Made by a program: the position numbers and the translations under genes | Virus record (IMG/VR): IMGVR_UViG_3300042350_004529 | Location: 1-26,285 of that record | Origin: a virus | Length of the DNA: 26,285 bases | Reading direction: 5' to 3' (one strand) | In this document: piece by piece, positions 1 to 26,285 of the stretch | Layout of the letters: each line of letters opens with the position of its first letter | Position numbering within the stretch: position 1 is the first letter of the stretch | Notes under the pieces: generated by a model | The model's database searches: none | Told to the model about the DNA's origin: nothing | What the model saw: only the letters and a program-made list of their open reading frames with translations

Positions 1-127
1 TGCCCCAGCGCCAGCGGGATTTGCGGTTGGCGTCGGCTTCGGCAACGAGGCGTTTGATGTGCCGATCGGAAACCCCGAGGGCTTCGGCAGCTTCCGCAAC
101 GGTGAGCAGCACGCGAGCGGCGGCCAT
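1..127 (-). CDS. Helix-turn-helix DNA-binding protein, excisionase-like (partial)
   Basis: The gene runs off the left window edge, so only the first 42 codons are visible. The N-terminus reads MAAARVLLTVAEAAEALGVS and continues DRHIKRLVAEA. This is the usual pattern of an excisionase/MerR-type helix-turn-helix (TVAEAAEALGVSxxxIKRLV). Such proteins bind DNA in phage excision or transcription control. The ATG at 127-125 shares one base with the TGA stop of the upstream gene (TGATG), so it is probably translated by re-initiation as the last visible member of the minus-strand operon. The C-terminus and any effector domain lie outside the window, so Xis versus generic regulator cannot be settled. 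Confidence 0.6.
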   Translation of the reverse strand, partial: MAAARVLLTVAEAAEALGVSDRHIKRLVAEADANRKSRWRWG

Positions 128-549
128 CAGCAACGAGCCTCCGGGTCACCCTGCTGCTGCTCCCGCTTTGCCAGCCACTCCGGCGGCGGCAGCAACGGGC
201 CTGCCATGCCGTCGCGGGCGGCCCAGAGGCAGTCCGTATCCCCAAAGCAGCGGTTCATCACCAGCAGCCGCACCCGAGCCGCGTCCCGCTCCACCCGCAG
301 CTGCTCGGCCTCCTGCCGCAGCTCGCGCACGCATTCGGGACACCCCCAGGCATTGTCCGGTTGCTGGCCGTGGGTGGGGCAGTGGCGGAGGCGCCGATCG
401 CTGGCCACGTTTCTGGAACATGCGAGAAGCACCATGTCAACCAACCGGTCGTTGCTGCGCCGCAGCCGCTGATTTTTCGCCACAAGCCGCCGGATCATGC
501 GCCACGGGGCCAGTAGGCGGGCCAGGGCGCGGAGGGTGGGGCGGTTCAT
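127..549 (-). CDS. Small basic phage protein with Cys/His cluster
   Basis: This 140-aa product is not assigned to a family. The N-terminal 40 residues are rich in Arg and Leu (LARLLAPWRMIRRLVAKNQR), followed by a predicted helix. A His-Cys...Cys-x2-Cys cluster (HCPTHG...WGCPECVREL) could bind zinc. After it comes a coiled-coil-like stretch rich in Glu, Arg and Gln. I start it at ATG 549, not at the longer open frame (642), because this ATG overlaps the upstream stop in an ATGA junction, the rule in this operon. Its own stop overlaps the next start. No enzyme motif is visible. A structural or nucleic-acid-binding role is only a guess. Confidence 0.6.
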   Translation of the reverse strand: MNRPTLRALARLLAPWRMIRRLVAKNQRLRRSNDRLVDMVLLACSRNVASDRRLRHCPTHGQQPDNAWGCPECVRELRQEAEQLRVERDAARVRLLVMNRCFGDTDCLWAARDGMAGPLLPPPEWLAKREQQQGDPEARC

Positions 550-1286
550 GGCTGCACCCTCCGAAACTCCACAACCCACACCCAAGGATTGGCGTTCCAT
601 GATCCAGGGCCGTGAATGCTTTCCCAGAGGTCTCGGTAACATTCAACTACCGAGCCATAGCGCTCAGGATCCCAGCCAGCGTAGGCGATCCCCTCTGCCC
701 AGCAGTCGGGGCCGCTGATGCTTTGGAGCCGCTCCACCCTGATGGCGGTGATCTCCAGCAGAATGCGACTGGCCCAGCGGGGCATAAAGATTGAAGGGCG
801 CCATTTGACACCCGGATCACCTGTGCCAACTTCCAGCTCTGGCGTTGGGTCCGTGGCCCGGTAGTGCGGCTGCTCCCACCATGGGCCCCAATGCTCGTCG
901 TCGTGGTGCTGAATTGGGCGGCCATCGTTGAAGGGCGGCTCGTAAGCAACCTCTTTGCTGCTTTCAATGCAGAAAGTTTCCCGAACCCACAGACGATCCG
1001 CAGGCCGATCAAAACCAGGATCTGCAGACTTGCCGGAGGGACATTTTATGCAATGCATGGTGCCTCTTTTGTCTGAGAAGCCTGCAATAAAATCGTTGCA
1101 GTTCTCTACAGAATGACTGCATTCGATAAAATGCCAGTCTTTAACACCTGAAGTTAGCTGCCAAGACTGTAAGTCGGGCAACTTGACCACCTCGCGGAAC
1201 TGCGTCTTGTGGCCCTTCAAGATGGCGCGTACGCTTGGATCCCTAAAGTCTTTTAATTGCTCCTTTGCCGCTGTGGTGGTGCTCAT
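546..1286 (-). CDS. Phage protein with ASCH/PUA-like fold
   Basis: The product is 246 aa. It has the hallmarks of a widespread phage family often labelled morphogenetic or hypothetical: an N-terminal DPSVRAILKGHKTQFREVV block, a central DRLWVRETF motif, then FMPRWASRILLEITAIRVERL and a C-terminal YRDLWESIHGPGSWNANPWV / WVVEFRRV. The early 'ILxGxKTQ.R' and 'D.LWVRE' motifs resemble ASCH/PUA-like domains, which bind RNA or modified bases. That fold assignment is by pattern, not alignment. A Cys pair (CIKCPSGK) lies near residue 79. ATG 1286 overlaps the upstream stop (ATGA) and the stop overlaps the downstream ATG, so it is firmly inside the operon. Confidence 0.7.
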   Translation of the reverse strand: MSTTTAAKEQLKDFRDPSVRAILKGHKTQFREVVKLPDLQSWQLTSGVKDWHFIECSHSVENCNDFIAGFSDKRGTMHCIKCPSGKSADPGFDRPADRLWVRETFCIESSKEVAYEPPFNDGRPIQHHDDEHWGPWWEQPHYRATDPTPELEVGTGDPGVKWRPSIFMPRWASRILLEITAIRVERLQSISGPDCWAEGIAYAGWDPERYGSVVECYRDLWESIHGPGSWNANPWVWVVEFRRVQP

Positions 1287-1618
1287 GGCTGCACCCCCTC
1301 CCCCAGCGACGCCAGGAAAGCGGTAACCGTGGCCTTGCCCGCTGGCGTGTCCATGTCAGCCTTCCGAGCCTCGGCCAGGGTTGGCGGGGGCTGTGGGGGG
1401 CTGTGGAGGTTGTTGGCGATGGCTTGCAGCTCTTGCCAGAGACTGCTATCGAAGCGATAGCGGGCTTGCTCCATCGCCTCCCGCAGGAAAGCGGCAAGAT
1501 ATCGGCGATCAATGTTTGTTATTAGGGTTGGAGAGAATGGAACCGCTCGGCAGCCAGCTCGATACGCGGCTTGAGCTTGCTGTGTCATCTCCGGGAACTC
1601 TTCATGCTGGGTGTTCAT
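1283..1618 (-). CDS. Small phage protein, paralogue of the 6187-6555 product
   Basis: This 111-aa protein has no assigned function. The central block RRYLAAFLREAMEQA followed by AIANNLHSPPQPPPT matches RRYLSAGIREAMKQA followed by YIADNLHAPPPPPPT in the plus-strand gene at 6187. The two are paralogues, one at each end of the early region. Both start with an acidic HxEFP segment and end in a short Gln-Pro tail. The helical core plus proline stretch suggests a small adaptor or binding protein, but that is inference. The start overlaps the upstream stop by 4 bp (ATGA) and the stop overlaps the next start. Confidence 0.6.
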   Translation of the reverse strand: MNTQHEEFPEMTQQAQAAYRAGCRAVPFSPTLITNIDRRYLAAFLREAMEQARYRFDSSLWQELQAIANNLHSPPQPPPTLAEARKADMDTPAGKATVTAFLASLGEGVQP

Positions 1619-1911
1619 AGTTGATTCTCCGCTGCAGGCTCCGTCATCGCTTCAACCAAAGCCAAATCGTTTTCTCTGTGCTCTAATGTTATCTTTGCGC
1701 CTTGGAGTGCCGTATTTGCCTGAATCAAAAGGAAGTTATGCGCTTCCTTCCATGTATCAAAGAAAGTGTTTTCTTTGGATCTCCGCGAAACATCTTTGCG
1801 TCCCCTGTAGTCAGTGCGCTCAACCCACACCTGCTTAGGTGTTTCCTTAATGCACACCGCTGGGGTGATCTTTGCATTTCCCCATTTGTTGACTTCGTAT
1901 TTAATGCTCAC
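1615..1911 (-). CDS. Small hypothetical protein with GTG start
   Basis: The 98-aa product is of unknown function, starting VSIKYEVNKWGNAKI. I chose GTG 1911 because it overlaps the TGA of the preceding gene in a GTGA junction, as at several other places here. The longer frame back to 1959 lies entirely inside the neighbouring gene. The protein is charged and lysine/arginine-rich (TPKQVWVERTDYRGRKDVSR), with an aromatic segment (FFDTWKEAHNFLLIQAN) and an acidic C-terminus. Its base composition is more AT-rich than its neighbours, which suggests a separate origin. Confidence 0.55.
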   Translation of the reverse strand: MSIKYEVNKWGNAKITPAVCIKETPKQVWVERTDYRGRKDVSRRSKENTFFDTWKEAHNFLLIQANTALQGAKITLEHRENDLALVEAMTEPAAENQL

Positions 1912-2099
1912 GCTGCCACCTCCCCAACACGGTTGCAGCTGAGCAGGTGCAGGCTCCAATCCAGAACGTCAGAGAACGGATTGTCTTGGCGCCAAGCGTC
2001 GTACTCGGCCCGCAGTTGTGCCCGGCTGCTGCGCTCGGCTGGGGTCAGCTCGGGGCCGTCGTCGTGGGGCTCTAGCGAGAGGTGTCGCGCAAGGTCCAT
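1908..2099 (-). CDS. Small acidic hypothetical protein, first gene of the left operon
   Basis: This 63-aa acidic product (MDLARHLSLEPHDDGPELTP...) contains a helical ERSSRAQLRAEYDAWRQDNP segment. It is not recognised. It is the first gene of the downstream minus-strand run. The ATG at 2099 follows a C/A-rich CACCACC leader and not a Shine-Dalgarno. The stop overlaps the GTG of the next gene. A promoter-like region lies at 2100-2175. Confidence 0.5.
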   Translation of the reverse strand: MDLARHLSLEPHDDGPELTPAERSSRAQLRAEYDAWRQDNPFSDVLDWSLHLLSCNRVGEVAA

Positions 2100-2175
2100 G
2101 GTGGTGCGGGTCGTTGGTGGTGGTGCGGCTGTTGCCGTTCCGCAACTCTAAGCCATTGCTTCCGCTTTCGTAAAG
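2100..2175 (-). promoter_or_regulatory. Candidate promoter/operator for the left minus-strand operon
   Basis: The gap between 2148 and 2099 carries an inverted repeat with arms GTTGC and GCAAC (2131-2146). A GGCTTAG box (minus strand, 2154-2148) overlaps the end of the upstream gene. An 11-mer CTTTCGTAAAG sits at 2165-2175. The reverse complement of that 11-mer recurs exactly at 15410-15420, before another gene start. On the minus strand, TTTACG lies about 18 bp before the GGCTTAGAG box, reasonable -35/-10 spacing. The leader then runs CCGCACCACCACC...ACCACC to the ATG with no Shine-Dalgarno. Assignment is by shared motifs only. Confidence 0.4.
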
Positions 2176-2780
2176 CCAGTGCTGCGGTTTCGTAACGCAT
2201 CGAGCCACGCGACCGTTTCCAGCCCGGTTACCCAAGGCACGGTGCAGTCGTCCGGGTCGTGCTCGGTGGTGGTGACACCAAGGGGACTGGCCCAGATCAA
2301 GAAGGGCCGATCGATCACGGTGCGGAGCTGATCGGAGGCCATCACCAGGGCGGCACCGAGGGTGGTGAGCCAAGGCTCGGGGATGGCTGGGGGCTGGGCC
2401 TCGGTGACCAACAGGGCGATGCCCAGGGCGCCATCAGGGAAACGGAGCAGTAGGTCTGCGGTGGTGGCCACCCGGAGGCGGTGGTCGGCAAGGTGGATCG
2501 GCGCCGCAATGATCTGCGCCTCGTCCCACAGGCCCCAGGAGGCCAGGTGCGCGGTTGTTCGGCTGATCGGGTCGTTCCCCCCGCCGAAACGCTCCACAGG
2601 CTCTCCTGAGGCCCTCTGGCGGCGAGCAAAGGCGCGGCGGATGGTGCCGTTCGGCTGGCTGATGCGCTGGTCGGGGTAGAGGCTGGCGACCACCTCGGCC
2701 ACCGTGCGGCGAATCATGGTGCCGCTGGTGTGCTGGTAGATGCCGGGGATCGGGGTGGGGCGGCAGGTGGGGGCGAACAT
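2148..2780 (-). CDS. Hypothetical protein, possibly a degenerate PD-(D/E)XK nuclease fold
   Basis: The 210-aa product starts at ATG 2780, whose A is shared with the upstream TGA (TGATG). The centre reads HRLRVATTADLLLRF then PDGALGIALLVTEAQ. This looks like the 'GxxDLLLRxxDGxLxIxDxKT' core of RecB/Cas4-type nucleases, except that the expected catalytic D...K pair is replaced (ALLVTE). A later PWLTTLGAALVMASDQLRTV segment would match the helix that follows in those nucleases. If the resemblance is real the protein is probably catalytically dead. It could equally be an unrelated alpha/beta protein. It follows the replication genes in the same run. Confidence 0.5.
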   Translation of the reverse strand: MFAPTCRPTPIPGIYQHTSGTMIRRTVAEVVASLYPDQRISQPNGTIRRAFARRQRASGEPVERFGGGNDPISRTTAHLASWGLWDEAQIIAAPIHLADHRLRVATTADLLLRFPDGALGIALLVTEAQPPAIPEPWLTTLGAALVMASDQLRTVIDRPFLIWASPLGVTTTEHDPDDCTVPWVTGLETVAWLDALRNRSTGFTKAEAMA

Positions 2781-3046
2781 CACCAGTCCGCCTCCTGCCA
2801 CAGCCCCGCAGCCTCAGTGCGCACCGATTCCGGCGCGTCAGGAGCATGGGTCCAGACCGCTTCACTGGCATGAAGACCATCAGCCTCAGGGAAGCGGCGA
2901 GAGCGCCAGTCGATGTAATCTTCACCGCTCGGACCGGCGCGATAGGCCAGCAGGCGGGCACGCTTGCCAGTGGGAGCAAACACAACCATGTGCCACTCCT
3001 CGCCAGCGGGGCGGCATGAGTAGGCGCGAACTGGGGTGAACTTCAC
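2780..3046 (-). CDS. Small hypothetical protein with GTG start
   Basis: This 88-aa product starts at GTG 3046 (VKFTPVRAYSCRPAGEEWHM), overlapping the upstream stop as GTGA. Its stop overlaps the downstream ATG by one base. It has an N-terminal beta-rich part (EEWHMVVFAPTGKRARLLAY), a WRSRRFPEADGL segment and an acidic, Trp-rich tail. No family is recognised. Tight coupling on both sides argues it is a real gene. Confidence 0.5.
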   Translation of the reverse strand: MKFTPVRAYSCRPAGEEWHMVVFAPTGKRARLLAYRAGPSGEDYIDWRSRRFPEADGLHASEAVWTHAPDAPESVRTEAAGLWQEADW

Positions 3047-3798
3047 CGGAGCCCCCTGGTAACAGGCCCCAGCAAGTCAGCCATCAGCCCCTCGGTCGAA
3101 GGCTTGGCAACCTCGACCTCTAGGGCTTCCTGCAGCATCCGGTCCACGGTATTGCCATTGCGCAAAACCCAGGCGGCAACGGTTTCGATTTTGGTTTCCG
3201 TCAGAAACGGGGCGCCCATCAGCACCTGCTTGAAAAAAGAGCGACCCATGTTCAGTTGCAGAGGCGTCCAGGTGCCCGTGTCAACGCCAGCGTCTCGCAA
3301 ATCCTTCACAGCCTTCATCACCTCCCGCAGGTGAGCCCGCCGCTGCTCGTCCGTTTGATGCAGCCACGGTGGGCCGTTACCTCCGGCTCCCTCGGGAAGG
3401 CGCGGGGTCGTATCCAGTCTCACTTCATCCCGGACCGGTGCAGTTTCGTGAAAACAATCACGGCGGGCCATGCGTTGAGCTAAGTCAGGTCGCAGCCCCC
3501 TGTCCAAAAAGGGCTGATCGGTAAAAGTCTCCAATCCACGCTGTTCTTTTGTTGTTCGCTTAACCGGATAAACGTAGCGAAGCAGCGCTATGTGAGGCGC
3601 AATGTCCCTCTGTGGCTCAGTGTCAAGCACTCGCTGTTGAACCGCGTACAGCAATATTTCATCGGTCATATCGACTTTTGCCCGCTCGGGGAAGGTGTCC
3701 CATGCCATCACCAGGGCCGATGGTGATAACGGCTTCGCCATCGGCAGGATTTGCATCAGCGAGGTGATAGCCACCTGGAACTGCTGGAGGCTGATCAC
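3043..3798 (-). CDS. Putative phage replication protein (helicase-loader position)
   Basis: The 251-aa product starts at GTG 3798, overlapping the stop of the upstream initiator-like gene (GTGA). The N-terminal 80 residues are helical (MISLQQFQVAITSLMQILPM ... ALVMAWDTFPERAKVDMTDE). A charged linker follows, then a C-terminal helical domain (MGRSFFKQVLMGAPFLTETK). Position and size mimic lambda P, the helicase loader encoded directly after the initiator O. I see no Walker A motif, so it is not a DnaC-type ATPase. The loader role is inferred from context only. It might instead be an unrelated conserved phage protein. Confidence 0.5.
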   Translation of the reverse strand: MISLQQFQVAITSLMQILPMAKPLSPSALVMAWDTFPERAKVDMTDEILLYAVQQRVLDTEPQRDIAPHIALLRYVYPVKRTTKEQRGLETFTDQPFLDRGLRPDLAQRMARRDCFHETAPVRDEVRLDTTPRLPEGAGGNGPPWLHQTDEQRRAHLREVMKAVKDLRDAGVDTGTWTPLQLNMGRSFFKQVLMGAPFLTETKIETVAAWVLRNGNTVDRMLQEALEVEVAKPSTEGLMADLLGPVTRGLR

Positions 3799-4850
3799 GC
3801 AACCACCTCAGCGAGCAGGGTTTGCTGAGAGGCGGCGGTAGCGGCAGCCTTGCGGGTATCGCGGGCTTGGATGAACGCAATGGCGGCGGCGGCGTTTTCC
3901 TCAGGGGTTGGGCGGCGGTTGCCGAGTCGCATTGCAGGAGCGCCAGCCTTGGGGCCGTAAAGCTCCCAGTTTTTGAATTTCAGCGACTGCCAGCGTTTGC
4001 CGTCAATGCTCGCGGCAACGCCATCCTCAAGCTGCCCCCGCAGGATTTCGGTTCCACCTCGCTGGTCCTGCTGGATCTGGCGAGCCTGGCCAAGCATCCG
4101 GGTCCAGGCTTCAGGGGTCATCTGGCCAGATCGGGTTGGCCAGAAGGCGAGCAGTTCGTGCTGAACAGGCAACAGGTCTGCCGGGATGTCGTCAGCGGTT
4201 GGCCGGAAGCGTGGCTTCCGGGCTGGCTTGGTGAGGGCCATGGTCTGCGGTGGTGGTTCAGAAACGATACCGCCTGCTGGGGCGTTGGGAACCGCAGCGG
4301 CAATGGGCAACGCTTCGACCGTGATCAGCTCGCCCTGCCCCTCGCCCGCGTTCCCCCCACTGGGGGGTAAGGGGGGTTCTAAGTCTTGTTCAATTCCTCT
4401 TGTTAAATCCCTCTTGTTAGGGTCCCCCAAATGGGGGAGGGGTGGGGTCCCCCAAATGGGGGAGGGGTGGGGTCCCCTTTTTGGGGTATTCCCCTTTTGG
4501 GGGAGGGGTCCCCTTTTTAGGGGAGGGGTCTGCTCGTATCTGACGTGGAACAAAGCGGTCTGACCGGGCCTGTCAACCCGGCTGATCCAGCCGTTTTCCA
4601 CAAGCCAGCGCAGGCTTGATCTAACGTCATCCACCTTCATCCGGCACTCCAGGGCCAGCCTGGTGATGGATGGGAACGCCTGATCGTCCTGCCCTGCGTA
4701 ATGCCAGAGCCAGGCATAAACGAACAGGGTGCCCTTGCGCTCGGCGCAGGCTTCTAGCAGGGCGATTGGCACCTGAGCAAACCTTGGTCGCGTGATCCTG
4801 GGCTGAGTTAAACCGGCTACCTGATCGGCAGCTCCTATCGCTTCGGTCAT
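3795..4850 (-). CDS. Winged-helix replication-initiator-like protein (phage O type)
   Basis: The product is 351 aa from ATG 4850 (MTEAIGAADQVAGLTQPRIT). The longer frame to 4946 would run through a terminator-like hairpin, so I reject it. Residues about 25-110 form a winged helix: FAQVPIALLEACAERKGTLF, then AFPSITRLALECRMKVDDVR, SSLRWLVENGWISRV. This is the layout of phage replication protein O and DnaD-like N-domains. Residues about 107-157 are a low-complexity Pro/Gly/Lys linker encoded by palindromic DNA repeats. A C-terminal domain (LLPVQHELLAFWPTRSGQMT...) follows, and the tail is Ala-rich. It heads the minus-strand replication run, diverging from the regulator at 5080. Confidence 0.6.
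   Translation of the reverse strand: MTEAIGAADQVAGLTQPRITRPRFAQVPIALLEACAERKGTLFVYAWLWHYAGQDDQAFPSITRLALECRMKVDDVRSSLRWLVENGWISRVDRPGQTALFHVRYEQTPPLKRGPLPQKGNTPKRGPHPSPIWGTPPLPHLGDPNKRDLTRGIEQDLEPPLPPSGGNAGEGQGELITVEALPIAAAVPNAPAGGIVSEPPPQTMALTKPARKPRFRPTADDIPADLLPVQHELLAFWPTRSGQMTPEAWTRMLGQARQIQQDQRGGTEILRGQLEDGVAASIDGKRWQSLKFKNWELYGPKAGAPAMRLGNRRPTPEENAAAAIAFIQARDTRKAAATAASQQTLLAEVVA
4421..4531 (-). repeat. Palindromic iterons inside the initiator gene (candidate origin)
   Basis: Two exact tandem 25-bp units occupy 4421-4445 and 4446-4470, each centred on CCCCCAAATGGGGG and ending in GAGGGGTGG. Three diverged units follow, with cores CCCCTTTTTGGGG (about 4474-4486), CCCCTTTTGGGGG (about 4491-4503) and CCCCTTTTTAGGGG (about 4510-4523). 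A comparatively AT-rich stretch lies next to them (4379-4420). In the protein they encode only a variable Pro/Lys/Gly linker. Iterons plus an AT-rich flank in the middle of an initiator gene is the arrangement of lambda ori in gene O. Origin function is inferred. Confidence 0.55.
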
Positions 4851-4877
4851 GTACAATAATTCCGCGATTGTTGATCT

Positions 4878-4916
4878 AAAAGCCTCCCGCGCCTGAACCG
4901 CACGGGGGGCTTTTTT
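4878..4916 (+). terminator. Intrinsic terminator-like hairpin (possibly bidirectional)
   Basis: The stem AAAAGCCTCCCG pairs with CGGGGGGCTTTTTT across a short loop, with TTTTTT at the plus-strand 3' side and GGCTTTT at the minus-strand 3' side. No plus-strand gene ends just before it, and it lies in the 5' region of the minus-strand initiator gene (start 4850). It may attenuate that transcript or insulate the divergent promoters. Confidence 0.6.
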
Positions 4917-5044
4917 GTGCCTGGCAGGACAAGCCCTGACCATCACTGCCCCTCATTTTACGCCAACTGCAACACGTCGCTCCATTTTCGCAACTGCCAC
5001 GCTCCTTTTTGCCTCATTGTGATGTAACGGGCGTGTAGCAGGCC

Positions 5045-5076
5045 GCAACCTGTAAGCCTTTAGGACTTACGGTTGC
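5045..5076. promoter_or_regulatory. Inverted-repeat operator/hairpin before the regulator gene
   Basis: The arms GCAACC-T-GTAAG (5045-5056) and CTTAC-GGTTGC (5066-5076) are complementary over 11 bp with one bulged T and a 9-nt centre. The element ends 4 nt before the ATG at 5080, where a Shine-Dalgarno should be and none is seen. It could be an autoregulatory operator or an mRNA hairpin occluding initiation. Its left half-site AACCTGTAAG recurs in a perfect palindrome at 19584-19608. Confidence 0.55.
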
Positions 5077-5079
5077 CTT

Positions 5080-5928
5080 ATGAAAGCCACCACCGACCTT
5101 CGCCAGGCGCTCGACTGGCCCGACCTGCCCCCACCACCATCCCCGACCGTGCCCGACTCGCTCCCCCCAGGCCGCCAGCTCTCATCCCGTCGTCACCTGA
5201 TGGGCCGGCAGCACCTGTCGGCCGTTTTGAATTTCTGGCTGGCCCGTACCGGTCTCTCCCATGAGCAGCTGGGCTCGATTGCCGACTGGGCCCTGAGCGA
5301 GAAGGGCTGGCTGTCGTCGCCGCAGCTCAGCCACCTGCGCAACGGATCGGTAGTCAAGCCGAGCCACCGGAACCTCGACGCCCTCGGCGGGGCTAACGAG
5401 GCGATCTGGTTGTGGCAAATGCGAGGCCCAGAGGTGTGCGGTAGGCGCTACGGACCGCACAGCGCCTACCGCATTGAGGATGCCTGGCTCACCAATGCGA
5501 TCTGGCTCCATCACCCTCACCACACGGATGAAGCGCTCAATTACGCGGATTTCTGCGATCTGCAGGCGGGCTATCTGGTGCTGCCCTATCTGGGTGAGGT
5601 GAACCTGTCACCAAGCGAAGCCAAGGCGCTCAGCCAGGCCCTGGCCGATCTGTTTGACCGGCTTGCCCAGGAGCGAATGGGGGCAGGGCGATCGATGCGC
5701 GAGGCACTCGACGCCGTGTTGTGTGCCTACCCCTCCTCCGCCTCTCCTGATCGCCGCGATCACCTGCGATCAGTGATCCTCGGCACAGCCGACTACACCA
5801 AGACCGAGCTGGAGAAGGAACTGTTCATGCTGGCTGAGACGGTCAGGCAGCTTCGAGGGCTACCGGAAGGGGACTATGGACCTGCGGAGCTTCACGCAGA
5901 GTTGTCTGCATCGCGGCGCCGCGCCTGA
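5080..5928 (+). CDS. Putative helix-turn-helix regulator (divergent to the replication run)
   Basis: The 282-aa product starts at ATG 5080. After a Pro-rich N-terminus (residues 15-35), residues about 45-95 look like a long helix-turn-helix domain: VLNFWLARTGLSHEQLGSIA, then EKGWLSSPQLSHLRNGSVVK and a helix ending NLDALGGANEAIW. The rest is helical and ends in a Leu/Glu-rich segment (TELEKELFMLAETVRQL), possibly for dimerisation. A divergent position between two early operons, with an inverted repeat directly before its start, is typical of a phage repressor or Cro-like regulator. No LexA/CI-type peptidase Ser/Lys dyad is evident. Function is inferred from position and a weak motif. Confidence 0.55.
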   Translation: MKATTDLRQALDWPDLPPPPSPTVPDSLPPGRQLSSRRHLMGRQHLSAVLNFWLARTGLSHEQLGSIADWALSEKGWLSSPQLSHLRNGSVVKPSHRNLDALGGANEAIWLWQMRGPEVCGRRYGPHSAYRIEDAWLTNAIWLHHPHHTDEALNYADFCDLQAGYLVLPYLGEVNLSPSEAKALSQALADLFDRLAQERMGAGRSMREALDAVLCAYPSSASPDRRDHLRSVILGTADYTKTELEKELFMLAETVRQLRGLPEGDYGPAELHAELSASRRRA

Positions 5929-6055
5929 CCACGTGGAACAGGTAGTGACCACCTAGCCACACTTCAGCCTCGGTGATGGAGGTCTGCTCGCACAGGGCCC
6001 GCCACACCTGATCCGCCTGCTCCTGATCTGCTGTATGGATGAGGATGGCTGCCAT
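5843..6055 (-). CDS. Small hypothetical protein overlapping the regulator gene antisense
   Basis: The 70-aa product begins MAAILIHTADQEQADQVWRA. The first 42 codons lie in otherwise empty DNA and have high GC at third positions. The last 28 codons are antisense to the 3' end of the gene at 5080. The N-terminus reads as strand-helix-strand (AAILIHTA, EQADQVWRALCEQ, AEVWLGGHYLFHVV). The ATG at 6055 is preceded on the minus strand by GAAACCGCAACAGCC, a word also found before the minus-strand gene at 12350. No family is recognised. It may be real but the evidence is modest. Confidence 0.45.
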   Translation of the reverse strand: MAAILIHTADQEQADQVWRALCEQTSITEAEVWLGGHYLFHVVRRGAAMQTTLREAPQVHSPLPVALEAA

Positions 6056-6064
6056 GGGGAGGCT

Positions 6065-6149
6065 GTTGCGGTTTCGCGGCTACCGTAGCCGCTGTGCTTC
6101 CCAAACGGCTTAGCCATGGGTTAAAATCAAAAAGCCACGGGGCAGCCCC
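6065..6149. promoter_or_regulatory. Operator/promoter region and 5' hairpin for the recombination operon
   Basis: GTTGCGGTTTC (6065-6075) is followed directly by a perfect 8-bp inverted repeat, GCGGCTAC-C-GTAGCCGC (6076-6092). Next come a GGCTTAG box (6107-6113) and a TAAAAT -10-like hexamer (6122-6127). A GGGG-CAG-CCCC stem-loop (6139-6149) would sit near the transcript 5' end. The leader then runs AACACCACCACCG to the ATG at 6187 with no Shine-Dalgarno. The region also contains the 5' side of the small minus-strand gene at 6055, so it may act in both directions. Confidence 0.45.
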
Positions 6150-6186
6150 CACAGCCAACCCCTGGTAACACCACCACCGACCCCCT

Positions 6187-6555
6187 ATGGCACACGACGA
6201 ATTTCCACCACTCGCACCAAATTCCGAAGCCGCTCTTAGGGCAGCCCATGAAACACACGTTGCCAACGTGCCTTACGACAGCCTGCATTTACGACGCTAT
6301 CTTTCCGCAGGGATTCGAGAGGCGATGAAACAGGCCTGTCCAGACAGGCAAGGCAGTTGCAAATGGGATCGACTCGGATACATTGCCGACAATCTCCACG
6401 CCCCACCACCACCCCCGCCGACGCGGAAGCAGATGGAGGATGCGCTGCAACACTTGATTGACCGGAGATCCGTATGGCGCCAGGGTGGATCGACTGATGA
6501 GGACCTGCAAACCCTACAGGCCGGCATTGCTCACTACTGCGAGGTGCAGCCATGA
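6187..6555 (+). CDS. Small phage protein, paralogue of the 1283-1618 product
   Basis: This 122-aa product is first in the plus-strand recombination operon. The core RRYLSAGIREAMKQACPDR then LGYIADNLHAPPPPPPT is shared with the left-operon protein at 1283-1618. The sequence after the proline run differs (RKQMEDALQHLIDRRSVWRQ here). Function is unknown. Presence of one copy in each arm suggests a domain used with different partners. The stop overlaps the start of the Rad52-like gene (ATGA), so it is co-translated with it. Confidence 0.6.
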   Translation: MAHDEFPPLAPNSEAALRAAHETHVANVPYDSLHLRRYLSAGIREAMKQACPDRQGSCKWDRLGYIADNLHAPPPPPPTRKQMEDALQHLIDRRSVWRQGGSTDEDLQTLQAGIAHYCEVQP

Positions 6556-7499
6556 CCGAAGCCTCGGGGCACGCACCGCTCATCCCTCAACACGGGTTTT
6601 CACCCGAACAGATCACAGCCCTTTCTGGCCCCCTCGCCCGCGCTCACGTCAAGCAGCGCAAGCAAGGCGGCAGTAGCGTTAGCTACATTGAAGGTTGGGT
6701 AGCGATTGCCGAAGCTAATCGCATCTTTGGTTTTGATTGCTGGCAACGTGAAACCATCCTGCTTAATTGTGCCAGCCAGTCAGAGCGTCTTATAGGAAGA
6801 GATCAAAAGCAAGGTTGGGGAGTCACCTACGTGGCTCGCGTTCGGATTACTGTCACAGCAGGTGATCGCCCTCCACTGATCCGAGAGGGAAGTGGCGCTG
6901 GCCACGGCATCGATGTTGACCTAGGGCAGGCGCATGAATCCGCCCTTAAGGAGGCCGAAACTGATGCCATGAAGCGGGCGCTGATGACCTTTGGGAACCC
7001 GTTTGGCCTTGCTCTATACGACAAGCAGCAACGGGAAGTAGAAGGAACCTCTGAGTCTGCTCGGAGCACCGAAAGGCCAGCATCGCAACAGGCTGCGGCA
7101 GGTTCACCAGTTTCCCGCCCATCAGCAGCAGCCCCTCCTGTTCGGCGTGGTTCTCCTGCTGGTCAGGCAGTTCCAGCCGGCCAGGCGAACACCAGGCCGC
7201 AACAGGCTGCCCAGCCGCAGCAGCAGGCCGCTAGCGGTGCCCAGCCCACTACAGCTGCCATGGCCTACCTGCGCTGCCAGCAGGCGGGGCTAACCGAAGC
7301 CGGCATGCGTGCCATGGCCACTGAGATCAGCAAGGGGGCCACGGCCGCCGTTGCCGCCCTTTCCGAGGCGACTCAGCACAAGCTGGTAACCACAGGAGTT
7401 CCCGAGGAATGGGTCCAGAGGTACAACGCTGCCGGTGCTGCCCTGACCGACGACGACCCCGATCTGCCGCGCACCTGGGATGCTCCGGCTGCCGCTTGA
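6552..7499 (+). CDS. Rad52/Rad22-family single-strand annealing protein
   Basis: The 315-aa product belongs to the Rad52/22 family of annealing recombinases, which pair complementary single strands during phage recombination. Diagnostic residues lie in 1-155: GGSSVSYIEGWVAIAEANRI, then FGFDCWQRE, VTYVARVRITV, the REGSGAGHGIDVDLGQAHES block and EAETDAMKRALMTFGNPFGL ending ALYD. Residues about 160-230 are a Pro/Ala/Gln-rich linker. A short C-terminal helical domain ends in an acidic DDDPDLPRTW segment that could contact SSB. The gene is coupled to the preceding one (ATGA) and is followed 50 bp later by ssb, the usual pairing. Confidence 0.9.
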   Translation: MTEASGHAPLIPQHGFSPEQITALSGPLARAHVKQRKQGGSSVSYIEGWVAIAEANRIFGFDCWQRETILLNCASQSERLIGRDQKQGWGVTYVARVRITVTAGDRPPLIREGSGAGHGIDVDLGQAHESALKEAETDAMKRALMTFGNPFGLALYDKQQREVEGTSESARSTERPASQQAAAGSPVSRPSAAAPPVRRGSPAGQAVPAGQANTRPQQAAQPQQQAASGAQPTTAAMAYLRCQQAGLTEAGMRAMATEISKGATAAVAALSEATQHKLVTTGVPEEWVQRYNAAGAALTDDDPDLPRTWDAPAAA

Positions 7500-7509
7500 T
7501 CTATGGCCC

Positions 7510-7526
7510 GCCGGGGCCAACCCGGC
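7510..7526 (+). promoter_or_regulatory. Leader stem-loop before ssb
   Basis: GCCGGG-GCCAA-CCCGGC forms a perfect 6-bp stem with a 5-nt loop, 23 nt before the ssb ATG and followed by CACTAACACCACATCCC. The same element with loop GCCTA is at 9219-9235. A version with a compensated closing pair is at 16584-16600. No Shine-Dalgarno precedes ssb. Confidence 0.55.
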
Positions 7527-7549
7527 AACATCCACTAACACCACATCCC

Positions 7550-7927
7550 ATGGCATCCCTCAACGTCTGCAGCTTCACTGGTCGCGCTGGTCGTGACCCT
7601 GAGATGAAGTTCTTTGAAAGCGGTAGCGCAATCGCTCAGCTCACCATCGCGGTAGATGGCTGGAAGCGCGACTCTGAACCCCTTTGGCTCAACTTGAAGG
7701 TCTGGGGAAAGCTGGCCCAAGTGGCAGGCGACTACGTGCGGAAGGGCTCCCAGATCGCCGTCAGTGGTCAGCTGGAAAATGAAAGCTGGACAGATAGGAC
7801 AACGGGCGAGAAGCGCAGCAAGATGGTGCTCAACGTCAAGGAACTCACCCTCCTGGGCAGCAAGAAAGACAGCGACAATCAAGACGGCTGGGGTGGCCCC
7901 CCGTCTGACGAGGAGGTGCCTTTTTGA
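7550..7927 (+). CDS. ssb: Single-stranded DNA-binding protein
   Basis: The 125-aa product is a bacterial/phage-type SSB with a single OB fold: MASLNVCSFTGRAGRDPEMK, then SAIAQLTIAVDGWKRDSEPL, WLNLKVWGKLAQVAGDYVRK and GSQIAVSGQLENESWTDR. The short tail ends GWGGPPSDEEVPF, the acidic aromatic tip (consensus DDxIPF) that docks partner proteins. The tip therefore looks functional. It is shorter than typical host SSBs, as expected for a phage copy. The start is ATG 7550, after a hairpin and C/A-rich leader. The stop shares a base with the next ATG (TGATG). It will coat ssDNA during replication and annealing alongside the Rad52-like protein. Confidence 0.93.
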   Translation: MASLNVCSFTGRAGRDPEMKFFESGSAIAQLTIAVDGWKRDSEPLWLNLKVWGKLAQVAGDYVRKGSQIAVSGQLENESWTDRTTGEKRSKMVLNVKELTLLGSKKDSDNQDGWGGPPSDEEVPF

Positions 7928-8409
7928 TGCGTTACATTTTTGCGATTGATCCAGGGCCTACCGAATCCGGGTATGCCCTTTTTAATGTGCGTCACCAGGA
8001 AGTAGTTGAATCAGGAATTAAAAGCAACTACGACCTTAAGCAACTGTGCAATGACGCTGGTAAGCATATTGATAAGCCAGCGCTAGCAATCGAAATGATT
8101 GCTTGTTATGGAATGCCAGTCGGCATCGAGACTTTTGAAACCTGCCTATGGGTCGGCCGATTTGAGGAGGCTTTCGACCCCCAGAAAGAATCGCTTCGCT
8201 GCTACCGAAAGGAAATCAAGCTGCATCTCTGTGGCACCACTAAGGCCAAGGATCCCAACGTCCGTCAGGCACTGATCGACCGGCTGGGCAAGCCAGGCAC
8301 AAAGAAGAGCCGAGGCCCCACCTACGGCATCACATCCCACATGTGGTCAGCCCTTGCCGTAGCGGTCTACGCCGCTGATCAATCAAAGCTCCAAAAGCAA
8401 AGCCCCTGA
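7927..8409 (+). CDS. RuvC-like (RNase H fold) endonuclease
   Basis: The 160-aa product is probably a Holliday-junction resolvase-type nuclease. MRYIFAIDPGPTESGYALFN carries the first catalytic Asp in the AIDPG motif. ALAIEMIACYGMPVGIETFE offers a Glu as second acidic residue, and the C-terminal TYGITSHMWSALAVAVYA aligns with the last RuvC helix. There the usual HxxD appears as HMWSA, so the fourth acidic residue is displaced or missing. The start is ATG 7927 (overlapping the ssb stop), not the TTG just upstream. It completes the anneal-coat-resolve gene set. AT content is a little higher than in ssb. Confidence 0.75.
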   Translation: MRYIFAIDPGPTESGYALFNVRHQEVVESGIKSNYDLKQLCNDAGKHIDKPALAIEMIACYGMPVGIETFETCLWVGRFEEAFDPQKESLRCYRKEIKLHLCGTTKAKDPNVRQALIDRLGKPGTKKSRGPTYGITSHMWSALAVAVYAADQSKLQKQSP

Positions 8410-8553
8410 CGATCACGCCAAGGGCTTCGCTCACCACCAGGCCGACCGGCCTGATGCAACAGGAACCACCCCGTTGCCTCTGAATCATAACAGCAGCAAG
8501 GGCTACGGGTTGTTGCGATTGCCTAAGCGTGTGGGAGTAGTTGGCGCTATGGT
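8410..8553 (+). other. Non-coding gap after the recombination operon
   Basis: I see no gene here. The clearest element is the hairpin CAGGCC-GACC-GGCCTG at 8437-8452, 28 nt after the operon stop. It lacks a U-tract, so it is at best a weak terminator or RNA-stabilising structure. Near the right end, TATGGT (8548-8553) could be a -10 box for the next leader. No convincing -35 accompanies it. Confidence 0.35.
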
Positions 8554-8558
8554 GTCTG

Positions 8559-8576
8559 GGTCGGAGCGATCCGGCC
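8559..8576 (+). promoter_or_regulatory. Leader stem-loop with GCGA tetraloop
   Basis: GGTCGGA-GCGA-TCCGGCC forms a 7-bp stem with one G-U pair and a GNRA-type tetraloop, beginning 5 nt after a TATGGT -10-like hexamer. It would sit at the very 5' end of a transcript, matching the placement at 9009 and 9734. Confidence 0.45.
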
Positions 8577-8588
8577 CTCGGCCCTGAG

Positions 8589-8828
8589 ATGAGAGCAGAG
8601 GCCATCCCCCCAGAGATGCAGTGCTGGGTTCTCCGCCCTGGGACAAGTGCAGAGGCCGTGACCGTGGGGGACCGTTACACCCCCGCAACCATCCCATCCA
8701 ACCGGCGAGGCCCTGTGAGGCCCCGGTTGGTTCCACCACCACCGAACCATGACCACCATCTCCTGCGCCCTGCTGTGGGTGCTGACGCCCCTGTTGATCG
8801 TCCTGGTTGCTATCGCTTGGGCGCTTGA
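8589..8828 (+). CDS. Possible small ORF in the leader of the 8749 gene
   Basis: A 79-codon frame (MRAEAIPPEMQCWVLRPGTS...) starts 12 nt after the stem-loop at 8559 and overlaps the TM-HTH gene at 8749 in another frame. The N-terminal half looks protein-like (AVTVGDRYTPATIPSNRRG). The C-terminal half is proline/histidine-rich where it overlaps the next gene. No Shine-Dalgarno is visible. It may be an upstream ORF or chance. Confidence 0.22.
   Translation: MRAEAIPPEMQCWVLRPGTSAEAVTVGDRYTPATIPSNRRGPVRPRLVPPPPNHDHHLLRPAVGADAPVDRPGCYRLGA
8698..8730 (+). promoter_or_regulatory. Two-part leader stem-loop before the TM-HTH gene
   Basis: The outer arms CCAACCGG (8698-8705) and CCGGTTGG (8723-8730) enclose an inner GGCC-CTGTGA-GGCC stem with a small CGA bulge. 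It is followed by TTCCACCACCACCGAACC and the ATG at 8749. This is the same hairpin plus CACCACC arrangement as the other small genes in this region. Confidence 0.5.
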
Positions 8829-8937
8829 AACCAAGCGCGACCGGGCCCGCCGCTGGAGGCGCTCTGGGGTCAGTCAGCGGGAAATTGCCCGCCGGCTGGG
8901 GTGCTCTCGTCATCGGGTGGTCAATCTGCTGGCTTGA
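8749..8937 (+). CDS. Tiny membrane-anchored helix-turn-helix protein
   Basis: The 62-aa product has an unusual two-part layout. Residues about 6-26 form one hydrophobic helix (CALLWVLTPLLIVLVAIAWA). A basic linker (ETKRDRARRWRR) follows, then a textbook helix-turn-helix (SGVSQREIARRLGCSRHRVV) reaching almost to the C-terminus. The positive-inside rule would place the DNA-binding part in the cytoplasm. It could tether DNA or sense the membrane, but function is unknown. The start is ATG 8749 after a CACCACCACC leader with no Shine-Dalgarno. Confidence 0.65.
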   Translation: MTTISCALLWVLTPLLIVLVAIAWALETKRDRARRWRRSGVSQREIARRLGCSRHRVVNLLA

Positions 8938-8949
8938 TTGCGACGATTT

Positions 8950-9024
8950 GTGAACTGGCCACCGATGGGTAGGGTAGGCCGTCACGCATGAGTTACAGTA
9001 TGGGGACCGGGGGCAAGAGCCTCC
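8950..9024 (+). promoter_or_regulatory. Duplicated promoter cassette, copy 1, with 5' hairpin
   Basis: Box A, GTGAACTGGCCA (8950-8961), and box B, CGTCACGCATG (8980-8990), are separated by exactly 18 nt and followed by AGTTACAGTATG, where TACAGT (8994-8999) is a likely -10. A hairpin GGGGGC-AAGA-GCCTCC (9009-9024) starts about where transcription would begin, then a CCACCGCCCACCACC leader leads to ATG 9042. The same boxes and spacing recur at 9675-9749. Confidence 0.5.
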
Positions 9025-9041
9025 ACCGCCCACCACCAGCC

Positions 9042-9203
9042 ATGACCACAACCCAGCGCAAGCAAGCCCTCCGCCACGACATCATGAACGCCATCCAGGC
9101 CAACAATTTAGAAGTCACCGGAGATTTTTGGCTCATGCTGATTTTCCGCACTGAAGCCGAACTTAAAGAGATCGCTCGGGGCTTCCACATCAAAACCGCC
9201 TGA
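9042..9203 (+). CDS. Small hypothetical protein
   Basis: The 53-aa product is MTTTQRKQALRHDIMNAIQA followed by NNLEVTGDFWLMLIFRTEAE and LKEIARGFHIKTA. It is helical and amphipathic. No family is recognised. I use ATG 9042 because the longer frame to 8988 runs through the promoter cassette and hairpin. The gene stands alone with its own promoter-like region and C/A-rich leader. Confidence 0.5.
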   Translation: MTTTQRKQALRHDIMNAIQANNLEVTGDFWLMLIFRTEAELKEIARGFHIKTA

Positions 9204-9218
9204 CCCCTCCCACGGTCC

Positions 9219-9235
9219 GCCGGGGCCTACCCGGC
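9219..9235 (+). promoter_or_regulatory. Leader stem-loop before the 9261 gene
   Basis: GCCGGG-GCCTA-CCCGGC is nearly identical to the element before ssb (only one loop base differs), 25 nt before the ATG and 15 nt after the previous stop. It has no promoter of its own, so it may act at the level of mRNA or translation. Confidence 0.5.
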
Positions 9236-9260
9236 AACCCATCCCACTGCATCAAAAACC

Positions 9261-9449
9261 ATGACCCAGCCCATCCCCACTATTAACGACGTTCTTGCTC
9301 GCACGCACCGGGGCGGCAACTCCCACGAATGGGGCGCCGATGGCGGCGTGATCCGCGTCACCCGGCGCAGACTGCGTTCGGCTCTGGAGGATGCCTACGA
9401 CCCGACCATGCCCAACTGGCCCGCCATGGTCGAGATCGAGGATGCCTGA
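9261..9449 (+). CDS. Small hypothetical protein
   Basis: The 62-aa product (MTQPIPTINDVLARTHRGGN then SHEWGADGGVIRVTRRRLRS) is of unknown function. It has an acidic C-terminus (NWPAMVEIEDA) and an Arg-rich middle. Its last codons overlap the next gene by 8 bp (ATGCCTGA), so the two are probably co-translated. Start ATG 9261 follows a leader stem-loop and CATCAAAAACC. Confidence 0.5.
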   Translation: MTQPIPTINDVLARTHRGGNSHEWGADGGVIRVTRRRLRSALEDAYDPTMPNWPAMVEIEDA

Positions 9450-9678
9450 CGACCCCACCGCCGCCGCCCGCAGCCGCCGCTACCGCGAGCGACAAGCGGA
9501 GCGGCTGCCCCCGGTGGTGCGCGTGCCTTGCCAAGGCTGCAGCACCCTCCACACCGGCAAGTACGACCCGTGGTGCCAGCGCTGCTGGCTCAGGCTCACC
9601 CCCGAGGGCCGGGCCGACGTAGCGGAGCGGGTGCGGCAAAGCAGGGCGCGGCGGCGGCTGGCTAATGACAATTCGTGA
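9442..9678 (+). CDS. Small zinc-finger-like phage protein
   Basis: The 78-aa product starts at ATG 9442 (the longer frame to 9391 lies inside the neighbour). The N-terminus AAARSRRYRERQAERL is the basic RSRRYRERQ motif common at the start of small phage regulatory proteins. Residues about 29-48 contain a CxxC...CxxC cluster (PCQGCSTLHTGKYDPWCQRC) that should bind one zinc ion. A basic helix (ERVRQSRARRR) ends the protein. Nucleic-acid binding is likely but the target is unknown. Confidence 0.6.
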   Translation: MPDDPTAAARSRRYRERQAERLPPVVRVPCQGCSTLHTGKYDPWCQRCWLRLTPEGRADVAERVRQSRARRRLANDNS

Positions 9679-9749
9679 ACCGGCCAGCACTGTTCCTCCT
9701 GTGTCGTCACGCATGGGTTACAGTATGTGCATCGGGAGGGAGACCTCCC
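9675..9749 (+). promoter_or_regulatory. Duplicated promoter cassette, copy 2, with GAGA-loop hairpin
   Basis: Box A, GTGAACCGGCCA (9675-9686), an 18-nt spacer, and box B, CGTCACGCATG (9705-9715), are followed by GGTTACAGTATG with TACAGT at 9719-9724. GGGAGG-GAGA-CCTCCC (9734-9749) is a perfect 6-bp stem with a GNRA tetraloop at the expected transcript start. The leader CACCACCCACCACCAGTC leads to ATG 9767. Confidence 0.5.
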
Positions 9750-9766
9750 ACCACCCACCACCAGTC

Positions 9767-9943
9767 ATGTTCATCTCCGAAGACTCCTCCCGCACAGACC
9801 TTGAAGCTGCAATCCTTTCCGAAAATAGCCTTTACTGCTCCCTTGACGAAGAGCGTTTCATGGGTGGCGGATACAGCACCGAAGAGCTTTACGAAGCTGT
9901 GATGACATGGATCGAGCAAGGCGACGAATGCGCCGCCACCTGA
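9767..9943 (+). CDS. Small acidic hypothetical protein
   Basis: The 58-aa acidic product is MFISEDSSRTDLEAAILSEN followed by SLYCSLDEERFMGGGYSTEE and LYEAVMTWIEQGDECAAT. It is not recognised. The many Asp and Glu residues and small size are typical of phage proteins that titrate or mimic host factors, but that is speculation. The start follows the second promoter cassette and a CACCACC leader. Confidence 0.5.
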   Translation: MFISEDSSRTDLEAAILSENSLYCSLDEERFMGGGYSTEELYEAVMTWIEQGDECAAT

Positions 9944-10004
9944 CCCCGACAGCCCGCCGAACGCCGCAAGCCCGGCACACCACACCACCCACCGCCTCCG
10001 ACCA

Positions 10005-10058
10005 ATGCCCGCCACCACCGCCCACGCCCTGCCCACGATCCACCTGAACGGCACCTAA
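10005..10058 (+). CDS. 17-codon mini-ORF, possible gene remnant
   Basis: MPATTAHALPTIHLNGT and a TAA follow a CACCACCCACCGCCTCCGACC leader of the same type as the real genes nearby. I recall PTIHLNGT as the start of a longer small phage protein family; here it stops immediately after that motif and runs into a terminator. It is either a truncated remnant or a true mini-protein. No Shine-Dalgarno is present. Confidence 0.3.
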   Translation: MPATTAHALPTIHLNGT

Positions 10059-10083
10059 TAAAAAAGGGGCCAACCACGGCCCC
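10059..10083 (-). terminator. Intrinsic terminator for the minus-strand gene at 10102
   Basis: On the minus strand GGGGCC-GTGGTT-GGCCCC is followed by TTTTTTATTA, a classic stem plus U-tract, 18 nt after the stop of the gene at 10102-10659. Confidence 0.85.
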
Positions 10084-10101
10084 TCGATCTCTGCATCAGT
10101 C

Positions 10102-10659
10102 TCACCGGGCCCGCTGTAGTTCACGCTCCCATGTGCTGCTGACCTGACAGTTTGTGAGCGCTTCATGGGCTTCATCGAGCATCCCGAACGCCACTCCTAG
10201 GACAACCATCGACTTGCGATCCCCCATGCGCTGGGTGCGCAGTTTCAGCTCCTCAATCTTGCGGCGAGCTTCAACCACCAGGCCGACAGCCTCCTGCACT
10301 TCCCGAGCCATCGGGTCGTAGCGCTCGACCACCGGGGCAGCCGCCTGGGTGACAGGCCGCACCGATGCCACGCGGGGCTCCTGCGGGGCAGCAGGCACCA
10401 CCCGCACAACCCTGATCAGCGTGCTGGCCTGATGCTCGCGCCACTGCTCAGCCGCCACCGGGTCGCGCCACTCAAACGCTGGATGCAGCGGGGCATCTTC
10501 TGGCCTAGCCTCGTCTACCACCGCAGCAGGGCGGATGGTGCCATCACGCCGCCGGATGCGGTCCAGCTCGCTGCCAGCAGTCTGGGCATCGACGCCCATA
10601 GATTCTTCGCCATCTTCGATACGGAAGACGTACTCAGGTTCAGCCTTGATGAAATCCAT
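10102..10659 (-). CDS. Conserved phage hypothetical protein
   Basis: The 185-aa product starts at ATG 10659 (MDFIKAEPEYVFRIEDGEES). The open frame continues upstream through repeat DNA, but that extension is Arg/Gly/Ala-only and not credible. The first half carries a motif set I recognise from many phage genomes: TAGSELDRIRRRDGTIRP, then VVDEARPEDAPLHPAFEW and EQWREHQASTLIRVV. The second half after a Pro/Ala linker is a helical, charged domain (REVQEAVGLVVEARRKIEEL) that may form a coiled coil. The biochemical role is unknown. It is followed by a strong terminator and preceded by a hairpin and C-rich leader. Confidence 0.65.
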   Translation of the reverse strand: MDFIKAEPEYVFRIEDGEESMGVDAQTAGSELDRIRRRDGTIRPAAVVDEARPEDAPLHPAFEWRDPVAAEQWREHQASTLIRVVRVVPAAPQEPRVASVRPVTQAAAPVVERYDPMAREVQEAVGLVVEARRKIEELKLRTQRMGDRKSMVVLGVAFGMLDEAHEALTNCQVSSTWERELQRAR

Positions 10660-10661
10660 TT

Positions 10662-10711
10662 GTTCAGGGAATAGGGAATGAGAGGGAATGAGGGGGCCCA
10701 TTCGGACCCCC
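10662..10711 (-). promoter_or_regulatory. Leader hairpin and CATTCCCT repeats before the 10659 gene
   Basis: On the minus strand GGGGGTCC-GAAT-GGGCCCCC (10711-10692) forms a stem with one mismatch. It is followed by CATTCCCT and related C-rich copies up to AACAAATG. This repeats the hairpin plus C-rich, no-Shine-Dalgarno leader plan on the opposite strand. Confidence 0.4.
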
Positions 10712-10739
10712 ATTCTGCTGCCATTTGGCAACCGCAACA

Positions 10740-11515
10740 CGCCGGCTGAGCCGCATCGTGCGGTGCCTTGCGCCAACAAGCCAGGCCTGCTGCGCCTCGC
10801 CCCGCCATGCTCACCCGGCCTTTGTCGCCGTGCCTGCGACGACGTACACCGCCAGGCCTTCCTAGCCAGTCCTGCCGCGCCAGATCTCGCCTTGTCAGCC
10901 ACGCCTGTCCAGGCCATGCCTTTCCTTGCCTGCCGATCCCTGCCTTCCTGACCATGCCTGCCGTCCGATGCCGTGCCTCGATCGCTCCTGACCTCGCCAC
11001 GCCGTGCCTGCCAACCCCGCCGTTCGACGCCACGTCGTGCCACGCCTGCCGATCCGAGCCTGTCCTTCCGCACCTAGCGATGCCTGCAGCACCCTGCCAC
11101 ACCAGACCCAGCCATGCCCTTGTTGCCTCGCCTGCCATGCCCCGCCATAGGTGCCCACGAGGCCTTGCCCGCCGTGCCTTGCCCTAGCCCGACCACACCT
11201 AGCCAGCCGTGCCTGACCTTCCACGCTTGACCACGCCTTGCCTGCCAGAACTGGCCTGGCCGTGCCTTCCGAAGCCATGCCTGCCGTGCCTGTCCAGTCC
11301 AGTCCTCGACAAGCCCCTCGAAGCCATGCCTGCCGTGCCCTCCCGGCTTGGCCGTTCCGACCTGTCCGGGCCATGCCTGCCGCGCCAATTCTTGCGAGTA
11401 CCGACCACGCCTTCCGCACCATGCCTGCCGTGCCGATCCCGACCAACCGGGTCTTGCCGGGGCTGCGAACCCTTGCCACTCCGCACGTTGCCTAGCCAGC
11501 CGTGCCATTTCATGG
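10740..11515. repeat. Degenerate NNGCC repeat field
   Basis: About 770 bp are built from short words of the form NNGCC (ATGCC, GTGCC, TTGCC, ACGCC, CTGCC, TAGCC). The core CCATGCCTGCCGTGCC is repeated. At the right end cores near 11277, 11326, 11373 and 11421 are spaced 47-49 bp with unrelated 31-33-bp interiors. To the left the spacing becomes irregular. Several frames stay open on both strands because the words rarely create stops, so the long ORFs here are composition artefacts. The field lies between two minus-strand genes. I see no gene with credible composition across it. Confidence 0.8.
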
Positions 11516-11661
11516 CAGCCGAGGGGCTGCCAAAAAAGCCGCCACCACCAACACAGCCGCTGTGAACCACCCGGTAGGGTTGAACCAGTGAAGATCACGG
11601 CCCACGCTGCTAGGAGCAGCAGCAGGGCCATGGCGGCACGGTTGGCGGTAGGGTCATCCAT
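11074..11661 (-). CDS. Possible small membrane protein running into the repeat field
   Basis: From ATG 11661 the first 50 residues look genuine: MDDPTANRAAMALLLLLAAW, then AVIFTGSTLPGGSQ and LCWWWRLFW, with one transmembrane helix at about residues 10-25. After residue 50 the frame enters the NNGCC repeats and the translation becomes Arg/Gly/Ala/Trp low-complexity until 11074. The likely history is a short membrane-protein gene whose stop was lost or displaced by repeat expansion, or which truly ends in repeat-encoded sequence. The exact end is therefore unreliable. Confidence 0.35.
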   Translation of the reverse strand: MDDPTANRAAMALLLLLAAWAVIFTGSTLPGGSQRLCWWWRLFWQPLGCHEMARLARQRAEWQGFAAPARPGWSGSARQAWCGRRGRYSQELARQAWPGQVGTAKPGGHGRHGFEGLVEDWTGQARQAWLRKARPGQFWQARRGQAWKVRHGWLGVVGLGQGTAGKASWAPMAGHGRRGNKGMAGSGVAGCCRHR

Positions 11662-11696
11662 ACTAGAGCTTTCCAGCTATACCGAAAAACAGCTAA

Positions 11697-12350
11697 TTAG
11701 ATAATTTCAAAGAGACCGAAGCCTAAGCCCGCCGATGCTTTGCTATCGGGCCGTCCCTCGCCGATGCCTACCTGGGCCCCTACGCGGCTGAACAGGTTTA
11801 CAACATCAGAGCTGGTGAACATCCCTGCGTCGTACTTGATCCGCAGAATGGCGGCCCACTCTCGATACATCGGGCGGCAGCGCAGATCTACGACACCCGT
11901 AGCGTTCCGGGTTGGGGCCACCCATTGCTCAGCTTTGCCCTCGGAAAGGCGCACCAGGGGCGCACCGTCAACCCGGTCAAAGCCGTCGGCCAACACCCAG
12001 AAAGCCAACTTTGCAAAGGTCATTTTGTACCCCACGGTGCGGCAGGCACTGATGGCGCCATTGCGGAAAGCGGCAGCGTGGATCCCTTCCCAGCCGTCGC
12101 CGGAAACGTGCTTGGCGTTCTCAAACAGGGCATCAAAATCCTTCGGCTCTCGCGTCTTTTTGGACTTTGCGGCGCTACCTGCCTCCTGCGTGGCCCGCAT
12201 CATCTCGATCGCCTTCGCTGAAAACCGGTTCACGACGAGGGGTGCTGTGCCCCGGATGTTGATCTCCAGGAACCGGAAATCCGGCGCCTTGATGCTGATG
12301 GCCTCTTCAGGGGCCTGGGCTTGGGTCTTGGCCTTGGTGCTGGTCGCCAT
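11697..12350 (-). CDS. Conserved phage protein with RAMP-like glycine-rich C-terminus
   Basis: The 217-aa product starts at ATG 12350 after an ATTACCACC leader. Motifs: EINIRGTAPLVVNRFSAKAI near residue 30; AAFRNGAISACRTVGYKMTF in the middle; CRPMYREWAAILRIKYDAGM; then AQVGIGEGRPDSK and GFGLFEII at the end. The 'VGIGEGRP...GFGxFEV' ending is shared by a family of phage proteins of unknown role. It recalls the glycine-rich loop of Cas7/RAMP-type RNA-binding folds, though this is pattern resemblance only. No catalytic residues are evident. It diverges from the Gp157-like operon across a short regulatory region. Confidence 0.6.
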   Translation of the reverse strand: MATSTKAKTQAQAPEEAISIKAPDFRFLEINIRGTAPLVVNRFSAKAIEMMRATQEAGSAAKSKKTREPKDFDALFENAKHVSGDGWEGIHAAAFRNGAISACRTVGYKMTFAKLAFWVLADGFDRVDGAPLVRLSEGKAEQWVAPTRNATGVVDLRCRPMYREWAAILRIKYDAGMFTSSDVVNLFSRVGAQVGIGEGRPDSKASAGLGFGLFEII

Positions 12351-12442
12351 GGTGGTAATTCGTAATGAATGGCCGCTGGCCTAAGCCGTTGCGGTTTCAA
12401 AATGGTATCGTACGTAGGTCGTTCCGAAACGATCGCCACCAC
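12351..12442. promoter_or_regulatory. Divergent regulatory region between the 12350 and 12443 genes
   Basis: A CTAAGCC box (12381-12387, read as GGCTTAG on the minus strand) abuts GTTGCGGTTTC (12388-12398). A GTATCGTACG segment lies in the middle, and GTCGTTCCGAAACGATC, an imperfect inverted repeat, precedes the plus-strand start. The GTTGCGGTTTC word is identical to 6065-6075. Both starts use ACCACC leaders instead of Shine-Dalgarno sequences. Confidence 0.45.
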
Positions 12443-13030
12443 ATGACCGCCACCACCACCCGACCCGCTGCCACCGGGCAGCCCGCCAACCTGTACGCCC
12501 TGACCTGCGACGCCTACCGCATGGAAGTCGCCATCACCGAAGCCGCCGAAGGGCTGGTCAGCGATGATCCCCAGGTGGTTGCCGCTGCCGAAGCCGAGCT
12601 GGAGGCGCTGATAGCCGCTGGCGAAGGCGCCAAGGATGCCCTACTGGCTAAGGCCGATTCCTGGTGCTGGGTGATCGACCGTCTGCGGGATCATGCCGCT
12701 TCCCGCAAAGCTCACGCCGCCCGCCTGGTGGCATTGGCCCAAGCCGATGAGCGCAAGGCTGACGCGATGTTCGACAAGCTGACCGATCGGCTCCTGTTTT
12801 TGGATCCCGCCGCCACCAAGTTCGACCTGCCTACCCACCAACTGCGCAGCACCAAGGTGGTCACCGTCGAAATCGACGACGACCTGCTGCCCGAGGATCT
12901 GCCCGCCGAGTACCAGCGCACCAAGACCACCACGATGGTGGATCGCGTGGCCCTCAAGGCTGCTCTGAAGGGGGGTGCCGTGGTGAAGGGGGCCAGCCTG
13001 CTGGAGCACCGCTCCTGGCGGCTGGGTTGA
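12443..13030 (+). CDS. Siphovirus Gp157-like protein
   Basis: The 195-aa product fits the Gp157 family found in phage early regions, often beside recombination or replication genes. It has an N-terminal helical stretch (NLYALTCDAYRMEVAITEAA), repeated Ala/Glu helices, and a central WCWVIDRLRDHAASRKAHAA matching the family's 'virxLe..A..lk.Ei.RL' pattern. The C-terminal beta-rich part has LRSTKVVTVEIDDDLLPEDL, then RVALKAALKGGAVVKGASLL. The family is long described as conferring phage resistance in Streptococcus; its mechanism is unclear. Start ATG 12443, not the longer frame, follows CGCCACCAC. It overlaps the next frame's possible upstream region and leads the operon. Confidence 0.8.
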   Translation: MTATTTRPAATGQPANLYALTCDAYRMEVAITEAAEGLVSDDPQVVAAAEAELEALIAAGEGAKDALLAKADSWCWVIDRLRDHAASRKAHAARLVALAQADERKADAMFDKLTDRLLFLDPAATKFDLPTHQLRSTKVVTVEIDDDLLPEDLPAEYQRTKTTTMVDRVALKAALKGGAVVKGASLLEHRSWRLG

Positions 13031-13041
13031 GGAGCAGGCTG

Positions 13042-14493
13042 ATGTTCAACCATGATTTCTACCCAACCCCGCCAGAGGTGGCGGCCACCATGCTCGACTG
13101 CCTCGACCTACGGGGTAAGACGATCCTGGAGCCCAGCGCCGGTAGCGGGAACCTGGTTCGCGAGTGCTTGAACCGTGGCGCTGCTGAGGTGCTGTGGTGT
13201 GAAAAAGAACCGCAACTGCGCTCAATCGTGAATGGCATTCCAGGCCATCACCTTGGCGGCTGCCTGCATGAAGACTTCCTGCAAGTCCAAGCCGCCGATG
13301 TGTCGCACATCGACATGATCTGCATGAATCCACCATTCTCGGCGGATGAGGCCCACATCCTGTACGCATGGGAGATCGCCCCGCCCGGCTGCGAGATTGT
13401 GGCCCTGTGCAACTGGAACACCTGCGAAGGCCGCTACCGCCGCTTGCAGCTGCAGCTAGCCACCCTGGTGGAGGCGTACGGTAGCAGCGAATGCCTTGGG
13501 GAGTGCTTCGCCACCGCCGAGCGCCCCACACGGGTCAGCGTCGGCATGGTGCGCCTCCGCAAGCCGGGGCAACGTGTAAGCACCGCTGATGAGTTCGATG
13601 GGTTCTTCCTCGGGCCTGACGACATCGAGGCCCAAGGCGAGGGGTTGATCCCTTACCGCCGCAGCCGCGACATCGTGAACCGCTACGTGGAGGCCTGTCG
13701 CATCTACGACGAGCAGGTGGAGGCCGGGGTGCGCCTGCGCAGCGTGCTCGACGGGTTCTTTGGTGGGGAGCTTGGCCTGCAAGTCACGGTCGAGGGGGCC
13801 CCGGTTACCCGCAACCGGTTCCGCAAGGACCTTCAGAAGGCCGCCTGGAAGCATGTGTTTGCCGAGTTCCTGCCCGCGCAGATGGCCACCAGCAATCTGC
13901 AAAAGGACATCAACGCCTTTGTGGAGGAGCAATCTAAGATCCCGTTCACCGAGCGGAACATCTACCGGCTGCTCCAGATCGTGGCCGGCACACAGGAGCA
14001 GCGGGTAGACCGTGCCGTAGAGGAGGCGATCGACAGCCTCACCAAGCACACGAAAGAAAACCGCTGGGGTGTAGAAGGCTGGGTCACCAACTCTGGCTAC
14101 ATGCTGAACCGCCGCTTCATCCGCGCCTACATGGCGGAGCTGAGCTGGAACAACCGTGGCGTCAACCTCAAGACCTACGGCAGCCAGAGCGATGAGATCC
14201 GCGATCTGATCAAGGCGCTGTGCTTCATCACGGGCCGCAGCTACGACGAGGTGGCCCAACCTGAGAAGCCTTCTGGTGATGGCATCTTCTGGCCTGGTGA
14301 GTGGTACGAATGGGGGTTCTTCCGGTTCCGCGCCTACAAGAAGGGCACCGTCCACTTTGAGTTCCTGGATGAGGAGGTGTGGGCTGCCGTGAATGCCCGC
14401 TATGCCAGGATCAAGGGGCAGGTGCTGCCGGAAGCCTTTAGGCGAAAGGCTGCCCGCAGGCCCAGTCGTCAACCGGCGGGGGTAGCGGCATGA
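13042..14493 (+). CDS. SAM-dependent DNA methyltransferase with DUF4942-like C-terminus
   Basis: The 483-aa product starts at ATG 13042 with a good GAGGAG Shine-Dalgarno 7 nt upstream. The TTG at 13027 is unlikely. Motif I LEPSAGSG lies at residues 29-36 and the catalytic NPPF at 96-99, the order and form of gamma-type N6-adenine methyltransferases. NHDFYPTPPEVA at the start matches phage enzymes of this kind. From about residue 215 (IVNRYVEACRIYDEQVEAGV) to the end the sequence follows the DUF4942 module that accompanies such phage methyltransferases. It likely modifies phage DNA against restriction. Its stop overlaps the alpha-CTD-like gene (ATGA). Confidence 0.85.
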   Translation: MFNHDFYPTPPEVAATMLDCLDLRGKTILEPSAGSGNLVRECLNRGAAEVLWCEKEPQLRSIVNGIPGHHLGGCLHEDFLQVQAADVSHIDMICMNPPFSADEAHILYAWEIAPPGCEIVALCNWNTCEGRYRRLQLQLATLVEAYGSSECLGECFATAERPTRVSVGMVRLRKPGQRVSTADEFDGFFLGPDDIEAQGEGLIPYRRSRDIVNRYVEACRIYDEQVEAGVRLRSVLDGFFGGELGLQVTVEGAPVTRNRFRKDLQKAAWKHVFAEFLPAQMATSNLQKDINAFVEEQSKIPFTERNIYRLLQIVAGTQEQRVDRAVEEAIDSLTKHTKENRWGVEGWVTNSGYMLNRRFIRAYMAELSWNNRGVNLKTYGSQSDEIRDLIKALCFITGRSYDEVAQPEKPSGDGIFWPGEWYEWGFFRFRAYKKGTVHFEFLDEEVWAAVNARYARIKGQVLPEAFRRKAARRPSRQPAGVAA

Positions 14494-14837
14494 TCAGCTG
14501 TCCCGATTGCGGCGCTTTGGGCCATGAGGTCCTTTCCCGTTTTGAACTGATTGAGGCTCGGATTGAGGCATTGGTTGCCGCCATGGTGCGGGAAAGAACC
14601 CAGCCAGCCGAAGGGCCCGCCATGGCATCGGTGCCGATCGAGCGGTTAGACCTGCGCACCGTCCGCGCCTACAACACTCTCAAGCGGGCAGGGGTGCATA
14701 CGGTGGAGCACCTGCTGAACCTGACCCCCGCGGATCTGCTGCGGATCAAGCGGTTCGGTGTGACCTCGCTGGCTGATGTGGTGGAGGCCCTGGAGCGGCT
14801 GGGGCTGGAACTGCCACGGGAGAGGGTGAGGACATGA
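14490..14837 (+). CDS. Free-standing RNA polymerase alpha-CTD-like protein
   Basis: The 115-aa product is, in residues 49-108, an RNA polymerase alpha C-terminal domain: PIERLDLRTVRAYNTLKRAG, then VHTVEHLLNLTPADLLRIKR and FGVTSLADVVEALERLGLEL. Residues equivalent to DNA-contacting R265, N268, G296 and S299 of the E. coli domain are present (R59, N62, G90, S93). The usual GKKS/GQKS loop reads GVTS, losing the lysine. The N-terminus has CPDC at residues 4-7 (possible half zinc site) and a helix, but no alpha-NTD. It could bind UP-element DNA or compete for host activators. It is coupled to the methyltransferase gene by ATGA. Confidence 0.8.
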   Translation: MISCPDCGALGHEVLSRFELIEARIEALVAAMVRERTQPAEGPAMASVPIERLDLRTVRAYNTLKRAGVHTVEHLLNLTPADLLRIKRFGVTSLADVVEALERLGLELPRERVRT

Positions 14838-14882
14838 GCAGCAGTGTTTAATTTTCACAATTCAACCCATTCACTAGAACCC

Positions 14883-15191
14883 ATGGAAATCACTGACGAC
14901 GCAATAGCAATGGAAGCTATTGCATTTCTACAAGAAAAAGGCTATTCGATTGAGCAGATTTTACTTGCAATGGTCGCTAAGCCGGCACCAGAAGTGAAAG
15001 CCGAGGACCTCCCACCGTGGCCCATCGGAACGGTGGTCAGAGACACGAAAACCGGGTACAGGATTGTCTTAACGCACCCTCTTTTGCGCAGTGATGCCTA
15101 CGAATTTGTATGCGAGAAAGCGCATGGAGAAAAGCCGCATCCTGACTATTCTTATATTTGCAACGAGGAGTGGTGCCGATGCCGGAGCTGA
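14883..15191 (+). CDS. Small hypothetical protein
   Basis: The 102-aa product from ATG 14883 is MEITDDAIAMEAIAFLQEKG followed by YSIEQILLAMVAKPAPEVKA; GTG 14844 is an alternative start. A helical N-terminus precedes a small beta-rich domain (WPIGTVVRDTKTGYRIVLTH) and ends with Cys-rich YICNEEWCRCRS. It is distinctly more AT-rich than the neighbouring genes, suggesting later acquisition. Family unknown. It is the last solid gene before the terminator at 15339. Confidence 0.55.
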   Translation: MEITDDAIAMEAIAFLQEKGYSIEQILLAMVAKPAPEVKAEDLPPWPIGTVVRDTKTGYRIVLTHPLLRSDAYEFVCEKAHGEKPHPDYSYICNEEWCRCRS

Positions 15192-15338
15192 GCGGCAGCA
15201 AGCACCGGCAGCCTGACGCTGCCGGGTCGGTCCTACCCGTAAGGGCGGACGCTGGCTGGCCTGACGCGCCACCGCTCACGCACCCTCAGGCTCGGGGCCA
15301 GCCTCCGATACGAGGTGGCCCTCACCGCCTGATCCCTG

Positions 15339-15362
15339 GCCCTGGCAACCGCCGGGGCTTTT
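15339..15362 (+). terminator. Intrinsic terminator of the 12443-15191 operon
   Basis: GCCCTGGC-AACC-GCCGGGGC forms an 8-bp stem (one T-G pair) with a 4-nt loop, immediately followed by TTTTGCTTT. Confidence 0.75.
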
Positions 15363-15377
15363 GCTTTGGCGCCCATT

Positions 15378-15462
15378 GTTACGGTTTCTGAAACGCAACG
15401 ACGGCAGGGCTTTACGAAAGCAGGTTTGACGGCTTATGATTTGTGGACCGGGGCAGACCCGG
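15378..15462 (+). promoter_or_regulatory. Operator, promoter and 5' hairpin before the DUF6948-like gene
   Basis: 15378-15399 contains GTTACG, the palindrome GTTTC-T-GAAAC, then GCAAC. CTTTACGAAAG (15410-15420) is the exact complement of 2165-2175. TTTACG (15411-15416) and TATGAT (15435-15440) are 18 bp apart and fit -35/-10 boxes. The hairpin CCGGG-GCAGA-CCCGG (15448-15462) begins at about +1 and is followed by CCACCACCACCCGACC. The first ATG after it (15490) opens only ATG-CCC-TAA. The next real start is 15592. The rest of this 200-bp gap holds a GGCCC-GCTA-GGGCC hairpin (15504-15517). Confidence 0.5.
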
Positions 15463-15591
15463 CCACCACCACCCGACCACTCGCCAGCCATGCCCTAATT
15501 CACGGCCCGCTAGGGCCCATCCGGTAAACCAAACCAAGGCGCCTTGACCGATAGCGGGTTACTCCCTCACCTCACACTTTTTTACCCTCCA

Positions 15592-15924
15592 ATGTCTACT
15601 CCCGATTCCCAAGTCCTTGAGATCAACGGCGTCAGGTACGTGCCTGAAACCGCCGCCGGCCCCGCTGCGCTACCTGCGGGCAATCGAGCTGTCTTCGTGA
15701 TTGATCGCGGCTTTATCTATGCAGGCGATTGCTCAGTATCTGATGGGCAGTACACATTGACCAATGCCGTAAACTTGCGGCGCTACGAATCCATTGGGTT
15801 TGAGGGTGTACTTGCGGACCCCAAAAGCACCAAAGCCACAATCGTGGCCATGCCCTATCCCGTAATTGTGCCAGTCGGGTCTGTGTTGTTTCTGATTCCC
15901 GTTCCCCAAGGGTGGGGGCTGTGA
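15592..15924 (+). CDS. DUF6948-like phage protein
   Basis: The 110-aa product is a small all-beta protein of a family I recognise from phage accessory regions. NRAVFVIDRGFIYAGDCSVS, then YTLTNAVNLRRYESIGFEGV and a C-terminal VGSVLFLIPVPQGWGL match the pattern (V-D-RG-F-G, LT-A--V--W, --G-L). Function is unknown. The start is ATG 15592 after TTTTTTACCCTCC. Its stop overlaps the GTG of the Gly-rich repeat gene (GTGA); I recall proteins of this kind being followed or fused to such repeats elsewhere. Confidence 0.6.
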   Translation: MSTPDSQVLEINGVRYVPETAAGPAALPAGNRAVFVIDRGFIYAGDCSVSDGQYTLTNAVNLRRYESIGFEGVLADPKSTKATIVAMPYPVIVPVGSVLFLIPVPQGWGL

Positions 15925-16220
15925 CGGCACCCCTTCAAGCCGTTAGGCCGATCGGCTCCGGCGACGGCGACGGCTCCGGCGACGGCTACGGCTACGGCTA
16001 CGGCTACGGCTCCGGCTCCGGCTACGGCTACAGCTACAGCTACGGCGACGGCTACGGCTACGGCTCCGGCTCCGGCTCCGGCGACGGCTACGGCTACGGC
16101 TACGGCTACGGCTCCGGCTCCGGCTCCGGCGACGGCTACGGCTACGGCTACGGCTACAGCTACGGCGACGGCTCCGGCGACGGCTCCGGCTCCATTTCAA
16201 CTGCATTCAGAAGGCGCTAG
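15921..16220 (+). CDS. Gly-Tyr/Ser/Asp dipeptide-repeat protein
   Basis: The 99-aa product starts at GTG 15921, overlapping the TGA of the DUF6948-like gene. After VTAPLQAVRPIG come about 80 residues made almost only of Gly alternating with Tyr, Ser or Asp (GYGYGYG, GSGSGSGDG, SYSYGDG). The tail is SISTAFRRR. It contains a 16-residue near-duplicate block (SGSGSGDG followed by four GY pairs). It should be disordered and could phase-separate or act as a flexible adhesive linker. The reverse strand reads as an Arg-Ser repeat, but only the plus strand has a coupled start. Confidence 0.65.
   Translation: MTAPLQAVRPIGSGDGDGSGDGYGYGYGYGSGSGYGYSYSYGDGYGYGSGSGSGDGYGYGYGYGSGSGSGDGYGYGYGYSYGDGSGDGSGSISTAFRRR
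15955..16191 (+). repeat. Six-base-period microsatellite (GGCKMC-type)
   Basis: About 237 bp consist of GGCTAC, GGCTCC and GGCGAC units with a few AGCTAC, all in frame. A 48-bp block (three GGCTCC, one GGCGAC, four GGCTAC, less exact at the edges) is present twice. Unit gain or loss keeps the reading frame. Confidence 0.85.
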
Positions 16221-16262
16221 CACCTCCCCACCACCACCCCAAACTAAACCAAGGAGAAACAA

Positions 16263-16463
16263 ATGGAAGCGGGAAAGCATTATTGGATCAGCAAATCGGA
16301 TGGTACTGATAAGTGCCTTGTGTATTGTTACGTTAATCCCGATTTTGGCGATGGTACTCAAATAGGTATTGGGTTTAATATTGCCGATGGTGCGGGTTGG
16401 ATTCCTCTGTGGGACGTGCCGAAAGATACCGTAATCAAGGAAATGAAAGACTTAGGCCTCTAA
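16263..16463 (+). CDS. Small hypothetical protein with Shine-Dalgarno
   Basis: The 66-aa product (MEAGKHYWISKSDGTDKCLV then IGIGFNIADGAGWIPLWDVP) looks like a compact beta domain with a helical tail (KDTVIKEMKDLGL). Unlike its neighbours it has a clear AAGGAGA Shine-Dalgarno 6 nt before ATG and is AT-richer, both suggesting a separate origin. No family is recognised. The hairpin AACCTG-N7-CAGGTT (16474-16492) follows its stop, without a U-tract. Confidence 0.6.
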   Translation: MEAGKHYWISKSDGTDKCLVYCYVNPDFGDGTQIGIGFNIADGAGWIPLWDVPKDTVIKEMKDLGL

Positions 16464-16501
16464 CAACTGCTTCAACCTGACTAAAGCAGGTTAAGCAAAT
16501 G

Positions 16502-16514
16502 TTGATCAGATCAA
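16502..16514. promoter_or_regulatory. Perfect palindrome, possible operator
   Basis: TTGATC-A-GATCAA is a 13-bp perfect palindrome in the 163-bp gap before the gene at 16627. It is unrelated to the other operator-like motifs here. Confidence 0.3.
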
Positions 16515-16583
16515 CAGCCACCTTGCAGATCGCGGCATCCCCAGCAGCGTTTCCTCTGCTTACGTCGGCTGACCCCATGGCCC

Positions 16584-16600
16584 GCCGGAGTCAATCCGGC
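16584..16600 (+). promoter_or_regulatory. Leader stem-loop with compensatory base change
   Basis: GCCGGA-GTCAA-TCCGGC keeps the stem of the 7510 and 9219 elements while changing the loop-closing G-C to A-U on both sides. It is 26 nt before ATG 16627 and followed by CTCCACACCACCACCCC. Confidence 0.55.
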
Positions 16601-16626
16601 ACTCCACACCACCACCCCGACCGCCC

Positions 16627-16866
16627 ATGTCCACCCCTCTCGCCGAAGCCCTGCTCACCATCGAAGCGCACCCCCTCTGCTCCATCGCCAGTGAGCGGCA
16701 GGGTGATGATCTGGCCCCGTGGTTCTACGTCCAGAACGACGACAACGACGACTACTGCGATGTAGACACCCTGCCAGCCACTCTGGCCAGCTACGACGAG
16801 ACGCAGGCCCCTTACCGCCTCACCGTGCTTCTGCCGTTTGAGGAAGAGGGTTTCGCGTACGCCTAA
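16627..16866 (+). CDS. Small acidic hypothetical protein
   Basis: The 79-aa acidic product is MSTPLAEALLTIEAHPLCSI then ASERQGDDLAPWFYVQNDDN and YDETQAPYRLTVLLPFEEEG. It has an Asp-rich patch (NDDNDDYCDVD). No family is recognised. It starts at ATG 16627 after the conserved leader hairpin and CACCACCACC tract, not in the 16499 frame that runs through the hairpin. Its stop begins the alternative-hairpin segment at 16867. Confidence 0.55.
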   Translation: MSTPLAEALLTIEAHPLCSIASERQGDDLAPWFYVQNDDNDDYCDVDTLPATLASYDETQAPYRLTVLLPFEEEGFAYA

Positions 16867-16918
16867 TTGCTGCGCTTTCCAAACCACACTACGCAGCAGA
16901 TAAAGCCTGACTGCTGCG
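16867..16918 (+). promoter_or_regulatory. Mutually exclusive hairpins in a leader
   Basis: Three complementary arms lie in order: TTGCTGCG (16867-16874), CGCAGCAG (16892-16899) and CTGCTGCG (16911-16918). The middle arm can pair with either neighbour, 7-8 bp each way, as in attenuators. The segment ends 18 nt before ATG 16937 and is followed by CACACCACTCCACTTCCA. Confidence 0.5.
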
Positions 16919-16936
16919 CACACCACTCCACTTCCA

Positions 16937-17194
16937 ATGCCCACGATCACCCACACCCCCCGCCAGCAGCCGGTAGCCACCGCCATGGATCAGCTGCTGG
17001 CCGATGCCGAAGCCATCGCCCGCGCCATCGAAGACAACTCCCGAGAAGACGGCATTCCCGTGGATGCCCTGGCCCTTAGCAACTGGCGCAGCCGCATTTA
17101 TCGCATCACCTCCGCCCTCACCAACGCATCAATCCCCACCCCCACGTCATTCCTGCCGGCCTTCCCCTCCTGCACCGGCAAGGAACTGTTCTGA
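16937..17194 (+). CDS. Small hypothetical protein
   Basis: The 85-aa product (MPTITHTPRQQPVATAMDQL then LADAEAIARAIEDNSREDGI) has a helical middle ending RSRIYRITSALTNAS and a Pro-rich tail (IPTPTSFLPAFPSC). Not recognised. The start has no Shine-Dalgarno but a CACCACTCCACTTCCA leader. The 208 bp after it to 17402 hold no convincing gene, only the first copy of a 24-bp direct repeat and a short frame ending WNTWPLT. Confidence 0.45.
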   Translation: MPTITHTPRQQPVATAMDQLLADAEAIARAIEDNSREDGIPVDALALSNWRSRIYRITSALTNASIPTPTSFLPAFPSCTGKELF

Positions 17195-17281
17195 CCCTCG
17201 GGGCATGGCCCGGTGAGTTGCCGGACTACCTGCGCTCCCTGGTGATGCCATCCACTGCTCGGGTTAAGCGGTGGAACACAT

Positions 17282-17305
17282 GGCCTCTCACCTGAATCGG
17301 GACCC
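17282..17305 (+). repeat. 24-bp direct repeat, copy 1
   Basis: GGCCTCTCACCTGAATCGGG plus ACCC. It is identical to 18019-18042 and lies before the pentapeptide-repeat gene. In one frame both copies read ASHLNRDP. Confidence 0.9.
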
Positions 17306-17402
17306 GTCGAGGTCTGTCGTTGATTCCAGGGTTCATGCCCCAAGAGGGCGGCAGCAAGCGCACGCCTGTAAGACCCCCTTCCCGCCACCTATTCAAAATC
17401 CC

Positions 17403-18005
17403 GTGACTGAATCATCATCTTCCAGCCCGCCCGAAATCCTAGCCAACTTCAGCGGGGCCAACCTCAGCAAGCGAGACCTCAGCTGGGCCGACCTCAGTGG
17501 GGCCAACTTCAGCGGGGCCAACCTCAGCAAGCGAGACCTCAGCGGGGCCAACCTCAGCGAGGCCAACCTCAGCAAGGCCAACCTCAGCAAGGCCAACCTC
17601 AGCTGGGCCAACCTCAGCGAGGCCAACCTCAGCGAGGCCGACCTCAGCGGGGCCAACCTCAGCGAGGCCAACCTCAGCTGGGCCAACCTCAGCAAGGCCG
17701 ACCTCAGCGAGGCTCGTGGCCTCGTCATTGCAGCCGACTCGCTGCAGCGCCTCAAAGCCGCTGCAGCTGCTGCGCTTCTGCCCGGCGCTTTGGAAATGAA
17801 CAGCTGCCCCACCTCCTATTGCCTGAGCGGGTGGCTGATTTCCCAGGCCGGCGAAGCTGGCAGGTTGCTGGAGGTGGCGGTCGGCCCGGAAATCGCCGGC
17901 CTAATGCTCGGAGGCATCGAGGCCCACAGCCACTTCTACGACGACAACGAGGCCGCTACCAAGTGGCTGCAGTCGGTTCTGGCGCGGCCTGAGGTGACCC
18001 AATGA
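17403..18005 (+). CDS. Pentapeptide-repeat protein with conserved C-terminal domain
   Basis: From GTG 17403 the product is 200 aa (ATG 17271 or 17280 in the same frame are alternatives). Residues about 16-105 are 18 consecutive pentapeptides of A(N/D)LSx type (NFSGA NLSKR DLSWA and so on), predicted to form a right-handed quadrilateral beta helix. The remaining ~95 residues contain a domain often attached to phage pentapeptide proteins: CPTSYCLSGWLISQAGEAGR, then PEIAGLMLGGIEAHSHFYDD and a final helix. Some pentapeptide proteins mimic DNA and bind gyrase, but nothing here proves that. The uniform codon pattern (AACCTCAGC units) implies recent tandem growth. Confidence 0.8.
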   Translation: MTESSSSSPPEILANFSGANLSKRDLSWADLSGANFSGANLSKRDLSGANLSEANLSKANLSKANLSWANLSEANLSEADLSGANLSEANLSWANLSKADLSEARGLVIAADSLQRLKAAAAAALLPGALEMNSCPTSYCLSGWLISQAGEAGRLLEVAVGPEIAGLMLGGIEAHSHFYDDNEAATKWLQSVLARPEVTQ

Positions 18006-18018
18006 GTCGGCTGCCGAC

Positions 18019-18042
18019 GGCCTCTCACCTGAATCGGGACCC
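18019..18042 (+). repeat. 24-bp direct repeat, copy 2
   Basis: Exact second copy of 17282-17305, just after the pentapeptide gene. It lies inside a 15-codon frame (18002-18049, ATGA overlap with the previous stop) reading MSRLPTASHLNRDPL. Confidence 0.9.
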
Positions 18043-18059
18043 CCTTTAAACACTACCCC

Positions 18060-18263
18060 ATGGCCTTCTCAATCACCTACCACCCTCCGACCCGTGCAAA
18101 CTCCATCCTCCCCAGCATCTTCCAGTCCAGCGACACCCAGCACACCGAATGGATCACTCCCGATGGTTGGAGTGCCCACGACGCCAAACAAGCCTTTGAG
18201 GTGCGTCACCCCGGCGCCGTTGTCCTTCGCTGTGAAGTCATCCCCTGCGAGGTTCTCGCTTGA
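18060..18263 (+). CDS. Small hypothetical protein
   Basis: The 67-aa product is MAFSITYHPPTRANSILPSI then FQSSDTQHTEWITPDGWSAH and DAKQAFEVRHPGAVVLRCEV. Its middle and end read like a small alpha/beta fold. Not recognised. It starts at ATG 18060 after AACACTACCCC, with no Shine-Dalgarno. It opens the long coupled run that continues to 22787. Its TGA overlaps a TTG start (TTGA). Confidence 0.5.
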   Translation: MAFSITYHPPTRANSILPSIFQSSDTQHTEWITPDGWSAHDAKQAFEVRHPGAVVLRCEVIPCEVLA

Positions 18264-18376
18264 GCCGACCCTTCCCACGGTTTCTAATCGCCGCTCTGCT
18301 TGTGCTACTGATCGCGCAGAGGAGGTGCTCCAAGCCGAACGCCGCCGCCGCAGTGAAGCCTCCGATCGCCGAGTAG
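18260..18376 (+). CDS. Tiny putative membrane protein (TTG start)
   Basis: Starting at TTG 18260, which overlaps the previous stop, the frame encodes 38 residues: a basic N-terminus, one hydrophobic helix (FLIAALLVLLIA) and a short polar tail with Pro and Ala. It overlaps the next membrane-protein frame. It lacks a proper lipobox (QRRC is not one), so a spanin-type lipoprotein is not supported. Confidence 0.35.
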   Translation: MSRPFPRFLIAALLVLLIAQRRCSKPNAAAAVKPPIAE

Positions 18377-18498
18377 GGCCCACCTTGTTTGCCATCCTGC
18401 TATTGCTGGGGGCCATTATTCTTGGCCAAGCCCTGGCCCTGCGGGACGCCCATCAGCAACTGCTGCACGAACGCCACGTATCACCGAGGGCCCGATGA
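18325..18498 (+). CDS. Small putative membrane protein
   Basis: From GTG 18325 the 57-residue product has a basic start (VLQAERRRRSEASDRRVG), one strong transmembrane helix (PTLFAILLLLGAIILGQALA) and a charged tail. The stop overlaps ATG 18495 (ATGA), supporting this frame. The GTG choice is uncertain because no other start exists after the previous gene. It lies partly on top of the frame at 18260. Confidence 0.45.
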   Translation: MLQAERRRRSEASDRRVGPTLFAILLLLGAIILGQALALRDAHQQLLHERHVSPRAR

Positions 18499-18827
18499 GC
18501 GAAGCGAATGGCCTAGCGCCCTGCTGCGCTAACTGCCGGTTCTACGTCGTGCAAGACGATAGACAAAGCACCTGCAAACGCTACGCCCCTAGGCCGGCGC
18601 AAGACGAGGCCTGGGCTGAGTGGCCGCGGGTGCTGCCTCATGACTGGTGCGGCGAATGGGCCCAGCCCCTCAGTGATGACGAGCTGTTCGCCGAGTTCCT
18701 GGCACGCAATGCAAGCGCCATGCCCCTGCTTGACGGGATCCCGGTGCCGCCCACCGACGACCAACCAGAGCCTAAGGCCCCACAAGTGCGCACTTACGAC
18801 GACCCCTTTACCGACCCCCTTCTATGA
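18495..18827 (+). CDS. Phage protein with four-cysteine cluster
   Basis: The 110-aa product has C11, C14, C27 and C52 in the arrangement CANCRFY...STCKRYAP...WPRVLPHDWCGEW. I recognise this motif set from many phage small proteins, where it probably binds zinc or an Fe-S cluster. The C-terminal half is acidic and Pro-rich (PVPPTDDQPEPKAPQ). Function is unknown. Start and stop both sit in ATGA junctions with neighbours. Confidence 0.65.
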   Translation: MSEANGLAPCCANCRFYVVQDDRQSTCKRYAPRPAQDEAWAEWPRVLPHDWCGEWAQPLSDDELFAEFLARNASAMPLLDGIPVPPTDDQPEPKAPQVRTYDDPFTDPLL

Positions 18828-18991
18828 CATTCCAGATCTCTTGGTACATCAAACGCACGCCTGGCCCCGGCCGCCGCGCACTGGTTGGCGTAGAGCGCTT
18901 TGAATTGTTCGCCGAAGCGTCAACGCGCACCGAAGCGCTGTTGGCTGAAGGTATGGAGGTGCGCATCCTGCCGCTGGAGGTAAAGCCGTGA
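18824..18991 (+). CDS. Small beta-rich hypothetical protein
   Basis: The 55-aa product is MTFQISWYIKRTPGPGRRAL then VGVERFELFAEASTRTEALL and AEGMEVRILPLEVKP. It starts at ATG 18824 (ATGA overlap) and ends overlapping the GTG of the next gene (GTGA). It is too short for most gene finders, but both junctions and good codon use support it. Not assigned to a family. Confidence 0.55.
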   Translation: MTFQISWYIKRTPGPGRRALVGVERFELFAEASTRTEALLAEGMEVRILPLEVKP

Positions 18992-19971
18992 GCAACGCAC
19001 TACCTGAGAGCACACTGGCCTGGCTACAGCAAGCCGCAGCGGATGGTATTGCCGAGCCTATGGTTTTGTGCCACCTGCTGAAGCGGGTGGAGGCGCTGGA
19101 GGCGCGGCCGATCCCTGGCAGCGTTGGACTGGCCTCCCCCGCCCCCGAGGCTGCCCCGGTGGCCACGGATTATTCTGAACTTGAAGAGGAACTGTTTGAA
19201 TTATATCAAAATCACGATACTATAATTGGAGCTTTACTGTCTATACATGATTTGGGCTTTAGGCGCTGCATGGACACATTGGGCCGCCAGCACGGCGCCG
19301 CCCAGCCGGCCATCCGCCCGGTGATGCAGCAGGCTGGGCTGCCATGGCGAACCGATGGACCGGCCCCGGCCGCCATCACCCCCGCCGACCGGCTAGCCCT
19401 GGTGCTGTGCAGCGTGAAAGACCCAAAGACAGGCACGTGCGCCACTGGCTTGATCTGCCGCCGCTGCCGCCGCGACTCCGCCGCCGTCGCCCACGAACTG
19501 GCCGCCATTCTCAGGGAGCGCCACGGGGGCTCGTCCCAGGTGGCCGATTGGCTCGACGGGGTGGGGTGCCACACGCCGCAGTCAACCTGTAAGCAGTCCT
19601 TACAGGTTCCCACACGCGCCGCCCTGGCCCAGCCGGAGGGGGAGGGGCTGAGCCTTGCCGAAGTTGACGAACTTTGTGCCGAGTTCGGGTTTCATCTTGA
19701 CGACGATCAGGGGGAAGGCCTTGAAATCCTCCGGGAGATGATCGGCGCCGCCCTCGCCCGCTGGGGCCGCCCCGCCGCTTCGCCAGCGCCGGAGGCGGGG
19801 GAGGTGGAGGAGCTGGTGGCCTGCCTCCAGGATCACGGCACGTGGCTGATCCAGTCCGGCTATGCCAACGAGTCAATCCATACCCGCGACTTGGGCATCA
19901 GGGTTTTCCGCGCCGCCACCCTGCTTCGGCAGTTCTCCGCTATCACAACCGAGGATTTGAAAAATGACTGA
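18988..19971 (+). CDS. Mosaic phage protein with repeated linker modules
   Basis: The 327-aa product starts at GTG 18988. It looks assembled from modules: a helical N-domain (SNALPESTLAWLQQAAADGI, VLCHLLKRVEALEARP), a central segment with a Cys-x4-Cys-x2-Cys cluster (CATGLICRRC), then LSLAEVDELCAEFGFHLDDD and a domain starting PEAGEVEELVACLQDHGTW and ending FRAATLLRQFSA. The last pattern recurs in the next protein. An AT-rich patch (about 19180-19260) has different composition. Function is unknown. Confidence 0.55.
   Translation: MSNALPESTLAWLQQAAADGIAEPMVLCHLLKRVEALEARPIPGSVGLASPAPEAAPVATDYSELEEELFELYQNHDTIIGALLSIHDLGFRRCMDTLGRQHGAAQPAIRPVMQQAGLPWRTDGPAPAAITPADRLALVLCSVKDPKTGTCATGLICRRCRRDSAAVAHELAAILRERHGGSSQVADWLDGVGCHTPQSTCKQSLQVPTRAALAQPEGEGLSLAEVDELCAEFGFHLDDDQGEGLEILREMIGAALARWGRPAASPAPEAGEVEELVACLQDHGTWLIQSGYANESIHTRDLGIRVFRAATLLRQFSAITTEDLKND
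19584..19608. promoter_or_regulatory. Perfect 10-bp-arm inverted repeat inside the mosaic gene
   Basis: AACCTGTAAG-CAGTC-CTTACAGGTT has 10-bp perfect arms with a 5-nt centre. The left arm is identical to part of the element before the regulator gene (5047-5056). It encodes TCKQSLQVP, so it is either an intragenic operator or a strong mRNA hairpin. Confidence 0.5.
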
Positions 19972-20416
19972 CACTTTTCGTGAGCTGTGTACCGAAGTCT
20001 TGGCATTCCACCATGGGGAAGGTTGCTATAACTTTTCTGGCTTAAACCCTTATGACAGGGATAATGCTGCTTTTGATGCTTGGCAGGACATTAGGCAACG
20101 GCTCAAGTCCGCTCTGGCCCAGCCCGCGCCCGCCCCGGCGGTGCCGGAGGCGGGGGAGGTGGGGGATTTGGTGGCGTGGCTGCTCAGGCTGCGGGACAAT
20201 TCCACGGGGATCGCAACCCAGTACGACGAGAAACTTACCCGCGCTGCCACCATGATCCAGCAGCTCTCCGCGCCTGCCCCGCCGGCCGCGCCTGCCGGGG
20301 GGTTGGTGGAGAGGGTGGCGGATGCAATTGGCAATGCCGATTACGACGACCTCCCCCCGGCCGATCTGAATCGCATAGCCGTGCCCTGGCTGATCTCAGG
20401 AGGCCGACATGATTGA
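19964..20416 (+). CDS. Mosaic phage protein sharing the GEV module
   Basis: The 150-aa product is coupled to the previous gene by an 8-bp overlap. The N-terminal part (TFRELCTEVLAFHHGEGCYN ... AWQDIRQRLKSALAQP) is followed by a Pro/Ala linker. Then VPEAGEVGDLVAWLLRLRDN and LTRAATMIQQLSAPAP repeat the module at the end of the upstream protein. The tail (LVERVADAIGNADYDDLPPA) is a different helical piece. It appears to be a product of domain shuffling; role unknown. Confidence 0.55.
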   Translation: MTDTFRELCTEVLAFHHGEGCYNFSGLNPYDRDNAAFDAWQDIRQRLKSALAQPAPAPAVPEAGEVGDLVAWLLRLRDNSTGIATQYDEKLTRAATMIQQLSAPAPPAAPAGGLVERVADAIGNADYDDLPPADLNRIAVPWLISGGRHD

Positions 20417-20813
20417 AATCAACTGCCACGGCGGCCGGATCGGCCGGTTCTGGTGGGAGAACTCTGATCGCAATGGGTTCTTTCGGCGATCCGGCAAGTG
20501 CTGCACCAGCTTTCGCCCTGGCCGCTGCGGGTGGGATGAAACCTGGCCAGACAATCACGCCTGGCCCGTGAGGCCATGGGGTAAAGGTAATGCTGCTGAT
20601 GATCACTGGCGAGACTTTGCGGCCTTTGAGCCGTGGTTTGATCGTCAAGTGGAAACCCGCAAGCTAGACCTAGATCTAAATATTACAGAAAAGATTGAGA
20701 TTTATTCACTGCTCTGCGGTGTGTTTAATGCTGGCACTGAAGCCGGCCGGGACCCGTGGAGCTGGGCCAAGCGGGTTGAACAGCAAACCACCACCACTAC
20801 GGAGGCAACATGA
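20409..20813 (+). CDS. Small Trp-rich hypothetical protein
   Basis: The 134-aa product (MIEINCHGGRIGRFWWENSD) has an aromatic, Cys-containing N-terminal half (KCCTSFRPGRCGWDETWP) and a helical second half (ITEKIEIYSLLCGVFNAGTE, WSWAKRVEQQTTTTTEAT). An AGGAGG Shine-Dalgarno sits 5 nt before ATG 20409. The start overlaps the previous stop by 8 bp. Not recognised. Confidence 0.55.
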   Translation: MIEINCHGGRIGRFWWENSDRNGFFRRSGKCCTSFRPGRCGWDETWPDNHAWPVRPWGKGNAADDHWRDFAAFEPWFDRQVETRKLDLDLNITEKIEIYSLLCGVFNAGTEAGRDPWSWAKRVEQQTTTTTEAT

Positions 20814-20884
20814 GCACCCCCAACTTCCGCGCCGTCTTGGAGCGGCTGATTGAACTAGACAAGGCCGGGGAGGTGCAATCGTGA
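20810..20884 (+). CDS. 24-residue mini-protein ending in AGEVQS
   Basis: MSTPNFRAVLERLIELDKAG plus EVQS is framed by an ATGA start overlap and a GTGA stop overlap, with GGAGG upstream. It is an amphipathic helix with the GEV joint at its end. Confidence 0.4.
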   Translation: MSTPNFRAVLERLIELDKAGEVQS

Positions 20885-20964
20885 GCCCTGATCCCATCAC
20901 AATTACCCCTGAAACGACGGGGGAGACCCCGAACAGTATCCAAGTCGGGGAGGTGGAGGCGTGA
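20881..20964 (+). CDS. 27-residue mini-protein ending in GEVEA
   Basis: Starting at GTG 20881 (GTGA), it encodes a Thr/Pro-rich peptide (VSPDPITITPETTGETPNSI) ending QVGEVEA. Its last codons form the GGGGAGGTGGAGGC ribosome site of the next gene. It may mainly be a coupling leader. Confidence 0.4.
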   Translation: MSPDPITITPETTGETPNSIQVGEVEA

Positions 20965-21152
20965 TTACTTGCCGCGACAATCCCAACCCTGTCTGCCCCA
21001 TTTGCGGGTGGGTCAATACAGAGCCCTGGGATATTAACCACAATTTTGAGCTATGTGATACAGCCGAGGTAACTTGCGGGAAGTGTGATATGGAGTACAC
21101 AGTCACCCGCCACGCTGTATTTACGTACACCACTGAAACTGAAGCAGAATGA
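20961..21152 (+). CDS. Small zinc-ribbon protein
   Basis: The 63-aa product starts at GTG 20961, with a strong GGAGG in the preceding gene's end. CPICGWVNTEPW at residues 12-15 and CGKCDMEYTV at about 39-42 form a two-knuckle CxxC...CxxC zinc ribbon. A beta-rich tail follows. Nucleic-acid or protein binding is likely. It is coupled to the next gene by ATGA. Confidence 0.6.
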   Translation: MITCRDNPNPVCPICGWVNTEPWDINHNFELCDTAEVTCGKCDMEYTVTRHAVFTYTTETEAE

Positions 21153-21841
21153 CCAACCCCAAGCCCACCCCACTTTCCCCCGCCGCGCAGGCGGTGCATG
21201 CAGCCGTGGCTGAGGCGCTGGGCGGCGGCGCATACGACTGCACCCGCGTATGGGAGGCCTGGCAAGTCGGAACAATGGGTCCCGACGATTTCGTGTTAGT
21301 AGCGGAAGATGATGATCGCGTGGCAGAGATTGCCGATGCCGCTATTGAAGCGATCTGCCCCGCCACCCTGCCAACGCCGGAGGCGGGAAGTGCAGCAGCT
21401 TTGGCAATGTGGCTGCGGAGTCACAGCGGCCAGTGCGTCGAACTGGGCCGGCCGGACTGGGCACGAATGGCCGACCGTGCCGCCGACACGCTTGAGGCGT
21501 TCAGACTTGGCGGCTGGATCGTCCCAGCCGTGGAGACCGCCCTGCCGGCACCCGCCCCAGTGGTGGCGCCGGTAGCGCTGAGTCAGCGGCTGCCGGACCC
21601 GCGCCCCGAGTCAGATGGAGGGGATTGCGATGAGGAGGGAATGTGCTGGTTCTTTACGCCACGGTCGGCCACACCATCCCCGAATTGGATATTGCTCTGG
21701 AGAGGCCACATGGGGGCTTCGTGCCACAGTCACTGGCTGCCCGCCAGCGCCATTCCAGCGCCAAGTAATTATATCCGCGACCAAAAATCCATCAGGCCCG
21801 ACAGTCGCTCGCTGCCCCAGGCCGGGGAGGTGGAGGCATGA
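21149..21841 (+). CDS. Mosaic phage protein with DUF551-like C-terminal domain
   Basis: The 230-aa product starts at ATG 21149. The N-terminal half is helical (LSPAAQAVHAAVAEALGGGA, DDDRVAEIADAAIEAICP). A PEAGSAAALAMWLRSHSGQC segment is a variant of the upstream GEV module. Residues about 140-215 (PVALSQRLPDPRPESDGGDC, MCWFFTPRSATPSPNWILLW, SHWLPASAIPAP) match the small DUF551-like domain recurrent in cyanobacterial phage proteins. It ends QAGEVEA, and those codons carry the Shine-Dalgarno of the next gene. Function is unknown. Confidence 0.6.
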   Translation: MTNPKPTPLSPAAQAVHAAVAEALGGGAYDCTRVWEAWQVGTMGPDDFVLVAEDDDRVAEIADAAIEAICPATLPTPEAGSAAALAMWLRSHSGQCVELGRPDWARMADRAADTLEAFRLGGWIVPAVETALPAPAPVVAPVALSQRLPDPRPESDGGDCDEEGMCWFFTPRSATPSPNWILLWRGHMGASCHSHWLPASAIPAPSNYIRDQKSIRPDSRSLPQAGEVEA

Positions 21842-21927
21842 GCGACCACTCAACATGGGCCGACGTTGCTATGCAAATTGTTTGGCTCATTCCCGTTTGC
21901 CTATTTATCTGGAGGGCGACTCAATGA
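21838..21927 (+). CDS. 29-residue membrane peptide
   Basis: MSDHSTWADVAMQIVWLIPV followed by CLFIWRATQ is a single hydrophobic helix with short polar ends, between two ATGA overlaps and after GGGGAGGTGGAGGC. The double coupling makes it likely that it is translated. Confidence 0.5.
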   Translation: MSDHSTWADVAMQIVWLIPVCLFIWRATQ

Positions 21928-22104
21928 GTAAACCAATGGCGGGGCGCCGACCACCAGAACGGCCCCTGGCGGCCGATCCCGGCGCCGCAATCGAAGCTGC
22001 CGCGCCATGGACCGATGGACCGGCTGTGCCCAAGGTTCTGGACGGACCTCCGCCAGATCGCCCAGCACCAAGCCCGCACCATCTACGAACCCATCACCAA
22101 ATGA
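21924..22104 (+). other. Ambiguous-frame segment before dcd (possible frameshift)
   Basis: ATG 21924 has a good GGAGGG Shine-Dalgarno and an ATGA overlap. Its frame (MSKPMAGRRPPERPLAADPG...) runs on without a stop into the dCTP-deaminase frame. From about 21940 the +1 frame has much higher GC at third positions and ends ...FWTDLRQIAQHQARTIYEP ITK with a stop that overlaps ATG 22101. In that frame the only ATG is 22015, giving 29 residues. An indel in a former small gene would explain both signals. Confidence 0.4.
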
Positions 22105-22787
22105 GCACCACACCCGAGCAGCAAGAAGCCTTCTTCCCCGGCATCGGCACAATCCGTATTCCTCACCCGGCTAGCTCCATCCCCGACTGGCGCATCCGCC
22201 AGCTTGCGGAGAAGGGCATGATCAGCCCGTTTGAGCCGGGCAAAGTGCGGCAAGTAGAAAACCCACTGCCAGGTCTTGCGCCTTATGGCCACTTCCAGCG
22301 CCCGGTCATCAGCTACGGCACCAGCTCCTACGGCTACGATCTCCGCCTAGCCCCGCACGAATTCCGCATCTTTCAGCATGTGCCCGGCCTGATCGTTGAT
22401 CCCAAAGCGTTTGATGATCGCTGCCTAGTTCCTGCAGAGCTACATCACGACGATCAAGCTGGCGACTTTTTCATCCTCCCCGGCCACACCTATGCCCTCG
22501 GCGTGGTCATAGAGCGCCTCAAGCTCCCGTTCAACGTCACCGCCGAATTCATCGGCAAGAGCACCTACGCTCGCTGTGGCGTGATCATCAACCTCACCCC
22601 AGGTGAAGCGGGTTGGGAGGGATACCTCACCCTGGAGATGAGCAATTCATCAGGTGCCGACTGCCGCGTCTATGCCAATGAAGGGATCTGCCAGGCACTC
22701 TTCTACGAAGGGGTGCACTGCGATAACCCCTACGGTGATGGCAAATACCAAGGGCAGGCGGCTGGCGTCACTCTCGCCAAGGTCTAG
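22101..22787 (+). CDS. dcd: dCTP deaminase / dUTPase-superfamily enzyme
   Basis: The 228-aa product deaminates dCTP or acts as the related trimeric dUTPase-fold enzyme, feeding thymidylate synthesis and lowering dUTP. Key blocks: SYGTSSYGYDLRLAPHEF; FILPGHTYALGVVIERLKLP; EFIGKSTYARCGVIINLTPG with S and R in the positions of the E. coli Ser111/Arg115 pair; EGYLTLEMSNSSG with the Glu expected to be catalytic; and YANEGICQALFYEG. Length and motifs suit an intact enzyme. ATG 22101 overlaps a preceding stop, though the frame also stays open upstream to 21924. It ends the long accessory run. Confidence 0.85.
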   Translation: MSTTPEQQEAFFPGIGTIRIPHPASSIPDWRIRQLAEKGMISPFEPGKVRQVENPLPGLAPYGHFQRPVISYGTSSYGYDLRLAPHEFRIFQHVPGLIVDPKAFDDRCLVPAELHHDDQAGDFFILPGHTYALGVVIERLKLPFNVTAEFIGKSTYARCGVIINLTPGEAGWEGYLTLEMSNSSGADCRVYANEGICQALFYEGVHCDNPYGDGKYQGQAAGVTLAKV

Positions 22788-22802
22788 CCGTCGCGTGGAT
22801 AA

Positions 22803-22839
22803 CCGTTGCCGTTCCCAAACGGCAATTATGGCTTAGACT
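22803..22839 (+). promoter_or_regulatory. Operator/promoter before the small-terminase-like gene
   Basis: TTGCCGTT-CCCA-AACGGCAA (22806-22825) is an 8-bp inverted repeat, followed by ATTATGGCTTAGACT with the GGCTTAG box at 22830-22836. The ATG at 22840 comes only 3 nt after that box, so the transcript would be nearly leaderless. Confidence 0.45.
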
Positions 22840-23334
22840 ATGGGCGACCGCAACGCCGCGTTACCCGTGCCTGCTGGCCGCCCAAGCAAGTTGACTGCAG
22901 AGGTGATCCAGACCGCTCGGGAAATCTCTGAGCAGGGTGGCGCCTTGGACACCGTTGCCAGGGCTTGCAAGGCATCGATCAGCACCATCAAGGCATGGAT
23001 GCTAAAAGGGGAACGAGGCATCGGCTCCGAACTGGAAAACCAGTTTCTGGCCGCTATCCAGGAAGGGCGTCATCTAGCAGAAATTCGAGCAATCAAAATC
23101 ATCACAGGATCACTTGATCCTCGTGATGCGCAATGGTGGTTGACCCACAACCCCACGACACGAGAAACGTGGTCTGATGCTGCCGCCGATCGCCGAGTAG
23201 AGCGCAAGACCGTCGCCACCGTGATGGATGCCCTTGCCGCTTCTGGGCTTACCCCAGACGATGAGCGGCGGGTGCTGCTGCAGATCCAGGCCCGTGGCCT
23301 TGGGACGCCTCCTGCGGACGAGGGGGAGCCGTGA
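22840..23334 (+). CDS. Terminase small subunit-like helix-turn-helix protein
   Basis: The 164-aa product has at residues 12-55 an N-terminal DNA-binding domain (AGRPSKLTAEVIQTAREISE, then TVARACKASISTIKAWMLKG) typical of phage small terminase subunits. They recognise the packaging site and load the large subunit. The middle (LAAIQEGRHLAEIRAIKIIT, AQWWLTHNPTTRETWSDAAA) matches the 'A..WWL.r..p..w' region also common in those proteins. The large terminase gene is not in the window, so the role is inferred from domain layout. Its stop overlaps the next GTG. Confidence 0.65.
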   Translation: MGDRNAALPVPAGRPSKLTAEVIQTAREISEQGGALDTVARACKASISTIKAWMLKGERGIGSELENQFLAAIQEGRHLAEIRAIKIITGSLDPRDAQWWLTHNPTTRETWSDAAADRRVERKTVATVMDALAASGLTPDDERRVLLQIQARGLGTPPADEGEP

Positions 23335-23609
23335 CCGATCTCGTTCGCACCCTGCTGGCACAACGGCCCTACGTGCCTGAAGGCACCCTGCTCGATTGCC
23401 TGGAGCTGGTCGAATGGCTGGATATGCGCATCCGGGCAGGCATTATCCCGGAGATTACTACCGCTGAGATGATGAGCCGGTGGCAGTGTTCGCAGTCCAC
23501 CGTGAGTAGGAGGATTGCGGCATTACGTGAGCACCAGTTGCTTGAGGTTACGGACCACCCAGGGCCCGGCGCCTACTGGGCGGTGTATCGAGTGGGGCCG
23601 GTGACATGA
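23331..23609 (+). CDS. Small winged-helix DNA-binding protein
   Basis: The 92-aa product starts at GTG 23331 (GTGA). After an acidic helix (TLLDCLELVEWLDMRIRAG), a winged helix is evident: ITTAEMMSRWQCSQSTVSRR, IAALREHQLLEVTDHPGPGA and a beta wing YWAVYRVGPV. It is probably a small transcription or packaging regulator. No cofactor domain is present. It is linked to the following genes by ATGA. Confidence 0.65.
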   Translation: MTDLVRTLLAQRPYVPEGTLLDCLELVEWLDMRIRAGIIPEITTAEMMSRWQCSQSTVSRRIAALREHQLLEVTDHPGPGAYWAVYRVGPVT

Positions 23610-23647
23610 GCACCGCCCCGCATTTTGGCAACCTAGTTTCCCCATGA
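23606..23647 (+). CDS. 13-residue coupling mini-ORF
   Basis: MSTAPHFGNLVSP starts inside the previous stop (ATGA), and its own stop overlaps the haloperoxidase ATG (CCATGA). It exactly bridges the 34-nt gap, so ribosomes could reach the next start by re-initiation. Confidence 0.35.
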   Translation: MSTAPHFGNLVSP

Positions 23648-25281
23648 CTAATCTAATCGCTTTCAGTGTGCTCCGCGCCCCGTCCATTAAGGCCAATGGT
23701 GGCGCTGGCCTTGCCATGCTGCAGTTCAGCAACGGTCGGACAGAAGTTACTAAAACGGTCTCGCTGTATCTATCCGCCGATCGTCGCTTCGATAGCAATG
23801 ACACCCTGCTAACCCGTCAAAGCGTGCTCGGCGACAAGAGGTCACTGGCTTTCTCTACCGCCAAGCACGCTGTAGCAGATGGCTCCTACCACGTGATCGC
23901 CCGCGTTGAATTCAATGGCAACGTGGAGCAAAGCGTGCAGCTGGTCAATGGTCGCGGCAGCGATGGGATCCTCACCTGGATCAGCTGTGCCCTCAACGCA
24001 ATCCAATCGGCCGGCAGCAATGGCAAGCCCGGGGTGCCACCCACCACCGGCACCCGGCTGATGGCCATGCTCTCCACCGCCATGCTCGATGTGGTGGCCG
24101 CCTTTGGCGACAAGGTGAACCCCTACCGCTTCGATCTCACGGCCCCCAGCGGCGCCAGCCGCGAGGCTGCGGTCGTGGGGGCCGCCCAGCGGATTTTGGC
24201 CAAGGCGTTGCCTGGGGAGTCCAGCCTGATCCGGGACCAGTTGGCCAAATCCCTGGCGGAGCTCAAGGGCTCGAAGCAGGGCATCCAGGCGGGCCTGGCC
24301 TTCGGGGCAGGCATAGCGGAGCGGGTGCGTGCCTCCCGGGCCAGCGATGGCCATGACAACAACACCCCCTACACCCCACCCGCCGATGGATTGCCGGGTT
24401 ACGTGTGGATGCCGGCCACCTCAGGTCCCACCGCCGGCGTGGCCCTCGGCGCCAACTGGGGATCGGTGACCCCCTGGGTGATCAGCGGCCCCGATGCCTA
24501 CCGATCCGACGGTCTCCAGTGCCGGCCGGATGTCGACCTCAACCTCTACGCGACCCAGCTCAACGAGGTGCGCCAGTTGGGTGGTCTGGCCAGCACGGCG
24601 GTGACCTCGATCCAGCGCACCGCGGACCAGACCCAGATCGCCTATTTCTGGGCCTACGACAGGCCCGACACCTTCCGCCCCTATGGCCAACTGATCGACA
24701 TCGCCATGGATGTGGCGGCCCAAAAGAACAGCACCCTCGAAACCAACGCAAGACTGATCGCCAGCCTGAGCATCGCCATGGCGGACGCGGTGATCTGTGC
24801 CTGGCAGGAGAAATACAGCAATGTGCAGCCCCGCCCCGCCGATCTGATCACCGGCGCCTTCTCCGACACTGATGGGGTGGCCTCCACCGTGCGCGATAGC
24901 CAATGGCAGTCGCTGCTCTCCTCAATCAATGGCGTTCAGTCTCCGCCCTTTCCCGATTTCCTCTCGGGTCATTCGGTGATGGGCGGTGCTTTCGCCAGCG
25001 TGATGACCCAGTTCTTCGGTGACAACGTGGTGTTCTCGGCCCGCTCGGTCGAACTGCCGGGCGTGAAGCGTTCCTTTGACGGCCGGATCGCTCCCGGCAG
25101 TCTGGGGGATCTGAGCACTGTGGCCCTAAGGCCCAACAGCTTCTATGAGGCCGGGCTGGAAGATGCGGTGAGCCGTGTCTACGGAGGTGTTCACATCCGC
25201 GAGGCCTGTCTTGATTCCTTCAACGTGGGCGTCAAGGTGGGCGATGTCGTGGCCCGCAGCTTTCTGGGGCCGGTGGGATGA
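23644..25281 (+). CDS. CARDB-like domain fused to vanadium-dependent haloperoxidase (PAP2)
   Basis: The 545-aa product has two parts. Residues 1-100 resemble a CARDB/Ig-type beta sandwich (VSLYLSADRRFDSNDTLL, SYHVIARVEF). Residues 130-545 are a vanadium haloperoxidase/PAP2 enzyme. The vanadate/phosphate-binding motifs are complete: K390 and R397-P398 (EKYSNVQPRP), S441-G442-H443 (DFLSGHSVMGGAF), and S510-R511...H517 (SRVYGGVH). VNPYRFDLTAPSGASREA is the typical entry segment of the secreted bacterial family. No signal peptide or transmembrane helix is visible. Both flanks are ATGA junctions with phage-type genes. Halide oxidation versus phosphatase activity cannot be told from motifs alone. 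Confidence 0.85.
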   Translation: MTNLIAFSVLRAPSIKANGGAGLAMLQFSNGRTEVTKTVSLYLSADRRFDSNDTLLTRQSVLGDKRSLAFSTAKHAVADGSYHVIARVEFNGNVEQSVQLVNGRGSDGILTWISCALNAIQSAGSNGKPGVPPTTGTRLMAMLSTAMLDVVAAFGDKVNPYRFDLTAPSGASREAAVVGAAQRILAKALPGESSLIRDQLAKSLAELKGSKQGIQAGLAFGAGIAERVRASRASDGHDNNTPYTPPADGLPGYVWMPATSGPTAGVALGANWGSVTPWVISGPDAYRSDGLQCRPDVDLNLYATQLNEVRQLGGLASTAVTSIQRTADQTQIAYFWAYDRPDTFRPYGQLIDIAMDVAAQKNSTLETNARLIASLSIAMADAVICAWQEKYSNVQPRPADLITGAFSDTDGVASTVRDSQWQSLLSSINGVQSPPFPDFLSGHSVMGGAFASVMTQFFGDNVVFSARSVELPGVKRSFDGRIAPGSLGDLSTVALRPNSFYEAGLEDAVSRVYGGVHIREACLDSFNVGVKVGDVVARSFLGPVG

Positions 25282-26285
25282 CCAGCACCCTCCACCTTGG
25301 CGACTGCCTGGAGGTGCTGCGCACCATGCCGGACTGCAGCGTGGACGCGGTGGTGACGGATCCGCCGTACGGCCTGGCCTTCATGGGCAAACGGTGGGAT
25401 TACGACGTGCCCAGCGTGGCGATCTGGGCCGAGTGCCTGCGGGTGCTTAAGCCTGGCGGGCACCTGCTGGCCTTCGCCGGCACGCGCACGCAGCATCGGA
25501 TGGCGGTGCGGATCGAGGACGCAGGGTTTGAGATCCGCGACATGATCGCTTGGGTCTACGGGTCGGGGTTTCCGAAGTCGCTGGATGTGAGCAAGGCGAT
25601 TGATAAGGCGGCGGGGGCTGAGCGGGAGGTGGTGGGGCAACACCGCGCCACGGCTCCAGGTTGCAACATGCGGGTCAGTATGACTGGCTGCGATTACGAC
25701 AAGGCCGGCTCCATCACCGCCCCCGCCACCCCCGAGGCCCAGCAGTGGGCCGGCTGGGGCACGGCGTTGAAACCGTCCTTTGAAAGCGTGACATGGGCCA
25801 CAAAGCCCGTAGACACTATGGGTTACTGCGCTATAATTTTAGAGAACCTAACAGAACTAGAGGCGCAGTGCTTACAAAATGCGAATGCTGCGGCAAGCAG
25901 TTCAAGACCTACCCAAGCAGGCTCGCCAGAGGCGAAGATCGGTTTTGCTCAAGAGCCTGCAGCAACCCAGCACGGGGGAGAGCAGGAGAGAAAAACGGCA
26001 ACTGGGGCGGCGGGCGCTACCAGCTCTCCAGTGGATACATCGGCGTCAACATTGGCGGCGGCAAGTATCGCTTGGAGCATTGCCTCGTCATGGAGGCACA
26101 CCTTGGAAGGCGTCTACGCAAGGGGGAGAACGTCCACCACCGAAACGGAATCAAAAACGACAACCGACTGGAAAACCTTGAGCTGCTGTCTATCGCAGAT
26201 CACGCCCGAGAGCATCATCCAGGCGTGCAGCCTTCCCGGTGGGTTCAGTGCCAATGCTTCCACTGCGGCGCAGATCTTCAACGCC
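25278..26285 (+). CDS. DNA methyltransferase, apparently interrupted by an HNH gene (partial)
   Basis: From ATG 25278 (ATGA overlap) residues 1-177 are a beta-type N4/N6 DNA methyltransferase: MTSTLHLGDCLEVLRTMPDC, catalytic DPPYG at 28-32, LRVLKPGGHLLAFAGTRTQH, WVYGSGFPKS and WGTALKPSFESVTWATKP. The next expected segment and the AdoMet-binding FxGxG motif do not follow. From about 25806 the DNA instead carries a promoter and an HNH endonuclease gene in another frame. The methyltransferase frame nevertheless has no stop to the window end (336 codons). It gives Ser/Thr/Ala-rich sequence there, so it is unclear whether the open extension is translated. Confidence 0.75.
   Translation, partial: MTSTLHLGDCLEVLRTMPDCSVDAVVTDPPYGLAFMGKRWDYDVPSVAIWAECLRVLKPGGHLLAFAGTRTQHRMAVRIEDAGFEIRDMIAWVYGSGFPKSLDVSKAIDKAAGAEREVVGQHRATAPGCNMRVSMTGCDYDKAGSITAPATPEAQQWAGWGTALKPSFESVTWATKPVDTMGYCAIILENLTELEAQCLQNANAAASSSRPTQAGSPEAKIGFAQEPAATQHGGEQERKTATGAAGATSSPVDTSASTLAAASIAWSIASSWRHTLEGVYARGRTSTTETESKTTTDWKTLSCCLSQITPESIIQACSLPGGFSANASTAAQIFNA
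25810..25837 (+). promoter_or_regulatory. Near-consensus sigma-70 promoter for the HNH gene
   Basis: TAGACA (25810-25815, 5 of 6 to TTGACA) is followed by a 16-bp spacer and a perfect TATAAT (25832-25837). Transcription would begin near 25844, about 24 nt before GTG 25868. It is the best -35/-10 pair in the window and lies at the point where the methyltransferase sequence breaks off. Confidence 0.7.
25868..26285 (+). CDS. HNH homing-type endonuclease (partial)
   Basis: From GTG 25868 the first 139 residues are visible before the window ends. The N-terminus LTKCECCGKQFKTYPSRLA and RFCSRACSN (C5, C8, C27, C31) is a zinc knuckle. SSGYIGVNIGGGKYRLEHCL leads into the HNH nuclease core VHHRNGIKNDNRLENLELLS, with V89-H90-H91, N99 and N103 conserved. 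A second CxC/CxxC cluster begins near the window edge (VQCQCFHCG). It matches phage free-standing or intron-associated HNH enzymes that spread by cutting an uninterrupted allele. It overlaps the methyltransferase frame (+2 relative). Confidence 0.8.
   Translation, partial: MLTKCECCGKQFKTYPSRLARGEDRFCSRACSNPARGRAGEKNGNWGGGRYQLSSGYIGVNIGGGKYRLEHCLVMEAHLGRRLRKGENVHHRNGIKNDNRLENLELLSIADHAREHHPGVQPSRWVQCQCFHCGADLQR

Follow-up and report, generated by a model that had tools for sequence, protein, structure and literature searches.

On bacterial RNA polymerase, activators and upstream DNA dock mainly at the C-terminal domain of the alpha subunit (alpha-CTD), and the N-terminal domain (alpha-NTD) of RpoA serves dimerization and binding of beta and beta'. 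What, then, could an alpha-CTD without an alpha-NTD do for a phage? This question is raised by an ORF in the IMG/VR virus record IMGVR_UViG_3300042350_004529 (hereafter the window, the whole 26,285-nucleotide stretch of DNA analyzed here). The ORF starts with ATG and encodes a protein of 115 amino acids with the following features:

14490–14837, + strand: alpha-CTD protein, a short form with the core of a zinc ribbon deleted; the homologue L002 has the same form
14490–14534, + strand: residues 1–15, MISCPDCGALGHEVL, remnant of the first half of an NrdR-type zinc ribbon, from alignments with L003 and L005
14523–14600, + strand: residues 12–37, predicted long helix (AlphaFold model, pLDDT only 48–70)
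14616–14819, + strand: residues 43–110, alpha-CTD domain (Pfam, model pLDDT 84–89, structural matches)

A first-pass annotation had read this ORF as a complete, free-standing alpha-CTD, and both parts of that reading held up. The Pfam family RNA_pol_A_CTD (PF03118) matched residues 44–102 at 57.8 bits (E 9e-16), above its cut-off of 23.8 bits. The NCBIfam rpoA models aligned to the protein through their C-terminal part only, and the alpha-NTD expected of an RpoA was absent. An AlphaFold model of the protein, built from 21 viral sequences, superimposed on several solved alpha-CTDs with Z-scores of 11–12.5 at 1.0–1.3 Å. The annotation had named a generic helix-hairpin-helix fold as the alternative, but the top unrelated structural matches, helix-hairpin-helix chains of Dmc1, reached Z-scores of 8.5–8.8. 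By sequence, the closest solved structures were the cyanobacterial RpoA CTDs 8syi and 8gzg, and the domain was 56% identical to that of Synechococcus 7942 RpoA over 62 residues (1.0 Å). A chance ORF is excluded, as other contigs have homologues at the same locus and dN is lower than dS. Together these results confirmed that the product of 14490–14837 carries a genuine RNA polymerase alpha-CTD. The helix in front of it is possibly a dimerizing coil.

We aligned the domain to E. coli alpha-CTD residues. R59, N62, G90 and S93 of the window protein correspond to R265, N268, G296 and S299, all kept as the annotation had stated. It had also noted that the DNA-contacting lysine of the GKKS loop is replaced; in the window loop, GVTS, K298 is indeed lost, as is K297, and C269 has become T63. 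The DNA contacts of alpha-CTD, which we take to be R265, N268, C269, G296, K298 and S299 (with the numbering of determinants other than R265 and N268 assumed), are thus incomplete in the window protein, which lacks C269 and K298. Position 259, which under the same assumption would be a sigma contact, is R or Q in the phage family and acidic in two cyanobacterial sequences. The same changes run through the whole family: every member has one residue added before the R265 equivalent, K298 is replaced by T or A, and C269 is replaced by T or L. For R265 and N268, whose numbering follows PMC11434276, the equivalents are kept in every member and in seven of nine, respectively. Among 12 other distinct viral alpha-CTDs, C269 is present in all and K or R occupies position 298 in 11. 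DNA contact by the alpha-CTD therefore looks weakened across the family while the fold is kept, and the changed DNA contacts and position 259 together could mean weaker polymerase-type contacts overall. The suggestion that the phage protein blocks UP elements by binding DNA is correspondingly weakened.

These residues also bear on whether the domain is just an accessory DNA-binding domain that makes no polymerase contact, as has been proposed for the helical domain resembling alpha-CTD in BREX PglW, an example of such a domain reused outside polymerase (PMC12839542). The retention of R265, and mostly of N268, is in keeping with such a role; the family-wide loss of K298 and C269, which other phage alpha-CTDs nearly always keep, speaks against it, and we consider it improbable.

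The N-terminal CPDC of the window protein had been described as a motif of its own, and a free motif or zinc hook was a candidate that we dropped once relatives of the protein had been aligned. At seven loci (L003, L004, L005, L006/L010, L009, L011 and L048) the homologues are long forms of 163–179 amino acids that consist of a full NrdR-type zinc ribbon, a helix and an alpha-CTD; the N-terminus of L003, with its four-cysteine ribbon, reads MIPCPECGAIGHRVIESRYQPKAQAKRRRCVCKACGFRFTTQEK. Two further contigs, L013 and L014, end inside the gene. DNA and protein alignments with the full-ribbon L003 and L005 placed an in-frame 147-nt deletion directly after codon 15 of the window gene, between 14534 and 14535. 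Because these 147 nt are absent relative to the full-ribbon relatives, CPDC represents the first half of a zinc ribbon, spared by the deletion. L002, found in the viral contig search and 91% identical to the window protein, is also a short form, with an identical gap in the DNA alignment. The CPDC–alpha-CTD architecture sought in other phages thus recurs in L002, and the seven other loci carry the full ribbon instead.

Pfam detected Zn_ribbon_NrdR (PF22811) in all four long forms scanned, at 38–40 bits (cut-off 27.2); the window protein, with a single CxxC, lacks the four-cysteine ribbon of this family. In NrdR the ribbon is followed by an ATP-cone, whereas the phage family has an alpha-CTD in that place. 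Neither the window protein nor the long forms had an ATP-cone match, and the NrdR model aligned at residues 3–45 only; the long forms are therefore not NrdR. NrdR structures ranked first when a low-confidence AlphaFold model of a long form was searched with Foldseek, and this model was too poor for structural matching of its alpha-CTD. Since an insertion is unlikely to have built a complete NrdR ribbon, we infer from the alignments that the long form is ancestral.

For Streptomyces coelicolor NrdR, backbone contacts to DNA are reported for R12, R26–29 and R37, and specificity depends on D15 and R17 (PMC9110341). With numbering placed by hand, the corresponding residues of the long forms are R13, R27–R29 followed by C30, R or K38, E16 and R18; R13, E16, R18 and R27–R29 are invariant in six long forms, and position 38 is among those that vary. 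By this comparison the DNA-contact residues of NrdR are nearly all kept, and the long form may well bind DNA sequence-specifically. We searched the DNA for patterns like the NrdR box or the Ogr site; no clear match emerged, and the binding site of the ribbon was not found.

Is the ribbon-less protein of the window still functional? Its ribbon core is gone, half a ribbon with CPDC alone cannot make a four-cysteine zinc site, and neither the window nor the genome of L002 (G001) encodes a second NrdR-type ribbon, all as expected if the short form were a functionless, decaying remnant of a ribbon–alpha-CTD regulator. Substitution counting points the other way. Among the window protein, L002, L003, L004 and L005, dN/dS was 0.06–0.31; it was higher against remoter members (0.4–0.96, on only 62 codons). 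The alpha-CTDs of the short-form pair differ by nine synonymous and four non-synonymous changes, a dN/dS of about 0.17. By these counts the alpha-CTD of the short forms is under purifying selection after ribbon loss, and with the same deletion and an intact frame in two diverged phages we regard decay as very improbable.

The surroundings of the gene are those of a phage operon with a cyanobacterial link, as the first-pass annotation had proposed. The gene upstream is the following:

13027–14493, + strand: DNA methyltransferase-like gene with an NPPF motif and a DUF4942 C-terminal domain

Its stop codon overlaps the ATG of the alpha-CTD gene (ATGA), an arrangement that L002 and L003 share, that the coordinates of L004 and L005 also indicate, and that is absent in L010; the overlap suggests that the two genes may be translationally coupled. 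The window is collinear with three contigs in which the position of the alpha-CTD gene is kept: G001 (63.8 kb), G002 (54.6 kb), which has a different methyltransferase-like gene in place of that of the window, and G006 (62.2 kb). At the DNA level, no named phage was close. For the terminase and portal proteins of G002, the closest counterparts are those of Synechococcus and Prochlorococcus phages, G002 has tail genes including one for a tape measure protein, and the window genome is cyanosiphovirus-like. In a tree of 26 sequences the phage family was monophyletic (97/96) and grouped with cyanobacterial RpoA (94/85), apart from other phage alpha-CTDs; based on about 65 columns and two cyanobacterial sequences only, the tree is moderate evidence for this grouping. 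Sequence comparison thus suggests a cyanobacterial host as the most likely source of the captured alpha-CTD. With cyanobacterial RpoA CTDs (PF03118; 8syi, 8gzg, 9dvt) the family shares the fold, R265 and usually N268; it differs in being phage-borne, in lacking the alpha-NTD, in its one inserted residue and in the replacement of K298 and C269.

Several other parts of the window drew our attention. A low-complexity ORF with glycine, tyrosine, serine and aspartate repeats lies just downstream of the alpha-CTD gene (15912–16220), and a recombination cluster comprises a Rad52/22-family annealing protein (6552–7499), a Holliday junction resolvase and a single-strand binding protein. At 17271–18005 is a 244-aa pentapeptide-repeat protein of which just a 40-residue stretch is matched in the collinear phages. 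From about 23610 onward the window departs from the phage group, and in the place that the terminase large subunit takes in the others, 23644–26285 holds a protein of 545 aa that weakly resembles PAP2/vanadium-haloperoxidase; this divergence may be an insertion, a prophage edge or an assembly joint.

Between terminase and portal, the collinear genomes encode a sigma-like protein of 304 amino acids, which is not part of the window record (G002 and G006 are numbered along the strand that has the alpha-CTD gene on +):

G001, 26471–27385: sigma-like protein
G002, 26901–27815: sigma-like protein
G006, 37921–38835: sigma-like protein

It matched PHROG sigma-factor families at 54 bits and aligned weakly with a sigma factor of solved structure (8x6g, E 4e-4). 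Its gene follows the terminase gene, a position that annotated sigma genes also have in S-CBS2 and S-CRES1. Pfam detected no family in the protein, region 4 included.

We also looked for regulatory DNA. A scan for promoters and terminators around the alpha-CTD gene gave no excess over shuffles, and Rfam had no match in the window. After an exploratory scan for dyads that tried many half-sites and many spacings, we built a matrix from eight hand-picked G001 sites; it describes a conserved, mostly intergenic motif found at matching places in the window, G001, G002 and G006:

6087–6109, 12384–12406, 16865–16887 and 22801–22823, + strand: window copies of the motif TA(A)GCCGTTGCGSTTCCCAAACGGC
10720–10742 and 4280–4302, – strand: further window copies of this motif

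The copy at 12384–12406 lies upstream of the cluster of Gp157, methyltransferase and alpha-CTD genes. At 12 bits the matrix had 18 matches in G002 against 0–2 in shuffles, 14 in G006 against 0–3 and 10 in the window against 1–3, counts that are descriptive and not a test, as the matrix was post hoc and the genomes are orthologous. A –10-like TAnnnT hexamer lies 11–12 nt past the motif in two site groups, and 10 nt past it in the group ahead of the terminase small-subunit gene, so that the dyad covers the –35 position; the remaining site groups have no such hexamer at that spacing. The short-form phages (window and G001) still carry the motif, which means that it is not just the ribbon's site. 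One possibility is that phage-owned promoter recognition is split between the sigma-like protein, with no detected region 4, and a ribbon-tethered alpha-CTD, that the dyad replaces the –35 element and that the window short form acts through the phage sigma, not through DNA. We think this unlikely.

Other phages offer partial parallels. P2 Ogr binds the alpha subunit of host polymerase (PMC7552054), and Ogr and P4 Delta (PF04606) are, like the long forms, small phage zinc-finger proteins linked to that subunit; Ogr contacts the alpha-CTD of the host, whereas the present family carries its own. Ogr_Delta stayed below its cut-off of 26.3 in all scanned long forms (best 22.6 bits, L004) and was absent from the window protein. 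Bacillus phage Goe8 encodes a 210-aa protein, QDP42789.1, recorded as RNA polymerase subunit alpha, that has a C-terminal alpha-CTD and, like the window protein, no alpha-NTD family match; unlike our family, it has an N-terminal part of no assigned kind and no zinc ribbon, keeps C269 and has R at 298. The Goe8 gene occurs at both ends of the 161583-base record (L049 and L050), presumably in a terminal repeat. Viral contigs also encode fusions of sigma region 4 to alpha-CTD (L051, L058, L059, L060, L061, L064 and L065). Like the long forms, these join an alpha-CTD to a DNA-binding module, but the module is sigma region 4, some have a Cro-type HTH in front, and the DNA contacts of the alpha-CTD are kept; here viral proteins use alpha-CTDs in another, independent way. 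Sigma region 4 was absent from the window protein and the scanned long forms. A free-standing alpha-CTD in a phage is thus not unique. Of two other GenBank phage matches that we examined, one was a full-length RpoA and the other a genuine NrdR, and most of the rest came from unannotated records resembling bacterial contigs. Plasmid matches were mostly annotated rpoA, and both of those checked were full-length rpoA genes. In cellular genomes, a search for the whole fusion with two short peptide patterns returned only NrdR genes, which does not imply absence. We found no report of a zinc-ribbon–alpha-CTD fusion in the open-access literature; the parts of a jumbo-phage survey that we consulted treat phage zinc ribbons and sigma factors and contain no mention of an alpha-CTD fusion (PMC7824862).

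The explanation that we favor, with about even confidence, is that the proteins are a family of cyanophage transcription factors that use a captured host RpoA alpha-CTD as a protein-contact effector. It draws on the profile and fold matches, the grouping with RpoA, the full ribbons of relatives, the deletion, selection, the conserved locus and the sigma-like protein of the group, as well as on the precedent of Ogr (PMC7552054) and the other phage fusions of alpha-CTD to DNA-binding modules. In the long form, the NrdR-type ribbon would bind DNA and the helix would probably dimerize; the alpha-CTD would offer a polymerase-like surface beside a promoter and favor phage promoters by contacting sigma or an activator bound to DNA. 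Such a protein would be a covalent counterpart of the contact between Ogr and the host alpha subunit. The short form of the window, its ribbon deleted, would act through alpha-CTD and helix only, most likely by protein contacts (binding a partner or competing with host alpha-CTD); the persistence of ribbon-less forms argues that DNA tethering is not indispensable. Here we infer the DNA binding by the ribbon, the dimerization, the contacts with polymerase, sigma or activator and the direction of the effect. That the mechanism is DNA-tethered contact in the long form and protein contact or decoy in the short form seems to us about as likely to be right as wrong.

As a decoy, a free alpha-CTD would bind host activators (or sigma region 4) that depend on the polymerase alpha-CTD and lower activator-dependent host transcription. 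In favor of this, the window copy is ribbon-less, with weakened DNA contacts and a fold conserved under purifying selection; it is 56% identical to the Synechococcus alpha-CTD, which binds RpaA in 9dvt, and phages are known to put the alpha-CTD out of action, Rac-triggered cleavage being one case (PMC7552054). Most relatives, however, keep a DNA-binding ribbon that a decoy would not need, and the contact surfaces have diverged from those of host alpha-CTD. We therefore hold the decoy as a tentative and rather doubtful account of the family, and for the window copy as plausible as a residual activator role.

If the transcription-factor explanation is true, the family would represent a route of transcription takeover for which we found no report in the open-access literature. 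Synthetic alpha-CTD fusions serve in bacterial two-hybrid assays, and a captured host alpha-CTD joined to a sequence-specific ribbon would be their natural counterpart. With its ribbon-bearing and ribbon-less members, the family contains a natural deletion pair, in which DNA tethering and alpha-CTD contact are experimentally separable.
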